In this document: one piece after another, positions 1 through 63,079 of the stretch
How positions within the stretch are numbered: position 1 is the stretch's first letter
Layout: the number at the start of each line of letters is the position of its first letter
Source of the DNA: Thalassomonas sp. RHCl1
GTDB lineage: Bacteria > Pseudomonadota > Gammaproteobacteria > Enterobacterales > Alteromonadaceae
Length of the DNA stretch: 63,079 nt
NCBI RefSeq assembly: GCF_947387555.1
Contig: NZ_CANDNZ010000025.1
Coordinates: forward strand, 1 to 63,079
Direction of reading: 5' to 3'
The notes under the pieces: model-generated
What the model saw: only the letters and a program-made list of their open reading frames with translations
Told to the model about the DNA's origin: nothing
Database searches by the model: none
Position numbers and translations under genes: made by a program

Positions 1-2486
1 GCTTAAAGCTCAGCCCGGCGGCCTTATTCCACAGTGCCTATGCTATGGTTATCGCCGCTTGCAGCGGACAAAAAGATATTGTTTTCGGTACCGTGATGTC
101 CGGACGCTTGCAGGGAGTCGAAGGAGCAGCCTCTATGATGGGCATGTTTATCAATACCCTGCCGCTGCGTATTAGTCTGGCAAACAACAGTGCAGAAGCC
201 TTAGTGCGACAGACAGATGAGGCCTTACACCAATTATTACCACACGAGCAGGTCTCCCTGGCTTTTGCCCAAAGCTGCAGCGGAATCAATGGCGATGCGC
301 CCTTGTTTACCGCACTATTAAATTACCGCCATACCCGCAAGGCCCAGAAGGACGGCGGTCAACATGCGCTGACCAACCTGAAATTTATCGACCCGATAGA
401 AAGAACCAACTATCCTTTCTCGGTTGCCGTCGATGATTACGGTCAGGATTTCCTGATCAATGTTCAGGTAGAGGCGCAAATAGATGCCGAACGCATACTG
501 GATTATATGATCACCGCCCTGACCCGGTTAACCGACCTGCTGGCGAACAATACCCAAGATCTAATCAACCAATACTCGGTATTGCCGGAGAAAGAGCAAC
601 AAAGTTTATTTGCCTTAAGCGCCACCGCTCAGAATTATCCTGACGATAAATGCATTTACGATTTATTCGAAGCCCAGGTAGCGAAAACCCCGGACAATAC
701 CGCGTTAATTTTCCAGAACCAGCAACTGAGTTACCGTCAGCTGGAGCAAAGAGCCAACCAGCTGGCAAGACACCTGCTTGCATCTGGTGCCAAACCGGAA
801 GCCCTGGTTGCCCTTTATATGGAGCGATCCATCGAAATGCTGGTAGCTATCTGGGGGGTATTAAAAGCCGGTGCCGCTTATGTGCCTCTGGATCCGCAAT
901 TACCGGCATCAAGGATCGGCGCCATCCTGGACGACAGCCAGCCGCTTGCCATTATCAGCCAGCAGCACCTGGCCGACAACTTAAACGGCCTGAGCGACAT
1001 TCCGGTACTGGCCATTGACGAAGCAGCCCTGGCAGCGGATTTAGCCGCTTTATCCCCAAACAGCATTGAACGTCCCCGGATACAATCGCCGTTAAGCTGT
1101 GCTTATGTCATCTATACCTCGGGCTCAACCGGCGTGCCTAAAGGAGTTGTCTGTACCCATCAGGGTCTGGTTAACCAAGCAGATGCCAAGCAAAAACAAT
1201 ATCCACTGACGACACAAGATAAGGTACTGCAGAAAACCCCTTATAGTTTTGATGTTTCCCTGCAGGAGCTGATCTGGCCGCTGATTTCAGGCGCATGCCT
1301 GGTGATCGCCAAACCCGAAGGCCATAAAGATCCCAAATACCTGGAGTCTGTGATCAAGAAACACCAGATCACTACCCTGCACTTTGTCCCCTCCATGCTC
1401 AGCCTGATGCTGGCGGGCAGCAACTGGCAGGAGTGCACCAGCGTCACACGGGTCTTCTGTTGCGGCGAGGCGGTTTCCAAAGAGCTGGAAACCAGCTTCT
1501 TCGCTACCGGTACACAAGCAGAACTGCACAACCTCTACGGCCCCACCGAAGCAGCCATAGACGTCAGTTACTGGGCCTGTGCCCCGGATTCCAACCTGCA
1601 TACAGTACCGATCGGCCACGCCATGCAAAATACCCAGCTGCTGGTATTAAACGAAAGCATGCAATTGGTGCCCTTGGGCGTCACCGGCGAGCTGCATATC
1701 GGCGGCGCCGGCCTGGCCCGCGGCTACCTCAACCGGGAGGAACTGACGGCAAAACAGTTTGTCGACAACCCTTTCCCTGAGCTTGCCACCGACAGGTTAT
1801 ATAAAACCGGCGATCTGGTGCGTTACCTGCCGGACGGCAGCCTGGAATACCTGGGACGCAGCGATCATCAGGTGAAAATCCGCGGCCTACGTATCGAGTT
1901 GGGAGAAATCGAGCACCAGTTAAAACAACTGCCTGAAATTGCCTCCGCCCTGGTTATCGCCCATACCGACCAAAAAAGCGAGCAGCACCTGGTGGCTTAT
2001 TTCATCGGCGAGGACACCAGCGAAGGCAATAACCAGCTGATCCCGTCTGTTAAAGAGCAACTGAGCCGGGTATTGCCTGACTATATGGTGCCGGCAGTCT
2101 TTATCAGCCAGCAAAGCTGGCCGCTGACGGTAAGCGGCAAAATCAACCGAAATGCCTTGCCTAAGCCGGAATTTAACGCTTCTGCCGAGTTTATAAAAGC
2201 AGAAACCCCCGAGCAGCTGGCCCTGGCGGAAGTCTGGGCAGATTTACTCGTCCTGGATGCGCAAGAAATCAGTATTTCGGCAAACTTTTTCGAGCTTGGC
2301 GGCCACTCCCTGCTGGCAATGAAACTGATCAGCCGTATCGAAGCGGAATTTAATACCAGCTTATCACTGCAGACCCTGTTTAAGTCACCGACCATAGCCA
2401 CTATCGCCGAGCAGCTGACACCGGCGCAAGCGCAGGATGAGTCGCTGGACTTTATGGATCAGCTGCTGGATGAATTTGAAATCTAG
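1..2486 (+). CDS. Non-ribosomal peptide synthetase, 5'-partial (C-A-PCP)
   Basis: The frame is open to the left edge (first in-frame codon at base 3), so the start and any earlier modules are outside the window. Visible order: the rear half of a condensation domain (to about base 600), an adenylation domain (about 640-2155) and a carrier domain (about 2215-2420). A-domain cores are LKAGAAYVPLDP, YTSGSTGVPKG, NLYGPTE, YKTGD and KIRGLRIELGEIE. The phosphopantetheine Ser is the codon at 2307-2309 in LGGHSLL. Pocket residues aligned by eye to GrsA and EntF read D-V-Q-H-F-C-L-I-D. This is close to the EntF serine code (DVWHFSLVD), but Q replaces W and C replaces S, so serine is only a tentative substrate. 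The gene is first of four same-strand genes; 74 bases separate it from the next NRPS. Certain as an NRPS module, uncertain in substrate. Confidence 0.95.
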   Translation, partial: LKLSPAALFHSAYAMVIAACSGQKDIVFGTVMSGRLQGVEGAASMMGMFINTLPLRISLANNSAEALVRQTDEALHQLLPHEQVSLAFAQSCSGINGDAPLFTALLNYRHTRKAQKDGGQHALTNLKFIDPIERTNYPFSVAVDDYGQDFLINVQVEAQIDAERILDYMITALTRLTDLLANNTQDLINQYSVLPEKEQQSLFALSATAQNYPDDKCIYDLFEAQVAKTPDNTALIFQNQQLSYRQLEQRANQLARHLLASGAKPEALVALYMERSIEMLVAIWGVLKAGAAYVPLDPQLPASRIGAILDDSQPLAIISQQHLADNLNGLSDIPVLAIDEAALAADLAALSPNSIERPRIQSPLSCAYVIYTSGSTGVPKGVVCTHQGLVNQADAKQKQYPLTTQDKVLQKTPYSFDVSLQELIWPLISGACLVIAKPEGHKDPKYLESVIKKHQITTLHFVPSMLSLMLAGSNWQECTSVTRVFCCGEAVSKELETSFFATGTQAELHNLYGPTEAAIDVSYWACAPDSNLHTVPIGHAMQNTQLLVLNESMQLVPLGVTGELHIGGAGLARGYLNREELTAKQFVDNPFPELATDRLYKTGDLVRYLPDGSLEYLGRSDHQVKIRGLRIELGEIEHQLKQLPEIASALVIAHTDQKSEQHLVAYFIGEDTSEGNNQLIPSVKEQLSRVLPDYMVPAVFISQQSWPLTVSGKINRNALPKPEFNASAEFIKAETPEQLALAEVWADLLVLDAQEISISANFFELGGHSLLAMKLISRIEAEFNTSLSLQTLFKSPTIATIAEQLTPAQAQDESLDFMDQLLDEFEI

Positions 2487-2560
2487 GCCGGTATTGATAT
2501 CTGTGCCAATAGCCGCGTAAACGGCAATAAAGAACAACTAAACGAATTTGAGGAATAAAC

Positions 2561-5500
2561 GTGCAGTCACGTTATGTAGAAATAGCCAAACGTCTGAACC
2601 AATTACCCCGGGACAAACAGGTTTTATTCCGCCAGAAACTGGCGGAGCAGGGCATCAACAGCTGGCAATTGCCCATAGTGGCCTCACAGCAGCAACAAAA
2701 CAAGCTGTCTCTGGCCCAGCAAAGGTTTCTGGTGGCCGAACAGGTCAACCAGCATGCTCTGTATAATTTATGCTCGGTACTGAGTTTTGATAACGGCCTG
2801 GATCCGCAAGCACTGGAACAGGCGGTTAATGCCCTGATCAGCCGCCACCGGGTAATGTCTACCTGTTTCAGGCAAGACGCCCAAGGCAACTGGCAATCAC
2901 ACCTGCTGGAAAATACCCGAATCAGCCTGCAGAGCCTGCCGGTAATATATAGCCCGGAACAGTCCCAAACCGACTGGTTGGAGCAAACCTATCAGCAGGA
3001 GCAGGCATACAAGTTTGATCTAACCTGCCAAGCACCGTTTAAAGTAACCTTATACCAGGATCAGCAAGCTTATTATTTATTTGTCACTATCCACCATGTC
3101 GCCTTTGACGCCTGGTCGATGGAAGTCTTCAACCGGGAGCTGGCCCTGCTTTACCAGGGAGCTGTGCAAAAAGAAACGGTATCCTTACCCGAGCCGTCAA
3201 TCCAATATCAGGACTATGCCAGCTGGCAACAAGCCTGGTTAACCGGCGATGACTTTACCCGCCAGCAAAACTACTGGCAGCAACAGCTTAAGGAGTTACC
3301 CGAATTGCTGAGCCTGCCGTTGGATCGGGCACGGAAAAAAGCCAAAGATCGTACTTTTGCCGGTAACACCCAACAATTGCTGCTCGATCAGAAGCAAAGC
3401 CAGACCCTGCGCCAACAGGTCAATGCCGCCGGTAATACCCTGTATATCCATTTGCAAACCGCCTTTGCCTGGTTATTGGCCCGCTATAGCGGACAGGAGG
3501 ATTTTTGTTTCGGCAGCTCAGTGGCCAACCGCACCCGGGAAGAGCTTGCCTCCCTGGTGGGGCCCCTGCTCAACACCCTGGTGGTAAGACACAAGTTAAA
3601 CGGGGATCCCAGCTTTAACGAGTCTTTGGCCTTATGCCAAAAAACCACGGGACAAGCCTTTGATCACCAGGACTTTCCGTTCGAACAACTCGCCCCCTTG
3701 CTGGACATTAAAGCTAATCCTTACCATAGCCCGATCTTCCAGGTAATGTTTATTCATGTCGGACTGCAAAGCGGCAATGACATACAGCTAAGCAATACCC
3801 GGGGAACAATCATCACCCCGCAACAAAGCTCAGCCCGTTTTGATCTCAGCCTGCGGGTCATGGAGCAGGCAGACGGCAGTATAGCGCTGGAACTGGAATA
3901 CAGCACAGAACTGTTTGAGCATGAGACCATAGCCCGGTTGCTGGCCAACCTGCAAACCATCATAGCCGTCACCCTGACGCAGCCGGACATTCGTTTATCA
4001 CAAATCCGCTTTGAGCAGGACTTAAGCGCACTGACCGGCCCGGCACTGGCAACGCCGCAACAGCTCATTACCGAAACCCTAGCCGGCCATGATGGCGGGC
4101 AACTGGCACTGTCCGACGGTGAAAACCACTACAGCTACCAACAGCTGGAACAAGAAGTGGTCCAGCTGATGGGCTGGCTGCAGTCCCACGGGATCAGCAA
4201 AGGCCAGCACCTGGGGTTATGCATGAACCGCGAGCCGCTGCAGGTCGCCCTGATGCTGGCATGCTGGCGTCTTGGCATTGTCTGTATCATGATGGATCCG
4301 CGCCAGCCGGACCAGCGCCTGGAAAACCTGGCACTGGATGCCGGCGCCGCTTTAGTGGTCACATCAAAGGCACATGATTTTACTCAGGTAAAACAAGAAA
4401 TCCTGGCGCAATGGCCGCAGGGTTTTGATACCAGCGTTGAAGTGCAGTCCCCGGATCTCGACAGCAGCGCCTATATTATCTACACCTCGGGCTCTACCGG
4501 TAAACCTAAAGGCACAGTGATCAGCCACCGCGCCCTGAGCCATTATGCCAGCGCTTTCTCCCAGCAATATCCCCAACCCGAAGGCAGCAAGTGGCTGACC
4601 CTGGCGACCGTTGCCGCCGATCTCGGCCTGACTTCTGTGCTGGCGGCCCTGTATCAGGGACAATGCCTGCTGCTGCCAAATGCCGAGCTGGCTTTTGATC
4701 CGCCGGCATTGGCGGATTTCCTTAGCCAGCATCCAGCCGACTGCCTTAAAATCACGCCGTCGCACCTTAATGCCCTGCTAAGCCTGGAAAACCCTGAAGC
4801 GGTATTGCCGAAAAAAGCGCTGTTCCTCGGTGGCGAGGGTTTAACGGCGGATCTGCTTGACAAGTTAACCGCCCTGGCGCCTGAACTTGAGATCATCAAC
4901 CACTACGGACCCACCGAAGCCACGGTCGGCGTCTGTGCCAACAAGTTAAGCCGCATTCCGCAAGGCATCAGCCCGGTTGCGCCGCTTGGCACACCTTTAC
5001 CCGGCATGCAGCTTAAGGTTTGCGATGCACAGGGCAATGTAGTGCCTCAAGGCGTGGTCGGCGAGCTGAGAATCTCCGGCCCGCAACTAGCCAGCGGTTA
5101 CTGGCAGGCACCGGAGCAGACGGCTGCCAGTTTTATCCTGGACAGCGAAGGCAAACGTTATTATGCCACCGGCGACAGGGTCAGGCTCAACCACAGCGGT
5201 CTGATAGAATACCTTGGGCGCGGCGATGATCAGGTCAAACGCCGCGGCTACCGTATCGAACTTGGTGAAATCAGCGCCTGGTTAGCGCAGCAAAGTGAAG
5301 TCGAGCAGGCTTGCGTACTGATGCACCAACAAGATGACCGCCAGTTGCTGGTTGCCTGGCTGCAAATGCCGGAAAGCGAACTGCCCGCAGTCCAGCTAAG
5401 GCTGCAGCAGGCACTGCCGGACTATATGGTGCCGGACAGCTGGTTATGCCTTAAGCAACTACCGCTAAATGCCAACGGTAAGATAGACCGCAAGAGCTTG

Positions 5501-8500
5501 CCTGCTCCAGAGCTTGAACAGCAGCAAACACAGCACCGGCCATTAACTGCCAGCGAAGCAAAGCTGGCGGAGATCTGGCAGCAGCTGCTCAATGTTGACA
5601 GCATAAATGCGGACGATGACTTTTTCGCCTTAGGCGGCGATTCGATCAAGAGCCTGCAAATGATAGGCCTGGCCGCCCGCCAGGGTATCAAGCTTAAACC
5701 TGTCGAGATCATCAACAACAGAACCCTGAGCAAGGTAGCAGCCTTAGCCGAAGGTCCGAAAGATGCCATCTGCGAACAACTGCTGGCCCTGTACCGGGAA
5801 ATACTCGGCGATACCATCACAGAGCAAAGCGACTTTTACCAAAGCGGCGGCGACTCCATCATGAGCCTGCAGCTTATCGCCAAGGCCAGGGGGGCCGGTA
5901 TCAGCTTTACCCCGAAAATGCTGATGGACCACAGCTCACCTGCAGCCCTGGCCCAGGCAGTCCGGGAACAGCAAAAAAGCGGCGAAAGCACAGGACAGGC
6001 ACCAGCAAGCCAGGCGCAAGAACCAGCACCGGCTTTACCCCGGGTTGACCGCAACCAGCCCCAGCCTCTGTCTGTTGCCCAGCAAAGGCTCTGGTTTATG
6101 CAACAGCTTGAGCCGACAAACACGGCCTATAACCTGCCGGCGCAGTTCGAAGTCAAAGGTCAGCTGGATTTAGCGGCCTTGAGCCAAACCGGACTGGCGC
6201 TGGTGCAAAAGCACGAGATGCTCAGATGCCGTTACTTTGAACAAGAAGACAAAGTTTTCCAGCAGGTGGCCCAGGCATACCAGCCGGTGAAAGTTCACAG
6301 CACACAGGACAACAATGAAGAAAACCGCAACCGGGTAGCCAGCAAAGTCTTTGACCTGGGCTCGGGACAACTGATTGCCATAGACTTGTTCCCTGTATCG
6401 CAGGATCATTACCACCTGGTGTTCAATATCCACCATATCGCCACCGATGGCTGGTCCATGGGCTTATTGATCCAGGACTTCCTCGAGTTGTACCGCAATT
6501 TCCAGCAGGATCCGCAATTCACCCCGGCGCAGACGGACGAGCCCGGCTATCTGGATTATGTCGCATACCAACACAACCAAAACCGGCAAACCGATAAGGC
6601 ACTCAGCAATTACTGGCTTGAGCGCCTTGAAGGCATGCCCCACACCCTGGCTTTACCGGCGGATAATCCCTGGCCCACCAGGCAAAGCAATGAAGGGGCG
6701 AGTGCAGAGTGGCAGCTGGAAGCTGAGTTAACCCAACAGCTGGAAAGCTATGCAGCCGGCCTAAAAACCACGCCTTTTAGCGTGCTCCTGGCAGCCTTCC
6801 AACTGCTGTTATGGCGTTACAGTGGCCAAACAGACTTCGCCGTCGGCATCCCGGTATCCGGCAGGGAAGACGCCGACAGCCAGAACATGGTGGGGGTCTT
6901 TATCAATACCCTGATCAACCGGGTGCAGATCACACCCGAGTTAGCCGCCGAGTCCTGGTTAAAACAGATGTCAGCAGCACTGCAGCAAGATCTGTCCCGC
7001 CAGGACATGCCGCTGGAGCAGTTGCTGGAGTCGTTAAATCCCGAGCGGGACTTAAGCCGGCCGCCGGTATTCCAGGCCCTGTTTAACTACCAGGCAGACC
7101 ACCAGCACAAACGGGCATTAAACATCCCAGGCCTCAGCTTTACCAGCCGGGAGCAAGCCGAAGTCAATACTAAGTACGAGCTCAGCTTTAACCTGTTACG
7201 CCGTGAGGAACTGTCGCTGCAAATCGAATATAACAGCGCCCTGTTCCGGGCTGAAACCATCAGCCAGTTATTTGGTGATTACCAGCAGATCTTAACCTGG
7301 TTAACCCGGGGACAGCAGCAGAGTTTAAGCAGTCTGAAGCTGGTGTCTGCCGGTTATAACTTTATTCAGCAGCCCAGCTCTGAAATCGGCGAACAGGATG
7401 ACTTTATCCGCCGTTTCGAACAGCAGGCCGCCCAAACGCCGGATGCCGTCGCCGTTGTCGCCGATAGTCAGAACTACAGCTACCAGGCCCTGAACAGCGA
7501 TGCCAACCGCCTCGCCCATTGGTTGATGAACCGCGGTATCGGGCAGGACCAGCTGGTAGCCTTTTGCCTGCCCCGCGGTTATCAAATGCTGATGACCCTG
7601 CTGGCCATCCAAAAAGCCGGTGCGGCTTACCTGCCGCTGGATCCCAAGCATCCGCAGCAAAGGATCTCAGGTATTTTGGCGCATGCCAAAGCCGAGCTTT
7701 GTTTATGCGATCAGCAAACCAGGAGCTTGCTTGAATCGTCTGCCCTTGCCTGCCCACTGATTGATCTAAGCTCAGAGCAGACATTGGCACAACAGGCGGC
7801 AAGCAATCCGCAACTACCTTTTGCCGCCGATGCCCTGGCCTATACACTGTACACCTCAGGTTCAACCGGCACCCCGAAAGGCGTGGAAATAGAAAGACGC
7901 AACTTTGCCGCCTTCTTACGGGCAATAGAGAGTGTATTGCCTTCATTTGAGCGCATTCTGGCCCTGACCACTATCACCTTTGATATTGCCGGGCTTGAGC
8001 TTTGCCTGCCCCTGACCCGGGGCGCCACTGTCGTTATTGCCGATGAACAGGCCCAGCTAGATCCCGAATTGTTAGCAGAACTGATCACAGGCAACAGCGT
8101 CGATCTTATCCAGGCAACCCCGGCAAGCTGGCGTTTACTAAGCCAGTTGCCGGAGCAACTGCTGGCACAAGTACATGCCGTTTCTGGTGGCGAAGCCCTG
8201 GATGTCGAGCTGGCCACAAGCCTGCAAAACCGTTGCAAGTCACTGATCAATGTTTACGGTCCGACGGAAACTACGGTCTGGTCTTCCTATTACCCGGTCA
8301 GCCAAAGACCTGCAGGCAATGTACCTATCGGCACGCCGTTACCCCACAACCGCATGTATGTGCTGGACGGGCAACTGATGCCGGTGCCCCTTGGCGTGGC
8401 GGGCGAACTGTATATCGGCGGCAATACCCTGGCCCGCGGCTACCGTTTTAACCCTGAGCAGAGCCAAAGCAGCTTTATCCAACATCCAGAGTTCGGCCGC

Positions 8501-11500
8501 CTGTACCGCACCGGCGACCGGGTGAAGTGCCTCAGGGACGGCCAGCTAAGCTTTATCGGCCGGGTTGATTTCCAGCTTAAAGTCCGCGGCTACCGAATCG
8601 AGCCGGGAGAAATAGAAAGCGCATTATTGCTTAACCCGCAGATCCGTGCCGCAGCGGTCACTGTGGTCGACAACCAGCTGGTGGCTTATCTGGAAAGCCG
8701 GGAAGCAACCCAGGCTGACAGCGAGCAGTTTACCGGAGAAATTCATCAGCAGCTGAAACTCAGTCTGCCTGCCTATATGTTACCGAACCTGTATCAGGTG
8801 ATGGAGAAGCTACCGGTAAACAGCAATAACAAGATCGACCGCAAGGCGCTGCCGGCACCTGTTGTGGCAAGCCGGGAGCAAGCTGTGCCATTAACGGACG
8901 CCGAGCAAAGACTGGCAGCCATCTGGCAGGAGCTGCTTAAGGTCGATTTTATCAAGGCCGACGACAATTTCTTTACCCTCGGCGGCCATTCCCTGCTTGC
9001 CGCCCGGTTAAAAGCCCGGCTGAACCGGGAAAACCTCAACCTGCCGCTGCAAACCCTGTTTGAGCATCCGCTACTGTCGGAGCAGGCAAAACTGCTGCAG
9101 GTCAGCCAGTATCAGCAGATCCCTGTAGCCGAGCGCCATACACTTATGCCGCTGTCCGATGCCCAGAGAAGGATCTGGTTTATGCAGCAGCTGGATCTCT
9201 CCGATGCCAGTTTCAATATGCAAACCCAGGTGCAATTACAAGGCAGCGTCTCTGTTGCCGCCATGAAACAGGCCCTACTTGCCGTCAGTGAAAAACATGA
9301 AATGTTGCGGGTCACCTACCATGCCCATGAAGGTGAGGCGGCACAGAAGCTGAACCCTGAACTGGTACCGGCATTTGCCTTTATCGACCTCAGGGAAAAA
9401 GCCGGTGAAATAGAGGCGTTAACCGAAGAAAATGCCGCTATCGCTTTCGATCTGACCAGCGAATCGCCGTTAAGGCTGTACCTGTACCAGACAGCTGAAG
9501 CAACCTACTTCTGCCAGCTGGTACAACACCATATTGCCTCGGATGCCTGGTCCATGAGCCTTTTGATTGACGATTTGATCCTGGGCTACCAGCAAGCACT
9601 TGATCAGCACCAGGTATCGCTGGAAAAACCTGAGGTCGATTACCTGGACTATGCCGCATGGCAAAATAACGATCAGATACGCAAGCAGCAAAGCCTTAGC
9701 CTGGATTACTGGCGTAAAACCCTGACCGGCATACCGGCGCAGCTGGCATTGCCGTTTGATCAGCAAAGAGCACAGCAAGCGGATACCCGCGGCGACGTCG
9801 TCAGCTTCACGGTACCCGCTCCCCTGACCGCACAGCTCAGCCAACTGGCAAGCCAGCAACAATGCTCTTTGTTTATGCTGCTGATGGCGGCCTACAGTAC
9901 GGTATTGCACAACAACAGCCAATCGCAGGATGTGGTGATAGGCACGGATGTCGCAAACCGCGACCACGGCCAGCTGGAGAAAGTGATCGGCTTCTTCATC
10001 AACCTGCTGCCGCTGCGCTTCAGACCCAAGGCAACCCAAAGGTTCAGCGAATATTTGCAAAGTGTCCGCCATACCTGCCTGTCAGGCTTTGAACACCAGA
10101 TGCTGCCGTTTGACCGCATGGTCGAGGCGTTGCAGCCAGAAAGAATACCCGGGGTACACCCGCTTATCCAGGCGCTGTTTGTGATGCAAAACACCCCGGA
10201 CAATGAACGCCAGCTTGACGGACTGACGGTTAAAGCCGTTACCCCGCGCCAGCAGCATTCGAAATTCGATATGGCCCTTTTCGCCAATGAAACCTTTACC
10301 GATGAAAAGCGCGCCAGTCAAGGAGACCGCCCGGCAGAGCTCAGCTTTAACTGGGTCTACCGCACAGGTTTATTTAATAAAAACACCATAGAGGCTCTGA
10401 GGGATGAATTCCTGCAAGTACTGGCACAAATAGTGGCCAGACCGGAAACCCCGTTAAAAGCCTTATCCAAATCTAAAGAGGAAAGCACCAAGATGTCCAA
10501 CACGGCCGTCAGCTCAAAGAAAACCGGCAAATTGAGCAAGCTCAGCAAAATGAAAAAACTGAAAAAGACTTCAGAAACCCCTCAGGTCACGGCTGCTCCC
10601 CTCAACCCGGAGCGCCCGTTCCCCCTGCTGGTTCAATGCCACAACCCGAGCCTGGATCCCCTGAGCTGGGCAAGACAAAACCAGCAGCAGATCCTCTCCT
10701 GGCTGGAAGTACACGCGGGCATCGTTTTCAGGGGCTTTAACTTACCGACCGAGCTGGAGTTCGAGCAATTTTGTGTCGCCATTTATCCCGAACTTTATGC
10801 CATGTACGGTGATCTGCCGAAAAACGACATCGGCAGCAAGATATATAAATCAACACCTTACCCCGAAGATCAGATGATCATGTACCACAATGAAAGTTGT
10901 CACCAGCACCGCTGGCCGAGACGCCAGTGGTTCTATTGCAGCCAGCCGTCCCCGGTCGGCGGGCATACGCCGATCGTCGATTGCCGGGAAATGTACCAGC
11001 GCCTGCCGGAAAATATCCGGGAAAAGCTGGAACAAAAACACCTGTGTTATGTCCGCAACTTCTCCGGACTGGACGTCAGCTGGCAGCATTTCTTCAAAAC
11101 AGAAGACAGAAGCAAAGTCGAAGCCTTATGTCAGCAGAATGATATCGACTACACCTGGTACGGCGAAGATAACCTGAGGATCAGCCAGGTATGTCCAGCG
11201 GTGATCACCCACCCGGTAACCGGCGAGAAAAGTTTCTTTAACCAGATCCAGCTGCACCATTTCAGTTTCCTGGAAGCGGACGTACAACAGCACCTGTTAA
11301 CCACAGGCGGCCTGGATAACCTGCCGAGAAACGTCTGTTACGGCGATATGGAGCCATTGGAGCAGGAAGTGGTCGATTTGATCAGCGAACTTTATGAAGC
11401 CTGTGCCGTCAGGTTTGACTGGCAAAAAGCCGATGTCGTTATGGTCGACAATATGCTGGCCGCCCATGCCCGGGACCCGTTTGAAGGTGAAAGAAAAATT

Positions 11501-11650
11501 GCCGTTGCCATGGGCGACATCTACCAGCCGGGAGAAACCCTTTCGGTACCGCCGCTGCAGGCAAAACATACCGGCAAGGCCCTCGACAGCCAGGTATTAA
11601 CAAATGAAAACCAAGCAGATAAAGAACAGGTTAAGGAAACAGCATTATGA
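2561..11650 (+). CDS. Giant NRPS: C-A(Asp?)-PCP-PCP-C-A(Gly?)-PCP-C-TauD
   Basis: A 3029-residue synthetase. GTG start at 2561, chosen because TGAGGA sits 7-8 bases upstream. Order: C1 (about 47-480, HHVAFDAWS at 178), A1 (505-985, YTSGSTGKPKG at 641), two carriers in tandem (Ser1028 and Ser1099), C2 (1160-1590, HHIATDGWS at 1291), A2 (1615-2095), carrier 3 (Ser2144), C3 (2190-2620, HHIASDAWS at 2323), a Lys/Ser-rich linker (2636-2680), then a Fe(II)/2-oxoglutarate dioxygenase of the TauD/SyrP kind (2684-3000, H2776-N-E2778, H2969, R2971). Pocket codes by eye are DLTKFGHVG for A1 (aspartate-like; known Asp code DLTKVGHIG) and DILQVGVVW for A2 (glycine-like; known Gly code DILQLGLIW). SyrP-type enzymes hydroxylate carrier-bound Asp, so beta-hydroxyaspartate is predicted. 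The stop overlaps the next ATG (ATGA), suggesting translational coupling. No carrier follows the dioxygenase. Confidence 0.95.
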   Translation: MQSRYVEIAKRLNQLPRDKQVLFRQKLAEQGINSWQLPIVASQQQQNKLSLAQQRFLVAEQVNQHALYNLCSVLSFDNGLDPQALEQAVNALISRHRVMSTCFRQDAQGNWQSHLLENTRISLQSLPVIYSPEQSQTDWLEQTYQQEQAYKFDLTCQAPFKVTLYQDQQAYYLFVTIHHVAFDAWSMEVFNRELALLYQGAVQKETVSLPEPSIQYQDYASWQQAWLTGDDFTRQQNYWQQQLKELPELLSLPLDRARKKAKDRTFAGNTQQLLLDQKQSQTLRQQVNAAGNTLYIHLQTAFAWLLARYSGQEDFCFGSSVANRTREELASLVGPLLNTLVVRHKLNGDPSFNESLALCQKTTGQAFDHQDFPFEQLAPLLDIKANPYHSPIFQVMFIHVGLQSGNDIQLSNTRGTIITPQQSSARFDLSLRVMEQADGSIALELEYSTELFEHETIARLLANLQTIIAVTLTQPDIRLSQIRFEQDLSALTGPALATPQQLITETLAGHDGGQLALSDGENHYSYQQLEQEVVQLMGWLQSHGISKGQHLGLCMNREPLQVALMLACWRLGIVCIMMDPRQPDQRLENLALDAGAALVVTSKAHDFTQVKQEILAQWPQGFDTSVEVQSPDLDSSAYIIYTSGSTGKPKGTVISHRALSHYASAFSQQYPQPEGSKWLTLATVAADLGLTSVLAALYQGQCLLLPNAELAFDPPALADFLSQHPADCLKITPSHLNALLSLENPEAVLPKKALFLGGEGLTADLLDKLTALAPELEIINHYGPTEATVGVCANKLSRIPQGISPVAPLGTPLPGMQLKVCDAQGNVVPQGVVGELRISGPQLASGYWQAPEQTAASFILDSEGKRYYATGDRVRLNHSGLIEYLGRGDDQVKRRGYRIELGEISAWLAQQSEVEQACVLMHQQDDRQLLVAWLQMPESELPAVQLRLQQALPDYMVPDSWLCLKQLPLNANGKIDRKSLPAPELEQQQTQHRPLTASEAKLAEIWQQLLNVDSINADDDFFALGGDSIKSLQMIGLAARQGIKLKPVEIINNRTLSKVAALAEGPKDAICEQLLALYREILGDTITEQSDFYQSGGDSIMSLQLIAKARGAGISFTPKMLMDHSSPAALAQAVREQQKSGESTGQAPASQAQEPAPALPRVDRNQPQPLSVAQQRLWFMQQLEPTNTAYNLPAQFEVKGQLDLAALSQTGLALVQKHEMLRCRYFEQEDKVFQQVAQAYQPVKVHSTQDNNEENRNRVASKVFDLGSGQLIAIDLFPVSQDHYHLVFNIHHIATDGWSMGLLIQDFLELYRNFQQDPQFTPAQTDEPGYLDYVAYQHNQNRQTDKALSNYWLERLEGMPHTLALPADNPWPTRQSNEGASAEWQLEAELTQQLESYAAGLKTTPFSVLLAAFQLLLWRYSGQTDFAVGIPVSGREDADSQNMVGVFINTLINRVQITPELAAESWLKQMSAALQQDLSRQDMPLEQLLESLNPERDLSRPPVFQALFNYQADHQHKRALNIPGLSFTSREQAEVNTKYELSFNLLRREELSLQIEYNSALFRAETISQLFGDYQQILTWLTRGQQQSLSSLKLVSAGYNFIQQPSSEIGEQDDFIRRFEQQAAQTPDAVAVVADSQNYSYQALNSDANRLAHWLMNRGIGQDQLVAFCLPRGYQMLMTLLAIQKAGAAYLPLDPKHPQQRISGILAHAKAELCLCDQQTRSLLESSALACPLIDLSSEQTLAQQAASNPQLPFAADALAYTLYTSGSTGTPKGVEIERRNFAAFLRAIESVLPSFERILALTTITFDIAGLELCLPLTRGATVVIADEQAQLDPELLAELITGNSVDLIQATPASWRLLSQLPEQLLAQVHAVSGGEALDVELATSLQNRCKSLINVYGPTETTVWSSYYPVSQRPAGNVPIGTPLPHNRMYVLDGQLMPVPLGVAGELYIGGNTLARGYRFNPEQSQSSFIQHPEFGRLYRTGDRVKCLRDGQLSFIGRVDFQLKVRGYRIEPGEIESALLLNPQIRAAAVTVVDNQLVAYLESREATQADSEQFTGEIHQQLKLSLPAYMLPNLYQVMEKLPVNSNNKIDRKALPAPVVASREQAVPLTDAEQRLAAIWQELLKVDFIKADDNFFTLGGHSLLAARLKARLNRENLNLPLQTLFEHPLLSEQAKLLQVSQYQQIPVAERHTLMPLSDAQRRIWFMQQLDLSDASFNMQTQVQLQGSVSVAAMKQALLAVSEKHEMLRVTYHAHEGEAAQKLNPELVPAFAFIDLREKAGEIEALTEENAAIAFDLTSESPLRLYLYQTAEATYFCQLVQHHIASDAWSMSLLIDDLILGYQQALDQHQVSLEKPEVDYLDYAAWQNNDQIRKQQSLSLDYWRKTLTGIPAQLALPFDQQRAQQADTRGDVVSFTVPAPLTAQLSQLASQQQCSLFMLLMAAYSTVLHNNSQSQDVVIGTDVANRDHGQLEKVIGFFINLLPLRFRPKATQRFSEYLQSVRHTCLSGFEHQMLPFDRMVEALQPERIPGVHPLIQALFVMQNTPDNERQLDGLTVKAVTPRQQHSKFDMALFANETFTDEKRASQGDRPAELSFNWVYRTGLFNKNTIEALRDEFLQVLAQIVARPETPLKALSKSKEESTKMSNTAVSSKKTGKLSKLSKMKKLKKTSETPQVTAAPLNPERPFPLLVQCHNPSLDPLSWARQNQQQILSWLEVHAGIVFRGFNLPTELEFEQFCVAIYPELYAMYGDLPKNDIGSKIYKSTPYPEDQMIMYHNESCHQHRWPRRQWFYCSQPSPVGGHTPIVDCREMYQRLPENIREKLEQKHLCYVRNFSGLDVSWQHFFKTEDRSKVEALCQQNDIDYTWYGEDNLRISQVCPAVITHPVTGEKSFFNQIQLHHFSFLEADVQQHLLTTGGLDNLPRNVCYGDMEPLEQEVVDLISELYEACAVRFDWQKADVVMVDNMLAAHARDPFEGERKIAVAMGDIYQPGETLSVPPLQAKHTGKALDSQVLTNENQADKEQVKETAL
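10475..10495 (+). promoter_or_regulatory. Candidate internal ribosome binding site and ATG before the dioxygenase domain
   Basis: AAAGAGGAAAG (10475-10485) lies about 10 bases before an in-frame ATG at 10493 (Met2645 of the giant NRPS), inside the linker just before the TauD/SyrP-like domain. Initiation here would give a free hydroxylase of 385 residues, near the size of stand-alone SyrP-type enzymes. The motif is seen; its use is inference, because purine-rich stretches also arise from Lys/Glu codons. Confidence 0.35.
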
Positions 11651-14600
11651 GTTTATGGCAAAATCCCGGCACAGATTTAGGTGAAGCATTAAGCCATCAA
11701 CAACAACTGATCAACGGCAAAACCGCCGAAGTACGTTACTTCTGGCTGAGCCTGCCTGCCGCCCTCGCGCCGGCGAGCACAGCCGGGCAACAACAGCAAA
11801 GACTGCTGCAACTGATGGAGAACCATCAGGCGCTTGCCAGCTATTACGGCGTGCCGGCAGATCTTAGCGTCACCCGGGCCCAGGTACAGGCCCCCAGACT
11901 TAACTTTCGCATCTGTGAGCAGACACTTGACAAACAGGCGGCCGAGCAAGAGGCGAAACAGCTATTTGCCGAGCAACAGCCGCATTTGCTGGCCTGGTTC
12001 TGGTACCAGGGTGAAGAGCTCAACATCTTGCTTGCCGGTTCGTCCCTGACCCTGGATGAATACAGCTGTGCCCGCATTCGCGACCTAATTGCCGATCCCT
12101 ATTCCCCGCAGGAAGAAGCCGAATTGCAATACCAGGAATACAGCCAGTGGATCAATGAACTGCTCAGCGATGAAGAAGCCGAAACCGGCATCAGTTATTG
12201 GCGCAACCTCAACCTGTCTGCCCTGCCGGGCGCCAGGCTGATTGAACAGCAAGGCAAGGACAACAGCCCTGCCGCCGATCAGGCCGGTTATGCCAGCCTG
12301 TCACACAACATACCGCAACCACTGCAGCAAGCCCTGCTGCTGGCCGCCGGTGAATTCGACTGTGCGCCGCAACAAATCGCCCTGGTGGTCTGGGCGGCCC
12401 TGCTAAGCAAACTTAACGGCCATGACGAGCTGCAGTTAAACTATTTCCATGACTGCCGCCTGGATTACCAGGAATTCGAATCCAGCCTCGGCCTCTTTAC
12501 CCGCCCGCTGCCGCTGCCTTTTTACCAGTTAAACAGCTGCGATCTCGAAGGCGCCAGCCGCGGTTTAGTGCCGTTATTTGAAGAAATGCTGGAATACCAG
12601 GAATATGTCAGCGTTATTGACGAACAAAACCCGGGCGCCACACAGGCCGGTTTTTTCTGGCACCAGCAGGAGCTGCTTGATGATATCACCAGCGCCGGCC
12701 TGCCGACCGCCAGCGAACTGCTGCTGCAGTATACCCAGACCAACTCAGGCGACGGCGGCTTAACCCTGAATTACCAAACCGGCCTGTACAACGCCCGGGC
12801 GATGCAGCGCCTGCTGGAACATTACCAGCTATTACTGGCGGCCGCCCTTGCCGCTCCAAGAACACCGCTGGCACAACTTAAGTGCCTGCTGCCGGATGAA
12901 GAGCTGGCGGCAACACCGGCTACAGCACAACCCCAGGGCAACCTGGTAAGCCTGTTTAAAACCCAGACAGAGCAAACCCCTGACGCCCCCGCCTTGCGTG
13001 ACGGCGACAACTGCTACACCTACGGCGAACTGGACCGCCTCAGCGACGCTTATGCCGCTATCTTGCAGCAATCGGGTGCTGGCAGTGAAAAAATCGTCGC
13101 CTTATGCTTTCCCCGCAGCGGCGAATTTCTCGTGGCGATGCTGGCAGCATTAAAATCAGGGGCAGCATACCTGCCGCTAGACCCGGAGCAGCCACAGGCC
13201 AGGCTGCAGCAAATTATCGATGATGCCGATCCTGTGGTAGTGATCACTGAACTGGATAATTTAACCGGCAAAAACATTGTCAGCCCGCAACAGCTAAACG
13301 AAAAAGCCCAAGACGGCACATTTGAGCTGCAAATCCCGGCCATCAGCCAGGAGCAATTGGCCTATGTTCTATACACTTCAGGCTCTACCGGCCAACCGAA
13401 AGGCGTACTGGTAGAACACAGGCAATTAAGCCATTACAGCCTGGCCGCGGTCAAACAGCTGGCCCTGCCGAAACAGGGACATTATGGCTTGATTTCATCC
13501 CTGATCGCCGATTTGGGCAATACTATGTTATTCCCCGCCTGGCTGACGGGTGGCTGCCTGCACCTGCTCAATGGCGAACAGGCCCACGACGGCCAGGCAT
13601 TGGCGCGTTACTGTGAACAACACCCACTGGACGCCCTGAAAATAGTACCTTCCCATCTGGAAGCCCTGCTTTGCGGTGCGCAAAGCCATATCCTGCCAGC
13701 AAAGGCGCTGGTACTGGGTGGTGAAGGCATCAGCAGCAGCTTATTAACGCAATTACAGCAGCTGAACTTAACTTGCCGGGTATATAACCATTACGGACCG
13801 ACAGAAACTACCGTCGGGGTGCTGATGGGTGAAGTCGATATCAGCAATGGTTATGACCTGCTAACCTCTCCCCTGGGGGATAACCGGATATACCTGCTGG
13901 ATAAAAACCAGCAAGCTGCTATCAGCGGCCAGCTGGCCGAACTTTATATCGGCGGAGCGGGCGTCACCCGGGGCTACCTCAACGACACTGAGCTTACCGG
14001 CAAGGTTTATCTGGACGACCCTTTCATCCCGGGACAGAAAATGTACCGCAGCGGCGATCTGGCGATCCGTCATGCCGACGGCGGCATCCGCATCATAGGC
14101 CGGGCCGATCATCAGGTAAAAATCCGCGGTTTCCGCCTGGCACTGGAAGAAGTGCAGCTGCTGCTGACCCGACACCCGGATATCAGTCAGGCCAGCCTGC
14201 AAATACGCGGCCAGGGTGAAACCGCGAAATTACTCGCCTTTGTTATTCCCGAGCAGGACAAGCAACCGGCACAGGACGAGATCATCGGCTATTTAGGCCA
14301 GTATCTGCCTGCCTATATGGTGCCCGCCTTTATTTATCCGGTGAAACAATTCCCCTTCACTTCAAACGGTAAAATTGACCGTAAGCAACTGCTGGCACAG
14401 GCAGAGCAGGCAGATAAACACGAGATAGTCGCGCCGCGTACCCCGCTGGAGCAGCAACTGGCCGGGATCTGGAAAAACATTTTAAAAGTATCCGAGCTTG
14501 GTGTAACCGACGACTTCTTTGCCCTGGGCGGCCACTCGCTGGCGGCCATCAAGGTCATTGCCCTGATCCGTCAGCAGCTGCATTACCAGCTGCCCAGCAA

Positions 14601-15519
14601 CCTGTTGTTCCAGTATAAAACCATAGAGCAGATAGCGGCCTATCTGGAGAGTAATGCAGAAGTAAAACGCCTGTTTGCCTTCTCAGAAACCGGCAGCAAT
14701 CATGCCCTGGTATTTATGCACGCCCCTGCAGGCCACTTCAACCACTATAACCAGCTGATAAACGGCCTTAAAAATGAAACCGATGTTTACGGCCTGTTCC
14801 CGGATCCCCAGCGCATCCTGAACACGGCACCAGGCCAGTTGGATCAGTTGCTAGATGATTATATTCAGCAGTTATTGCCGTTAAAATCACGCCAGCTGAT
14901 CCTGGCGGGCTGGAGCCTGGCGGGCAGACATATGGTATTGCTGGCGGATAAAATGAAAGCCCGCGGCTTTACCGTCAGCACTGTAGCCATCATAGATTAT
15001 GATCCGACACAAACGCTTAATGTCAGCGATGACGCCGAGCAGCTGATCAGCGATTTTGGCGATTACCTGGCGGCAGAAAGTATTGACTTACCGGAGCAGG
15101 ATGTTACTGAGATCACTTCAGGGCTGAAAGGCAGCTACCAGGAAGCCATGCAACAACTATTGCAGCATCCGTTAATGGCTCAGCTGATCTCAACAGACGT
15201 TTCTACCCAGGAGCTGGAGCAGCAATTTATGATGCGCTGGTGTTTGAAGCAACACTTTTACCAGGCTGAAATCCCCGTAATCTCAACGCCGCTGTGGGTA
15301 TGGCGGGGTAATAGCCATAAAGCACAGTTAAACACCTGGCAGGCATATTCCAGCTCAGGCATGCAAGGCTGGGAGATAGATGCCGATCACCACTCGATAT
15401 TGGCCCACCAGGAACTGTTGGCTCAGTTCAGGCTCAATATCCAGGCCCTGGATGGCCAAAACACGGCAGACAAGGCCAAGCCAGAGCAGATCACAGCACA
15501 AGCAGAAACAATCTCATGA
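11647..15519 (+). CDS. Terminal NRPS: degenerate C-like domain-A(Asp?)-PCP-TE
   Basis: A 1290-residue synthetase whose ATG overlaps the stop of the previous gene. Residues about 30-410 have condensation-family layout, but the HHxxxDxWS position reads SSLTLDEYS (132-140), so both active-site histidines are gone. The A domain (435-915) has YTSGSTGQPKG at 576 and pocket residues D-L-T-K-V-G-H-V-G, nearly the known aspartate code DLTKVGHIG. The carrier Ser is 964 (LGGHSLA). The type I thioesterase (about 1005-1265) has GWSLAG with Ser1090 and a C-terminal DHH (His1248/1249) as likely catalytic His, and should release or cyclise the peptide. A histidine-less C-family domain beside an Asp module resembles the interface domain known from siderophore beta-hydroxylases. 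Its stop overlaps the ABC transporter ATG. Confidence 0.94.
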   Translation: MSLWQNPGTDLGEALSHQQQLINGKTAEVRYFWLSLPAALAPASTAGQQQQRLLQLMENHQALASYYGVPADLSVTRAQVQAPRLNFRICEQTLDKQAAEQEAKQLFAEQQPHLLAWFWYQGEELNILLAGSSLTLDEYSCARIRDLIADPYSPQEEAELQYQEYSQWINELLSDEEAETGISYWRNLNLSALPGARLIEQQGKDNSPAADQAGYASLSHNIPQPLQQALLLAAGEFDCAPQQIALVVWAALLSKLNGHDELQLNYFHDCRLDYQEFESSLGLFTRPLPLPFYQLNSCDLEGASRGLVPLFEEMLEYQEYVSVIDEQNPGATQAGFFWHQQELLDDITSAGLPTASELLLQYTQTNSGDGGLTLNYQTGLYNARAMQRLLEHYQLLLAAALAAPRTPLAQLKCLLPDEELAATPATAQPQGNLVSLFKTQTEQTPDAPALRDGDNCYTYGELDRLSDAYAAILQQSGAGSEKIVALCFPRSGEFLVAMLAALKSGAAYLPLDPEQPQARLQQIIDDADPVVVITELDNLTGKNIVSPQQLNEKAQDGTFELQIPAISQEQLAYVLYTSGSTGQPKGVLVEHRQLSHYSLAAVKQLALPKQGHYGLISSLIADLGNTMLFPAWLTGGCLHLLNGEQAHDGQALARYCEQHPLDALKIVPSHLEALLCGAQSHILPAKALVLGGEGISSSLLTQLQQLNLTCRVYNHYGPTETTVGVLMGEVDISNGYDLLTSPLGDNRIYLLDKNQQAAISGQLAELYIGGAGVTRGYLNDTELTGKVYLDDPFIPGQKMYRSGDLAIRHADGGIRIIGRADHQVKIRGFRLALEEVQLLLTRHPDISQASLQIRGQGETAKLLAFVIPEQDKQPAQDEIIGYLGQYLPAYMVPAFIYPVKQFPFTSNGKIDRKQLLAQAEQADKHEIVAPRTPLEQQLAGIWKNILKVSELGVTDDFFALGGHSLAAIKVIALIRQQLHYQLPSNLLFQYKTIEQIAAYLESNAEVKRLFAFSETGSNHALVFMHAPAGHFNHYNQLINGLKNETDVYGLFPDPQRILNTAPGQLDQLLDDYIQQLLPLKSRQLILAGWSLAGRHMVLLADKMKARGFTVSTVAIIDYDPTQTLNVSDDAEQLISDFGDYLAAESIDLPEQDVTEITSGLKGSYQEAMQQLLQHPLMAQLISTDVSTQELEQQFMMRWCLKQHFYQAEIPVISTPLWVWRGNSHKAQLNTWQAYSSSGMQGWEIDADHHSILAHQELLAQFRLNIQALDGQNTADKAKPEQITAQAETIS

Positions 15520-17156
15520 ATATAGCAAAACAACTGTTACAGAAATCCAAGTACAGTATCGCGCTGGCGATATTCGCCAGCGCCATCAGTGCCGCCACCG
15601 GTGTCGCCATCATCGGCGGCATCAACTACGCCCTGAGTAACGGCCTGCCGGACTTCACCCTGGGCGTGACCGCCTATATCGGCTTACTGGTGCTGTTGCT
15701 GGCCAGCAGCATCTGGTCTCAGGTATTGCTGGTGAAAATCGGCTATACCATGGTCTACCGGCTGCGCAAAAGCCTGGTGGCCCGTATCCTCAACACCAGC
15801 ATAGAAAGGCAGGAACAACTGGGGGGACCGGCAATATACAATGTCCTCACCCGGGATGTGACTATGCTCTCCAATGCCACCAAGCAGCTGCCGGTGGCCA
15901 TTTATAACAGCCTGTTGGTTATCGCGGGCCTGATCTACCTGTGCTGGCTGTCGCCGCTGTTATTTGCCTTTGTCGCCCTGGTAGTAGTGATCGGCGTCTG
16001 GAGTGATGCCAAACTGACCGCCAGTTTGCAGAAGATGCTCACCCGTATCCGCCATATCGACGAAGAGCTGTTCCAGCAATACGAAGCCGTGGTGGAAGGA
16101 CGCAATGAGTTGGCATTAAACAGCAACCGCCGCCGTTTTCTGCTGGAGCAACAGCTGATCCCTACCGCAGAAGCCTCCCGCGATGAGTCGGTGAAATCTG
16201 AAGTTTTATGGTCATTAAACCTGAACTGGACCACCTTGCTGGTATTTACCCTGATGGGTGTCATCTTCTTTGCCGGGATGCAGTTCCCCTCGATATCACA
16301 GGAAACCGTGGTCGCCTATATCCTTGCCATCATGTTTTTACGTACCCCGATTTCCATGGTACTCGACAGTATTCCCTCGGTCCTTAAAGGCAAAGTGGCG
16401 TTGGCGGCCATTAACCGCCTGACCCTGGAAGATAAAGACGAATTGCCGGTCCGGGACAAGCAGGCAACGCCGAAATTCCAGTCGCTGGCATTAAAAGATG
16501 CCGTGTACCAATATCCGGCCCAGGACGACGAAGCCGGTTTTTGTTTGGGCGCCGTCAACCTGAATATCAATGCCGGTGAACTGGTCTTTCTGGTGGGAGG
16601 CAACGGCAGCGGTAAATCAACTCTGGCGAAAATACTGACAGGTTTATACCAGCCCACCAGTGGTGAAGTTCTACTGAATAATAAGCCGGTCGGCGCAGAA
16701 AATGCCGGTGAACTACGCGGCTGCTTCTCTGCCATCTTCCCTAACTTCTTTTTGTTTAACGAAGTTATCGACGAGCAGGGCAACAGTGACGATCACCCGA
16801 AAATTGACTATTACCTGAAGCGCCTGGCAATCGACCACAAGGTATCGGTAGACAAGGGCCAATTATCCACCACCGCATTGTCGCAAGGGCAGAGAAAACG
16901 CCTGGCCTTGATGTTGCTCTATATGGAAGACAGGCAGGTGCTGTTACTGGATGAATGGGCGGCGGATCAGGATCCGGTATTTCGGGAAGTCTTCTACCGG
17001 GAGATACTGCCGGAGCTGAAACAGGCAGGTAAAACCATCATCGCCATCAGCCATGATGACCATTACTTTGACTGCGCCGATCATATTTACAAACTCGATT
17101 GCGGCCAGTTGTCGAACTTTAATACCGGGCAGCAGAAGTTGTTTGCCACCAGCTAA
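15516..17156 (+). CDS. PvdE-type cyclic peptide/siderophore ABC exporter
   Basis: A fused permease-ATPase of 546 residues. The N-terminal half has several hydrophobic spans (for example residues 15-35, 50-75, 125-160 and 240-290). The C-terminal half is an ABC ATPase with Walker A GGNGSGKST (361-369), signature LSQGQ (455-459) and Walker B ending LLLDE (480). The sequence after Walker B, EWAADQDP, is typical of the PvdE/SyrD cyclic-peptide exporter family. PvdE moves a pyoverdine precursor across the inner membrane, so this protein probably moves the product of the preceding NRPSs to the periplasm. ATG overlaps the NRPS stop (ATGA). A strong terminator follows, so this is the last gene of the operon. 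Confidence 0.92.
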   Translation: MNIAKQLLQKSKYSIALAIFASAISAATGVAIIGGINYALSNGLPDFTLGVTAYIGLLVLLLASSIWSQVLLVKIGYTMVYRLRKSLVARILNTSIERQEQLGGPAIYNVLTRDVTMLSNATKQLPVAIYNSLLVIAGLIYLCWLSPLLFAFVALVVVIGVWSDAKLTASLQKMLTRIRHIDEELFQQYEAVVEGRNELALNSNRRRFLLEQQLIPTAEASRDESVKSEVLWSLNLNWTTLLVFTLMGVIFFAGMQFPSISQETVVAYILAIMFLRTPISMVLDSIPSVLKGKVALAAINRLTLEDKDELPVRDKQATPKFQSLALKDAVYQYPAQDDEAGFCLGAVNLNINAGELVFLVGGNGSGKSTLAKILTGLYQPTSGEVLLNNKPVGAENAGELRGCFSAIFPNFFLFNEVIDEQGNSDDHPKIDYYLKRLAIDHKVSVDKGQLSTTALSQGQRKRLALMLLYMEDRQVLLLDEWAADQDPVFREVFYREILPELKQAGKTIIAISHDDHYFDCADHIYKLDCGQLSNFNTGQQKLFATS

Positions 17157-17175
17157 GTTTGTTCCGCTAAGGCAT

Positions 17176-17204
17176 AAAGGCAGTACTGAACATACTGCCT
17201 TTTC
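17176..17204 (+). terminator. Intrinsic terminator after the NRPS/exporter operon
   Basis: A perfect 10-bp stem AAAGGCAGTA / TACTGCCTTT with a 7-base loop, followed by a short T-rich run (TTTCTTT), 20 bases after the exporter stop. Confidence 0.85.
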
Positions 17205-17565
17205 TTTGCTGCTTAAAGATGTCTTATAAACACTGAAAGATTTATTAAAAAACCGACAACAAGGACCGCCATAAACCTGTCATATAAATTAATACCCTCT
17301 GCACTTCAAGCCAGCATAACGTTAACGCTAATCATGATTTCAAACTAGTGCTGAATGTCCGCTTTTCAACATTTCAAAATAAAAATGAACTATTGTTAAT
17401 GTCTATAATTTGATAAAGATATTGACAAACATTTATTTGTTATCACATGACGGTCCGCATTTATCAGCCCCTATAACTGGTCAAATCAAAAAACAGAGCT
17501 ACCTTTAGGACATAATTATATTTTCCTGCAATTTAAAGAAATGAAAGTTGAATAAGGAAGTGGCT
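17205..17565. other. AT-rich intergenic region
   Basis: Clearly more AT-rich than the NRPS genes. It marks the left edge of a low-GC insert. Apart from the AAGGAAG ribosome binding site at 17554-17560, I see no gene, RNA or clear repeat and no obvious attachment-site duplication. Confidence 0.6.
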
Positions 17566-18318
17566 ATGAAACTTTTAATGTTAATAATGCTTGTATCCTT
17601 TTCAAGTAAGGCTAAAGATTTTAATAATGGTTGTGGCTCAGGCTGGAACGAAAAGTTCGTACCAGATAAAATTGCCCTTCTAGGCATTAACTTTGTTCAA
17701 TCTTGTAGTGAACATGACAACTGTTACAGTCGATGTTTAAAAGGAGGAAAAAATTACAACAAACCTATCTGCAAACAAACAGCTACAGAGCAAAAAGAAG
17801 GTCGCCGAAAAATTTGTGATGCCAAGTTTCTTTCTAGTATGAAAGAATCATGTGAAAAGATAGACTTCCTACGTAAACATATTTGCTTAGGCGTATCAGC
17901 ACTCTATGCTATTGCTGTAAGAAAAGGCGGTAGTGGTTCTTTCGCTGGCAGAGAAGTTCCACCTGAATATTTCGACTTTATCACATCTGACGCAGCAAAG
18001 AACTTCGATTTTTCTAACTTTGTTAATGAAATTAATCAAGTTCAAGATATCGAAGGAATACCAACAAGTAATAGATTGAAACTAATAATGAAAGGAGGGC
18101 GTCCTATAATGCAATTCATAGGTATAGATTCGACTTCCTTACAACCTCCTATAAAAATAGGAAATATTTATCGAACTGATCTACTTAAATATGGGGCTGT
18201 TGACCTGACTAATGCTTCTAAAAATGAAACTCCGTTAACAATAAAAAATATTGACGTTAAAAAACTTAATTTAGAAAAACTAAAAGTTGAACAACGCTTT
18301 TCGACTATTAAGCCCTGA
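17566..18318 (+). CDS. Secreted phospholipase A2-like protein
   Basis: A 250-residue protein. ATG at 17566 is preferred over the upstream TTG at 17548 because AAGGAAG lies 5 bases before it and it begins a plausible signal peptide (first 16 residues, hydrophobic core LLMLIMLVSF). The mature N-terminus has a glycine-rich loop NNGCGSGWN (20-28) followed by CSEHDNCYSRC (47-57). This matches the calcium loop and the CxxHD-C active-site helix of secreted phospholipase A2, with His50 and Asp51 as catalytic pair. Further cysteines allow disulfides. The C-terminal ~130 residues are unassigned. Base composition is much more AT-rich than the flanking siderophore genes, suggesting transfer. It could act on host or competitor membranes; an effector or toxin role is inference. 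Confidence 0.75.
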   Translation: MKLLMLIMLVSFSSKAKDFNNGCGSGWNEKFVPDKIALLGINFVQSCSEHDNCYSRCLKGGKNYNKPICKQTATEQKEGRRKICDAKFLSSMKESCEKIDFLRKHICLGVSALYAIAVRKGGSGSFAGREVPPEYFDFITSDAAKNFDFSNFVNEINQVQDIEGIPTSNRLKLIMKGGRPIMQFIGIDSTSLQPPIKIGNIYRTDLLKYGAVDLTNASKNETPLTIKNIDVKKLNLEKLKVEQRFSTIKP

Positions 18319-18557
18319 TCGGGAAAGCAACTCCAATGGCTTAAATGTATAATCACCACTGGTATGTACAATCTTAAACAACCTAACCTCTATACTTGTT
18401 TCAAATTAAACACTTGATACCCACAATTCAGCATTTCAATACAGCACCTGCTCTACAATTAACTCGATGCATGATAAAGATATCCCAGCCTCAAATACAT
18501 TTGAAACATACATTAGTGATATTATGTATAAAACTAAGAACTGTTTGAGATAATAGT

Positions 18558-19280
18558 ATGATGGATAAAGGTATAGTAATTTATTGGAATGAAGCTCAAG
18601 AGTTCATTAACTTTGATTGTGATCAACCAGAGACAGTGTCTGATGTTCATGAAACATTTGAAATGTGGGATATAGGAAAAGAATATTCATACAATGTTAG
18701 CCCTGTTGTTAAAAAAATATCAGACGCTACTTTTGAAATAAAAATAAAATATATGGAAGCAACGAACCCCGAACTTTCTGATGAAGATATACCATGGGGT
18801 GAAAGTACAATTTCTATCTCTAAAGGTGACACATCTGGTAATGCTTATTGGAAAGGCGCCCCAGATGTAGGCTACGACGGCGAAGCAAAATGGGTAAGGC
18901 TGGATGTTCCCCTTAAAGGTAATCGTCGTAGAATCACAACTAATAAATTACAAAGAGAACAAGCTCGCTTCCGCAAACTGTTATTAAATGCCGATAATCG
19001 AAAGTGTGTATTAACAGGAGAATCTACAGAGTTTACGTTAGAAGCTGCTCATATAATCCCTGTTTCTGAAGGGGGACCAGACATCCCCCAAAACGGAATA
19101 ATTCTGCGTTCTGACTTACATCGTTTATATGATAATGGTGCCTTTATAATTAAACCAGATGGTTGCATTCAACCAGATTCTGAAAAATTATCTGCTGACT
19201 ATAGAGCGCTTTTAAAATCTAAACGTTTACCTACGAATACGTTCGATCGAGTACAAAAAGCCTTAACAGCAAAGACCTAA
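18558..19280 (+). CDS. HNH endonuclease-family protein
   Basis: A 240-residue protein with tandem ATG codons at 18558 and 18561 and no strong ribosome binding site. The C-terminal ~90 residues form an HNH nuclease fold: EAAHIIPVSEGG (His165), a central QNG (Asn179) and DLHRLYD (His188), as in the restriction-like HNH families. The N-terminal 110 residues do not match anything I recognise and could be a DNA- or target-recognition part. It is AT-rich like the PLA2-like neighbour and separated from it by 239 bases. A role in restriction or phage defence is plausible from the family but not shown; no methylase is next to it. Confidence 0.75.
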   Translation: MMDKGIVIYWNEAQEFINFDCDQPETVSDVHETFEMWDIGKEYSYNVSPVVKKISDATFEIKIKYMEATNPELSDEDIPWGESTISISKGDTSGNAYWKGAPDVGYDGEAKWVRLDVPLKGNRRRITTNKLQREQARFRKLLLNADNRKCVLTGESTEFTLEAAHIIPVSEGGPDIPQNGIILRSDLHRLYDNGAFIIKPDGCIQPDSEKLSADYRALLKSKRLPTNTFDRVQKALTAKT

Positions 19281-19407
19281 TAACATGTCTTGCGACAGAG
19301 CCTCCCAAAATCTATAGGCATGTAATAACACAGTATGTTTGCCCACCTAAATAAAGGTATTTTAAAGTCATTTAGGACTAATAAACTTCCTTCAAATTAA
19401 TTCAAAA

Positions 19408-19448
19408 AAAGACCAATTCCCTATTGATTTAACCGAGAATTGGTCTTT
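19408..19448. terminator. Inverted repeat, probable terminator after the HNH gene
   Basis: Perfect 12-bp arms AAAGACCAATTC (19408-19419) and GAATTGGTCTTT (19437-19448) around a 17-base loop, flanked by A-rich and T-rich runs. It could work in both directions. It abuts the conserved upstream region of the SymE gene. Confidence 0.6.
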
Positions 19449-19625
19449 CATTAATAATACTATCCAACCTTTAAAGGAGGGCACTTATTGCAACAATTCC
19501 CATAAATAAATTGTTGCCATAACAACCGTTACTACCTGCAGTAAAAGTAGTAACTTAAGCCGCAATCCCTGAGTGCGACAACACCCAGAGATTGCTAACC
19601 ACCACGCACTTCAAAGGAGTACGTC
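19449..19625 (+). promoter_or_regulatory. Structured leader of symE copy 1
   Basis: Shares blocks with the leader of the second SymE gene (61520-61690, minus strand): ATTAATARTRCTATCCAA near the far end, an AAAGGAG about 145 bases before the start codon, and the last ~65 bases including the ribosome binding site region. Between the blocks are copy-specific hairpins (GCAACAATT/AATTGTTGC and GTTACTAC/GTAGTAAC). Conservation outside the coding region suggests a structured, regulated 5' UTR. I could not place a convincing sense promoter or LexA box. Confidence 0.55.
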
Positions 19626-19632
19626 ATGGCTG
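19560..19632 (-). ncRNA. Candidate SymR-like antisense RNA (copy 1)
   Basis: On the minus strand, TTTTGC (19667-19662), a 17-base spacer and TATGAT (19644-19639) form a possible sigma-70 promoter inside the first codons of symE. Transcription would start near 19632 and run antisense over the start codon, the ribosome binding site and the leader. It would end at a hairpin with arms at 19590-19582 and 19575-19567. The geometry and ~70-base size match E. coli SymR. The stem pairs fully only on the antisense strand, through G-U wobbles. Candidate only; transcription is not shown. Confidence 0.4.
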
Positions 19633-19910
19633 AATATCATCATACGCCAGAGCCAGGCTCGGCAAAAGCAAAATATCCCATTTATCGGCAACTTACCGTA
19701 CTGGAAACCAACTGCGAGTCGGGCGCAAAAACCCGCGGCATAGGCATTAACTATGTACCGGTAAACCTTGAACCTTGTGTAGTGCTCAGGGGAAAGTGGC
19801 TTCGACGGGCCGGTTTTTCTGTCGGGCAAAAGGTCAGGATTGTTGTCAACCAGGGAGAAATTGTTATCACACCTAAACAGGCTTATTCAAAACTGAAGGC
19901 CGAGGGATAA
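19626..19910 (+). CDS. symE: SymE-family type I toxin (copy 1)
   Basis: A 94-residue protein with AAAGGAGT five bases before the ATG. Its core, VVLRGKWLRRAGFSVGQKV (residues about 54-72) followed by VNQGEIVITP, is the SymE_toxin family, which has an AbrB-like swapped-hairpin fold. In E. coli SymE is an SOS-induced toxin repressed by the cis-antisense RNA SymR; it acts on nucleic acids. A paralogue with the same start (MA-YHHT) and leader lies at 61223-61519 on the other strand. A candidate antisense RNA overlaps the start. No clear LexA box was found upstream, so SOS control is uncertain here. Confidence 0.85.
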   Translation: MAEYHHTPEPGSAKAKYPIYRQLTVLETNCESGAKTRGIGINYVPVNLEPCVVLRGKWLRRAGFSVGQKVRIVVNQGEIVITPKQAYSKLKAEG

Positions 19911-19942
19911 AACCCGAGGCTGTTATCAATAAGTCATAAGCT

Positions 19943-19976
19943 AAGCTGCTGTACTTAAAAACGAGCGCAGCAGCTT
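19943..19976 (+). terminator. Hairpin after symE copy 1
   Basis: Perfect 9-bp arms AAGCTGCTG and CAGCAGCTT with a 16-base loop, 33 bases after the SymE stop. Only a short T stretch follows, so termination is probable rather than certain. Confidence 0.45.
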
Positions 19977-20006
19977 TACAACATTTCTAAAAACCAGGCA
20001 CTTTGC

Positions 20007-20213
20007 CTATGGCTCAAAAGCCCCCTTTGGATGGCAAGTTATACCACGGGCAGTATGGCAGAAACCAGAGTACCACCTGCTGCATTCTTCGTCGCCGGCC
20101 GCTACGCATTGCCGGCACCAGTTATCACAGATACTGGCTGACGGTACAGCCCAGGCACCGGCAGATACGCCAATAGCCAAAGCAAAAACGGCTTTTTTAA
20201 ATTTGTTATTCAT
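20007..20213 (-). CDS. Small Cys-rich secreted peptide
   Basis: A 68-residue protein with a strong ribosome binding site (AAGGAGA) seven bases upstream of the ATG, which argues it is real. Residues 1-23 form a classical signal peptide (KKAVFALAIGVSAGAWA, then VPS). The mature part of about 45 residues has six cysteines (SICDNWCRQC, EEC, GFC, ITC), enough for three disulfides. I do not recognise a family. Size and cysteine pattern would fit a bacteriocin-like, inhibitor or metal-binding peptide, but this is a guess. It stands alone between the SymE gene and the siderophore receptor, on the opposite strand to both. Confidence 0.7.
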   Translation of the reverse strand: MNNKFKKAVFALAIGVSAGAWAVPSASICDNWCRQCVAAGDEECSRWYSGFCHTARGITCHPKGAFEP

Positions 20214-20577
20214 GCTTTCTCCTTATTGTTTTAATGAACCTTCCTCGTGGCTCCAAACCTGTCGATTGTCAGTTATCAGCACAACCTCATAATCTGAAAC
20301 GACGACAAAAAAAGCCTAGTCAAACAATGCTGCAAAGTACAGACATCGTTTACAAAAATATAACAACCTATATTTACCGGCAAAAAGAGATAAAAAACCA
20401 GAATTAAGCTGACAACCAGAGACTATGCCAGCCAGTGGATTTAACGGCACAACACAGCCAAACAACAGAATTAACCGACAAGAGAACTGCTTGCTTTTAA
20501 AGCGACATCGTACTAACTCGCTCATTATATTTGATATTTACTCTGGCATTCGTTTGCCATTGCATGATAACATAAAC
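20214..20577. other. Intergenic region between divergent genes
   Basis: Holds the promoter regions of the Cys-rich peptide (minus) and of the TonB-dependent receptor (plus). Apart from the Fur box just downstream I see no gene or RNA. Confidence 0.5.
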
Positions 20578-20596
20578 AAGAATTATTATCATTATC
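20578..20596 (+). promoter_or_regulatory. Fur box upstream of the TonB-dependent receptor
   Basis: The sequence AGAATTATTATCATTATC, read on the other strand as GATAATGATAATAATTCT, matches most of the 19-bp Fur consensus (GATAATGATAATCATTATC). It ends 24 bases before the receptor ATG, so iron repression of the receptor is likely. Confidence 0.75.
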
Positions 20597-20619
20597 GTCT
20601 TTAGCAAAGGTATTTTTAG

Positions 20620-22863
20620 ATGAAAACTAGCCGTCTGGCACTTGCTGTTCAAGCAGGTTTACTTAGCTCTTTCGCCCTGATCAGTTCTGTACATGCCAAT
20701 ACAGACAGTGAAGATCACGCCATAGAAACCATCATAGTTTCAGGACAAAAAATTCAACGTACAGCACAAGAAACCAAAGAGAGTGTCGCGGTTTTCACCG
20801 CCAGCGATCTTCAGGAAATGCCTTTGTTTGAATTCGAAGATGTTTTCCAGTTATCAGCCAATACCTTTGAAATCAATGGCGGCGAAAATTTTGGTCTGCG
20901 TGGTATCACCCAAAGTTCAACCTCAACCGGCGGCGGCAGGGGTGAACTGGGCAGCTTATATATCGACGGCGTCGCCTATACCGGCTATGCCACCCGCTTC
21001 GGCTCAAAGAATCTATGGGACCTGGAGCAAATAGAAATTCTGCGTGGCCCTCAGTCTACCAGTGTCGGACGTAATGCCCTTATCGGTGCCATCGTTGTAC
21101 AAACTAAAAGACCTGAGTTAGGGGAAACTGCAGGCGCCTTTGCCACTAAATTAGGCAATTACGGCCAAACTGACTTCAGCGGTATGTTCAATGTACCCAT
21201 CACCGACAACTCAGCACTGCGCATCACAGCAGACTCTACCCGCAGCGACGGATTCATGAAAAATACCACGCGCGACGATGATGAATACGACGCCCGTAAA
21301 ACCGATAATATCCGTGCACAATACCTGGTGGAATTTTCCGAAGACTTTACCGCCAACATGATGTTGCAGTATACGGAAACCGAAAGAGGCCAGGACCTTT
21401 ACGTGGTCAGCGATGACGATGAGGCAGAAGACAGAAGAAGCACGGCAAACCTGGATTCCTTTGAAAACTATGACGCCTTTGCCGCTTCCCTACACCTGGA
21501 CTATATCATCAGTGATAGCTTGAGCCTGTCCTCGGTGACTTCTTTCATCGACGGCGACTATGAGCGCTTTAATGATTCCGACCAAACCGCAGAAGGAGAC
21601 ACTGCCCACGTCGCCCGGGAAACCGACGATAAAAACTGGTCGCAAGAACTACGTTTATCATACGAGTCCGATAACTTAAAAGGTGTTGCCGGTATCTATG
21701 TTACCGAGGTCGAGCAAGAGCAAATGACCACTTCACTGACTAATATCAGCCCGGCCTATGTTGGCGTACCCGCAACCTTACAGCCCTTCTACCCGGAACT
21801 TATCGGTGTCAACCGGGTACAGCCGTTTGAGCAAAAGATCACCAACATTGCCTTCTTTACCGAATGGGATTACCAGATTAGCGATCAACTGACCTTGTCT
21901 GCCGGTTTCAGGTATGACCGTGAAGAGCAGGACGTACTGAACAATGCAAGCAATGAATTGGCTGCCGGCACCAGCTTACCGGATCCGACAGAGGCAGGCG
22001 CATTGGCCGAGCAGATGCAGCCGGGCTTAGGCGCACTGGTAGCAGGCGGTATCACCCAGGTTAATGCTTTACTGATGAGCCAGCTCAGTGCCACTAACTT
22101 TGATGAAGTCAGCAATGACTACAATGCCTTCTTACCTCAGGTAGGCGCCAGCTATGCCGTAAATGACGATGTTATGCTCAGCTTATTCTACAAGCGCGGT
22201 TACCGTGCCGGCGGTGTTGACGTAAACCTGTTTGGTGAAGCCAGCGAATATGATCCTGAATACCTGGATAACTACGAGTTTTCGGTACGTTCTTCACTAC
22301 TCGATAATAAACTGATCTTAAATGCCAACTTCTATTACGGCGACTGGAGCGAGCAGCAAATCAGCCTGTGTCAGGAAGGCAGCACGGATAACTGTGTATT
22401 AGAAAATGCCGGTGAATCCCGCATCTATGGCGCCGAAATCGAAGCCAGATACAACCCGACCCAGGATGTGATGCTTTTTGCCAACCTGGGCCTATCTGAC
22501 ACTAAGTTTACCGAATACGACAGCGACACTGCCGGCGACTTAACCGGTAAGACCTTCGCCCTTTCTCCAGACACAACTTTTGCCATGGGTGGCCGGATAA
22601 TGGCGACTGAAGAGATCTATTTCAGCGCCAATGCCAACTATCAGTCAAGCGTTTATGCCGACACGCAAAACAACAACAGGCTGGAAAGCCGGATCTTGTT
22701 TAATGTCAGCACCGGCTATTACGGTGACAACTACGATGTTGAGCTTTACGTCAACAACCTGTTCGACGACTTTTACCTAAACTTTAATGCCGGAGGCGAT
22801 AACCCTATCGTACGCGCCGGTGCGCCAAGAGAGTTCGGCGTGAAGTTAAACTATAGCTTCTAA
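20620..22863 (+). CDS. TonB-dependent ferric-siderophore receptor
   Basis: A 747-residue outer membrane receptor. Signal peptide residues 1-26 (ends VHA), then a TonB-box-like IETIIVSGQ (about 35-43), a plug domain (about 50-160 with LRGITQS, YIDGVAYTG, EILRGPQSTSVGRNALIGAI) and a 22-strand-type beta barrel ending in GVKLNYSF with the terminal aromatic residue. Closest in feel to siderophore receptors of the FyuA/pesticin-receptor group; the ligand cannot be read from sequence. A Fur box lies just upstream and a strong terminator just downstream. Its position near the NRPS/exporter genes and the PepSY reductase operon suggests it imports the ferric form of the locus's own siderophore. Confidence 0.92.
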   Translation: MKTSRLALAVQAGLLSSFALISSVHANTDSEDHAIETIIVSGQKIQRTAQETKESVAVFTASDLQEMPLFEFEDVFQLSANTFEINGGENFGLRGITQSSTSTGGGRGELGSLYIDGVAYTGYATRFGSKNLWDLEQIEILRGPQSTSVGRNALIGAIVVQTKRPELGETAGAFATKLGNYGQTDFSGMFNVPITDNSALRITADSTRSDGFMKNTTRDDDEYDARKTDNIRAQYLVEFSEDFTANMMLQYTETERGQDLYVVSDDDEAEDRRSTANLDSFENYDAFAASLHLDYIISDSLSLSSVTSFIDGDYERFNDSDQTAEGDTAHVARETDDKNWSQELRLSYESDNLKGVAGIYVTEVEQEQMTTSLTNISPAYVGVPATLQPFYPELIGVNRVQPFEQKITNIAFFTEWDYQISDQLTLSAGFRYDREEQDVLNNASNELAAGTSLPDPTEAGALAEQMQPGLGALVAGGITQVNALLMSQLSATNFDEVSNDYNAFLPQVGASYAVNDDVMLSLFYKRGYRAGGVDVNLFGEASEYDPEYLDNYEFSVRSSLLDNKLILNANFYYGDWSEQQISLCQEGSTDNCVLENAGESRIYGAEIEARYNPTQDVMLFANLGLSDTKFTEYDSDTAGDLTGKTFALSPDTTFAMGGRIMATEEIYFSANANYQSSVYADTQNNNRLESRILFNVSTGYYGDNYDVELYVNNLFDDFYLNFNAGGDNPIVRAGAPREFGVKLNYSF

Positions 22864-22911
22864 TCACTCCTTGCGATAAAGCAGCAGTACAGCCCTTAGT
22901 GGCTTAATCAT

Positions 22912-22949
22912 AAAAAACGGGCTAATCCACAGGATCAGCCCGTTTTTTT
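22912..22949 (+). terminator. Intrinsic terminator after the receptor gene
   Basis: Stem CGGGCT-A-ATCC / GGAT-C-AGCCCG with a 3-base loop, preceded by six A and followed by seven T. It can act in both directions. Confidence 0.9.
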
Positions 22950-23280
22950 ACCTTCAAACAGACCATCCTGACCGGCTTTACAACAGCCGCCCCTGGTATT
23001 AACAAGCTCATTATCTTGCAAAAAACACCTGATGAACGGCTTTTAATAACGCTTGCCATCAGCTTGCCCCCCAAACAAAAACAGCGATTAAAAAGGCTGG
23101 TATTGCTGAGTATGTAGACAATATTTATCGGCCAGCTCAACCCGGTAAGTAAAGCTGACAAGCATTTGCTTAGCAAGGCAGGATGAGCATCATAAAGCTG
23201 GCTTTTACCCTGAAATGCATTCTCAGGCGCTAATAACAATGTAGAATTATCGCTGCTTGGCAGAAGGAAGAAGAAAATGA
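22950..23280. other. Non-coding region between convergent genes
   Basis: Lies between two terminators. A minus-strand open frame (22922-23539) crosses both terminators and the end of the PepSY gene, and I treat it as spurious. Nothing else recognised. Confidence 0.6.
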
Positions 23281-23308
23281 AAAAGCCGGACAAATATGCC
23301 CGGCTTTT
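23281..23308 (-). terminator. Intrinsic terminator of the PepSY operon
   Basis: Arms AAAAGCCGG and CCGGCTTTT around a 10-base loop, about 45 bases after the PepSY stop. On the minus strand the stem runs into TTTTTC. Confidence 0.8.
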
Positions 23309-23352
23309 CAGAAAAGAACTGCCGGAAGGAATACCGGCAGAAAAGCACTTTG

Positions 23353-24951
23353 TTAAGACAAGAGTTTCCCTGCTTCCTGCCCAGGAGCATCCTGTGGCGA
23401 TACTTGCCCTTTCTTGGCCACTAACAAGTGCCCGCCCCACAAAAAAGCCAGAGCCAATATCAACATGCCCAACTGCAGGCCAAGTACAGAGCCGTAACCG
23501 CCCTGCCATAAGGTCAGCAGCTTGGCACCAAACATCCACCAGTCGGCGCCGATAACCATGAAGAACAGCAATGCCGTCAATTGCAACAAACGGCCGATAT
23601 ATTGTTTTTTCGCCGAAGCAAAAAAGACCGACACACTCACCAGAAAAATCACCGCAACAAAAATGTTTGCCAGGTAATCTCCCCGCCCTGCCATAGGCAC
23701 AGGCAATACCCTTTCTGCTAAAAAGGCTGCGGCCGTGGCCATTACAGTGCCGCCAAAAATACCTATGGTCAGATTAGTGACAGCCTTTATTACCGGCTTA
23801 GCAACTTGCTGCTGGCGCCGGGCTTTGTCCAGCCACATCATATTGCCGGTGACTATCATGGCGCATACCGCGATACCGAGAATAAAATAAAGAATGCGTA
23901 AATCCACACCGGCAAAGTTACCAAAATGCAAGGTCGCAAGCACATCCTTGCCCCTTCTGAGTACGTTATAATTTTCAATATCGCTGTGGCTGATCAGCTC
24001 ATTGTTTTCCAGGCGATAAAAGGTTTCTATGCGCTGGCCGAAGTAACGCGGATCCATGCCGGTAAGCTGGAGTGCCGCCTTGCTGTCGCCGTAATTATAA
24101 AAGGCCGCCCTGACAATGCCCTTTTCAGGTACCTGTCTTGCCTGCTCAATCAGGACAAAGGCAGCAGACATGTCTAAACTTTGCTGCGCAGGTTTTTCGT
24201 TATAACGGGTATATCCGGCATCCTGAAGTAAAGCCTTTTGATCACCCTGATATAAAAAGACCGCAAAAGACGCCTGATAAATAATGGCAATGTTAAAAAT
24301 CAATCCGCTCAGGGCAAGCATAGCGGTGAAAGGTAAAGTAAATACCCCGACGACATTATGCATATCCAGCAACTTATCTTTGCGGCGGTTGTCGCCGCGA
24401 TACTGGAAAAAGTTCTTAAACAGCTTTTTTCCCTGGATAAAAATACCGGAGACAATAGCGAAGAAGAAAAACAAGGTCACCACCCCCACCAACTCAGTGC
24501 CGCCGGGCAGGTTAAGATCATAATGCAGGCGGTAGAGGAAATCAGCCAGTCGGAACTGATTATATTGCCCGATAACTTCCCCCGTTTTCGGGTTTATCAC
24601 TAACCTTTGCTGTTCGCTGCCGGTATTGTCGTCACCGTTAAAGGCATAAAAATACAAGCGGTAATAGGGATAGTGATCATTGGGCATATAAACCGTCATA
24701 CGCTCTTGTTCATCCAAGCGATAGTCGGCCAGGGCATTTTCAATCACCTGCTGCAACGGCTTATCCGCTGCCGACAGCTCGACCGGGTAATGAGGCACGG
24801 TTGACCACTGCTTGATTTCTTCAAAAAACAGGGTGACAGACCCGGCCCAGAAGATAATAAATAATAATGATGAGATGATAAGACCCAGCCAGCTGTGGGC
24901 CTGGGTAAGATTTTTAATCAGCTTATGTTTCGGCTGTGTTTTACTGCTCAT
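23353..24951 (-). CDS. PepSY-associated TM protein, ferric-siderophore reductase-like
   Basis: A 532-residue inner membrane protein. An N-terminal span (about 20-42: WLGLIISSLLFIIFWAGSVTLFF) is followed by a periplasmic part with PepSY character (RLVINPKTGEVIGQYNQFR around 130-148), a second pair of spans (around 160-220), a second periplasmic section (to about 345) and five C-terminal spans. Architecture and the HSWLGL and FTLPFTAMLALSG sequences match the PepSY_TM family, which includes FoxB, PiuB and FpvG, membrane proteins that help reduce ferric siderophores. It is the last gene of a three-gene Fur-box operon; its ATG comes 2 bases after the previous stop. Reduction of the locus's siderophore is inference. 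Confidence 0.85.
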   Translation of the reverse strand: MSSKTQPKHKLIKNLTQAHSWLGLIISSLLFIIFWAGSVTLFFEEIKQWSTVPHYPVELSAADKPLQQVIENALADYRLDEQERMTVYMPNDHYPYYRLYFYAFNGDDNTGSEQQRLVINPKTGEVIGQYNQFRLADFLYRLHYDLNLPGGTELVGVVTLFFFFAIVSGIFIQGKKLFKNFFQYRGDNRRKDKLLDMHNVVGVFTLPFTAMLALSGLIFNIAIIYQASFAVFLYQGDQKALLQDAGYTRYNEKPAQQSLDMSAAFVLIEQARQVPEKGIVRAAFYNYGDSKAALQLTGMDPRYFGQRIETFYRLENNELISHSDIENYNVLRRGKDVLATLHFGNFAGVDLRILYFILGIAVCAMIVTGNMMWLDKARRQQQVAKPVIKAVTNLTIGIFGGTVMATAAAFLAERVLPVPMAGRGDYLANIFVAVIFLVSVSVFFASAKKQYIGRLLQLTALLFFMVIGADWWMFGAKLLTLWQGGYGSVLGLQLGMLILALAFLWGGHLLVAKKGQVSPQDAPGQEAGKLLS

Positions 24952-24953
24952 AT

Positions 24954-25208
24954 TTAACCGGCTACAAAGAAATAAACATTAACGGCGCCCGACGCCAACA
25001 AGGCTTTGCTACAACCCCACAGTGCCGCCCTGGCGCTGTTGCGGCTATAGCAATAAATCATCACCGCCACCCAGAGACAAAAGCCCGATATCAGGCCAAT
25101 CAATAACCTTATGTCCACTGCAAGGGGCAGCAAATGGTTCAGGTTCAACATCAGACTGATGGATAAAATGATCCCGAAAAAAAAAGCCGTAAAAGATTTA
25201 GGCCACAT
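24954..25208 (-). CDS. Small membrane protein, DUF3649-like
   Basis: An 84-residue protein with three probable membrane spans (SFTAFFFGIILSISLMLNL, LLIGLISGFCLWVAVMIYC, ALLASGAVNVYFFVAG). It overlaps the upstream gene by 11 bases and ends 2 bases before the PepSY gene. Short membrane proteins of this kind (DUF3649/DUF3325 types) accompany PepSY_TM proteins in siderophore loci, as FpvH/FpvJ/FpvK do with FpvG in Pseudomonas. The exact family is assigned from memory of size and context, so moderate confidence. Confidence 0.7.
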   Translation of the reverse strand: MWPKSFTAFFFGIILSISLMLNLNHLLPLAVDIRLLIGLISGFCLWVAVMIYCYSRNSARAALWGCSKALLASGAVNVYFFVAG

Positions 25209-25557
25209 GGTATGAGCCCGTCATGGCAATTAGCGAAAAGAAAGCTATGCCTAAAGAAGACACCAGCACCAGGCGTTTTTCAATATGAGATGAAACCAGG
25301 GCCAGGCGTTTGCTGATATGAGGAGACACCAGCACTAAGGTAGTCCACATGCACATGACAGCAGCCAAAATAAAGATTGAAGCCACCAGGTAACCTTGTT
25401 GCTGTGCCATCTGACCTAAAGCCCAGACAAGCGCCAGCACAAAGCCGGACCAGCCCAGGGCTTTGGGTAAAGGCTTATCTATCAGTTGTTGTTTCGGAGA
25501 AGAAAGATAAGGAAGCAGGCACCCCACCCACAACAGAGAAATACTCAAGAACGACAT
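25198..25557 (-). CDS. Small membrane protein, DUF3325-like
   Basis: A 119-residue protein with three or four hydrophobic spans (FLSISLLWVGCLLPYL, WSGFVLALVWALGQM, GYLVASIFILAAVMCMWTTLVLV, LGIAFFSLIAMTG). A longer frame begins at 25623, but that would put the Fur box inside the coding sequence, so I place the start at 25557 (MSFLSI); the ribosome binding site is weak. It is first gene of the Fur-box operon with the DUF3649-like and PepSY proteins. A pair of near-identical short stretches, LVSPHISKRLALVSSHIEKRL, looks like a small internal duplication. Probable accessory subunit of the siderophore reductase. Confidence 0.65.
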   Translation of the reverse strand: MSFLSISLLWVGCLLPYLSSPKQQLIDKPLPKALGWSGFVLALVWALGQMAQQQGYLVASIFILAAVMCMWTTLVLVSPHISKRLALVSSHIEKRLVLVSSLGIAFFSLIAMTGSYHVA

Positions 25558-25579
25558 AACAGGCCCCGACCAATACGTT

Positions 25580-25606
25580 AATAATAATGATTTGCATTTA
25601 TTATCG
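25580..25606 (-). promoter_or_regulatory. Fur box upstream of the PepSY operon
   Basis: The minus strand reads CGATAATAAATGCAAATCATT then ATTATT, an imperfect palindrome with the GATAAT and ATTAT half-sites of Fur sites. It lies 23-49 bases before the start at 25557. Fits iron repression of the reductase operon. Confidence 0.6.
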
Positions 25607-25713
25607 TAAAAAGCCGGGTACAAAACAAGCGTTTAAAGCAGAATTTACAAATTAATCAAGCATTTCAAACGATAATCTTAACCGTGAAATATCGACTGGC
25701 TGCCGGCAGCGGG

Positions 25714-25739
25714 GCTGACAGCAGCAAGCAACTGTCAGC
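25714..25739 (-). terminator. Weak hairpin after the GlyGly-CTERM gene
   Basis: Perfect 8-bp arms GCTGACAG / CTGTCAGC with a 10-base loop, 10 bases past the stop, without a T run. Confidence 0.35.
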
Positions 25740-25749
25740 TTACCCTTGA

Positions 25750-26550
25750 TTATTCCCTTGCTATCGACAGGTAACGGCGCACCACCAGCAGCACAGCACC
25801 GGCGAACAATAATCCCCAGGAAAAACTGCCGCCATGATCATGGTCATCCTCATACACCACGATCACCTCAACGGCATCATAAGTGGCATCTTCCAGCGGC
25901 AGGGCATATAAGGCATTGTTATCATCCGAACTGTACGTGGCCACCACTTCATCAAAGCCGGGTTCGTAAAGATCGATCAAAATATCATAATGATCACTGG
26001 GGAAACCTTCCACCAGGCTGGAGTTTACCTCGTACTGATCCTCACTGCTGTCGCCAACTATGGTAAACACGTCTGTGGTGAAGTGGTGCAACCAGGGACC
26101 GCCATCCCGGCTCAGGTAAATTTCTGCATAGACCTCGGCCACCCCGGAGTCTACGTCGGCATCAAACACCAAAGTAAACTCCCTGAAATAGCCGTCCTCG
26201 TCGATATCCCGCGCCAGCTCAGTGCTGGCGTCAAAAATGGCAAAATCATGCAGAAGAATATTCGAGTTCAGCGCCGTTACCCCGCCGCTTGTCCCTTTCG
26301 CCCCCCTGAGTTTGTTGGTGGCGGTATTTTTGCCCTTAAGCACTTTGCTGTCGGCATTGCCCTCGGCGGCCAGCATTTTACCGCTGCTATAAGATACCCG
26401 GCCCTTTTCTTGAGTTGCCGTTTCTGCCGCCACAGCCTGCGTGGCAAAAACCAGGTTAATGCAGGCCAGGGCAACCAGCAGGTAAACAAAAAACCAAAGG
26501 TAGCCGGAGAATATAGACTTTTTCGTGCGCATCTTTTTTATATCGGTCAT
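25750..26550 (-). CDS. Choice-of-anchor-H type protein with GlyGly-CTERM anchor
   Basis: A 266-residue exported protein. The ATG at 26550 is preferred to a TTG at 26592 because AGGAAG lies 8 bases before it. Residues about 12-42 form a long signal peptide (ends TQAVAAE). The mature part contains an acidic beta-rich domain with DIDEDGYFREFTLVFDADVD (single-strand text, residues about 115-135), characteristic of the choice-of-anchor H group. The C-terminus DHGGSFSWGLLFAGAVLLVV followed by RR is a GlyGly-CTERM signal, processed by rhombosortase in other gammaproteobacteria. No rhombosortase gene is in the window. Probable surface protein of unknown function; divergent from the signalling operon that follows. 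Confidence 0.7.
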   Translation of the reverse strand: MTDIKKMRTKKSIFSGYLWFFVYLLVALACINLVFATQAVAAETATQEKGRVSYSSGKMLAAEGNADSKVLKGKNTATNKLRGAKGTSGGVTALNSNILLHDFAIFDASTELARDIDEDGYFREFTLVFDADVDSGVAEVYAEIYLSRDGGPWLHHFTTDVFTIVGDSSEDQYEVNSSLVEGFPSDHYDILIDLYEPGFDEVVATYSSDDNNALYALPLEDATYDAVEVIVVYEDDHDHGGSFSWGLLFAGAVLLVVRRYLSIARE

Positions 26551-26735
26551 TTTTTCTTCCTGATTTATCAACTTATGTCCATTTAACCTCAACTAAACTG
26601 AACGCAAGCTGAATTGACCTCGAACAATTAACATTTCCGGTAATTATTTCCCGCCATTGCCCGGGCGAAATTTTTCCCCCTGACTATACTTAGCGCTAAA
26701 CGCTTATTAACAATAACAATTGTCTCCCCGTTAAC

Positions 26736-28052
26736 ATGGAAGATCGAAAAGACCTTAACATCAGGCATATCTTGCTGTTTGTCTTTTTTTGCCTCGTCTG
26801 CGGCCAGGCCGCTACGCAGCAGCCCCCTGCTGCAGATAAAATACTCGCCCTGCTCAAACAAAAGAAAAACCAGCAAGCCTACCGGCTGGCGTTAAGACAC
26901 CAAAATGAGTACGAAGGAGAAACAAGCTTTGATTTTGCCTTTGCCCTGGCCGCCCAGAGCATGCGCGAACACCACAGGGCCATCTTCGCCCTCGAACGGG
27001 TATTATACGATTATCCCAAATGGCTGGAGGCCCGCTATGCCCTGGCGGGCAGTTATTTCGCCAGCGGCAACCTGGCGGCGGCAAAAACAGAATTTGAACA
27101 GCTGGCCACCCAGGATAAAAAGGGCAAATACCCGGATATTGCCAAATTCCTTACCCTGATCAAAAAACGCCAGCAAAATACCGGCGGCAGCTGGCACAGC
27201 CAGCTCCAACTGGGCATAGGTTATGACGATAATGCCAACAGCGGCATTAACGACGAATTTGTCGATATTCCGTCACTGGGACAGATACAATTGTTCGATA
27301 CCAGCCTGGCCCAGGAAGATACCTTTATCCGGACCCAGGCGCAGGTCAGCTACGCTAAACCCCTCAATAAACAGCATAGTTTTTATGCCCTGGGTAAATT
27401 CAGCTACGCCGATTACCAGGACAACCCGGAAATGACCCGTTTATACGGCGATGTCTCCGGCGGCTGGCAGGGAAAATTCAACCGGATAAAAACCAGCCTG
27501 AATCTGTTTTACCGCCCTTTCTGGCTGGATCACAGCCATTACCTGGATTATTTTGGCACCTCGGCCAGCGCCAGCTATCAGCTCAATAAACATGAATTCG
27601 GCGCTTCGCTGATCCTGGCGCAGCAAACCTTTGAACAGGAAGATCTCGATAAAAAACAGGCTCTGCTCAACCTCTGGTACCAGATTTCGGTGCTGGGGGT
27701 CAGCGACCGCCTGACACTGACCTTAGGCAAAGAAGAATCGGACAATTCCGCCTTTGACTACCTCGGCCGGGATTTATGGGGTATAGGTTATCAGGCCCGG
27801 GCCTATTTCGGCACCAGCATCAGCTTGACGGCAAAGATCAATTACATCCGCTCCGAATACCAGGGCATCCACCCGCTGTTTGATGATGTCCGGGATGATA
27901 CCTTATGGTCCGCCGAGCTCAGTTACCAGCAGCTTTTTGCCGAGCGCTGGCGCTGGCTGTTAAAAGCCAACTATCTAGATAACGAGAGTAATTTCGTTTT
28001 ATACCAATACGACAGAACGGTTGTTTCCAGCGCCATTCGCTATGATTTCTGA
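26736..28052 (+). CDS. TPR plus outer-membrane beta-barrel protein, Slam-like
   Basis: A 438-residue protein. Signal peptide residues about 8-26, then TPR-like helices (about 35-145: AYRLALRHQNEYEGE, YPKWLEARYALAGSYFASGNLAAAKTEFEQL), then about 280 residues of alternating beta strands (LQLGIGYDDNANSG onwards) ending SAIRYDF with a terminal Phe, as outer membrane barrels do. This TPR-plus-barrel layout is that of the Slam (DUF560) proteins, which move lipoproteins or TbpB-like proteins across the outer membrane. It is first of six closely spaced genes; the next two encode a possible TbpB-like protein and a giant lipoprotein, fitting substrates. The Slam assignment is by architecture only. Confidence 0.7.
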   Translation: MEDRKDLNIRHILLFVFFCLVCGQAATQQPPAADKILALLKQKKNQQAYRLALRHQNEYEGETSFDFAFALAAQSMREHHRAIFALERVLYDYPKWLEARYALAGSYFASGNLAAAKTEFEQLATQDKKGKYPDIAKFLTLIKKRQQNTGGSWHSQLQLGIGYDDNANSGINDEFVDIPSLGQIQLFDTSLAQEDTFIRTQAQVSYAKPLNKQHSFYALGKFSYADYQDNPEMTRLYGDVSGGWQGKFNRIKTSLNLFYRPFWLDHSHYLDYFGTSASASYQLNKHEFGASLILAQQTFEQEDLDKKQALLNLWYQISVLGVSDRLTLTLGKEESDNSAFDYLGRDLWGIGYQARAYFGTSISLTAKINYIRSEYQGIHPLFDDVRDDTLWSAELSYQQLFAERWRWLLKANYLDNESNFVLYQYDRTVVSSAIRYDF

Positions 28053-28065
28053 AAAGGAAAAATCG

Positions 28066-29475
28066 ATGAAGCTCACCAGAACCTATGCTGTTTTATTTTC
28101 CCTGGCAGGTTATGCCTTATTACTCCCGCTGCCAGTCATCACCCAGGTAGCCCACTCGGCCGAGCCCCAGGTCAATGCCGGTAAAACCATAGTGGCCCGG
28201 GGACGCGTGATTGCCAGGCAAAATGCCCGGGAGCGTCCCCTGAAAAGGCGCTCCCCCGTCTATGTACAGGATACCGTGAGCACCGGCGCCTTAAGCAATA
28301 CCCAGATCCGCATGGCCGATGGCGGCCTGCTATCGTTACAACCTCATACCCAGGTAGCCATTTTAGACTACCAGTTTAACCAGAAAGACAAAGCAGACAG
28401 CGTCAGCATAGAGCTGCTCAAAGGCGGACTGCGCACCGTCACCGGGGCGCTGAAAAACAGCAGCAAGCAATATAAGATGAAAACGCCGGTGGCCAGCATA
28501 GGGGTGCGCGGCACCCACTATGAAGTCGAAATGAACAAGGGCTCGCTGTTTCTGGCGGTGTGGCAAGGCAATATCGATGTCCAGGTGACCACGGGCTCGC
28601 AGCCGCAAAGCTTTAGTCTGGGTCATGACGAAGCCAATGCCTTTGCCCAGGTGCTGCCGGACGGTGCGGTTAATTTTACCCTGGAAGTGCCTAAGGTTTT
28701 TACCAGGGGACACAGTAAAGCCATTCCCGCAGCCTCAGCCAGCGAAGAAGAAAGCCAGGAAGAAGCCGCAGCAGAAGAAAATCAAAGCGAGCAGGGGCAA
28801 ACCGAACAAGCCCGGACAGAACAAGGCACAGACAAACAGCAGCAGACAGCAAGCACCGGCACGGCGCCGGCAAGCGATACAGCGCAAAGTGACAGCCAGG
28901 ATACCGCCGCAACTACCGCTCCCCCGGCGCAAAGCCAGGAGCAAACGCAGGTGTTGGCCCTGGGCGTTACCGAAACACTGGACACGGGGGCGCCCGAGGC
29001 ATCCTACGGCAGCGATGTCGACCCGGAATTTGACCTCTCCGGCGAAAGTTGGGTGGATAACGATGAAACCTGGGGCTCGCTTGAGCCCACCTCCCCCGAA
29101 GTGATCGCCTCCCGCAGCGGACTGGTGGAATTTAGCCAGCTCAGCGAATTTAATCTCACCGGCTCCGCCGGAGAGTTCAGCGACTTAAACCTGTCGATGT
29201 CAATAAACTTTGATACCGCCCGGGTAACACAGGGGCAACTGTCCTTTAACGACAACGGCGGCGAGTGGTTTGCGGCCTTTAACGGCATTATCGGCACTGA
29301 TGAGCTGGAAATGAAGGTCAACTTTGCCAGTCACGGCAATGCCCTGGCCGAGGGAGAAATCAACGGCTTGCTGCTAAACAATGCCAGTGAAATCATCGGC
29401 GATTTTTCCCTGGCGGAGCAGGAAAACAGCGCGGTAAATGCCGCCGGCAGCTATTTATTGTCAGAAACCCCTTAA
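28066..29475 (+). CDS. FecR-domain protein with TbpB-like C-terminal barrel
   Basis: A 469-residue exported protein; ATG at 28066 with AAAAGGA upstream and a signal peptide ending about residue 31 (HSA). A longer frame from 28021 overlaps the previous gene and is not needed. Residues about 45-190 are a FecR domain (VYVQDTVSTGALSNTQIRM, KTPVASIGVRGTHYEV, VWQGNIDV). Then comes a Gln/Glu/Ala-rich spacer (about 215-305). The last 120 residues have the pattern of a TbpB-like eight-strand barrel (MSINFDTARVTQGQLSF, EINGLLLNNASEIIGDFSL, AAGSYLL). FecR proteins usually sense or scaffold in the periplasm; the TbpB-like end suggests a Slam substrate. Spacing 13 bases from the previous gene and 15 to the next. 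Confidence 0.75.
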   Translation: MKLTRTYAVLFSLAGYALLLPLPVITQVAHSAEPQVNAGKTIVARGRVIARQNARERPLKRRSPVYVQDTVSTGALSNTQIRMADGGLLSLQPHTQVAILDYQFNQKDKADSVSIELLKGGLRTVTGALKNSSKQYKMKTPVASIGVRGTHYEVEMNKGSLFLAVWQGNIDVQVTTGSQPQSFSLGHDEANAFAQVLPDGAVNFTLEVPKVFTRGHSKAIPAASASEEESQEEAAAEENQSEQGQTEQARTEQGTDKQQQTASTGTAPASDTAQSDSQDTAATTAPPAQSQEQTQVLALGVTETLDTGAPEASYGSDVDPEFDLSGESWVDNDETWGSLEPTSPEVIASRSGLVEFSQLSEFNLTGSAGEFSDLNLSMSINFDTARVTQGQLSFNDNGGEWFAAFNGIIGTDELEMKVNFASHGNALAEGEINGLLLNNASEIIGDFSLAEQENSAVNAAGSYLLSETP

Positions 29476-29490
29476 CACCGGAAAGTACTT

Positions 29491-32400
29491 ATGCTCAGCA
29501 ACACCTTTTTAGTAAAGTTAAACCTGCTGTTCCTTGTCTTTACGGTATTAACTGGCTGTAACGGCGGCTCAGACAAAGAGGCGCAACCAGTCAAGGAGCC
29601 GGTCATCACACCGGTTGCCGATCCTGTGATCACGCCAAGCTTTAACCGCAGCGGCCAAAATAATGAATCGGCCGCCGCCAAAGCCGTGGTAAATACCGCC
29701 ACTATCAATGCCAGCGGCGAGTTCAGCCATCCGGTAAATAATGAAAGCTTCGACGGCAACCTGTTGCTTTCGGTGGATGTAGAAGATCCCGACGGCCTGG
29801 CCTCGGTCGCCATCAGCTTTAACCAGCAGCAGGAGCTGCTATACCTTTGCCAGACCCAGGCCAGCTGCAGCGGCGCCCCTTTTCATCACACCGAGACCAA
29901 CATCAATCCCGCGGACTTCGGCCTGTTTTCCGGCCCGGTAACCTTAGGCTTATGGAGCAAAGACATAGACGGCAACCAGCTACAGGTGGACAGTGTCACG
30001 GTCAACTGGCAAAGGCGGCAGCTGGAAGAAGTCAGCGCCGAACGTGCGATACCGGGAACCAGCATTAATGCCAACTGGCAAGCCAGTGACAATTTGCTCA
30101 GGTACAACCTTTATCTGGCCGCCGAATCCGGTGTCAACCGGGAAAACTTTACCGACTTAAACCAGGGCCAGGCCCTGCTGGCCGTCACCGCCCCGCCGCA
30201 AACCTTCAGTAACCTGGACAGCGATACCAGTTATTACCTGCTGGTCACCGGCATCGACAGCAGCGGGGAAAGCGCCTTTAGCAGCGAGATCCGCTTAGAT
30301 CCGCCAACCGGCGAGGCAAATACCCCGCCAGAGCCCCGGGACGACAGTTTCGAGGAAAATGAAGATAACGAGATCCGCGGCAATTTACTGGTCAACGATA
30401 TAGACAATGAGCAAAACCCGCTGTCCCTGTTGCAGCTGCCGGTGCGGCCACCTTTTTATGGCGATCTTGAACTGTCCGTCAATGGCACTTTCAGCTACCA
30501 TCCCCCGGAGAACTTTAACGGCAGCGACAGTTTTGTCTATCAGGTCCAGGATGGCCAGGGAGGTTTTGCCCAGGCCGAGGTCACCCTGACCTTACTGCCG
30601 GTCAATGATGCACCGCAACCGCTTGCCGACAGCTATAATACCGCGGAAAACCAGCAGTTATTTGTTCCTGCCCCGGGTGTGATGCTCAACGACAGCGACA
30701 TCGACAGCGAGAGCTTAATCCTAAACTCCAGCCCGGTCACGGCTCCCGACTTTGGCACCCTGATCTTAAACACAGACGGCAGCTTCAGCTATAACCCGGA
30801 TGAGGATTTTACCGGCGAAGACAGTTTTCGCTATCAGGTATCGGATCCCCAGGGCGAAGTCAGTACGGCTTTAGTTACCATTAACGTTGCCGGCGACAAT
30901 ACCGCCCCGCTGGCGGTCAACGACAGTTACGGCACCCCTGCCAATACCAGTTTAGTGGTTGACGGCAGTGAACTGCCCGGGCTGCTGGCGAACGACAGCG
31001 ACGCTGACGGCGATTCGCTCCAACTGCAGCAAAGCCTGATAGACAACGTCGACAACGGTACCCTGACCATAGGTAGCGACGGCTTTTTCACTTATATTCC
31101 CAACGGCAACTTTGTCGGTACCGACTCCTTTATTTATGCCATTGAAGATGGCCGGGGCGGCACCGCACAGGCCAGCGTCACCATTAGCGTCGGGGCGGCC
31201 AACAGTCCCCCCCTTGCCGTTAGTGACAATTACACCACAGACAGGAATACCCCATTAGTCGCCGACGGCAATGAAGCTCCCGGCGTGCTGGCAAACGATC
31301 TCGACGGCGATAACGACACCCTGGTGGTGCAACTGCCCCTGATACAAGATGTCACCCATGGTGTGCTTAACATCTCTGCCGACGGCTTTTTTACCTATAT
31401 CCCGGACGATGACTTCTCCGGTATAGATACCTTTGTTTATGCCATCAGCGATGGCCAGGGAGGTACGGCACAGGCAAGTGTTACCCTGGCGGTAGAGGTT
31501 ATCAATACAGACCCCGTTGCCGGCGATGACAGTTATGAAACACCTGAAAACAGCCCACTGATTGTTGACGGCAATGCCTTGCCCGGAGTGCTGGAAAATG
31601 ACACAGATGCCGAAAACGACCTCCTCAGGGTCGCGGGGATTGTTAAAGATGTGGAAAACGGCAACCTGACCCTGGCTGAAGACGGTTTCTTTACCTATAC
31701 CCCAAGCGAACACTTCGTCGGCAGCGATACCTTTATTTATGCACTGGAAGACGGCCGTGGCGGCACCGCTCAGGCCAATGTGCAGATAGCGGTCACCGAA
31801 GTCAATTTTCCCCCGACCGCCCTGGATGATGACTTCACCCTGGATGAAGACGAAACCATCATCCTTGATGTCCTGGCCAATGACAGTGACGAAGACGGCG
31901 ACGAGTTAACCCTTGTCCTGGAAAGCCAACAAACCGATCACGGCCAAGTTGAAATGACAGGAGATAAGCTAAGCTACACCCCCACCGGGAACTTCAACGG
32001 CATTGACAGCTTTACCTACTTTATCGATGACGGCCATAACCCGCCCGCAAGCGCCATAGTGACCCTGACCATAAACCCGGTCAACGACACTCCCGTCGCC
32101 GAGCCAGATGAGTTCGAGGTTGCTACAGGCACAGTCAGCAACTTAGATGTCCTGGCCAACGACAAAGATGAAGAGGACGATCCCCTGACCATCACCGGGG
32201 CTAGCGCCATCAGCGGCACAGTGACTATCCAGGCGGACAATACCTTGAACTATGTGCCTGCCGCCAATATAACCGATGACGTTTTAACTTATGAAATAGA
32301 GGACGGTAATGGCGGCTTTGCCTCAGCAGAAGCTATCATCAAGATTACCGGAGTCGACCAGGCACCAAATGCTGCCGATGATTTTTTCAGCCTGCCGCAA

Positions 32401-34740
32401 GACAGCATTTTAATAGCCGACAATATTGATATAGAAGGCTTTTTAGCAAATGATAGCGACCAGGAAGGGGGCATAACCTTAAATACTAACCTGCTTTCAA
32501 ATGTGACCAACGGCTCCTTGACCCTGGACGGCAACGATGGCACTTTTACCTATCTCCCCAACGCCGGCTTTGTCGGCAGCGACAGTTTTAGCTATCAAAT
32601 CTTTGACAGTAAGGGGGCGACAGATAGTGCGACCGTCACCATCCAAGTCTTGGCCAATAAAAAGCCCCAGGCACACCCGGATCATTACGACTTACGTCCC
32701 AACACGACTCTCACTACAGATAATGTCGATTGCCCCTCACCATTACCGGGTAATCCAGAACCGGACCTGAGCTGTCCTTTGGCGAATGATTCCGACGAGG
32801 ATAGTGGCGATACCTTAACTTACCTGGGACCGATAGCAGGGGAAGAAAAAGGCGTACTGATCGACAATGATGACTCTTCCTTCAGCTATACCCCGGAGAC
32901 AAACTTTTCCGGCACCGACAGCTTTTTATATGAAATACAAGATAGCCTCGGCGTAAAAAGCCGTGCCCTGGTTACCTTATCGGTGGAAGAAATCGGCTGG
33001 GGAGGCAATGACGGCCTGCCCAACCTGCCACCGCTCGATTTTAACCACCTAAGCTTTGACGGCACGCATTATTACCTGCTGGCGGATCACAACACTTTCA
33101 CCAGTACCGATGCCACCAACTGGGAGCATGCCTATCATGAACAGCTCACCAGTTTAACTGCCGCAACCGCCGGCGATACCCTGCTAAGCCCGGGCGTCAC
33201 CACCCGGGTAGCCGTGGGCAAAGCCGGTACGGTTTTTATCAACCAAAACAGCAGCGCCAACTCAGCGGACGAAGGAGTCTGGGTTGAACGGGAAATCAGT
33301 GTCGATGTCGCCATGCAGGATATCATTTTTACCGGCACCGAATTTATTGCCTCCGGCTTGCAAAAGGTCATGTTCTCCCTCGACGGCATCAACTGGACCC
33401 CTTCGGTGCCCAATTCCGCAGTCATTTTCCACGGCGTCAATTTTGATTTGGGCACCCTGGTGATCGTCGGCGAAAACGGCACCATAGAAACCACAGCCGA
33501 CGGCTTTAGCTGGAGCCTGCAAAGCAGCACCAGCGAGCATTTATACGATATCGCCGGCAACGGCACGGACCAGCTGATAGTGGTCGGCGGCAACGGCACG
33601 GTATTGACCAGCAGCGACGGTATTTCCTGGGTGCCGGTCACCAGCACCACCTCCGCCAATTTATATGCCGTCGAATACGGCAACGGTTTATATATGGCTG
33701 TGGGCGATAACGGCACTGTGGTGACCAGCAACGACGGGGTCAGCTGGTCGCTGCAAGCCAGCCTGGGCAGCGCGGCCCTCAATGCTGTCATCTGGGACGG
33801 CGGCAAATTTATCGTCGCCGGCGACAGTACTCAGCTGCTGGCCTCCAGCGACGCCACCAACTTTACCCAGGTGGACGCCGGCGATCACAGCCACTTTAAC
33901 GGTATCGCCCTCAAGACGACCGCTGCGGGTGATAATATTGAGGTTTATGTACGCGCCGGCGCAAACAGTAACTTCTTAAAGAGTTCGGACGGCTTCAGCT
34001 GGACACCAAGCACCACGACCTTACCCGGCATAGTGAACCAGGTAGAGTACTTTAATAATGAATTTATTGCTGTCGGTGACAACGCCCTGGTGATGACCAG
34101 TCCCGACGGTGACACCTGGACAAACCAAAGCGTGCCCACCGGCGAGAATTTGCATGATATTTTCTGGCATCAAGCTCTCTCCCTTTATGTGATTGTCGGG
34201 GAAAACGGCCTGCTGATGACCAGCAGCGACGGCATCAGCTGGGTGGCAGAAACCCTGTCCGGCGGCACCGTGCCAACAGAGCACCTGTATGCGGTTGGCC
34301 ATGACGGCAGCGCCTTTATAGCTGTAGGGCAGAATGGTAAAATCCTGCATAGGGACAATACCGCAACCCCGGGCGGCACCACCTGGAGCGACAGCCACTC
34401 CAACCCCGGCTTCGGCCAGTTAAACGACCTCGACGTTGACGCCAGCAAGGCCATGATCGTCGGCGATAACGGCGTTATCGTCACCGGCAGCGTGGCCGGC
34501 GGCAGCTTCAACCAGCTCAGCACAGGTTTTAGCGATAACCTCAACACCATAGACTACGACAACGGCAACTACATCACCCTGGGGGATCTCGGCGCCACCT
34601 ATACCAGCACGGACGGCGTCACCTGGCTGTCCGCCTTTGCCGGCTCGGGGGAAAACCTCAACGACGTAGTCATCCAAAACCAAGAAATCTTTGCCGTCGG
34701 GGAGCACGGCACCTATATCCGGGGGCACGACCATTACTGA
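29491..34740 (+). CDS. Giant surface lipoprotein: cadherin-like repeats plus BNR-type propeller
   Basis: A 1749-residue lipoprotein. Signal peptide with lipobox VLTGC (Cys23); Asn at +2 does not give inner-membrane retention, so outer membrane is expected. Residues about 70-270 hold an Ig-like and a fibronectin-III-like segment. Residues about 277-1166 are nine tandem ~95-residue cadherin/VCBS-like repeats (N-x-x-P-x-A-x-D-x-Y openings, LANDSDxDGD calcium-type motifs, GTFTYxPxxxFxGxDSFxYxxxD closings). Residues about 1175-1745 are repeats of the BNR/Ycf48 type (IVVGGNGTVLTSSDGISW), probably a propeller. Adhesive or ligand-binding surface protein is likely. It sits 15 bases after the FecR gene, and the hydrolase gene begins one base after its stop. 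Confidence 0.85.
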   Translation: MLSNTFLVKLNLLFLVFTVLTGCNGGSDKEAQPVKEPVITPVADPVITPSFNRSGQNNESAAAKAVVNTATINASGEFSHPVNNESFDGNLLLSVDVEDPDGLASVAISFNQQQELLYLCQTQASCSGAPFHHTETNINPADFGLFSGPVTLGLWSKDIDGNQLQVDSVTVNWQRRQLEEVSAERAIPGTSINANWQASDNLLRYNLYLAAESGVNRENFTDLNQGQALLAVTAPPQTFSNLDSDTSYYLLVTGIDSSGESAFSSEIRLDPPTGEANTPPEPRDDSFEENEDNEIRGNLLVNDIDNEQNPLSLLQLPVRPPFYGDLELSVNGTFSYHPPENFNGSDSFVYQVQDGQGGFAQAEVTLTLLPVNDAPQPLADSYNTAENQQLFVPAPGVMLNDSDIDSESLILNSSPVTAPDFGTLILNTDGSFSYNPDEDFTGEDSFRYQVSDPQGEVSTALVTINVAGDNTAPLAVNDSYGTPANTSLVVDGSELPGLLANDSDADGDSLQLQQSLIDNVDNGTLTIGSDGFFTYIPNGNFVGTDSFIYAIEDGRGGTAQASVTISVGAANSPPLAVSDNYTTDRNTPLVADGNEAPGVLANDLDGDNDTLVVQLPLIQDVTHGVLNISADGFFTYIPDDDFSGIDTFVYAISDGQGGTAQASVTLAVEVINTDPVAGDDSYETPENSPLIVDGNALPGVLENDTDAENDLLRVAGIVKDVENGNLTLAEDGFFTYTPSEHFVGSDTFIYALEDGRGGTAQANVQIAVTEVNFPPTALDDDFTLDEDETIILDVLANDSDEDGDELTLVLESQQTDHGQVEMTGDKLSYTPTGNFNGIDSFTYFIDDGHNPPASAIVTLTINPVNDTPVAEPDEFEVATGTVSNLDVLANDKDEEDDPLTITGASAISGTVTIQADNTLNYVPAANITDDVLTYEIEDGNGGFASAEAIIKITGVDQAPNAADDFFSLPQDSILIADNIDIEGFLANDSDQEGGITLNTNLLSNVTNGSLTLDGNDGTFTYLPNAGFVGSDSFSYQIFDSKGATDSATVTIQVLANKKPQAHPDHYDLRPNTTLTTDNVDCPSPLPGNPEPDLSCPLANDSDEDSGDTLTYLGPIAGEEKGVLIDNDDSSFSYTPETNFSGTDSFLYEIQDSLGVKSRALVTLSVEEIGWGGNDGLPNLPPLDFNHLSFDGTHYYLLADHNTFTSTDATNWEHAYHEQLTSLTAATAGDTLLSPGVTTRVAVGKAGTVFINQNSSANSADEGVWVEREISVDVAMQDIIFTGTEFIASGLQKVMFSLDGINWTPSVPNSAVIFHGVNFDLGTLVIVGENGTIETTADGFSWSLQSSTSEHLYDIAGNGTDQLIVVGGNGTVLTSSDGISWVPVTSTTSANLYAVEYGNGLYMAVGDNGTVVTSNDGVSWSLQASLGSAALNAVIWDGGKFIVAGDSTQLLASSDATNFTQVDAGDHSHFNGIALKTTAAGDNIEVYVRAGANSNFLKSSDGFSWTPSTTTLPGIVNQVEYFNNEFIAVGDNALVMTSPDGDTWTNQSVPTGENLHDIFWHQALSLYVIVGENGLLMTSSDGISWVAETLSGGTVPTEHLYAVGHDGSAFIAVGQNGKILHRDNTATPGGTTWSDSHSNPGFGQLNDLDVDASKAMIVGDNGVIVTGSVAGGSFNQLSTGFSDNLNTIDYDNGNYITLGDLGATYTSTDGVTWLSAFAGSGENLNDVVIQNQEIFAVGEHGTYIRGHDHY

Positions 34741-34741
34741 T

Positions 34742-35593
34742 ATGATACTCACCTTTTACGGCGTCAGGGGCTCAGTGCCCGCCCCCGGGCAGCACACGGT
34801 AAAATACGGCGGCAATACCCCCTGCATCCACCTGGACACGGGAGAAGACTTTCACCTGGTGCTGGACTCAGGCACAGGCATCATCCCGTTGGGAGAACAA
34901 CTGGTCAAAGATAACAAACCTATCTACCTGCTGCTGAGCCATAACCACTGGGACCACATCCAGGGTTTTCCTTTTTTTAAACCTGCCTATCAGAAAAACC
35001 GGCAAATCCATATTTTACCGGGATTAACCCGGCCGATGCAGCCCAGGGCAATTTTAAACCAGATGACCGGCAGCTTATTTCCGGTGCCGTCCGGACAGCT
35101 GGGCGCCGATATCAGAGTAATGGCCAGTCCTGCCCCCCACACCCCGATATCCATAGGGGAGCTCACCATCACCCGCAGGATACTCAACCATCCCGGCGGC
35201 GGCAGTGCCTATCTTATCGATAACCAACAGCATCGTTTTGCCTACATTACCGATAACGAACTCTTTCCCCCCGGCCCCGTCAACACCAGCTTAGAGCAAT
35301 GGCAGGAATTCACCCGGGAACTGGATTTGTTGATCCACGACGCCCAGTATTTCCCCGACGATTTTCCGGCAAAATCCGGCTGGGGCCATACCTGCTACGA
35401 GTCGGTGATCGAGCTGGCCATTGCCGCCGGGGTCAGGCATTTATGCCTGTTCAGCCATGACCATCGCAGAAGCGATGATGAAGTCGAGCAGATGCTGGCC
35501 CGGGTCAGCAGCGAGATCCGACGGCAAAAAGCCCCCCTTGAGGCCTTTGCCGCCCGCGAGCAAAACAGTTTTATCCTGGACAAACATGGCTAA
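34742..35593 (+). CDS. Metallo-beta-lactamase-fold hydrolase
   Basis: A 283-residue cytoplasmic protein. ATG at 34742, one base after the lipoprotein stop; the frame extends upstream but MILTFYGVRGS is the usual start of this group. Motifs: TFYGVRGSVPAPG, YGGNTPC, the metal-binding SHNHWDHIQGF (His67, His69, Asp71, His72), YITDNE, LIHDAQY and a late SHDH. No signal peptide. Members with this start are predicted phosphodiesterase-like hydrolases. Its position before, and 8-base overlap with, an adenylate cyclase gene suggests it could hydrolyse a cyclic nucleotide and balance the cyclase. This function is inferred from context only. Confidence 0.8.
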   Translation: MILTFYGVRGSVPAPGQHTVKYGGNTPCIHLDTGEDFHLVLDSGTGIIPLGEQLVKDNKPIYLLLSHNHWDHIQGFPFFKPAYQKNRQIHILPGLTRPMQPRAILNQMTGSLFPVPSGQLGADIRVMASPAPHTPISIGELTITRRILNHPGGGSAYLIDNQQHRFAYITDNELFPPGPVNTSLEQWQEFTRELDLLIHDAQYFPDDFPAKSGWGHTCYESVIELAIAAGVRHLCLFSHDHRRSDDEVEQMLARVSSEIRRQKAPLEAFAAREQNSFILDKHG

Positions 35594-37778
35594 GGGACGG
35601 CGGCGTTTTTTCCGGGATCTGCTGCTGACCCTGGCCGTTACCGTCGCGGTGATGCTGCTGCAATGGCAGCAGCCTCCCTGGCTCGAACGCCTAGAAGGCA
35701 TCGCCTATGATATCAAGCTGTTACACTTTACCCCGCCAAGGCCCACTTCCCCCGCCAACATCCAGATTGTCGATATCGACGAAAAAAGCTTACATGAGAT
35801 CGGCCGCTGGCCCTGGCCGAGAAAACACCTGGCGGTCTTAATTGAGCAGCTCACGGCGTACGGCGCAATAGTGATCAGCTTTGACATGATCTTTTCCGAG
35901 CCCCAGCAAAACCCGGTCGAGCGTATCCGTCCCTTACTCCAGCTGCAAGATAAAGCACTGGATTTACGCCTGGCACAAATTCAGCCGCTGGTAGATGATG
36001 ACAGCCGCTTTGCCGCGCAAATTGCCAATAATGATGTGGTGCTTGCCTGCCTGTTCCAGCATGATCCAGGCCTGGCGCAGGGGCAGATCCTGCCCCCGCG
36101 GGTAGAGCAGCAGCAAGCGCTCGGTGAACACGAATTGCACCGGTTTGCCGGCTTTAACGCCAGCATCAAAACGTTAAATGCCGCGGCGCAGGGACAGGGC
36201 TTTATCAATGCCATCCTGGACGTTGACGGCATCATACGCAAAGCCGCGCTGTTAACTGAATATCGCGGCAGGTTATATCCGTCGCTGGCACTGGAAACCT
36301 TCAGGGTTTACAGCTTTGCCGAAACCATAGCCCCGATCTGGCACCGGGAGCAGGAGCAGTTATTCCTGTCCGGCATCAAACTGGGTCAGGATGTCCTGGC
36401 CACAGACAACAGAGGTCAGCTGCTGATCCCCTACAAAGGTCCGGTAAAAAGTTATCCCTACAGCTCCGCCAGCGATATCATCAAGGGCAGGATCGACGAT
36501 CAACGCTTCGACGGCGCCGTGGTATTTGTCGGCACTTCCTCCGTCGGCATGGCGGATTTGCGCAGCACCCCGGTGTCCCTGGTTTATCCGGGTATAGAAA
36601 TTCATGCCAGCGTGTTTGACGCCCTGACCCAGCCCCGGCAGCAAGTGGTCCAGCCCCACTGGTGGCTGGGGGCCAATATGCTGCAACTGCTGCTCTGTAC
36701 CTTGTTGCTGACCGTGTTGCTGCTGGAAATTTCCCCGGCACTGATGGCCTTATCCGCCGCCTTGATCTTCGCCCTGGCCGCCTCATTTAATATCGGCCTT
36801 TGGTATTATGCCGGCATTCACCTGCCAGTGATCCCGGTGTTGCTGCTGGTGGTGACCTTGTCGCTGCTGGAAATCGCCCGGGGTTTTTACCGGGAAAACA
36901 TCCAGCGCCGCCAGGTCAAAGCCATTTTTGATCAATATGTGCCGCCGGCGCATATCGACCGCTTGCTTGAAGAAAGTGATGCCGATGTTATGGCAGGGGA
37001 AAGAAAAGAATTGACGGTGCTGTTTGCCGATATCCGCGATTTTACCCGCTTGTCGGAAAGTCTCAGCGCCAATGAACTGAAAAAACTGCTCAATGCCTAC
37101 TTCTCGCCGGTCACCGAGCAGATTTTCCAGCACCAGGGCACCATAGACAAGTATGTCGGGGACATGGTGATGGCTTTTTGGGGCGCCCCCCTGAACGACG
37201 AAGCCCATGGCCGGCACGCACTGGACGCCGCCTTTGCCATGCTCGAAGTCACGGAAACCTTATCACAAGAATTTACCGCCAGGGACTGGCCGCAGATCAA
37301 TATTGGCATAGGACTCAACAGCGGTGAAATGAATGTCGGCGATATGGGCTCAAGCTTTCGCCGGGCCTATACCGTACTGGGAGATGCAGTTAACCTCGGC
37401 TCCCGCCTCGAAGGCCTGACCAAGTATTACGGCCTCAACCTGCTGGTAAGCGAATTCACCAAAGCGGCGGCGCCGCAATACCACTATCAGATCATCGACA
37501 AGGTCAGGGTGAAGGGAAAAGAGCACGCCATTACTATCTACCGCCCGTTTCCCCCGGACAGCGAACCCGACATCATCAACCAGCTTGAGGCCTTTAACCG
37601 GGTCTTTTCCCTGTACCGGCAACAAGCCTTTGACCAGGCACTCACGGCTTTAAATGAAATTATCCGGGTTTATGACGACAAGATACTCCATGACATCTAC
37701 CGCCAGCGTATCGAGCATTTTATCAAGCATCCGCCGAGCGAAAACTGGGACGGCGCCTATACTCATACAAGTAAATAA
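35586..37778 (+). CDS. CHASE2-domain class III adenylate cyclase
   Basis: A 730-residue inner membrane protein; ATG at 35586 overlaps the previous stop by 8 bases. An N-terminal span (about 10-26) leads to a periplasmic CHASE2 sensor (about 35-345: IQIVDIDEKSLHEIGRWPWPR, DMIFSEP, VYPGIEIHASVFDAL). Three spans follow (about 358-440), then a class III cyclase domain (about 475-650). Catalytic residues are present: metal-binding Asp482 (FADIRDFT) and Asp526 (VGDMVMAFWG), Lys522 for adenine, and Asn603/Arg607 in GDAVNLGSR. A short helical tail follows. It should make cAMP in response to a periplasmic signal, perhaps from the FecR or lipoprotein partners encoded upstream. Confidence 0.92.
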   Translation: MAKGRRRFFRDLLLTLAVTVAVMLLQWQQPPWLERLEGIAYDIKLLHFTPPRPTSPANIQIVDIDEKSLHEIGRWPWPRKHLAVLIEQLTAYGAIVISFDMIFSEPQQNPVERIRPLLQLQDKALDLRLAQIQPLVDDDSRFAAQIANNDVVLACLFQHDPGLAQGQILPPRVEQQQALGEHELHRFAGFNASIKTLNAAAQGQGFINAILDVDGIIRKAALLTEYRGRLYPSLALETFRVYSFAETIAPIWHREQEQLFLSGIKLGQDVLATDNRGQLLIPYKGPVKSYPYSSASDIIKGRIDDQRFDGAVVFVGTSSVGMADLRSTPVSLVYPGIEIHASVFDALTQPRQQVVQPHWWLGANMLQLLLCTLLLTVLLLEISPALMALSAALIFALAASFNIGLWYYAGIHLPVIPVLLLVVTLSLLEIARGFYRENIQRRQVKAIFDQYVPPAHIDRLLEESDADVMAGERKELTVLFADIRDFTRLSESLSANELKKLLNAYFSPVTEQIFQHQGTIDKYVGDMVMAFWGAPLNDEAHGRHALDAAFAMLEVTETLSQEFTARDWPQINIGIGLNSGEMNVGDMGSSFRRAYTVLGDAVNLGSRLEGLTKYYGLNLLVSEFTKAAAPQYHYQIIDKVRVKGKEHAITIYRPFPPDSEPDIINQLEAFNRVFSLYRQQAFDQALTALNEIIRVYDDKILHDIYRQRIEHFIKHPPSENWDGAYTHTSK

Positions 37779-37821
37779 GCCAAATGAATCAAATAGTAAG
37801 AAAGTTGACACGGAACTCAAG

Positions 37822-39423
37822 ATGAACAACGTAGAGCTTTTTACCGAAATCGGCATCGCCTTATCTACAGAAAAAGACCATCGCCTGCTGCTGGAAAAAA
37901 TCCTGTTGAATGCCATTATTTTAACCCATGCCGACGGCGGTACCATTTACTCGGTAACAGCAGAGCACGCCCTCAAATTTGAAACCATCATCAATAAATC
38001 CTTAAAGCTGCACCTGGGCGGCACCACAGAGCACAAGATCACCTTTGCCGATATTCCCATTTACATCAATGACAAAGTCAATACCAAGGCCATGGTTGCC
38101 GTGGCCGCTGCCACCGGAGAGATCATCAATATCAAAGATGCCTATCATGACAAACATTACGATACCAGCGCCGCCCGGCAGATGGACAGCCAGACAGGTT
38201 ACCGTACCCAGTCGGTATTGACCCTGCCGATGAAAGATCATCTCGGGGAGTTAAACGGGGTATTGCAGCTGCTCAATGCCACCAGTGAAAGCGGCGAAGT
38301 GGTGCCCTTTAACCAGGAAAATCAGCTCCAGGTACGCGCGCTAACCTCCCTGGCTGCGGTAGTGCTTACCAATAAACAACTTATCGACGATATGGAAACC
38401 CTGTTCACCACCTTCTCCAAACTCATCGCCGAAGCCATAGATAAAAAATCTCCCTATACCGGGGGACACTGCCGCCGGGTACCGGAAATTACCCTGTTAC
38501 TGGCCCGCGCCTGCCATGAAACCGACTCCGGACCGCTGAAAGATTTCACCTTAACCCTGGAAGACTTTCATGAGATCTCCGTTGCCGCCTGGCTGCATGA
38601 CTGCGGCAAAGTAGCTACCCCCGCCCATATCATGGACAAGGCGACAAAACTCGAAGGAATTTTTGACCGCATCGCCCTGGTCGATGCCAGGTTTGAAATT
38701 GCCCGGCGCGACCTTGAACATCATCCCGAGCTATCACCGGTAAGCCGCCGGCAAAAACTCACCCAGCTGGAAAGCGACCGGGAATTTATCCGCCAGGCCA
38801 ATATCGGCAGCGAATTTTTTAACCAGGAAAAAGTCGACCGGGTACATCAGATCAGCCAGCACTACCAAGTGATCATCGCCGGAGAAAAACAAGCCATTCT
38901 CAGCGATAACGAGGTACATCACCTGATCACCCAGCGCGGCACCTTAACCGCCCAAGAGCGGCAAATTATCAATGAACATATGGATATCACGGTCGAAATG
39001 CTCGAATCCACCAAATTCCCCAAACACCTGCAAAACGTGCCTGAATATGCCTGCGGCCACCATGAAAAAATGGATGGCAGCGGTTATCCCAAGGGGCTGA
39101 CCCGGGACCAGATGTCGGTGCCGGCAAGGATGATGGCCATCGCCGATATCTTCGAGGCGCTCACCGCGGCAGACAGGCCCTATAAAGTGGCGAAAACCCT
39201 GTCGGAATCTTTGACCATTTTAGGGCGCATGAAACTCGACCATCATATCGACCCGGATATTTTTGATGTTTTTATCGATAAACAGGTTTACCTGGATTTT
39301 GCCCGAAGCGCCCTCAAAGCGGAGCAAATAGACGACTTTGATGTCAATAACATCCCCGGATATGTTCCGCCCGCACAGAGAAAGGACCTGGCCGAAGCGA
39401 TAAAAACACATAAAGAAGGCTGA
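37822..39423 (+). CDS. GAF-HD-GYP protein, probable c-di-GMP phosphodiesterase
   Basis: A 533-residue cytoplasmic protein. I start it at 37822 (MNNVELFTEIG), after the cyclase stop; a longer frame begins inside the cyclase gene and has no support. Residues about 1-190 form a GAF domain, which often binds cyclic nucleotides. Residues about 215-440 form an HD-GYP domain with all key motifs: HDCGK (His259, Asp260), HHE, DGSGYP (421-423) and ARMMAIADIFEALTAADRPYK. HD-GYP enzymes break down c-di-GMP. Being last in an operon with an adenylate cyclase, it may have its GAF domain read cAMP and link the two messengers; that is inference. Confidence 0.9.
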   Translation: MNNVELFTEIGIALSTEKDHRLLLEKILLNAIILTHADGGTIYSVTAEHALKFETIINKSLKLHLGGTTEHKITFADIPIYINDKVNTKAMVAVAAATGEIINIKDAYHDKHYDTSAARQMDSQTGYRTQSVLTLPMKDHLGELNGVLQLLNATSESGEVVPFNQENQLQVRALTSLAAVVLTNKQLIDDMETLFTTFSKLIAEAIDKKSPYTGGHCRRVPEITLLLARACHETDSGPLKDFTLTLEDFHEISVAAWLHDCGKVATPAHIMDKATKLEGIFDRIALVDARFEIARRDLEHHPELSPVSRRQKLTQLESDREFIRQANIGSEFFNQEKVDRVHQISQHYQVIIAGEKQAILSDNEVHHLITQRGTLTAQERQIINEHMDITVEMLESTKFPKHLQNVPEYACGHHEKMDGSGYPKGLTRDQMSVPARMMAIADIFEALTAADRPYKVAKTLSESLTILGRMKLDHHIDPDIFDVFIDKQVYLDFARSALKAEQIDDFDVNNIPGYVPPAQRKDLAEAIKTHKEG

Positions 39424-39642
39424 AAACCACGAGACAAAAATAGTAACACCGAAGAAATCGCCACCTTGCTTTGTAAGCCATTGCTGATTTATTTCCGGGT
39501 TTGAAATAATGATCAGCAAAAATATCATCGACTTAAAACTTTATTTCTTCCTCCAGCCAAGCCGCTGAGTTTTTCGCCACGCTTTCCCAACAAGCTGTTC
39601 TAGGCTTAGTAATGCCTTTAAAGAACTTAGCTGGAAGTGAAT

Positions 39643-39888
39643 ATGGAACTGAACACCCCACAAGCAGTACGCCAGATAAAATCTTGCAATAAAGACTACG
39701 CCGTTGTCGAAGGAGAAAAACAAAGCCTGTTGCAGGCGATGTCCTTTGCCCTCAAATTCCACAAACTTAACCTAATAGATCAAAATGGTGAGTTATTCGT
39801 TAAGGGAACCGTGCCTGTCAACAGTAAAGACAGCCCGGATGCAGCATTAGGAGGGCCGCCCAATAGACTTGCCTGGCAAAACAGTTAA
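39643..39888 (+). CDS. Small hypothetical protein
   Basis: An 81-residue protein. ATG at 39643 is chosen because GGAAG lies 8 bases before it; the frame also contains a GTG two codons earlier. No signal peptide or membrane span. It has a basic/polar N-terminal half (QAVRQIKSCNKDYAVVEGEKQSLLQAM) that could be a short helix-strand fold, and a Gly/Pro-rich tail. I recognise no family. It stands alone between the signalling operon and the nuclease gene. Confidence 0.55.
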   Translation: MELNTPQAVRQIKSCNKDYAVVEGEKQSLLQAMSFALKFHKLNLIDQNGELFVKGTVPVNSKDSPDAALGGPPNRLAWQNS

Positions 39889-40223
39889 CGAACACCTTTG
39901 CACCGCCATAATGGCAAAGCGTAAATTCCAGCGGCATTTAAGCATTACATCTTGTCAGAATGCCGCCGGCTTTAACAGCCTCTACAAACACTAAAACCTC
40001 CCTCTCACTTTCCCATCATACAGACACTAAGAACAACCGGTTTTATCTGCTGCCGCCCAAGGATTCGATTTTATACCGGCAACAAGCCCGAACAAAAAAC
40101 ATAACCAGTTAGTCAATTTTCAGAAAACAAAATCACGGTTATCACTAAAAAAAATACTGTAAAAATCGGGCGTGCACCCGTAATAATTAGCCTCAAGAAG
40201 AAAACTTGGCTGATTTTTATTGG
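39889..40223. other. Intergenic region upstream of the nuclease promoter
   Basis: No gene seen. It contains minor inverted repeats (for example CTTTGC...GCAAAG near 39896-39919, and a small GGGCGTGCACCC palindrome near 40169). No clear terminator for the small upstream gene. Confidence 0.5.
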
Positions 40224-40252
40224 TTGACACTATTGACAAGTATTCATATAAA
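40224..40252 (+). promoter_or_regulatory. Strong sigma-70 promoter of the nuclease gene
   Basis: Perfect -35 TTGACA (40224-40229), 17-base spacer, near-perfect -10 TATAAA (40247-40252). Predicted start near 40259, giving a 5' UTR of about 225 bases before the ATG at 40486. A second TTGACA lies at 40233-40238. Confidence 0.7.
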
Positions 40253-40257
40253 AAATA

Positions 40258-40295
40258 TGACCGGGTGGTCAATTCATGTTAAATTTAACATGAAT
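40258..40295 (+). promoter_or_regulatory. Two abutting palindromes at the transcription start: candidate operators
   Basis: TGACC-GGGT-GGTCA (40258-40271) is directly followed by a perfect 24-bp palindrome (40272-40295) with half-site ATTCATGTTAAA. The first overlaps the predicted start of transcription, a classic repressor position. The second could be another operator or a 5'-end mRNA hairpin. The protein that binds is unknown. Confidence 0.5.
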
Positions 40296-40485
40296 GTCGT
40301 ATTTCAATAACAATAGTAAAAATTGTTCAAGAAATATTCACAATTCGCCCGGCCTGCATTTTTACCTTTGGATTACACGGATTTTTATGACACTGTCACG
40401 CCAATGTCATACTCCAATTTTATGATTTTGCACGCCCAAAATAATAAGCCACTGAAATGGCAACAACTTACATTGAGGAAAAGTC

Positions 40486-43400
40486 ATGAAATTAAAAATA
40501 CCAGCTCTGCTGGCATTTTTTTGTGTACCTGTAACCCAAGCAAGCGAACACGTGCTTAATGCGGTTACCGGCAATCAGCTTTCAACCGGCGCCAGCATCA
40601 CCAGCGAAACAAGTGCTTCACTCGAAGGGGTTTGTTATAACTGTCCCGATTTGGCAAAAATAGCCGATGCCAGCACCTTTGATGACGCGGTTTATTATGC
40701 CGATGCCATCAATGCCGTAAACAACAACTACACAGCGGCAGAAATTAAATCGGCAATTAATACCATCATCAGTGCCGGCCATAAAGTATTAACCTACTCA
40801 GAGGTTTGGACGGCATTAACCGAAACCGATGAAGATCCTGCCAACCCGGATAACGTTATCTTATTATACAAGGGAACATCCCTGGCAAAATTATCCAACG
40901 GCAGCGGCGCACAAAGCAGCGATCCGGATAACTGGAACCGGGAACATGTTTGGGCGAAAAGCCATGGTTTCTCAAGTTCCTCAAACGAAGCCTATACCGA
41001 TATCCACCACCTAAGACCCACAGACATTTCCGTCAACTCCTCCCGCGGCAACCTCGACTTTGATAACAGCATGAACACGCTGAGCGAGTCTCCCAATACC
41101 CGTATCGACAGCAACTCGTTTGAGCCACGCGATGAGGTTAAAGGTGACGTTGCCCGTATGGTGCTCTATATGGATATCCGCTACGAAGGCCTGGATACCT
41201 TTACCCCGGACTTAACGGTTGTAGATCGTTTAACCTCCACCAGCGAACCGGCCCTTGGCCGTTTATGTCGCCTGCTTGAATGGCACGCCGCAGATCCGGT
41301 TGATGCCACTGAGCAAAACCGTAATAACCGCATCTATGAATACCAGGGCAACCGTAACCCGTTCATTGACCACAGCGAATGGGTCGACTTGCTCTATAGC
41401 GCCGATACCTGCGTTGATGATACTACCGGCGGAGACGGTGGTGGTACCGACGGCGGCACCGATGGCGGCGGTACTGATGGCGGTGGTACTGACGGTGGCG
41501 GCACCGACGGCGGCACAGGCAATATCAGCACCAATGGCCAGCTAACCATCACCGAAGTGATGCAAAACCCAAGCGGCCTGAGCGATAACGACGCCGAATG
41601 GTTTGAAATCTTAAATACCGGTACCGGCGACATCAACCTTAACGGCTGGACCGTCAAAGATGAAGATAGCGACAGCTTTACCATTACAGAAGATGTCATC
41701 ATCCCTATGGGCAGCTACGCCATTTTAGGCAAAACCACCGACACCTCAATTAACGGCGGCATCAATGTCGTTTACGGCTATGGCGATGGTATGTATTTAT
41801 CCAACAGCTCGGATGAAATTCTGCTGGTTTCCCCTGAAGGAGAAGTGGTTGACGCTATCGCCTACGATAACGGCAACGAGTGGCCGGATCCAAACGGCGC
41901 TTCCATGACCCTGATCAACGCCACCACAGACAACAGCATTGGCGGCAACTGGACCACAGAAAGCAACAACAGCTACACCGACGGCAACTTTGGTACCCCG
42001 GGCACCGGCGATGCCACCTTTGAGTTAGTGATCACCGAAGTCCTGCAAAACCCGAGCAAGGTTTCTGACAGTGCCGGTGAATGGTTTGAAGTGTTAAACA
42101 AAGGGGCCATTGCCGTTAATATCAATGGCTGGACCTTACGTGATGATGACAACGACAGCCATCAAATCACCGAAGATGTCATTGTACCGGCAGGCGCCTA
42201 CTCGGTCTTCGCCAACAACAGCGACAGCGCAAGCAACGGCGGTGTTGAAGCCATTTATCAATTCTCCGGCATGTATTTAAGTAATGGCAGTGATGAACTG
42301 GTACTGGAAATGCCTGACGGCACCATTGCCGATTACATCGCCTGGGACGGCGGCTCACAATGGCCTGATCCCAACGGTAAGTCCATGACCTTAACCAGCG
42401 CTTCCCTTGACAACAATGTCGGCAGCAACTGGTTTGAAGAAACCAGCAAAAGCTTTGGTAGCGGTGATTTCGGTACCCCGGGCACAGGCCCTGATGTTTC
42501 CGACGGCACCGACGCCAGCACTATTGGCATCTGCGCCGATGAAGCCAGCCTGATCAGCTCCATCCAGGGCATCGACAATATCACCAGTACCCAGGGACAA
42601 AAACATGTCATTGAAGGGGTGGTCACTTCGGTGTTTGCCAGCCTTGACGGCTTCTTTGTCCAGGAAGAGCTGACGGATGAAGACGGCGATGCGCAAACTT
42701 CAGAAGGTATCTTTGTTGCCAACAACGCCAATACCATCACTCCGGCAGTTGGTTCTGTAGTACGTGTCTTTGGTGAAGTTTCGGAAAGCTACGGCAGAAC
42801 CCAGTTAAACGCCAGCGAAGATCTGCTTGAATGTGGCACCGGCAGCGTCAGTGCTACCAGCTTAAGCCTGCCATTTGCATCGCTCGAAGCGCCGGAAGCC
42901 CTGGAAGGTATGCTGGTCACTATCGACAGCCCGTTAACTGTCTCCAACAACTATGACTTAGGCAAATACGGTGAAGTAACCCTGTCTAACGGCCGTATCT
43001 TTACCCCGACCAACATCTATCGTCCGGGTACAGCCGAAGCGGTAGCCCTGGCAGCAAGCAATGATCTCAACCAGATCACCCTGGATGACGGACAAAACGG
43101 CACTAACCCGGAAACCGTTATTTACCCGGGCGGCAACTTGTCGGCAAGCAATACATTGCGTGCAGGCGACCAGGTAACGGCTTTGACCGGCATTATGGAT
43201 TACAGCTACAGCAAGTACCGCATCATCCCAAGCCAGGCGCCTGACATTGCTGCGGTAAACACCAGAACAGATGCACCTGAATTAACGCCGGGTAACCTCA
43301 CGGTTGCCAGCATGAACGTACTCAACCTGTTTAACGGTGACGGCCAGGGCGGCGGATTCCCAACCTCACGCGGTGCCGACAACTTAGCCGAGTACGAGCG

Positions 43401-44412
43401 TCAGGTTGCCAAAACCGTTGCCGCCATCATTGCCATGAACGCCGATATTATCGGTTTGATGGAAATTGAAAATGACGGTGTCGATGCCAACAGCACCCTG
43501 GTTGACCTGGTAAGCCGCTTAAACGCCGTTGCCGGTGACAACAGCTACGCCTTTGTTAATACCGGTGGACCGATTGGCACAGATGAAATCGCCGTGGCCT
43601 TGTTATACAAGCCGGGCACGGTTTCTTTAGCCGCCGATGCCCAGGTGAACAACGACGAAATCTTTAACCGTCCGCCACTGGCGCAAACCTTCAGCCTCAA
43701 TGAAAACGGCGAGCAGATCACTATTATCGCCAACCACTTCAAGGCGAAACTTTGTACCAGCGCCACCGATCTCGATAAAGATCAAGATGACGGCCAAAGC
43801 TGCTACAACGCCAAACGTCAGCTGCAGGCCCAGGCGCTGATCGACTGGATTGCCAGCGACAGCCAGCTGAGCACGCAAAAAGACGTGCTGGTAATGGGTG
43901 ACTTAAATGCTTATGCCATGGAAGATCCTATCGTTAAGTTTACTGACCAGGGTTATACCAACCTGATCAAACACTTCAACGGTACTTACGCCTATTCCTA
44001 CACCTACGGCGGCGCTGCCGGTTACCTGGATCACGCCCTGGCGAGCGATTCTTTACTGGCGAAAACCGTAGATACCACAGACTGGCATATCAATGCCGAT
44101 GAGCCTTTGGTACTGGATTACAACACGGAAAATAAATCTGAGCAGCAGCTGGCAGACTTTTACGCAGAAGACCCTTACCGCTTTTCTGACCATGATCCGG
44201 TAGTGATCAGCTTCAACCTGGAAAAAGCGGCGAAAAGCGGCGACGTTAACGGTGACGGCACTTTGGATTTCACTGATTATATGCTGATTTACTCCTTGTT
44301 GAACGTTAGTCAGGGAGCGGATAACTTTAATGCAGAAGCGGACTTAGATGCCGACGGCCAGATCACTTTTGCTGATATGCGCTTATGGCAACAAATTTAC
44401 GCTAACCCTTAA
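40486..44412 (+). CDS. Exported double nuclease with dockerin-like tail
   Basis: A 1308-residue exported protein; ATG preceded by TTGAGGAAAAG. Signal peptide ends about residue 19 (VTQAS). Order: endonuclease I domain (about 45-310; NREHVWAKSHGF with His154, DIHHLRP with His174/175), a Thr/Asp/Gly-rich linker (about 313-345), two lamin-tail domains (about 350-500 and 515-665), an OB-fold-like stretch (about 700-800), an endonuclease/exonuclease/phosphatase domain (about 940-1245; LMEIEND, VMGDLNAY, SDHDPVV). The end has two calcium-loop repeats (D1253-N-D-G-D1264 and D1286-D-D-G-D1297) matching a dockerin. Lamin-tail plus EEP is the ExeM/NucH extracellular DNase layout; the added endonuclease I domain and dockerin are unusual. 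Likely degrades extracellular DNA for nutrients or biofilm remodelling. Confidence 0.9.
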   Translation: MKLKIPALLAFFCVPVTQASEHVLNAVTGNQLSTGASITSETSASLEGVCYNCPDLAKIADASTFDDAVYYADAINAVNNNYTAAEIKSAINTIISAGHKVLTYSEVWTALTETDEDPANPDNVILLYKGTSLAKLSNGSGAQSSDPDNWNREHVWAKSHGFSSSSNEAYTDIHHLRPTDISVNSSRGNLDFDNSMNTLSESPNTRIDSNSFEPRDEVKGDVARMVLYMDIRYEGLDTFTPDLTVVDRLTSTSEPALGRLCRLLEWHAADPVDATEQNRNNRIYEYQGNRNPFIDHSEWVDLLYSADTCVDDTTGGDGGGTDGGTDGGGTDGGGTDGGGTDGGTGNISTNGQLTITEVMQNPSGLSDNDAEWFEILNTGTGDINLNGWTVKDEDSDSFTITEDVIIPMGSYAILGKTTDTSINGGINVVYGYGDGMYLSNSSDEILLVSPEGEVVDAIAYDNGNEWPDPNGASMTLINATTDNSIGGNWTTESNNSYTDGNFGTPGTGDATFELVITEVLQNPSKVSDSAGEWFEVLNKGAIAVNINGWTLRDDDNDSHQITEDVIVPAGAYSVFANNSDSASNGGVEAIYQFSGMYLSNGSDELVLEMPDGTIADYIAWDGGSQWPDPNGKSMTLTSASLDNNVGSNWFEETSKSFGSGDFGTPGTGPDVSDGTDASTIGICADEASLISSIQGIDNITSTQGQKHVIEGVVTSVFASLDGFFVQEELTDEDGDAQTSEGIFVANNANTITPAVGSVVRVFGEVSESYGRTQLNASEDLLECGTGSVSATSLSLPFASLEAPEALEGMLVTIDSPLTVSNNYDLGKYGEVTLSNGRIFTPTNIYRPGTAEAVALAASNDLNQITLDDGQNGTNPETVIYPGGNLSASNTLRAGDQVTALTGIMDYSYSKYRIIPSQAPDIAAVNTRTDAPELTPGNLTVASMNVLNLFNGDGQGGGFPTSRGADNLAEYERQVAKTVAAIIAMNADIIGLMEIENDGVDANSTLVDLVSRLNAVAGDNSYAFVNTGGPIGTDEIAVALLYKPGTVSLAADAQVNNDEIFNRPPLAQTFSLNENGEQITIIANHFKAKLCTSATDLDKDQDDGQSCYNAKRQLQAQALIDWIASDSQLSTQKDVLVMGDLNAYAMEDPIVKFTDQGYTNLIKHFNGTYAYSYTYGGAAGYLDHALASDSLLAKTVDTTDWHINADEPLVLDYNTENKSEQQLADFYAEDPYRFSDHDPVVISFNLEKAAKSGDVNGDGTLDFTDYMLIYSLLNVSQGADNFNAEADLDADGQITFADMRLWQQIYANP

Positions 44413-44421
44413 CAATAAACA

Positions 44422-44458
44422 GGCACCGGCTCCCTGACCTTAGCTCAGGGCCGGTGCC
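44422..44458 (+). other. Very stable intergenic hairpin between nuclease and cohesin-like genes
   Basis: Arms GGCACCGG-CT-CCCTGA and TCAGGG-CCGGTGCC pair over 14 bp with a 2-base bulge and a 7-base loop. There is no T run, so it may shield the 3' end of the upstream mRNA, or attenuate rather than terminate, letting the two genes be expressed at different levels. Confidence 0.6.
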
Positions 44459-44488
44459 GCCAAACATAACCCTTTATTAGAGAAAAAG

Positions 44489-45079
44489 ATGAAAAACTTG
44501 AAAGCCCCCCATAAATTATTTACCGCCATCTTCTTAATGCTGAGTTTTGGCCTGAGCACCTTTTCCGCTCAAGCAGCACTTATCTTGTCATTTGATACAC
44601 CTGATAACGAAATTCAGGTAAATGACACATTTAGCGTAAATCTGTTCGCTGAAACAACAACCGATAGCGATGCTTTTTTCAGTTGGGATCTGAGCATTAA
44701 CTTTGATAGCAGCATATTCAACCTGGATAGCCTGGTATTGGGCGATGAGTTTGTTAGCGCACCTAACACTAATCTTGAAGATCTTTCTGCCACTTTACCC
44801 TTGTCACTGGCAAACCCATTTTTCCCAAGTATCTCAGGTGATGATATCTTATTAATCAGCTTTAATTTTACTGCGCTTGCCGCCGGAACTTCTGAACTGT
44901 TTACCAGCTTGGGGAATAATGATGCCGGGTTCACATCAGCATTCCTGCAACCGCTTGACGCTACTCATGCATCAACAAGCCTAACCGTTCAAGGTGCCAA
45001 TGAAGTTCCTGAACCCGGCGCTTTATTGCTGATGTTATTAACAAGCTTGTCACTGATGGCATTTCGTCGCAAAGCTTAA
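44489..45079 (+). CDS. PEP-CTERM protein with cohesin-like domain
   Basis: A 196-residue protein 76 bases after the nuclease gene. Signal peptide ends about residue 29 (AQAA). Residues about 30-165 have the layout of a cohesin beta sandwich: EIQVNDTFSVNLFAE, then FFSWDLSINFDSSIFNLDSLVLGDEF, then ILLISFNFTALAAGTSELF. The C-terminus is a PEP-CTERM signal (NEVPEPGALLLMLLTSLSL, then AFRRKA), processed by an exosortase not found in this window. Cohesins bind dockerins, and the preceding nuclease ends in a dockerin-like domain, so this may be its surface anchor. The PEP-CTERM call is firm; the cohesin call is by pattern. Confidence 0.8.
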   Translation: MKNLKAPHKLFTAIFLMLSFGLSTFSAQAALILSFDTPDNEIQVNDTFSVNLFAETTTDSDAFFSWDLSINFDSSIFNLDSLVLGDEFVSAPNTNLEDLSATLPLSLANPFFPSISGDDILLISFNFTALAAGTSELFTSLGNNDAGFTSAFLQPLDATHASTSLTVQGANEVPEPGALLLMLLTSLSLMAFRRKA

Positions 45080-45106
45080 TTAAGCTTACGCAGATGAGTT
45101 AACCCC

Positions 45107-45149
45107 AGGCAATAACGCCCTGTAAAATATACAAGCGTTATTGCCTTTC
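45107..45149 (+). terminator. Intrinsic terminator after the cohesin-like gene
   Basis: Perfect 12-bp arms AGGCAATAACGC / GCGTTATTGCCT with a 16-base loop, followed by TTTC. Confidence 0.75.
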
Positions 45150-45288
45150 ACCCTCCAATGTCATTTTAACAGCCAAATATATTTCTCCACATTAATAAAA
45201 CACACAAAACCTCTTAATTCAATACGTTACATGTCTGGCATATTCCCTGCTTTACTTGCTATATCAAGTCATTATTAAGGGGACGGTT

Positions 45289-46203
45289 ATGCTGGAACTT
45301 AAACATTTAAAAACCCTGGTTACATTAGAGCAGAGCCATTGCCTGAATAAGGCGGCTGAATTGCTTTTTACCACACAGTCGGCGCTTTCCCACCAGCTCA
45401 AGACGCTCGAACACAGACTTAACCATAAGCTTTTTATCCGCAGGAGCAGTCCTCTGGTTTTTACCCCCCAGGGCAAAGTCCTGTTGGCGCTGGCCAAAGA
45501 AGTTTTACCTAAAGTGGAACAGGCTGAAATTCAGCTATCCGCCAGAAAGGCGACAAAAGTGCAACGCATGCCGTTTAATTTTGCCATGCAATGTCATTCC
45601 GGCTTTCAATGGTTATTACCGGCGATCAAAACCTTCAGCGGCCAACAGCCCGCCTTAGAGGTGGATCTGATAGAAAAAAGTGTTTTTAGTCTTGGCCCCG
45701 ACAGCGACTTGCCGGATTTCAATATCCTGTTAACCGATAAAAAATCCAACCACCAGGAGTTTATTTATCAGGATATAGGTACCTTCGAATTGGTATTGGC
45801 GCTGTCAAAAGAAGATCCGCTGGCGGACAAGGCCTATATCCAGGCCGATGACTTAACCGATAAAACCCTGATCACCTACCCGTTATCGCCGGAGCAGCAG
45901 GATATCTTCAACTTATTCCTGCAACCGGCCAGCTGCCAACCCGCCCGGCTGCGCCAGGTGGAAAACTCGGATGTGATCCTGCAAATGGTGGCGGCAGGTC
46001 TGGGGGTAAGCGCTATTCCCGACTGGCTGGTAGCACCGCAAATCAGGCAGGGAAAGCTGAAGAGCAAAAGCATAGGGCAGCATGGCATTTCCCGTAAACT
46101 TTATGCTGCATACCGCCCCGATCAGGCCAAATGGGCTGAGCACTTTGTGCCGATAGCCCGGCGCCAGTTCAGTGAATTTTCAAGCGCAAGCAGCCTGCAT
46201 TAA
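45289..46203 (+). CDS. LysR-family regulator, MetR-like
   Basis: A 304-residue regulator; ATG at 45289 with AAGGGGA upstream, preferred to 45256. The N-terminal helix-turn-helix (MLELKHLKTLVTLEQ, TTQSALSHQLKTLE, LFIRRSSPLVFTPQG) and the ligand domain (CHSGFQWLLPAI, LITYPLSPEQ, ILQMVAAGLGVSAIPDWL) follow E. coli MetR closely along their length. MetR senses homocysteine and controls methionine genes, but no methionine gene is adjacent. The next gene, 27 bases away on the same strand, is a ferredoxin-type reductase, so this may be a paralogue with a different target. Confidence 0.85.
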   Translation: MLELKHLKTLVTLEQSHCLNKAAELLFTTQSALSHQLKTLEHRLNHKLFIRRSSPLVFTPQGKVLLALAKEVLPKVEQAEIQLSARKATKVQRMPFNFAMQCHSGFQWLLPAIKTFSGQQPALEVDLIEKSVFSLGPDSDLPDFNILLTDKKSNHQEFIYQDIGTFELVLALSKEDPLADKAYIQADDLTDKTLITYPLSPEQQDIFNLFLQPASCQPARLRQVENSDVILQMVAAGLGVSAIPDWLVAPQIRQGKLKSKSIGQHGISRKLYAAYRPDQAKWAEHFVPIARRQFSEFSSASSLH

Positions 46204-46230
46204 ATTATTATCCTGACCAAGGGGGTTATT

Positions 46231-47292
46231 ATGAGTGATATAAACAAGCATTTTTCCGGCAACGAAACCGATGTCGTGATTATAGGTGCCGGGCCCGTGG
46301 GGTTATTCCAGGTATTTGAGCTGGGGCTGCAGGGCATAAAGACGATCGTTATCGACAGCCTGCCCCATATCGGCGGTCAGTGCCGTGAGCTTTACCCGCA
46401 AAAACCTATTTTTGATATCCCGGCGCTGCCGCAAATCAATGCCTTAGATCTCATCGACAATTTAGCACAGCAGGCATCCCCTTTTAACCCAGAGTACCTG
46501 CTGGATAATCGGGTAATTGACATCAAACGTCTTGAGCAGGAGCACAGGTTTTTACTGACCACAGACAAAGGCAGGCACATCCGGGCAAAGGCAGTGATCA
46601 TTGCCGCCGGCGGCGGCTCCTTTGAACCGGTGAAACTGAAGATCCCCGGGGTCGAGCCGCTGATAGACAAGCAGGTTTTCTACCGGGTGAATGACTTAAA
46701 GCAGCACCAGGATAAAGATCTGGTGATCCTCGGCGGCGGCGACTCCGCCTTCGACTGGGCGCTGGAATTACAAAAGGTTGCCAACAGTGTCACCCTGATC
46801 CACAGATCGACCAGGTACAGAGCGGCGGAGAACTCGGTGCAACTGGTGGAAAACCTGTGCAGCAAACTGAAAATGCAATTGCTTACCGGGCAAGTGAGTG
46901 AACTGATCACAGAAAACGGCGAGCTAAAACAATTAAGGGTAACGGGTAAAGACGGTGTCACCCGGCGGATCGAGCTGGATCAACTGTTGGTATTTTTTGG
47001 CTTGTCTCCCAAATTATCCCTGCTGAAAAACTGGGGACTGGAGCTGCACCAAAACCAGATAAAAGTCAGCACAGCTAGCTTTGAAACTTCCCAGCCGGGC
47101 ATCTATGCCGTAGGCGATATCAACTGGTATCCGGGCAAACAAAAGCTGATCTTAAGCGGTTTTCATGAAGCGGCACTGGCGGCTTTTGCGATAAAGTCCT
47201 CCCTGAGTGACGGCAAGCGCGTGCCTTTGCTCTACACCACCACCAGCCCTATAGCCCATCAGCGGCTGGGGGTAAATGTTGAGTTATATTGA
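46231..47292 (+). CDS. TrxR-type ferredoxin/flavodoxin-NADP+ reductase
   Basis: A 353-residue flavoprotein with ribosome binding site AAGGGGG. FAD site VVIIGAGPVGLFQ (about 15-27), then HIGGQC, NADP site VILGGGDSAFDWALE (about 165-179) and a C-terminal FAD motif GIYAVGDINWYPGK. It resembles thioredoxin reductase but lacks the redox CxxC in the NADP domain, which identifies the TrxR-like ferredoxin-NADP reductase group (as in Bacillus YumC). It should move electrons between NADPH and ferredoxin or flavodoxin. Probably co-transcribed with the MetR-like regulator. Confidence 0.88.
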   Translation: MSDINKHFSGNETDVVIIGAGPVGLFQVFELGLQGIKTIVIDSLPHIGGQCRELYPQKPIFDIPALPQINALDLIDNLAQQASPFNPEYLLDNRVIDIKRLEQEHRFLLTTDKGRHIRAKAVIIAAGGGSFEPVKLKIPGVEPLIDKQVFYRVNDLKQHQDKDLVILGGGDSAFDWALELQKVANSVTLIHRSTRYRAAENSVQLVENLCSKLKMQLLTGQVSELITENGELKQLRVTGKDGVTRRIELDQLLVFFGLSPKLSLLKNWGLELHQNQIKVSTASFETSQPGIYAVGDINWYPGKQKLILSGFHEAALAAFAIKSSLSDGKRVPLLYTTTSPIAHQRLGVNVELY

Positions 47293-47304
47293 TTTATTCA
47301 CCGG

Positions 47305-47366
47305 CTGGTTCCCCGGCCTGGGAACCAGCTAAAAGTGTCATATCGACATCAGTGTCAATATGACAC
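47305..47366. terminator. Two hairpins between convergent genes
   Basis: CTGGTTCCC / GGGAACCAG (47305-47328) and GTGTCATAT / ATATGACAC (47335-47366) lie between the reductase and LysR stops. Neither is followed by a clear T run, but the position suits bidirectional 3'-end formation. Confidence 0.5.
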
Positions 47367-47370
47367 CAGA

Positions 47371-48285
47371 TTAACTAATCACCTTATCCCAATAAGGCTG
47401 ATCGCCGCCGAGACGTTCGATAATAAAATCCAGGAATACCCGTACCTTGGCCGGTAAATGACGCCGCTGTGGAAACACGGCATAGAAGGTTTGCATCGGT
47501 AGCTGATACTCCTTAAGCAAGGGCACCAGGCGCCCGGCAGCAATATCATCACCAACAATAAAGGTTGGCATCTTGGCAATCCCCAACCCGGCCAAAGCCG
47601 CCTGCAACAGAGCTTCGCTATTATTAACCTGGTAGTTACCGCTGACCTTCACTTTCACCGGTCCGTTATCGCCGAGAAAAGTCCAGTCACTGCCGCCACT
47701 GAAATAAGAAAAGTTGATGCAGTTAAAGCTGAGTAAGTCTTCCGGTATAGCGGGGGCGCCGTGTTGCTCCAAGTAATCGGGCGTCGCACAAATCACGCTG
47801 CGGCAAGGCGCCAGACGGCGGGAGATCAGGGTAGAGTCCTGTAAGTTTCCGCCACGGATGGCAAGATCATAACCCCCTTCCACCAGGTCCACCACCCTGT
47901 CTTCCATCACCATATTTAAGCTAATATCGGGATACAGGCTTAGAAAGTCCGCCACCAGCGGGGCAATATGCAAACGCCCGAATGACATCGGGGTATTGAT
48001 CTTCAACTCCCCTTTAGGGTTGCCCTGCAACTGGGTTACAGAATCTATCCCCTCAGAGGCGGCAACCACCGCCTTAACGGCGTATTCAAAATAACGCTCC
48101 CCGGCTTCGGTTAAACTCAGCTGCCGTGTGGTCCTGTGCAGCAGCTGTACTCCGAGCTTATGCTCGAGCTCTCGGATCCGTTTACTGACCGCAGATTTAC
48201 TTGTGCCCAGGCGTAGCGCCGCCTGGGAAAAACTGCCGTTTTCCACCACAGCAACAAAGACCGGAATTGCCGAAAAAGTTTCCAT
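47371..48285 (-). CDS. LysR-family transcriptional regulator
   Basis: A 304-residue regulator. I start it at 48285 (METFSAIPVFVAVVENGSFS), the usual LysR opening with AAAGG just upstream; the frame runs open further upstream without support. Helix-turn-helix motif FSQAALRLGTSKSAVSKRIR and the typical HRTTRQLSLTEAG place it in the group with PP-type LysR regulators of the CrgA/DsdC-like kind. It is divergent from a nitroreductase gene, with 117 bases between, and probably controls that gene and itself. Confidence 0.88.
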   Translation of the reverse strand: METFSAIPVFVAVVENGSFSQAALRLGTSKSAVSKRIRELEHKLGVQLLHRTTRQLSLTEAGERYFEYAVKAVVAASEGIDSVTQLQGNPKGELKINTPMSFGRLHIAPLVADFLSLYPDISLNMVMEDRVVDLVEGGYDLAIRGGNLQDSTLISRRLAPCRSVICATPDYLEQHGAPAIPEDLLSFNCINFSYFSGGSDWTFLGDNGPVKVKVSGNYQVNNSEALLQAALAGLGIAKMPTFIVGDDIAAGRLVPLLKEYQLPMQTFYAVFPQRRHLPAKVRVFLDFIIERLGGDQPYWDKVIS

Positions 48286-48402
48286 CACCTTTACCATTGT
48301 CAACTTAAACTCAACAATTAGTTTCCCCTGACCCGGCTTATCAGTCAAATAAAAAACAATTAAAGTATTTTCCACTAAAGCGAAAGAGATTAAGGAAACA
48401 TC

Positions 48403-49005
48403 ATGAAAGTTTTTCAGGCAATTGAACAGCGCCGGGCCGTGAGACATTATCAATCGGATATCGAGATGCCGGAGCAAGATTTTAAGCAATTAATGTCGGC
48501 GGTGCTGCTGTCACCGACCTCTTATAATATTCAGCACTGGCGTTTTATCCGGGTGACAGATAGAGCTCAAAGAGAGAAAGTCAAAGAGGCTGCCTGGGGA
48601 CAGGACCAGGTAAGCGAGGCTTCTGAGCTCATTATTTTATGCGCCGATACCAATGCCTGGAACGACAGGCCACAGCGTTATGTCGCCAACAGCCCCAAGG
48701 AAACCCAGGAGATGTTATTGCCTATGATATCAGCCTTTTACAGCGGTAAAGAACAGCTGCAAAGGGATGAAACCATGCGCTCATGCGGTATGGCGGCGCA
48801 GACCCTGATGCTGGCAGCCAAAGGACTGGGATACGATACCTGCCCTATGATAGGGTTTGACCGGGAAGCCCTTGCCCGCTTGATCCGCTTACCCCAGGGA
48901 CATGTGATTGGCATGATGATAGCCATAGGTAAAGCAAAAACACCGGCTCATCCGCGCGGCGGCCAGCTGCCGTTAACTGAAGTGCTGCGGGAAAATCATT
49001 TTTAA
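48403..49005 (+). CDS. Nitroreductase-family protein
   Basis: A 200-residue FMN-dependent oxidoreductase; TTAAGGAAAC precedes the ATG. Family motifs: IEQRRAVRHYQSD (FMN phosphate contacts), LSPTSYNIQHWRFIRV, SCGMAAQTLMLAAKGLGYDTCPM and VIGMMIAIGKA near the end. Likely reduces nitro compounds or quinones with NAD(P)H; the true substrate is unknown. Divergent from the LysR regulator, which probably senses an inducing compound. Confidence 0.88.
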   Translation: MKVFQAIEQRRAVRHYQSDIEMPEQDFKQLMSAVLLSPTSYNIQHWRFIRVTDRAQREKVKEAAWGQDQVSEASELIILCADTNAWNDRPQRYVANSPKETQEMLLPMISAFYSGKEQLQRDETMRSCGMAAQTLMLAAKGLGYDTCPMIGFDREALARLIRLPQGHVIGMMIAIGKAKTPAHPRGGQLPLTEVLRENHF

Positions 49006-49017
49006 TCCGCAGGGGCA

Positions 49018-50706
49018 TTACCGGGCCGCTTCGACCCGGTTCCTGCCGTTTCGTTTGGCGTGATACAGCGCTTTATCGGCCCTGGCGAATAAGCTTTCGA
49101 AACTGTCCTCGCGCACAAAATTGGTCACACCGATACTGACGGTGATGTTAATTTTATCATCATGCCGGCTGATCACCAGTTCACTGATTTTCTCCCTGAG
49201 ACGCCGGCAAATCACCTGGGAAGCTTCTGCATCAGCATAGGGAAATGCAATTAAGAATTCCTCCCCGCCCCAGCGGTAAACATGATCCCCCGGGCGGGTC
49301 AGCCTTTTTAAACTCGCCCCCAGCACTTGCAAAACCTTATCACCGACATCGTGGCCATAACGATCATTGATGTTTTTAAAAAAGTCGATATCAACAATAG
49401 CCAGGGAAAATTCTTTATTATCCCGGTTAAACCTGCTGATATAGGCGTTAATTTCCTCCAGCCCCGCCCGGCGATTGGCCAGATTGGTGAGGACATCGGT
49501 ATTCGCCTGGTGCTTCATAAAATTAGAATTTGCTTCCAGTGCTTTATTGCGAAGATCCAGATCCCGGGTTCTTTGTTTAACCACCAGCTCCAGCTCCTGG
49601 TTATTCAAAAACAGTATCGAAATGATCAGGATTAAAAACATGACTATCGCAACAATACTGTTGATTTCCAACCGGTGCTTTTCATAAAGGCTGACCGGCA
49701 GATTAATCACCAGGCTACTTTGCGGTAATAAATCCAGATCGATATCAAAACGCTTTAGCTGGTGATAATCAAAAACCGGGGAGTAGCTTGCTTTTTCTTT
49801 AATTTTTACCGCCGAGCTCGGCACACCGCTTAAGATAGTTAATGCCATAGCGGCTGCCTCAGCTCCGTGCTGATAAGGGTCATTCATCATGCCGCCGAGC
49901 GCACCATTGCCTATCATTAATGTGCCCCACATGCCATAAACCGGCACCTTGCTATGTTGGGTCAATAAGGGTAAGTCATGCTCATAGGAAAAATAATGGC
50001 CAAACTTGTCTTTATGTATTGCCAGCACCAGAAACGCCGTTCCCGGCTCCTGCCTGGCCGCTTGCTGATATAACTCTTCAAGGGAGAAGTCATCCCATAT
50101 ATCCAGCATAATACCGCGTGTTGCCGGCGACGTTAGCCAGCCGGCACGGATCTCTTTCGCACGCTCAGTCATGCGCAGCCCGAGTCCCGTGGTGTCTCCC
50201 AGTAAAATAATGCGTTTGATATCTGGCTGCAGGCGGCGGATCAACTCAAGGTTTCCTGAAATCTCCATACCTTCCTTGATACCGGTAATCTTGTCTTTAC
50301 CTGATAACAGCTCAGGATAAAAAACATTCACCCCGCAAAAAACCACCGCAACCCCGGGAAAGATAGCGGCTCCATGCTCGAGCATAAAATAATAGGCGGC
50401 ATCATCACTGGTAATGATGATATCCGGTTGGTATCGGCTGTATTTATAATGCAACAGGCCGATTAACTTTTTTTGGTAAACAAGATCATCTGCAAAGCGC
50501 CTGGCATCCATATATTCAATATAAAGATTTTCCGCCGGCACAGCCTGTGCCAGCTTATCCCGGACCCCGCGGGTCAGTTCGGCGGTCCAGCGATATTGAG
50601 GGTGATAAGAATTGAGTAATAAAACTTTTGCCTGCTCTTCGGCAAAAGCCACGGGGAACAACAAAGGTTTCACAAGTAAAAAAAACCATAAAACCTTTTG
50701 CAGCAT
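49018..50706 (-). CDS. Membrane diguanylate cyclase with ABC-type binding-protein sensor
   Basis: A 562-residue protein. Signal/anchor at residues 1-22, a periplasmic domain (about 25-330) like the ABC_sub_bind family (VLLLNSYHPQYRWTAELTRGV, PDIIITSDDAAYYFML, VVFCGVNV), one span (about 352-372), a short coil, and a GGDEF domain (about 400-560). The active site is GGEEF, with an RPGD inhibitory site five residues before it, so it should make c-di-GMP and be feedback-controlled. The sensor domain suggests control by a small molecule. It ends 12 bases from the convergent nitroreductase gene. Confidence 0.9.
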   Translation of the reverse strand: MLQKVLWFFLLVKPLLFPVAFAEEQAKVLLLNSYHPQYRWTAELTRGVRDKLAQAVPAENLYIEYMDARRFADDLVYQKKLIGLLHYKYSRYQPDIIITSDDAAYYFMLEHGAAIFPGVAVVFCGVNVFYPELLSGKDKITGIKEGMEISGNLELIRRLQPDIKRIILLGDTTGLGLRMTERAKEIRAGWLTSPATRGIMLDIWDDFSLEELYQQAARQEPGTAFLVLAIHKDKFGHYFSYEHDLPLLTQHSKVPVYGMWGTLMIGNGALGGMMNDPYQHGAEAAAMALTILSGVPSSAVKIKEKASYSPVFDYHQLKRFDIDLDLLPQSSLVINLPVSLYEKHRLEINSIVAIVMFLILIISILFLNNQELELVVKQRTRDLDLRNKALEANSNFMKHQANTDVLTNLANRRAGLEEINAYISRFNRDNKEFSLAIVDIDFFKNINDRYGHDVGDKVLQVLGASLKRLTRPGDHVYRWGGEEFLIAFPYADAEASQVICRRLREKISELVISRHDDKINITVSIGVTNFVREDSFESLFARADKALYHAKRNGRNRVEAAR

Positions 50707-50959
50707 GTGCCGGGCACCTCAGGGAAAGCATTCACTAAAACCTTAACCGTGCCGGCAAGTGGATTATCCGCAAAAAAGCGCACTATCCCTTATCAGATTT
50801 TCCGTAATGTGCCCCGGCACAAGATATTTCCTGATAAATCACAAGAATACCTTTATATCTTAGATTGAAAAAGTCAGATGTTCCAAAGAGGTGAATAGCA
50901 CACACCTGGTGGCAGGCAAATAATACATCAGCTGACTCACCAGGCCCGGCCATATATAT

Positions 50960-51838
50960 TTAGAGCTGGTGTAGCCTTGCCATACGCTCAACAAAAGCCT
51001 TGGCAAAGCGCGCTGCCGAGTTATCATCCATATTAAAATACAGAGAAGGCTCAATCAGCTCGGCTTCCATCAGGGCAAACCCCTGCCCGTGACGGACAAA
51101 ATCGACCCGGGCATATAGCGGCAGTTCATTGATGGCCTTTAGGGCCACTGTCGCCTGTTCCAGTAACTTATCTTCCGCATCTATGCTGGTTAAACGGCCA
51201 CCGTGCTCTTCCTGTACCCTGAAGTCTTCATCTTTTGGTGTTTTCAAGATGCTGTGGCTGTATTTGCCGTCAAAATAAAAGCAGGAATATTCCCCTTCAC
51301 TGCAAATATTCTCCATAAACGGCTGCACCATAAAAGCCCGGTTTGCAAAGGTATCCGCCAGCAACTGCTGCTTCGCCTCAACCTGCTCCCGGGTCAATAA
51401 AAAAGTATTGTCGGCATTGGCGCTGATACGGGGTTTTAGTACGATTTTTTCACTGGCAAAGTGCTTAAATGCCGCCAGGACATCATCATAATCAAAGACT
51501 TCCGGCCACAAGGTCGGCACTATGGTGACCCCTTTCGCTTCCAGCTGCCTCAGGTAGCTTTTATCGATATTCCAGCGCACTATATCCAAACTGTTTTCCA
51601 ACACCGCATTTGAGGCTTCAATTTTTTCCAATACCTGTAAAAACAAAGGGGCATCATCCTGATAATCCCAGGGAGTGCGAATAATCACTACTTGATAATC
51701 ATCCCAGTTAACCCCCTGATCCCGCCATGACACCATGTGAGTTTGCCAACCCAAGGCTTTTAGGGGTTGCTCCAGTAAATGATCATAAGCCTCAAAATTT
51801 TCCAGGCTGTCCATTGTTAATATCGCGCAATGCTTCAT
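50960..51838 (-). CDS. ATP-grasp family protein
   Basis: A 292-residue cytoplasmic protein. An N-terminal domain with VVIIRTPWDYQDD and WNIDKSYLRQL is followed by ATP-grasp motifs: KIVLKPRISANADNTFLL (nucleotide-binding Lys), FMVQPFMENICSEGEYSCFYF and a C-terminal metal-binding ALMEAELIEPSLYF. This is the group of RimK-like ligases that includes the cycloserine enzyme DcsG. The substrate cannot be read; these enzymes join a carboxylate to an amine. It appears to stand alone. AAAGGTGGT lies upstream of the ATG. Confidence 0.82.
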   Translation of the reverse strand: MKHCAILTMDSLENFEAYDHLLEQPLKALGWQTHMVSWRDQGVNWDDYQVVIIRTPWDYQDDAPLFLQVLEKIEASNAVLENSLDIVRWNIDKSYLRQLEAKGVTIVPTLWPEVFDYDDVLAAFKHFASEKIVLKPRISANADNTFLLTREQVEAKQQLLADTFANRAFMVQPFMENICSEGEYSCFYFDGKYSHSILKTPKDEDFRVQEEHGGRLTSIDAEDKLLEQATVALKAINELPLYARVDFVRHGQGFALMEAELIEPSLYFNMDDNSAARFAKAFVERMARLHQL

Positions 51839-52269
51839 GCCGTTTTACCACCTTTACCTGTATCAGAATAATTGTATACAAAATCAATCGCAGAGCATCG
51901 CATTTACCAACGCCTTTGTCCATGGCGGTTATTTGATTTAAAGGAAAATTCCTCCGGCGGATAAACCCGCTTTTGTCATAACGGGGTAAAATGGCAAAAA
52001 CCGGCTGAGCCCGGGGCAATTTTGGCGAATACCCCTGGCTAAGCTAAGCTTAAAGAGTGATGGTACGGATGCAATAATAAGCAGCCAGGATTCTTCCTTC
52101 ATCCGCGGTCTTTTACTTTTTTGTTTTACTTTTGCTGTTAATAGAGCAATAGCTTGTGCTAAATCGGTTTTCCGTCATTATCCGATAGACAATAGAAGAC
52201 AATTAATAGTAAATTATTGCTAATTTTATTACACATTTTCTTTTCACCCTTTTTCAATGAACGAATAAG
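51839..52269. other. Intergenic region between divergent genes
   Basis: Holds the promoters of the ATP-grasp (minus) and HDOD (plus) genes. I see a TTGTATACAA palindrome near 51875 and AT-rich sequence before the HDOD start, but no gene, RNA or firm regulatory site. Confidence 0.4.
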
Positions 52270-53112
52270 ATGATCCAAGTAGACGATAAGGTGTTGGCTG
52301 ATATAGACCGCGGTTTTTCAGTACCGGCGCAACCTGAACTATTGCTTAAGCTGCAAAAGTTAATGAGTGTATCTGAGCCGGATATCAACAAGATTGCCGA
52401 TACCATCTCACAGGATGTCGCCGTCAGCGCCACCATATTAAAAACCATCAATTCCCCTTTATACGGCCTGGCCCGTTCAATTTCCGATATCAAAAAATCC
52501 GTCCGTTATATCGGTCTCACCGGTATTACTACCTTAGTCACCAGCAGTTTGCTCAAACGCAGCTTTAAAGATAAAAAAGCCAGCATTCCCCTGGATGATT
52601 TCTGGAATAACTCCTCCAATATCGCCAATAGTGCGGTATTTATCGCTAAACGTCTTAAAAAGCGGATCTCCAGCGAGAAGTTGTTTACCCTGGGATTATT
52701 TCACGACTGCGGTATTCCGGTGATGGCGATGAAATATGAAAACTACCGCAGCACCTTAACCCAGGCAGAACAAAACCCGAGTGAAACCCTGCCGGATATT
52801 GAAGAAAAAGCCTATAACGTCAGTCATGCCACTATCGGCTATTATGTCGCCACTTCCTGGCGCTTACCTATAGACATCTGCCAATTGATCTTGCGCCATC
52901 ACGAACGCGAGTACCTGCATAAAATCGACGGTTCAACCGATCAGATAAGCTTTGCTATTTTGAAGCTGGCGGAGAATATCGTCTATCTGCACAAACATTT
53001 TCGCGAATCCGCCGACTGGCCCTTTGTCCGCGATTCCGTATTAACGGTACTGGATATAGACGAAGATGATATTGCCGATTTAATTGAAGATCTCAATGAG
53101 CAGCTGATTTAA
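52270..53112 (+). CDS. HDOD-domain signalling protein
   Basis: A 280-residue cytoplasmic protein made almost entirely of one HDOD domain: PAQPELLLKLQKLMS, ISQDVAVSATILKTINSPLYGL, ISDIKKSVRYIGLTGI, LFHDCGIPVMAMK and HATIGYYVATSWRLP. HDOD proteins are related to HD phosphohydrolases and act in signal relay, often with c-di-GMP or chemotaxis systems. The enzyme role is generally doubtful; target unknown. Single gene, convergent with the RND operon. Confidence 0.87.
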   Translation: MIQVDDKVLADIDRGFSVPAQPELLLKLQKLMSVSEPDINKIADTISQDVAVSATILKTINSPLYGLARSISDIKKSVRYIGLTGITTLVTSSLLKRSFKDKKASIPLDDFWNNSSNIANSAVFIAKRLKKRISSEKLFTLGLFHDCGIPVMAMKYENYRSTLTQAEQNPSETLPDIEEKAYNVSHATIGYYVATSWRLPIDICQLILRHHEREYLHKIDGSTDQISFAILKLAENIVYLHKHFRESADWPFVRDSVLTVLDIDEDDIADLIEDLNEQLI

Positions 53113-53146
53113 CGGCTCGCCCCCTGCCAGCAAACAATAAGATAAA

Positions 53147-53158
53147 GCTCGCGCGAGC
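53147..53158. terminator. Short GC palindrome between convergent genes
   Basis: GCTCGCGCGAGC is a perfect 12-bp palindrome, followed by a small GCCAA/TTGGC hairpin (53162-53178), between the HDOD and RND stops. No T run; terminator role possible. Confidence 0.35.
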
Positions 53159-53187
53159 ATAAGCCAACCGGCTATTGGCGCGCGGGT

Positions 53188-56100
53188 TTATTCCCTGATC
53201 ACTTCCCGGCGCTTTACGCGCACAAACAAGCCCTGAATATCTTCCTTGATCAAATATAATGACGGGATCAAAAACAAGGTGATCACTGTGGCAAAGACAA
53301 TGCCAAAGCCCAAAGAAATCGCCATGGGAATAATAAATTGCGCCTGCAAACTGGTTTCAAAATATAAGGGGAAAACACCGAAAAAGGTCGTTAACGACGT
53401 CAGCAGGATAGCCCTGAATCGTTGCGTGCCTGCCTGCATCACAACATCCACCATGCGGCGGCCAGAGTCCTTACCTTTATTGATAAAATCCACCATGATC
53501 AAACTGTCATTGACCACCACGCCGCTGAGGGCGATAAAACCGTAAATGGACATCATATTGATGGTTTTCCCCAACAGCCAGTGACCGGCAATGGCGCCGA
53601 TAATGCCAAAGGGGATCACCGACATAATCACCAGCGGCTGGACATAAGACTTGGTGGGGATGGCAATTAAACAATAGATCAGGAACAGGGCGCCAATGCC
53701 CGCTATCGCCAGTTGCCGTAAAAAGTCCGACTGCTCTTTACTGGCCCCTTCCATACCATATTTCACACTGGGGTAATTGCTGAGGATCTCCGGGATATGG
53801 TTGTCATTCATTTCTGAAACAATTTTACGTGACTCTACTTTTTCACTGTCGATATCCGCCGAAATGGTAATAGCACGCTTTTGATTAACCCGGGTGATGG
53901 TAGAAAACCCCTGACCGATACTGATGTCCGCCACCTGGTAAAAAGGCACTTCTTTACCGTCCGGGGTGCGGATCCACATGTCTTCAAGATCAAATACCGA
54001 CAACCTCTGCTCTTTTGGATAACGCACCATCACCTTCAATTCATCGCGCCCCCGCTGGATCCTCTGCGCTTCTTCACCATAAAATGCCTGGCGCACCTGG
54101 CGCGCCAGATCCGTAAGGGTGAGCCCTAAAATTTCCGCTTCCGGTTTAATCCCGAGTTTAATCTCCTGGCTGCCCCGGCTGAATGAATTACGGATATCAT
54201 AAACGCCGTCATACTCCTTAAGCTTATTCTGTAAAGCCAGGGCGGCGGCTTCAAGCTCTTTATCGTTACTGCCGTTAAACTGAAACTCCAGCGCAGCATC
54301 GCCCCCGGCATTGGTACCGGCATAAAAGCGTAATTCCTTGGTACCGGGAATTTCACCGATACGCTCGCGCCATAATTTTTCAATATCATAGGCGCTGAGC
54401 TCACGCTGATCCGGCTTTACCAACTCCAGAATAAAAGTTGCCTGGGTATTACCCTGGGTAAAAACCATAGTATGCTTGATAAAGTTGACCCCCTGAAACG
54501 GGTTCTCATCGGCGATAGCCAGCGCTGCCCGGTTAACCTTATCTATGGCCTTGTTGCGATCGCCGGCTGAACTGCCGTTAACCATCACTATCTTCCCCTG
54601 GATAAAGTCGCTGGGAATAGAGGGAAAAACTTCCATTTTGACAAAACCACCGGTGATCAGGCTCAGGGATAAAATCAAGATCGCAACAAAGACCGCCATA
54701 GTGTTATAGCGGGCATGCAATGCCCTGCCCACCCAACCCAGGTAGGTATGATGAATGAAGTGCTCCAGCTTTTCCTTAAAAGCCATTTGCACACGCTCGA
54801 TAGCATTGGCATTTTCCTTCGTCAGTGGCCGGTAGCGCATATGCGCCAGATGCGCCGGCAAGATCCATTTGGACTCGATCAGGGAAAACAGCAGACAAAA
54901 GGTCACCACTAAAGCGATGGCGCGGAAGAAGGCGGCGAAAGTTGCTTCTATCATCAGCAGCGGGGCAAAGGCAGCAATGGTGGTTAAAACCCCAAAGGTC
55001 GCCGGCATGGCCACACGCAGGGTGCCGCGGATGACATTGTCGGTGGAATGACCATAATTCTGGATTTCACTATAGGCGCTTTCCCCGATCACTATGGCAT
55101 CATCCACCACTATGCCCAGCACCATAATAAAAGCAAACAGGCTGATCATATTGATGGAGACCGACCACTCTCCCAGGAGCGGCATCATGATGAAGGCGCC
55201 GAAAAAACTGATCGGGATGCCGATCATCACCCAAAAGGCAATTTTGATCCGTAAAAACAGCGCCAGCACCAGGAACACCAGGCAAGCCCCCAGGGTTAAA
55301 TTAGTGATCATCATGCTCAGGCGTTCAGACAGGTAATAGGATGAATCCCCCCACATGGTAAGCTTGGCCCCCGCCGGCAAACGTTTATTTTTTTGCTCGA
55401 CATAGGCTTTTACTTCCCTGGCAATATCCAGATCGTTTTGATCGCCGGTGGACTGGATCATTATGCTTGAAGTGTGTTCACCGTTAAATTTGGCAAAGCC
55501 CTCCTGCTCGACAAAGCCGTCAACAATATTGGCAACATCCGATAACACCAGCCGGGTGCCGTCGGGTTTCGTACTCAGCACCAAACGGCCGTATTCTTCC
55601 CCGGTGTAGGCCTGCCCCAGGGTACGCAACAAAATATCGCCGCCCCGGGTTTTGATGGTGCCTCCGGGCAGGTCCACCGAAGACTTTTTCACCGCCTGGC
55701 TGACGGCAGAAAAAGTCAGGCCGTACTGCTGCAGTTTTTCCTCCGAGACTTCAATACTGATTTCATAATCCCGACTACCGACAATATCGGCGATATTGAC
55801 GCTCGGCAGCGCCATGATCTCATCACGGATATCCTGCGCCATCACCTGACGGCTACGCCGGTCCATGCTGCCGCTGACGGACAGCCACATCACCTGGCTT
55901 TTAAATTCTACTTTGGTAATAACAGGTTTTTCGGTTTGTTCCGGAAAGGTGGTGATCGCATCCACCTGCATCTGCACTTCATCGAGTTTTTCCGCAATAG
56001 AATAACCCGATTGAAGCTCAATGCTGACAGTGCCCAGCCCTTCCTGCGCCGTAGAGGTGGTGCGCTTAATACCTTCGATATCTTCCAGCGCTTCTTCTAC

Positions 56101-56322
56101 CTTAAGGATCACCCCCTGCTCAACCTCTTCCGGCGCCGCCCCCAGATGATAAACCCGGACCTGGATACTGTTTGGATTAAATTCAGGAAAGGTTTTTTTA
56201 TTTAATCCCTGATAGGAAATAACACCGGCGATTAAAATAAACATCATCAGCAAGTTGGCGGCAACACTGTTACGGGTAAACCAGGCGATGATGCCGGTGA
56301 GTTTTTCGCTGCCGACAGTCAT
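53188..56322 (-). CDS. RND-family efflux permease
   Basis: A 1044-residue inner membrane pump. One N-terminal span (about 14-36), a large periplasmic loop, six spans (about 335-545), a second large loop and five C-terminal spans (about 880-1030) give the usual 12. Motif VVDDAIVIGESAYSE (about 408-422) is the family proton-relay region; FFGAFIMMPLLG and GVVVNDSLIMVDFINKGK are also typical. It belongs to the drug/metal-independent HAE1-like branch. Its ATG overlaps the adaptor stop by one base (ATGA), so the pair is translationally coupled. No outer membrane channel gene is adjacent, so TolC would have to be supplied elsewhere. Confidence 0.93.
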   Translation of the reverse strand: MTVGSEKLTGIIAWFTRNSVAANLLMMFILIAGVISYQGLNKKTFPEFNPNSIQVRVYHLGAAPEEVEQGVILKVEEALEDIEGIKRTTSTAQEGLGTVSIELQSGYSIAEKLDEVQMQVDAITTFPEQTEKPVITKVEFKSQVMWLSVSGSMDRRSRQVMAQDIRDEIMALPSVNIADIVGSRDYEISIEVSEEKLQQYGLTFSAVSQAVKKSSVDLPGGTIKTRGGDILLRTLGQAYTGEEYGRLVLSTKPDGTRLVLSDVANIVDGFVEQEGFAKFNGEHTSSIMIQSTGDQNDLDIAREVKAYVEQKNKRLPAGAKLTMWGDSSYYLSERLSMMITNLTLGACLVFLVLALFLRIKIAFWVMIGIPISFFGAFIMMPLLGEWSVSINMISLFAFIMVLGIVVDDAIVIGESAYSEIQNYGHSTDNVIRGTLRVAMPATFGVLTTIAAFAPLLMIEATFAAFFRAIALVVTFCLLFSLIESKWILPAHLAHMRYRPLTKENANAIERVQMAFKEKLEHFIHHTYLGWVGRALHARYNTMAVFVAILILSLSLITGGFVKMEVFPSIPSDFIQGKIVMVNGSSAGDRNKAIDKVNRAALAIADENPFQGVNFIKHTMVFTQGNTQATFILELVKPDQRELSAYDIEKLWRERIGEIPGTKELRFYAGTNAGGDAALEFQFNGSNDKELEAAALALQNKLKEYDGVYDIRNSFSRGSQEIKLGIKPEAEILGLTLTDLARQVRQAFYGEEAQRIQRGRDELKVMVRYPKEQRLSVFDLEDMWIRTPDGKEVPFYQVADISIGQGFSTITRVNQKRAITISADIDSEKVESRKIVSEMNDNHIPEILSNYPSVKYGMEGASKEQSDFLRQLAIAGIGALFLIYCLIAIPTKSYVQPLVIMSVIPFGIIGAIAGHWLLGKTINMMSIYGFIALSGVVVNDSLIMVDFINKGKDSGRRMVDVVMQAGTQRFRAILLTSLTTFFGVFPLYFETSLQAQFIIPMAISLGFGIVFATVITLFLIPSLYLIKEDIQGLFVRVKRREVIRE

Positions 56323-57593
56323 CAGAAGCTGGCCTGTGAATTCTGCGCAGGGGTTGCCGCGCTTTTATCCCGGGCAAGACGTTCATTTTCCTCGCCAAAA
56401 ATGCGCAGCGCCATGCCCTCGACGGCGGCATCAAGATTCGTTAATACCAGCCTCAGCCCGGTATCGAGCTTATCCCGGGTATAGACATAATCGAGATCGC
56501 TGCGCAGGATATTGATCTTTTGCATGCTCAGGGCATTATCATCTCCTGCCAGATAAATCTGGTCGGCGCCATGTAAGGCACTGCGGGGAATAGCGACCAC
56601 GTCTGAGATTTTCCGCCCCTGGATACTGGCTTTAACAAAAGTACCGACACGTATTTCATCGCGGCTGTCAGCATTAAGCACATTATAGGGATCATCGAGT
56701 TGAGCCACGACATAATGCACCCGGCTGGCGCTGTCCACTACCCCTTCATAGCGGGTAACAACCCCCGGCCAGCGATATGTTTTTCCCGCCAGCTGATAAT
56801 AAAGCTCGACCGCTAACCCCTGACCGGCCCCCTGGTTGATACGGGGCAAATTAAGAAATTCGATATCTTTTTGCTTAACCGGCAAACGTACTTCGGCATA
56901 ATCGACGGCAAAGGTGGTGGCAAGCTCACTGCCGGTGGTAACGTATTGGCCGATATCGACTTTTTTCGCTTTTAACATAGCATCATAAGGCGCCACTATT
57001 TTCGTACGCACCAGTTTAACTTCCGCCTCGGCAACATTAGCCCTGGCGGCGGCAAGTTCAGCCTTGGCCTTTTTTAAATTAGGCAGACGCAGCGCCATTG
57101 CAGGCGCATCCTTGAGAGATTTGCCGGTTAACAACCATTCGTCTTCTGCCTGCTCCACCCTGGCCTGCTCTTCGATCAATGAAGCCTCTGCGGTCTCTAA
57201 CCTGGAGCGGGCCTGCTGCAAGGCAACCTTATAGGAAATATCATCTATGGATAGCAGAACCTCTCCCTTACGAAAGAATCCCCCCACCAGAAAATGATCA
57301 GCAACCTGGGTGATCAACCCGGAGACTTCAGAAACCAAACGGGTTTCGGTTCTTGGTACTACACTGCCCTGACTGGCAATACGAAAAGTGATGTCCCGGT
57401 ATTCCAGTGGCATCACTTCCACCAAAGGCGCTTTAAAAACCTGGTTTTTTTTCGCCGGTTTCGGCGCCAATACAGTGGCAAGGGTGAGAATTAATATCGC
57501 CACCAAAATAATGGCAATGGGGGTAAGCACATAACGTAACGGCACCATGCGCCTTTTAGAAGAATCCCGAACCTGAGTGCTGGTAAAGTTCAT
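56322..57593 (-). CDS. RND membrane-fusion (adaptor) protein
   Basis: A 423-residue periplasmic adaptor. Start at 57593 (MNFTST) with AAGAG upstream; the frame extends further but without support. An N-terminal anchor span (about 19-42) is followed by a lipoyl-like half (GLITQVADHFLVGGFFRKGEVLLSIDD), an alpha hairpin (ARSRLETAEASLIEEQARVEQAEDE), the second lipoyl half (KIVAPYDAMLKAKKVDIGQYV) and barrel domains (VAIPRSALHG). It links the RND permease to an outer membrane channel. The gene precedes the permease in a two-gene operon. Confidence 0.9.
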   Translation of the reverse strand: MNFTSTQVRDSSKRRMVPLRYVLTPIAIILVAILILTLATVLAPKPAKKNQVFKAPLVEVMPLEYRDITFRIASQGSVVPRTETRLVSEVSGLITQVADHFLVGGFFRKGEVLLSIDDISYKVALQQARSRLETAEASLIEEQARVEQAEDEWLLTGKSLKDAPAMALRLPNLKKAKAELAAARANVAEAEVKLVRTKIVAPYDAMLKAKKVDIGQYVTTGSELATTFAVDYAEVRLPVKQKDIEFLNLPRINQGAGQGLAVELYYQLAGKTYRWPGVVTRYEGVVDSASRVHYVVAQLDDPYNVLNADSRDEIRVGTFVKASIQGRKISDVVAIPRSALHGADQIYLAGDDNALSMQKINILRSDLDYVYTRDKLDTGLRLVLTNLDAAVEGMALRIFGEENERLARDKSAATPAQNSQASF

Positions 57594-57693
57594 AAATAAA
57601 CTCTTTAGGAAGCAGTAAGGAATAACGTGTGAATCACACAATTATGCTGTTACTGCCTGTTATACCAGCAAATAAAGATAAAACTCAATTAAT

Positions 57694-58080
57694 TTATTGT
57701 AAAGCGTTCGTAAACTTTGCCCAAGACAATAACAGCTGCCTGAAGTCGTCTATACCACAGGAACTTGAACAACTCTGTTCATAGTCATCAAAATCTTCTG
57801 CCAGCTCCGCAGGCATTTCCTGGGCTTCGCCGTTAATACTGGAGTTATTTTGTACGATAACATCATCATGGCTGAAGGTAACTGAATATTCACGCCCGGT
57901 GATCATGATTTCGTTATTTTTGCCAGAATCAATATTGGCTATCGCCGTTAACAAATCCGTCATTTTTTCCGTGTTATCACCGATTTCAACTTCCAGCCAG
58001 GGGCCGATCACTTCATGTCCATAAGAAAACTTTGCTTTTGCCGCACCGGTAATAGCATCATGAACAAATTCGTATTCCAT
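57694..58080 (-). CDS. yacL: YacL family protein (UPF0231)
   Basis: A 128-residue acidic protein that aligns by eye with E. coli YacL: MEYEFVHDAITGAAKAKFSYGH against the same opening, GREYSVTF in the middle, and CGIDDFRQLLLSWAKF near the end. Function unknown in E. coli. Cytoplasmic, no membrane span. Same strand as the RND adaptor, 100 bases before it, probably a separate unit. Confidence 0.87.
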   Translation of the reverse strand: MEYEFVHDAITGAAKAKFSYGHEVIGPWLEVEIGDNTEKMTDLLTAIANIDSGKNNEIMITGREYSVTFSHDDVIVQNNSSINGEAQEMPAELAEDFDDYEQSCSSSCGIDDFRQLLLSWAKFTNALQ

Positions 58081-58338
58081 CTAATCTCCAATTGTTATCA
58101 AGCCAATGATTTAATAGCGCAGCCCAACGCGCCGCTTCAGAAAAAATAAACTACACGGCAGCGCCCGTAAAATAAGCAATCACGGCATTCTTTCTTATGT
58201 ATCAGTGTAGCAAATTAGTGGCAGAAATACTGACATTTCAGCGGGAAATTTGGCATACTGGACAAATAATAAAATTAGCCTTAATCGGAGATTTTATTAT
58301 CATTATAAAAGCAGTAAAACTTCAGCAGGTATTGAATC

Positions 58339-59082
58339 GTGTATTATCTTTATCTATTTATTTTACCGTTACTTTTTATCTCCCATGCAGAGGCGGGCAC
58401 TAGCGGCACCATTCGCCTGGCGACTTATCTCGAACCTCCCATGATTGATAAAGTCGATAACCGCTACGTCGGTAAAAACATTGAAGTTGTAAAGTTACTG
58501 GCTAAAACCCTCAAGAAAAAAATTATTTATATCCCCTGTCCAACCGCCCGTTGCTTGTCATTGATGAGAAAGGGCCAGGCAGATATGATGATCTCCGTGC
58601 GAAAAACACCGGAAAGGGAGCGTTATCTCAGCTTTATTTCGCCGCCTTTCTTTACCCAACACTTTCCCCTGAGATTTTTTATCAACAGCACTAATGACCT
58701 TGATATTGATAATTATCAGGATTTAACCCCCCTTACTATAGGGGTGATACGTGGCAGCACCTATTTCGATAAATTTGATCACGATAATCAGCTCATTAAA
58801 GTTGAATTAACCAGCAGAGAGCAACTGGTGCATATGCTATTAAAAAACAGGATAGATACCTTTATTGAAAGGGAAGAATCCATTGTTTCCTGGTTGCCGG
58901 AATCGCAATATAAATCTGCCTTCAAATTAGCCAACTACCAATATGACAGAAGTGTGGATTCATATATTGCCATTGCCAAAAGATCACCGCTACAACAGGA
59001 ATTACCGCATCTTTCGGCCACCTTAACCCAATTGGTCAACTCTGGTGCCATCAGTGAAATACTAGACAAAGCACAAAGATAA
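58339..59082 (+). CDS. Exported solute-binding-protein-like protein (SBP_bac_3 type)
   Basis: A 247-residue protein starting with GTG. Signal peptide residues 1-19 (LYLFILPLLFISHAEA). The rest follows amino-acid-binding proteins: IRLATYLEPPMIDKVDNRYVG, MRKGQADMMISVRKTPERE, YQDLTPLTIGVIRGSTYFDKF and LLKNRIDTFIEREESI. No ABC permease or ATPase gene is adjacent, so it is probably one of the orphan binding-like proteins seen in Alteromonadales, with a sensing or unknown role rather than transport. Confidence 0.82.
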   Translation: MYYLYLFILPLLFISHAEAGTSGTIRLATYLEPPMIDKVDNRYVGKNIEVVKLLAKTLKKKIIYIPCPTARCLSLMRKGQADMMISVRKTPERERYLSFISPPFFTQHFPLRFFINSTNDLDIDNYQDLTPLTIGVIRGSTYFDKFDHDNQLIKVELTSREQLVHMLLKNRIDTFIEREESIVSWLPESQYKSAFKLANYQYDRSVDSYIAIAKRSPLQQELPHLSATLTQLVNSGAISEILDKAQR

Positions 59083-59177
59083 CCGTCAGCAAATAATTGC
59101 CGCTTTTTATTGATTTTAAAAGCAATAAATAAAGAATTTGTGAACTAATTATCCACTGGCAAGTCTATTTATTTCCC

Positions 59178-59202
59178 GATAATAATAATGATAATTTCAC
59201 TA
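59178..59202 (+). promoter_or_regulatory. Fur box directly before the TonB-like gene
   Basis: GATAATAATAATGATAATTTC contains two overlapping registers of the Fur consensus (GATAATGATAATCATTATC). An extended -10 TGATAAT lies within it (59189-59195), which would start transcription near 59202-59205. Iron repression is likely. Confidence 0.65.
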
Positions 59203-59204
59203 TT

Positions 59205-59954
59205 GTGCTAAACAGACGTTATACCGCTGTCATTCTCTCCCTGGTTGTTCACGGTATTTTACTGTTACTCCTGCTTACTATGACCACCCGCTTGCCACAG
59301 CCGGAACCTGTCACTAAACCTGCGATAAAAAGTTATTTGTATACGCCTAAACCTGAAATAAAAGTATTGGCAGTACCCGCTACCCCGTCAGAACCCATAG
59401 CCAAAAAAGAACAGCTTAAAAAACCTCTGCCCCCCGCGAATAAAAAGGAGGATCTTCCAGCTAAAAAAGTACCTGTTATTGATAAAGCCCCCCCTGTGTT
59501 TACTGATAAAAAACAGCAAAATGAAGCCACGACTGTCGAACCAACCAACACAACAAAAAATCCAGGCAAGGATAGCAAAACACCAAAAAAGTTTTCCGCC
59601 CGTAACCAGTTGCAGAGACTGACCAACAGCATCAATAACCAGATGCTACAGGAGGGGATTCACCAATATCAGCAACACAAATCACCATCGGTTATGCATG
59701 GCGAACAACAGCCGGTGCCGCATTCGAAAAAAACTATAGATGCTGAACAGAAAAAAGCTGACAACACGACCGAATATTCACAAGGTATGTCAATAACCAA
59801 ACATGATGATGGTACCTGCTCCGTGACCGAAGATTTGTCTAATGTCGGTATGGAAGGACTTTCCGCCACCCAATCCTTTAACTGCGGAATATCGAAAGAA
59901 GAGAAATATTTCAAGGAACACATGAAAAACGTGCTTAAGAAATTAGGAAAATAG
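59205..59954 (+). CDS. TonB-like anchored periplasmic protein without recognisable TonB C-domain
   Basis: A 249-residue protein beginning at GTG (59205), with no ribosome binding site between the Fur box and the start, so leaderless translation is possible. One N-terminal span (about 6-27: YTAVILSLVVHGILLLLLLT, the SLVVHG being typical of TonB), then a long Pro/Lys-rich periplasmic spacer (about 30-135) as in TonB and TolA, and a C-terminal ~75 residues with two cysteines (GTCSVTEDLSN, SFNCGISKE). The C-terminus does not look like the usual TonB domain. It may be an iron-regulated TonB variant; function not assigned. Confidence 0.65.
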   Translation: MLNRRYTAVILSLVVHGILLLLLLTMTTRLPQPEPVTKPAIKSYLYTPKPEIKVLAVPATPSEPIAKKEQLKKPLPPANKKEDLPAKKVPVIDKAPPVFTDKKQQNEATTVEPTNTTKNPGKDSKTPKKFSARNQLQRLTNSINNQMLQEGIHQYQQHKSPSVMHGEQQPVPHSKKTIDAEQKKADNTTEYSQGMSITKHDDGTCSVTEDLSNVGMEGLSATQSFNCGISKEEKYFKEHMKNVLKKLGK

Positions 59955-60077
59955 CGATAATCACTGGCACTCGCCCATCGGCTTTAAAGACCGCTTCAAG
60001 CACTTCTATGACAGATTGTCATGTCGTAATCTGCATGGTAAGGTAAATTGCTTTTATTGTCTGGAGAAGGATCTGCC

Positions 60078-61037
60078 ATGCGAAAAATACTATTAGTTAC
60101 TTGCAGCTCAGTGTTGCTTGCTAGTTTACTTTTTCCTGCGCTGACACAGGTTCAAGCAGGAGAGCTTTCAGCTACATCCACCGCAACGCAGAAGCGATAC
60201 CTGATCATCCATGCAGATGATGCCGGTATGTCTCATTCAGTTAATATGGCCACCATGGCATGCCTGGAATCAGGCATTGTTTCCTCGACCAGTATCATGG
60301 TGCCCACCCCATGGTTCAGTGAGTTTGCCGATTATGCCAAAAAGAACCCACAGCACGACTACGGTGTCCATCTAACACTGAATTCAGAATGGGATCATTA
60401 TCGCTGGGGACCGGTTGCTCCCCGCGAAAAAGTTGCCAGCCTTATCGATAAAGATGGTTACCTCTGGGATAACGTCAAACAAGTGGTCAAGCACGCCAAA
60501 GCAGATGAGGTTGCCATTGAGCTGCGGGCACAAATTGATCGCGCCAAACAGTTCGGCATCCCTTTAAGCCACCTGGATACGCACATGGGCGCCTTATTAA
60601 GCCGACCGGACCTGGTACAGGTCTATGTCAACTTAGCGTTGGAATATGCACTTCCTATCCTTTTCCTGCGTGATATCCCCCCCAGGTTTATCAAAGCATA
60701 TCCGGGACTTGCCACAGGAACAAAAAGGATAGTCAAAACACTTGATGAAAATAACTTACCGCTACTCGACTCGGTATTACAATTTTACGGCGGGGAAAAC
60801 TTAGCACAAAGAAAAGAAAATTATTACCAAGCTCTGGAGAATATGAAAGCTGGCGTTGGCCAACTAATTATCCATTGTGGCTTTGACGACAAAGAGTTGC
60901 GGGCCATTACCAAAAGAGCCTCACGCCGCAATGGCGACAGATTGATTTTTACCTCTCAGGAAACAGCCACATTCCTGAAAGATCAAAACATTCAGCTACT
61001 GAACTGGAAACAGTTTCGCGCAATGCAAACTCGCTAG
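60078..61037 (+). CDS. ChbG/YdjC-family carbohydrate deacetylase, exported
   Basis: A 319-residue protein. ATG at 60078 has GAGAAGGA 8 bases upstream; an ATG-less extension to 60048 is not needed. Signal peptide residues 1-27 (VTCSSVLLASLLFPALTQVQA). YdjC-family motifs: LIIHADDAGMSHSVN (metal Asp pair), GVHLTLNSEWDHY and SHLDTHMGALLSRP (metal histidines). The family removes acetyl groups from N-acetylated sugars such as chitin oligosaccharides. Most members are cytoplasmic; the signal peptide suggests this one acts in the periplasm or outside. Single gene. Confidence 0.85.
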   Translation: MRKILLVTCSSVLLASLLFPALTQVQAGELSATSTATQKRYLIIHADDAGMSHSVNMATMACLESGIVSSTSIMVPTPWFSEFADYAKKNPQHDYGVHLTLNSEWDHYRWGPVAPREKVASLIDKDGYLWDNVKQVVKHAKADEVAIELRAQIDRAKQFGIPLSHLDTHMGALLSRPDLVQVYVNLALEYALPILFLRDIPPRFIKAYPGLATGTKRIVKTLDENNLPLLDSVLQFYGGENLAQRKENYYQALENMKAGVGQLIIHCGFDDKELRAITKRASRRNGDRLIFTSQETATFLKDQNIQLLNWKQFRAMQTR

Positions 61038-61165
61038 TTCAGCGAAGAATAGATTTTTAATAAGAAAACAAAAAGCCTAACTCTTTCGAATCGGGCTTAT
61101 CTAAATAGGAATTTAACAATAAACCACATGTATATGTGAAAGGCTGTATTTTGGCATTGCGCCAA

Positions 61166-61208
61166 GAACTAAAACTGCTGTGCCAGCTTTCAGCACAGCA
61201 GTTTAGTT
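61166..61208. terminator. Strong hairpin between convergent genes
   Basis: Arms AACTAAAACTGCTGTGC and GCACAGCAGTTTAGTT pair over 16 bp with one bulged A and a 9-base loop. It lies between the deacetylase and SymE stops, and can serve both strands. Confidence 0.75.
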
Positions 61209-61222
61209 TCTCCACCTTAGTG

Positions 61223-61519
61223 CTAATCCTCAGCTTCCCGATTGTTACCGACCGCAACATCAGCTTGCTTAGATGTAATAACCATTTCTCCTTTGTTTAT
61301 CGCAATACTGATCTTTTGCCCGATGGGAAAACCGGCCTTGTGCAGCCACTTTCCCCTGAGCACAATACAAGGTTCAAGCTTTACCGGCACATAGTTGATA
61401 CCTACTCCACGGGTTTTCGCTGACGCCCCGCAAAGTGTTTCCTGCACGGTAAGTTGCCGATAAATGGGATATTTTACTTTTGCCGAGCAAAGCTCTGACG
61501 TATGATGATATTTAGCCAT
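61223..61519 (-). CDS. symE: SymE-family type I toxin (copy 2)
   Basis: A 98-residue paralogue of the SymE at 19626, sharing the opening (MAKYHHT) and the core IVLRGKWLHKAGFPIGQKI plus NKGEMVITSK. Ribosome binding site is weaker than in copy 1 (AGAGAGT). The leader is shared in blocks with copy 1. A candidate antisense RNA starts inside codons 2-3 on the plus strand. Copies 1 and 2 lie about 41 kb apart in opposite directions, which could allow an inversion or reflect separate acquisition. Toxin activity is known for the family in E. coli. Confidence 0.85.
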   Translation of the reverse strand: MAKYHHTSELCSAKVKYPIYRQLTVQETLCGASAKTRGVGINYVPVKLEPCIVLRGKWLHKAGFPIGQKISIAINKGEMVITSKQADVAVGNNREAED

Positions 61520-61585
61520 GACGTACTCTCTATAAGTTCGTTGTGGTTAGCGACCTCTGAGTGTTTCCGCACTCAGGGGTTGCGA
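61513..61585 (+). ncRNA. Candidate SymR-like antisense RNA (copy 2)
   Basis: TTTTGC (61478-61483), a 17-base spacer and TATGAT (61501-61506) form a promoter inside symE codons. The RNA would begin near 61513, cross the start codon and leader, and end at the hairpin CCTCTGAGTG (61554-61563) / CACTCAGGGG (61570-61579). The same promoter and hairpin are kept at copy 1. Size near 70 bases, as for E. coli SymR. Not shown to be transcribed. Confidence 0.42.
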
Positions 61586-61690
61586 CTTTGATTGCTGCTG
61601 TTAAGGCAACAGTTAATAGATAAGCAATATTAAAATAGGCGCTCTCCTTTTGAGTTTGGATAGCACTATTAATAAAAGATCAATTTACGA
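61520..61690 (-). promoter_or_regulatory. Structured leader of symE copy 2
   Basis: Blocks shared with the copy 1 leader: the last ~65 bases, an AAAGGAG about 145 bases upstream, and ATTAATAGTGCTATCCAA. A copy-specific hairpin (CTGTT/AACAG inside ATTGCT/AGCAAT) lies between them. Confidence 0.55.
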
Positions 61691-61886
61691 AATAAATCAG
61701 GCTGGCTTTACATTTAATCTTATACTTGTTTGTGCGTTACTGTACGGGTTGTTGTACAAACACCAACTAACGAAGGTTACTCAGTTTTTTGCTTTAGCCA
61801 ATTGATGGCTCTCCAGCTTTGTTCACAGAAAGATTAATGAAGTTGTTGAAAAGCAATAACCTGTTTATCGCTGTCCAGTTTTGACA
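61691..61886. other. Intergenic region
   Basis: AT-rich sequence between the SymE leader and the hairpin cluster. No gene or RNA recognised. Confidence 0.45.
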
Positions 61887-61979
61887 CCATTGAACACAAA
61901 ATCAATTTTTAAGTGTTCAATGGGGTTAGCTTCATATGAAGCTAACCAACAACACAAGGTATATTGAGTATACCTTGTG
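61887..61979 (-). repeat. Three consecutive palindromes after the PEP-CTERM gene
   Basis: Read along the plus strand: CCATTGAACAC / GTGTTCAATGG (61887-61923, 15-base loop), a perfect 22-bp palindrome with half GTTAGCTTCAT (61925-61946), and CACAAGGTATA / TATACCTTGTG (61953-61979, 5-base loop). The last is probably the terminator of the minus-strand gene ending at 61990. The purpose of the other two is unknown. Confidence 0.6.
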
Positions 61980-61989
61980 CCGATCGCTG

Positions 61990-62625
61990 TTAACGTCTCT
62001 GACGCTGACGGCTTCTAAAAACAAAACCTATTATGCCCAGGCCTAGTAACCCTAGTGTCATTGGTTCACTAACCTCAATCTGACTGTTACCATCTCTAAC
62101 AAGAAAGTGGCCAATTCCAGTAACTGAATTTTGAGGTAGATAACTACTACCGGGAGACATTTTAAAGGCTGTTGAGGTAGGATTCCCCTTGGTGGCTCCT
62201 GCCATGTAGAGATAACCTGATTTTTTATAGAAACCTTTAGATTTATAGCCAAAATAGGTTGCCCCAAACAGATCGATAAATGCTTCAGCTTCCACAGTAT
62301 CAACATCGGCTGAGCCGCGATAATAATCATCAGTAGCACTTGGTAAAGCCGTATCGATTAATGCCTCCACTTCTTGCCAGGTTGCAAAACGCCATGTTTC
62401 GAACGTCGTTGGCAAGTATTGCTCTACCCAATTATAAGATCTTGCATTTGTCTGACTTAAATCCAGCCATTCCAACCCAGTGCTGGTATCAAGCGTTGTC
62501 AGGTTATCACCCGCTTCTTTCCAATCACTTTCTATAAAGCTGGCCTGAACGGAAAATACTGATAATCCAGCAAGAAGAAAACCTGTCGTAATTGTTTTTT
62601 TTAGAGAGAGAAATTTATCATTCAT
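61990..62625 (-). CDS. PEP-CTERM sorted surface protein
   Basis: A 211-residue protein. Signal peptide ends about residue 29 (SVFSVQA). The mature domain opens with LTTLDTSTGLEWLDLSQTNARS, a motif frequent in PEP-CTERM proteins of unknown role, and contains aromatic-rich segments (YKSKGFYKKSGYLYMAG). The C-terminus EVSEPMTLGLLGLGIIGFVF, then a basic tail RSRQRQRR, is a PEP-CTERM signal with S in place of the usual P before EP. An exosortase elsewhere would process it. Function unknown; stands alone. Confidence 0.8.
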   Translation of the reverse strand: MNDKFLSLKKTITTGFLLAGLSVFSVQASFIESDWKEAGDNLTTLDTSTGLEWLDLSQTNARSYNWVEQYLPTTFETWRFATWQEVEALIDTALPSATDDYYRGSADVDTVEAEAFIDLFGATYFGYKSKGFYKKSGYLYMAGATKGNPTSTAFKMSPGSSYLPQNSVTGIGHFLVRDGNSQIEVSEPMTLGLLGLGIIGFVFRSRQRQRR

Positions 62626-62962
62626 TAAATGAGATGCCTTTTAGTACTACAAGAAACTTAAGGCGTGCACTGTAACCAAGTATCGCAGAGAAGAACAGGA
62701 CATTTTTCTTTTAAAATAAAATGAGTTATGCGAAGACTAGTAGTCACTTTAACTATTATTAGTCAGATTTTCTCAATCCAGATTAGCAGGCTAAGCTTGC
62801 AAATGACTATAAGACCAAACTTACGACGAGCGTATGGACGACATGAAGGTTGTGAAGGTTGTGAAGGTTGTGAAGGTTGTGAAGTAGCATAATGCAGGAG
62901 CTGTTATCAAGAAGCAGGCGATACCACAATGATATTGTCACTAAACTTAAGTTACAGAAAGC
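62626..62962. other. Intergenic region with a short tandem repeat
   Basis: Between the PEP-CTERM gene and the rRNA operon end. Holds the 9-bp repeat described separately (62843-62884). No other gene seen. Confidence 0.5.
62843..62887 (+). repeat. Tandem 9-bp repeat (GAAGGTTGT) encoding a possible micro-ORF
   Basis: Four and a half copies of GAAGGTTGT. Read from an ATG at 62843 it codes MKVVKVVKVVKVVK and a stop (an in-frame ATG also lies at 62834). No clear ribosome binding site. Most likely a simple slippage repeat; translation is unproven. Confidence 0.6.
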
Positions 62963-62992
62963 AAAAAACCCGCAGCGTTAGCTGCGGGTTTC
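62963..62992 (-). terminator. rRNA operon terminator
   Basis: Arms AAACCCGCAGC / GCTGCGGGTTT with a 4-base loop. On the minus strand it is followed by TTTTTT, just after the 5S rRNA 3' end. Confidence 0.9.
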
Positions 62993-63001
62993 TCTAAATA
63001 G

Positions 63002-63079
63002 AAGTCTAGCAATGTCCTACTCTCACATGGGACCTCCCACACTACCATCGGCGCTAACGCGTTTCACTTCTGAGTTCGG
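63002..63079 (-). rRNA. rrf: 5S ribosomal RNA, partial
   Basis: The minus strand reads CCGAACTCAGAAGTGAAACG, then GCGCCGATGGTAGTGTGGGA and CCATGTGAGAGTAGGACATT, the 3' two thirds of a gammaproteobacterial 5S rRNA. The 5' part lies beyond the right edge; the 3' end is estimated by comparison with E. coli. It means the window borders an rRNA operon read towards the window. Confidence 0.95.

What the first reader, a model, noticed from the sequence alone, without database searches (positions are those of the whole stretch)
40486..45079. Dockerin-tailed exported nuclease beside a PEP-CTERM cohesin-like protein: possible surface-anchoring pair
Seen: the nuclease ends in two calcium-loop repeats (D1253-V-N-G-D-G and D1286-L-D-A-D-G) with the spacing of a dockerin. 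The next gene encodes a signal peptide, a ~135-residue beta domain with cohesin-like pattern, and a PEP-CTERM anchor. Known: cohesin and dockerin bind each other in cellulosomes of anaerobes; PEP-CTERM proteins are anchored by exosortase. Inference: the cohesin-like protein holds the DNase at the cell surface, a cellulosome-like arrangement for nucleic acid scavenging in an aerobic marine bacterium. I know of no described nuclease pair of this kind.
Basis: partly seen in the sequence, partly recalled or inferred. Interest (0 to 1): 0.75.

Follow-up and report, generated by a model that had tools for sequence, protein, structure and literature searches.

The report
Enzyme–anchor gene pairs for surface display
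A marine bacterium appears to hold an exported DNA-cutting enzyme at its surface with a two-part plug and socket encoded by neighbouring genes, and the same arrangement recurs in related bacteria on enzymes that cut DNA, protein or algal sugars.

Summary
The 1308-aa exported nuclease (Endonuclease I, two LTD, ExeM/NucH) ends in a type I dockerin (34 bits, cut-off 22.9). The next gene encodes signal peptide, one cohesin domain and PEP-CTERM. Pfam scores that cohesin only 18.1 bits (cut-off 24.1), but a family profile hits solved cohesins (2e-14), and the predicted fold's 26 best VIA matches are cohesins. In 147 same-family genomes, 34 of 35 cohesins found by sequence alone lie directly downstream of a dockerin-tailed gene. 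Of 80 named ExeM relatives, 23 of 34 with a dockerin have a cohesin neighbour, 0 of 46 without. All 59 genomes with such genes have an exosortase match (one partial). Dockerins co-vary with the neighbouring cohesin, not with their own catalytic domain (partial r 0.52 vs -0.11). Partners include nucleases, collagenases, M43/M4 peptidases, porphyranases. Best reading: a two-protein exosortase sorting module, one private anchor per enzyme. Binding and location are inferred. My open-access searches found no description. New variant of a known kind.

The parts
40486..44412 (+). Exported nuclease, 1308 aa: signal peptide, Endonuclease I (83-298), tandem LTD, ExeM/NucH DNase (709-1245), dockerin (1252-1298)
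40486..40542 (+). Signal peptide of the nuclease (MKLKIPALLAFFCVPVTQA)
   Evidence: read from the translation; no predictor run
40732..41379 (+). Endonuclease I domain (PF04231)
   Evidence: E 3.6e-43
41527..41865 (+). First of two Lamin Tail Domains (PF00932)
   Evidence: two stretches, E 7.4e-32; only the best stretch's position is printed
42610..44220 (+). ExeM/NucH family extracellular endonuclease domain (NF033681)
   Evidence: 629.8 bits, cut-off 300
44224..44406 (+). Type I dockerin with two calcium-loop repeats
   Evidence: PF00404; marine dockerin profile E 1.5e-18; model pLDDT 93.1, nearest solved folds dockerins
44422..44458 (+). Strong RNA stem-loop between the two genes, no T-run behind it
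   Evidence: -26.1 kcal/mol, z -4.43
44489..45079 (+). Cohesin anchor protein, 196 aa: signal peptide, one cohesin domain, PEP-CTERM
44489..44575 (+). Signal peptide of the cohesin protein
   Evidence: read from the translation; no predictor run
44573..44992 (+). Cohesin domain (eight strands in the model)
45005..45073 (+). PEP-CTERM exosortase signal (VPEP, hydrophobic stretch, RRK)
   Evidence: TIGR02595

Best explanation
A two-protein surface-sorting module. Both proteins carry signal peptides and cross the inner membrane. The small protein has the PEP-CTERM signal and would be processed and placed in the cell envelope or matrix by the genome's single exosortase; its cohesin domain then captures, in a calcium-dependent way, the dockerin that ends the nuclease, so the DNase stays with the cell instead of diffusing away. 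Each enzyme has its own anchor encoded next to it, and the dockerin and cohesin have evolved as a pair. Shown here: both domains and their (predicted) folds, recurrent neighbourhood, link with exosortase, covariation. Inferred: binding, calcium dependence, exosortase cleavage, surface location, benefit (keeping products of extracellular digestion near the cell).
Against: No binding or localisation data; the interface was not modelled. The window's cohesin is below the Pfam cut-off, and so is its PEP-CTERM by Pfam though not by TIGR02595. 54 of 142 residues of the cohesin model have pLDDT 50-70. 35 of 109 Dockerin_1-positive ORFs had no cohesin directly downstream by the first count (at least two are overlapping-start artefacts and two look like ordinary EF-hand proteins), and 11 of 34 dockerin-tailed named ExeM lack one, so pairing is not obligatory. 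One of the 59 genomes (G101) has only a partial exosortase match below the cut-off. Shared inheritance of linked genes can mimic part of the covariation, and relatedness is not corrected in the Fisher tests. The fate of PEP-CTERM proteins is itself poorly known (recalled).
Confidence: 0.77

Rival explanations
1. The pair binds, but not for anchoring: the cohesin protein is an escort or periplasmic holder (folding, protection, passage to a secretion channel) and the enzyme, or the complex, is finally released.
For: ExeM of Shewanella largely keeps its extracellular activity without its membrane tail or without rhombosortase (PMC6085458, passages); both proteins here are exported separately.
Against: Hydrophobic stretch with basic end on 88 of 89 partners by my own pattern, TIGR02595 match in 60 of 89 at E<=1, and the link with exosortase point to envelope placement.
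Confidence: 0.12
2. The cohesins form a shared docking surface: one anchored cohesin serves several dockerin enzymes of the cell, so it is a dispersed cellulosome rather than private pairs.
For: Some genomes carry more dockerin enzymes than neighbouring cohesins (e.g. G050 with five and G009 with four PF00404 matches; 33 of 122 dockerin ORFs without cohesin downstream).
Against: Cognate dockerin and cohesin co-vary within genomes (74 vs 6) and the window's genome has two of each, in two pairs.
Confidence: 0.08
3. No interaction: the dockerin-like tail is a calcium-stabilised end cap and the PEP-CTERM protein an unrelated surface protein.
For: PF00963 score below cut-off.
Against: 34 of 35 neighbourhood, 23/34 vs 0/46 contrast, folds, covariation.
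Confidence: 0.03

Closest known systems
Cellulosomal single-cohesin anchors: ScaE of Ruminococcus flavefaciens (LPXTG/sortase; passages of PMC5301203); OlpA/OlpC of Clostridium thermocellum (role recalled; solved complexes 3ul4, 4dh2); single-cohesin proteins with C-terminal membrane helices in Lachnoclostridium (PMC11557425, passages)
   Same: One cohesin on a protein with an envelope-sorting signal captures dockerin-tailed partners; same folds.
   Different: Gram-negative, exosortase signal instead of sortase/SLH, one dedicated anchor per enzyme in a two-gene unit, no scaffold in this genome, cargo is mainly nucleases and peptidases.
Non-cellulosomal cohesin-dockerin modules (Archaeoglobus fulgidus 2xdh; C. 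perfringens 2jh2/2ozn; Peer et al. 2009, not held, seen only as a reference in PMC5244752)
   Same: Cohesin fold outside cellulosomes; the top single-sequence PDB hit, though not significant (E 0.75), is the C. perfringens cohesin.
   Different: Those are not exosortase-anchored, dedicated enzyme/anchor pairs as far as I recall.
GlyGly-CTERM/rhombosortase sorting of ExeM (PMC3237569, PMC6085458, passages)
   Same: Same ExeM nuclease family given an envelope-sorting tail; 11 of 46 dockerin-less ExeM relatives match TIGR03501 at E<=1.
   Different: There the tag is on the enzyme itself; here tag and cargo are separate proteins that would be joined by cohesin-dockerin.
PEP-CTERM/exosortase (EpsH) system (PMC1569441, passages)
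   Same: Same C-terminal signal; exosortase match in all 59 genomes.
   Different: The known system sorts proteins that carry the signal; here the signal protein would be an adaptor. 'cohesin' and 'dockerin' do not occur in that paper's main text.

Membership tests
Dockerin type I (PF00404) | Two calcium-loop repeats over the Pfam cut-off | tested here: met
   34.0 bits vs 22.9, residues 1252-1298
Dockerin type I (PF00404) | Dockerin fold | tested here: met
Cohesin (PF00963) | Score over the Pfam cut-off for this protein | tested here: not met
   18.1 bits whole protein, 19.4 domain alone, vs 24.1; this concerns the single-sequence test, as the family profile matches solved cohesins at 2e-14
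Cohesin (superfamily) | Cohesin beta-sandwich fold | tested here: met
Cohesin (superfamily) | Binds a dockerin | not testable with these tools
   Covariation only
PEP-CTERM substrate | Signal peptide, PEP motif, hydrophobic stretch, basic end; over TIGR02595 cut-off | tested here: met
   17.8 bits vs 16; Pfam's PF07589 18.9 vs 20.7, below
PEP-CTERM substrate | Exosortase in the genome | tested here: met
   G000:C15:87834-88571, E 7.3e-48
Cellulosome | Scaffoldin with several cohesins assembling many enzymes | tested here: not met
   Only two matches of the cohesin family profile in the genome even at E<=10, each in a small protein next to one dockerin enzyme
ExeM/NucH nuclease | NF033681 over cut-off | tested here: met
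   629.8 bits vs 300
ExeM with GlyGly-CTERM (NF033680) | Score over the NF033680 cut-off, and GlyGly-CTERM tail | tested here: not met
   293.8 bits vs 1300; the C-terminus is the dockerin

The most novel reading that the evidence does not exclude
Exosortase sorting has a modular, two-polypeptide branch: a plug-and-socket in which small PEP-CTERM cohesins act as private anchors for dockerin-tailed hydrolases. It serves some 20 unrelated enzyme groups, dockerin and cohesin travel together between enzymes, and it is an alternative to GlyGly-CTERM on the same ExeM nuclease in Gammaproteobacteria.
Probability: 0.68. Interest if true: 0.85.

Novelty: new variant of a known kind. Interest (0 to 1): 0.78.

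Why it matters
Cohesins and dockerins outside cellulosomes have lacked a known function (so stated in 2017 in PMC5244752, passage). Here is a large natural set of dedicated pairs with a sharp prediction: the dockerin is a detachable sorting tag. It also gives exosortase a simple reporter (a nuclease whose location can be assayed), supplies dozens of naturally diversified cohesin-dockerin pairs in Gram-negative bacteria, and bears on how marine bacteria keep the products of extracellular digestion of DNA, protein and algal polysaccharide.

Tried and rejected
PF00963 on the window's own genome gave nothing at E<=0.001, although the gene has a cohesin: a limit of the single-sequence test, met by the family profile. 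Ordinary EF-hand (calmodulin type) as identity of the tail: EF-hand models score below their cut-offs, and calmodulin-type folds have Foldseek probability 0.04-0.06 against 0.51-1.00 for the first 41 rows, all dockerins. Plasmid origin: no near match of 42610-45076 in PLSDB. The promoter/terminator scan was at shuffle level. The structural interface could not be modelled: only single chains are folded, and I did not make a fused chain.

Literature: PEP-CTERM+cohesin+dockerin 0 papers, PEP-CTERM+dockerin 0, dockerin+'extracellular nuclease' 0, cohesin+dockerin+exosortase 1, on methanotrophic archaea, which does not link the three. Of wider searches I saw listings only, in part: 7 of 7, 20 of 113, 15 of 173, 12 of 58, 6 of 67; no listed title or abstract start describes such pairs. 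Peer 2009 and Haft 2012 are not held; subscription papers and preprints are not covered.

Outside the family the picture is looser: A1 matches in 25 of 274 genomes of the class (own genome and one other of the family included), PF00404 in 31 of 274. Of 28 loci then examined, 9 have a dockerin ORF and a separate cohesin ORF in the same locus, not always in the same order, 3 have both in one ORF, and 4 show no cohesin by my own HMM.

Rows left out before counts: 2 of 113 dockerin matches fell in no ORF as defined; of 91 regions around dockerin hits without adjacent cohesin, 89 were fetched, the other two overlapping fetched ones. The 89 of 92 figure contains loci fetched because of a dockerin hit, so the less biased figure is 34 of 35 (the exception is L082). 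A2 used 13 of 53 ExeM rows; A3 used 23 of 24 cohesins; the enzyme scan took 40 paired non-ExeM enzymes plus the second own-genome one, and not the 18 unpaired ones. Of the 46 dockerin-less named ExeM loci 5 end within 1 kb downstream, and in one of these (L270) the ORF itself runs off the contig, so its tail is unknown.

Full report
What is there. The window holds two genes on the + strand, 76 bp apart: a 1308-aa exported nuclease (40486-44412) and a 196-aa protein (44489-45079). The nuclease has an Endonuclease I domain (83-298), two Lamin Tail Domains, an ExeM/NucH DNase domain (709-1245, 630 bits) and, at the very end, Dockerin_1 (1252-1298, 34.0 bits against a cut-off of 22.9). The second protein has a signal peptide, a domain that Pfam's Cohesin model scores at 18.1 bits (cut-off 24.1, E 0.0033), and a PEP-CTERM signal just over the NCBIfam cut-off (17.8 vs 16) and just under Pfam's (18.9 vs 20.7).

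Is the pair real? In 147 genomes of the same family the window's cohesin protein finds 35 matches in 29 genomes and PF00404 finds 113 matches in 72 genomes. 22 of the 35 cohesins lie 58-335 bp downstream of a PF00404 match on the same strand. With a dockerin HMM trained only on 41 dockerins from other genomes, 34 of 35 do. Starting from dockerins, 74 of 109 PF00404-positive ORFs have a cohesin-like ORF directly downstream, median gap 24 bp. Over all fetched loci, 89 of 92 cohesin-like ORFs follow a dockerin ORF (this set is partly ascertained through dockerins). In the window's own genome the profiles find two cohesins (nothing else at E<=10) and two dockerin tails (6e-19 and 1.5e-18, next 0.15). 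They form two pairs: the nuclease pair, and an M43 metallopeptidase with a cohesin 155 bp downstream on contig C5 (L073).

An independent contrast. A scan of named genomes with an ExeM alignment gave 80 loci, the best 80 of 581: Colwellia, Paraglaciecola, Aliiglaciecola, Bowmanella, Rheinheimera, Pseudoalteromonas, Methylomonas, Methylocaldum and others. 34 ExeM proteins end in a dockerin and 23 of these have the cohesin gene next door; of the 46 classed as without dockerin none has (Fisher 4e-12; 23/34 vs 0/41 and 2e-11 without the five loci that end within 1 kb; relatedness not corrected). Among those 46, 11 match GlyGly-CTERM at E<=1. So the same enzyme family carries alternative retention devices.

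Link with exosortase. 115 of 147 family genomes have an exosortase match (114 over the cut-off); all 59 genomes with a pair or cohesin hit do, one of them (G101) only by a partial match below the cut-off, against 56 of the other 88 (Fisher 5e-9, relatedness not corrected). The window's genome has one (C15) and 72 PEP-CTERM matches at E<=1, 70 of them over the cut-off (the same lax search also rings in 7 of 14 control genomes, so some are chance). Of 89 partner cohesins 60 match TIGR02595 at E<=1; by my own pattern 88 have a hydrophobic stretch with a basic end, and besides PEP (42) many show SEP (12) or PAP/SAP-like variants (26).

Do dockerin and cohesin belong together? In 22 genomes with two or more pairs, the cohesin of the nearest dockerin elsewhere is closer to the cognate than to the paralogous cohesin in 74 of 80 ordered comparisons (not independent). 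Two dockerin types exist: one with a C-terminal Cys pair (CTRxRCA-like, 64 of 89) and one without (25, the window's type); the nearest cohesin in another genome shares the type in 86 of 89, against a mean of 52 (highest 66) in 50 shuffles. Across unrelated enzyme groups dockerin and cohesin distances still correlate (rho 0.26; within-group shuffles mean 0.14, 0 of 500 reach it). Most telling, among 36 ExeM pairs the dockerin follows the neighbouring cohesin (partial r 0.52, 0 of 2000 permutations) and not the catalytic domain of its own chain (partial r -0.11); this holds in the Cys-tail subset (0.47 vs 0.13) and with ExeM under 80% identity (0.50 vs -0.07). That is what co-evolving partners would give; joint transfer of dockerin and cohesin as a cassette would give it too, and supports the same functional link.

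What do the dockerins carry? 51 of 109 dockerin ORFs are ExeM nucleases. Of 41 other enzymes scanned (40 paired ones plus the second own-genome one), 10 match M9 collagenase, 5 M43, 2 M4 peptidase, 2 porphyranase, 4 BNR. Single linkage of the 89 paired enzymes gives 20 groups, 8 of them single proteins.

Mechanism. The simplest account is a two-protein sorting system: the cohesin carries the exosortase signal and is the anchor; the dockerin is the cargo tag. Domain identity, fold (predicted), neighbourhood, exosortase link and covariation are shown; binding, calcium dependence, cleavage and final location are inferred. The known analogue is ScaE, a single sortase-anchored cohesin that holds the R. 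flavefaciens cellulosome (PMC5301203, passages), but here the anchor is Gram-negative, exosortase-type, and private to one enzyme. It is not a cellulosome: no multi-cohesin scaffold was found in this genome.

Limits. Pairing is not obligatory (11 of 34 named dockerin ExeM and 33 of 122 dockerin ORFs lack a cohesin next door). Outside the family the arrangement is looser. The literature search covers open-access PMC text only, and of the wide searches only the top of the listings, so 'undescribed' means not found there.

Noticed in passing
window 44422-44458: Strong intercistronic stem-loop (z -4.43) without T-run between nuclease and cohesin genes; hairpins of different sequence fold in the gap of several other pairs with longer gaps (no shuffle control there). 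Possibly sets the ratio of enzyme to anchor.
   Followed up: partly
dockerin ends, e.g. L228:7687-7878, L225:7603-7797: 64 of 89 paired dockerins end in a Cys pair tail (CTRxRCA-like) after the last helix, absent in the window's type; perhaps a disulphide clasp or a second specificity determinant.
   Followed up: partly
L097:580-2055 (-) and L111:6028-7503 (+): A second, dockerin-less ExeM gene lies close downstream of the dockerin-ExeM/cohesin pair.
   Followed up: no
L199 and L215 (G322:C89): One large ORF holds two cohesin domains with a dockerin between them, outside the family.
   Followed up: no
L079:2498-2980 (-): A cohesin gene of the same genus stops right after the PEP motif, lacking the hydrophobic tail.
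   Followed up: no
window 61999-62073 (-): Another PEP-CTERM tail in the window (23.5 bits); 72 matches in the genome at E<=1 against one exosortase.
   Followed up: no
window 40732-44220: Two different nuclease domains (Endonuclease I and ExeM) fused in one exported protein with two LTD domains between them.
   Followed up: no
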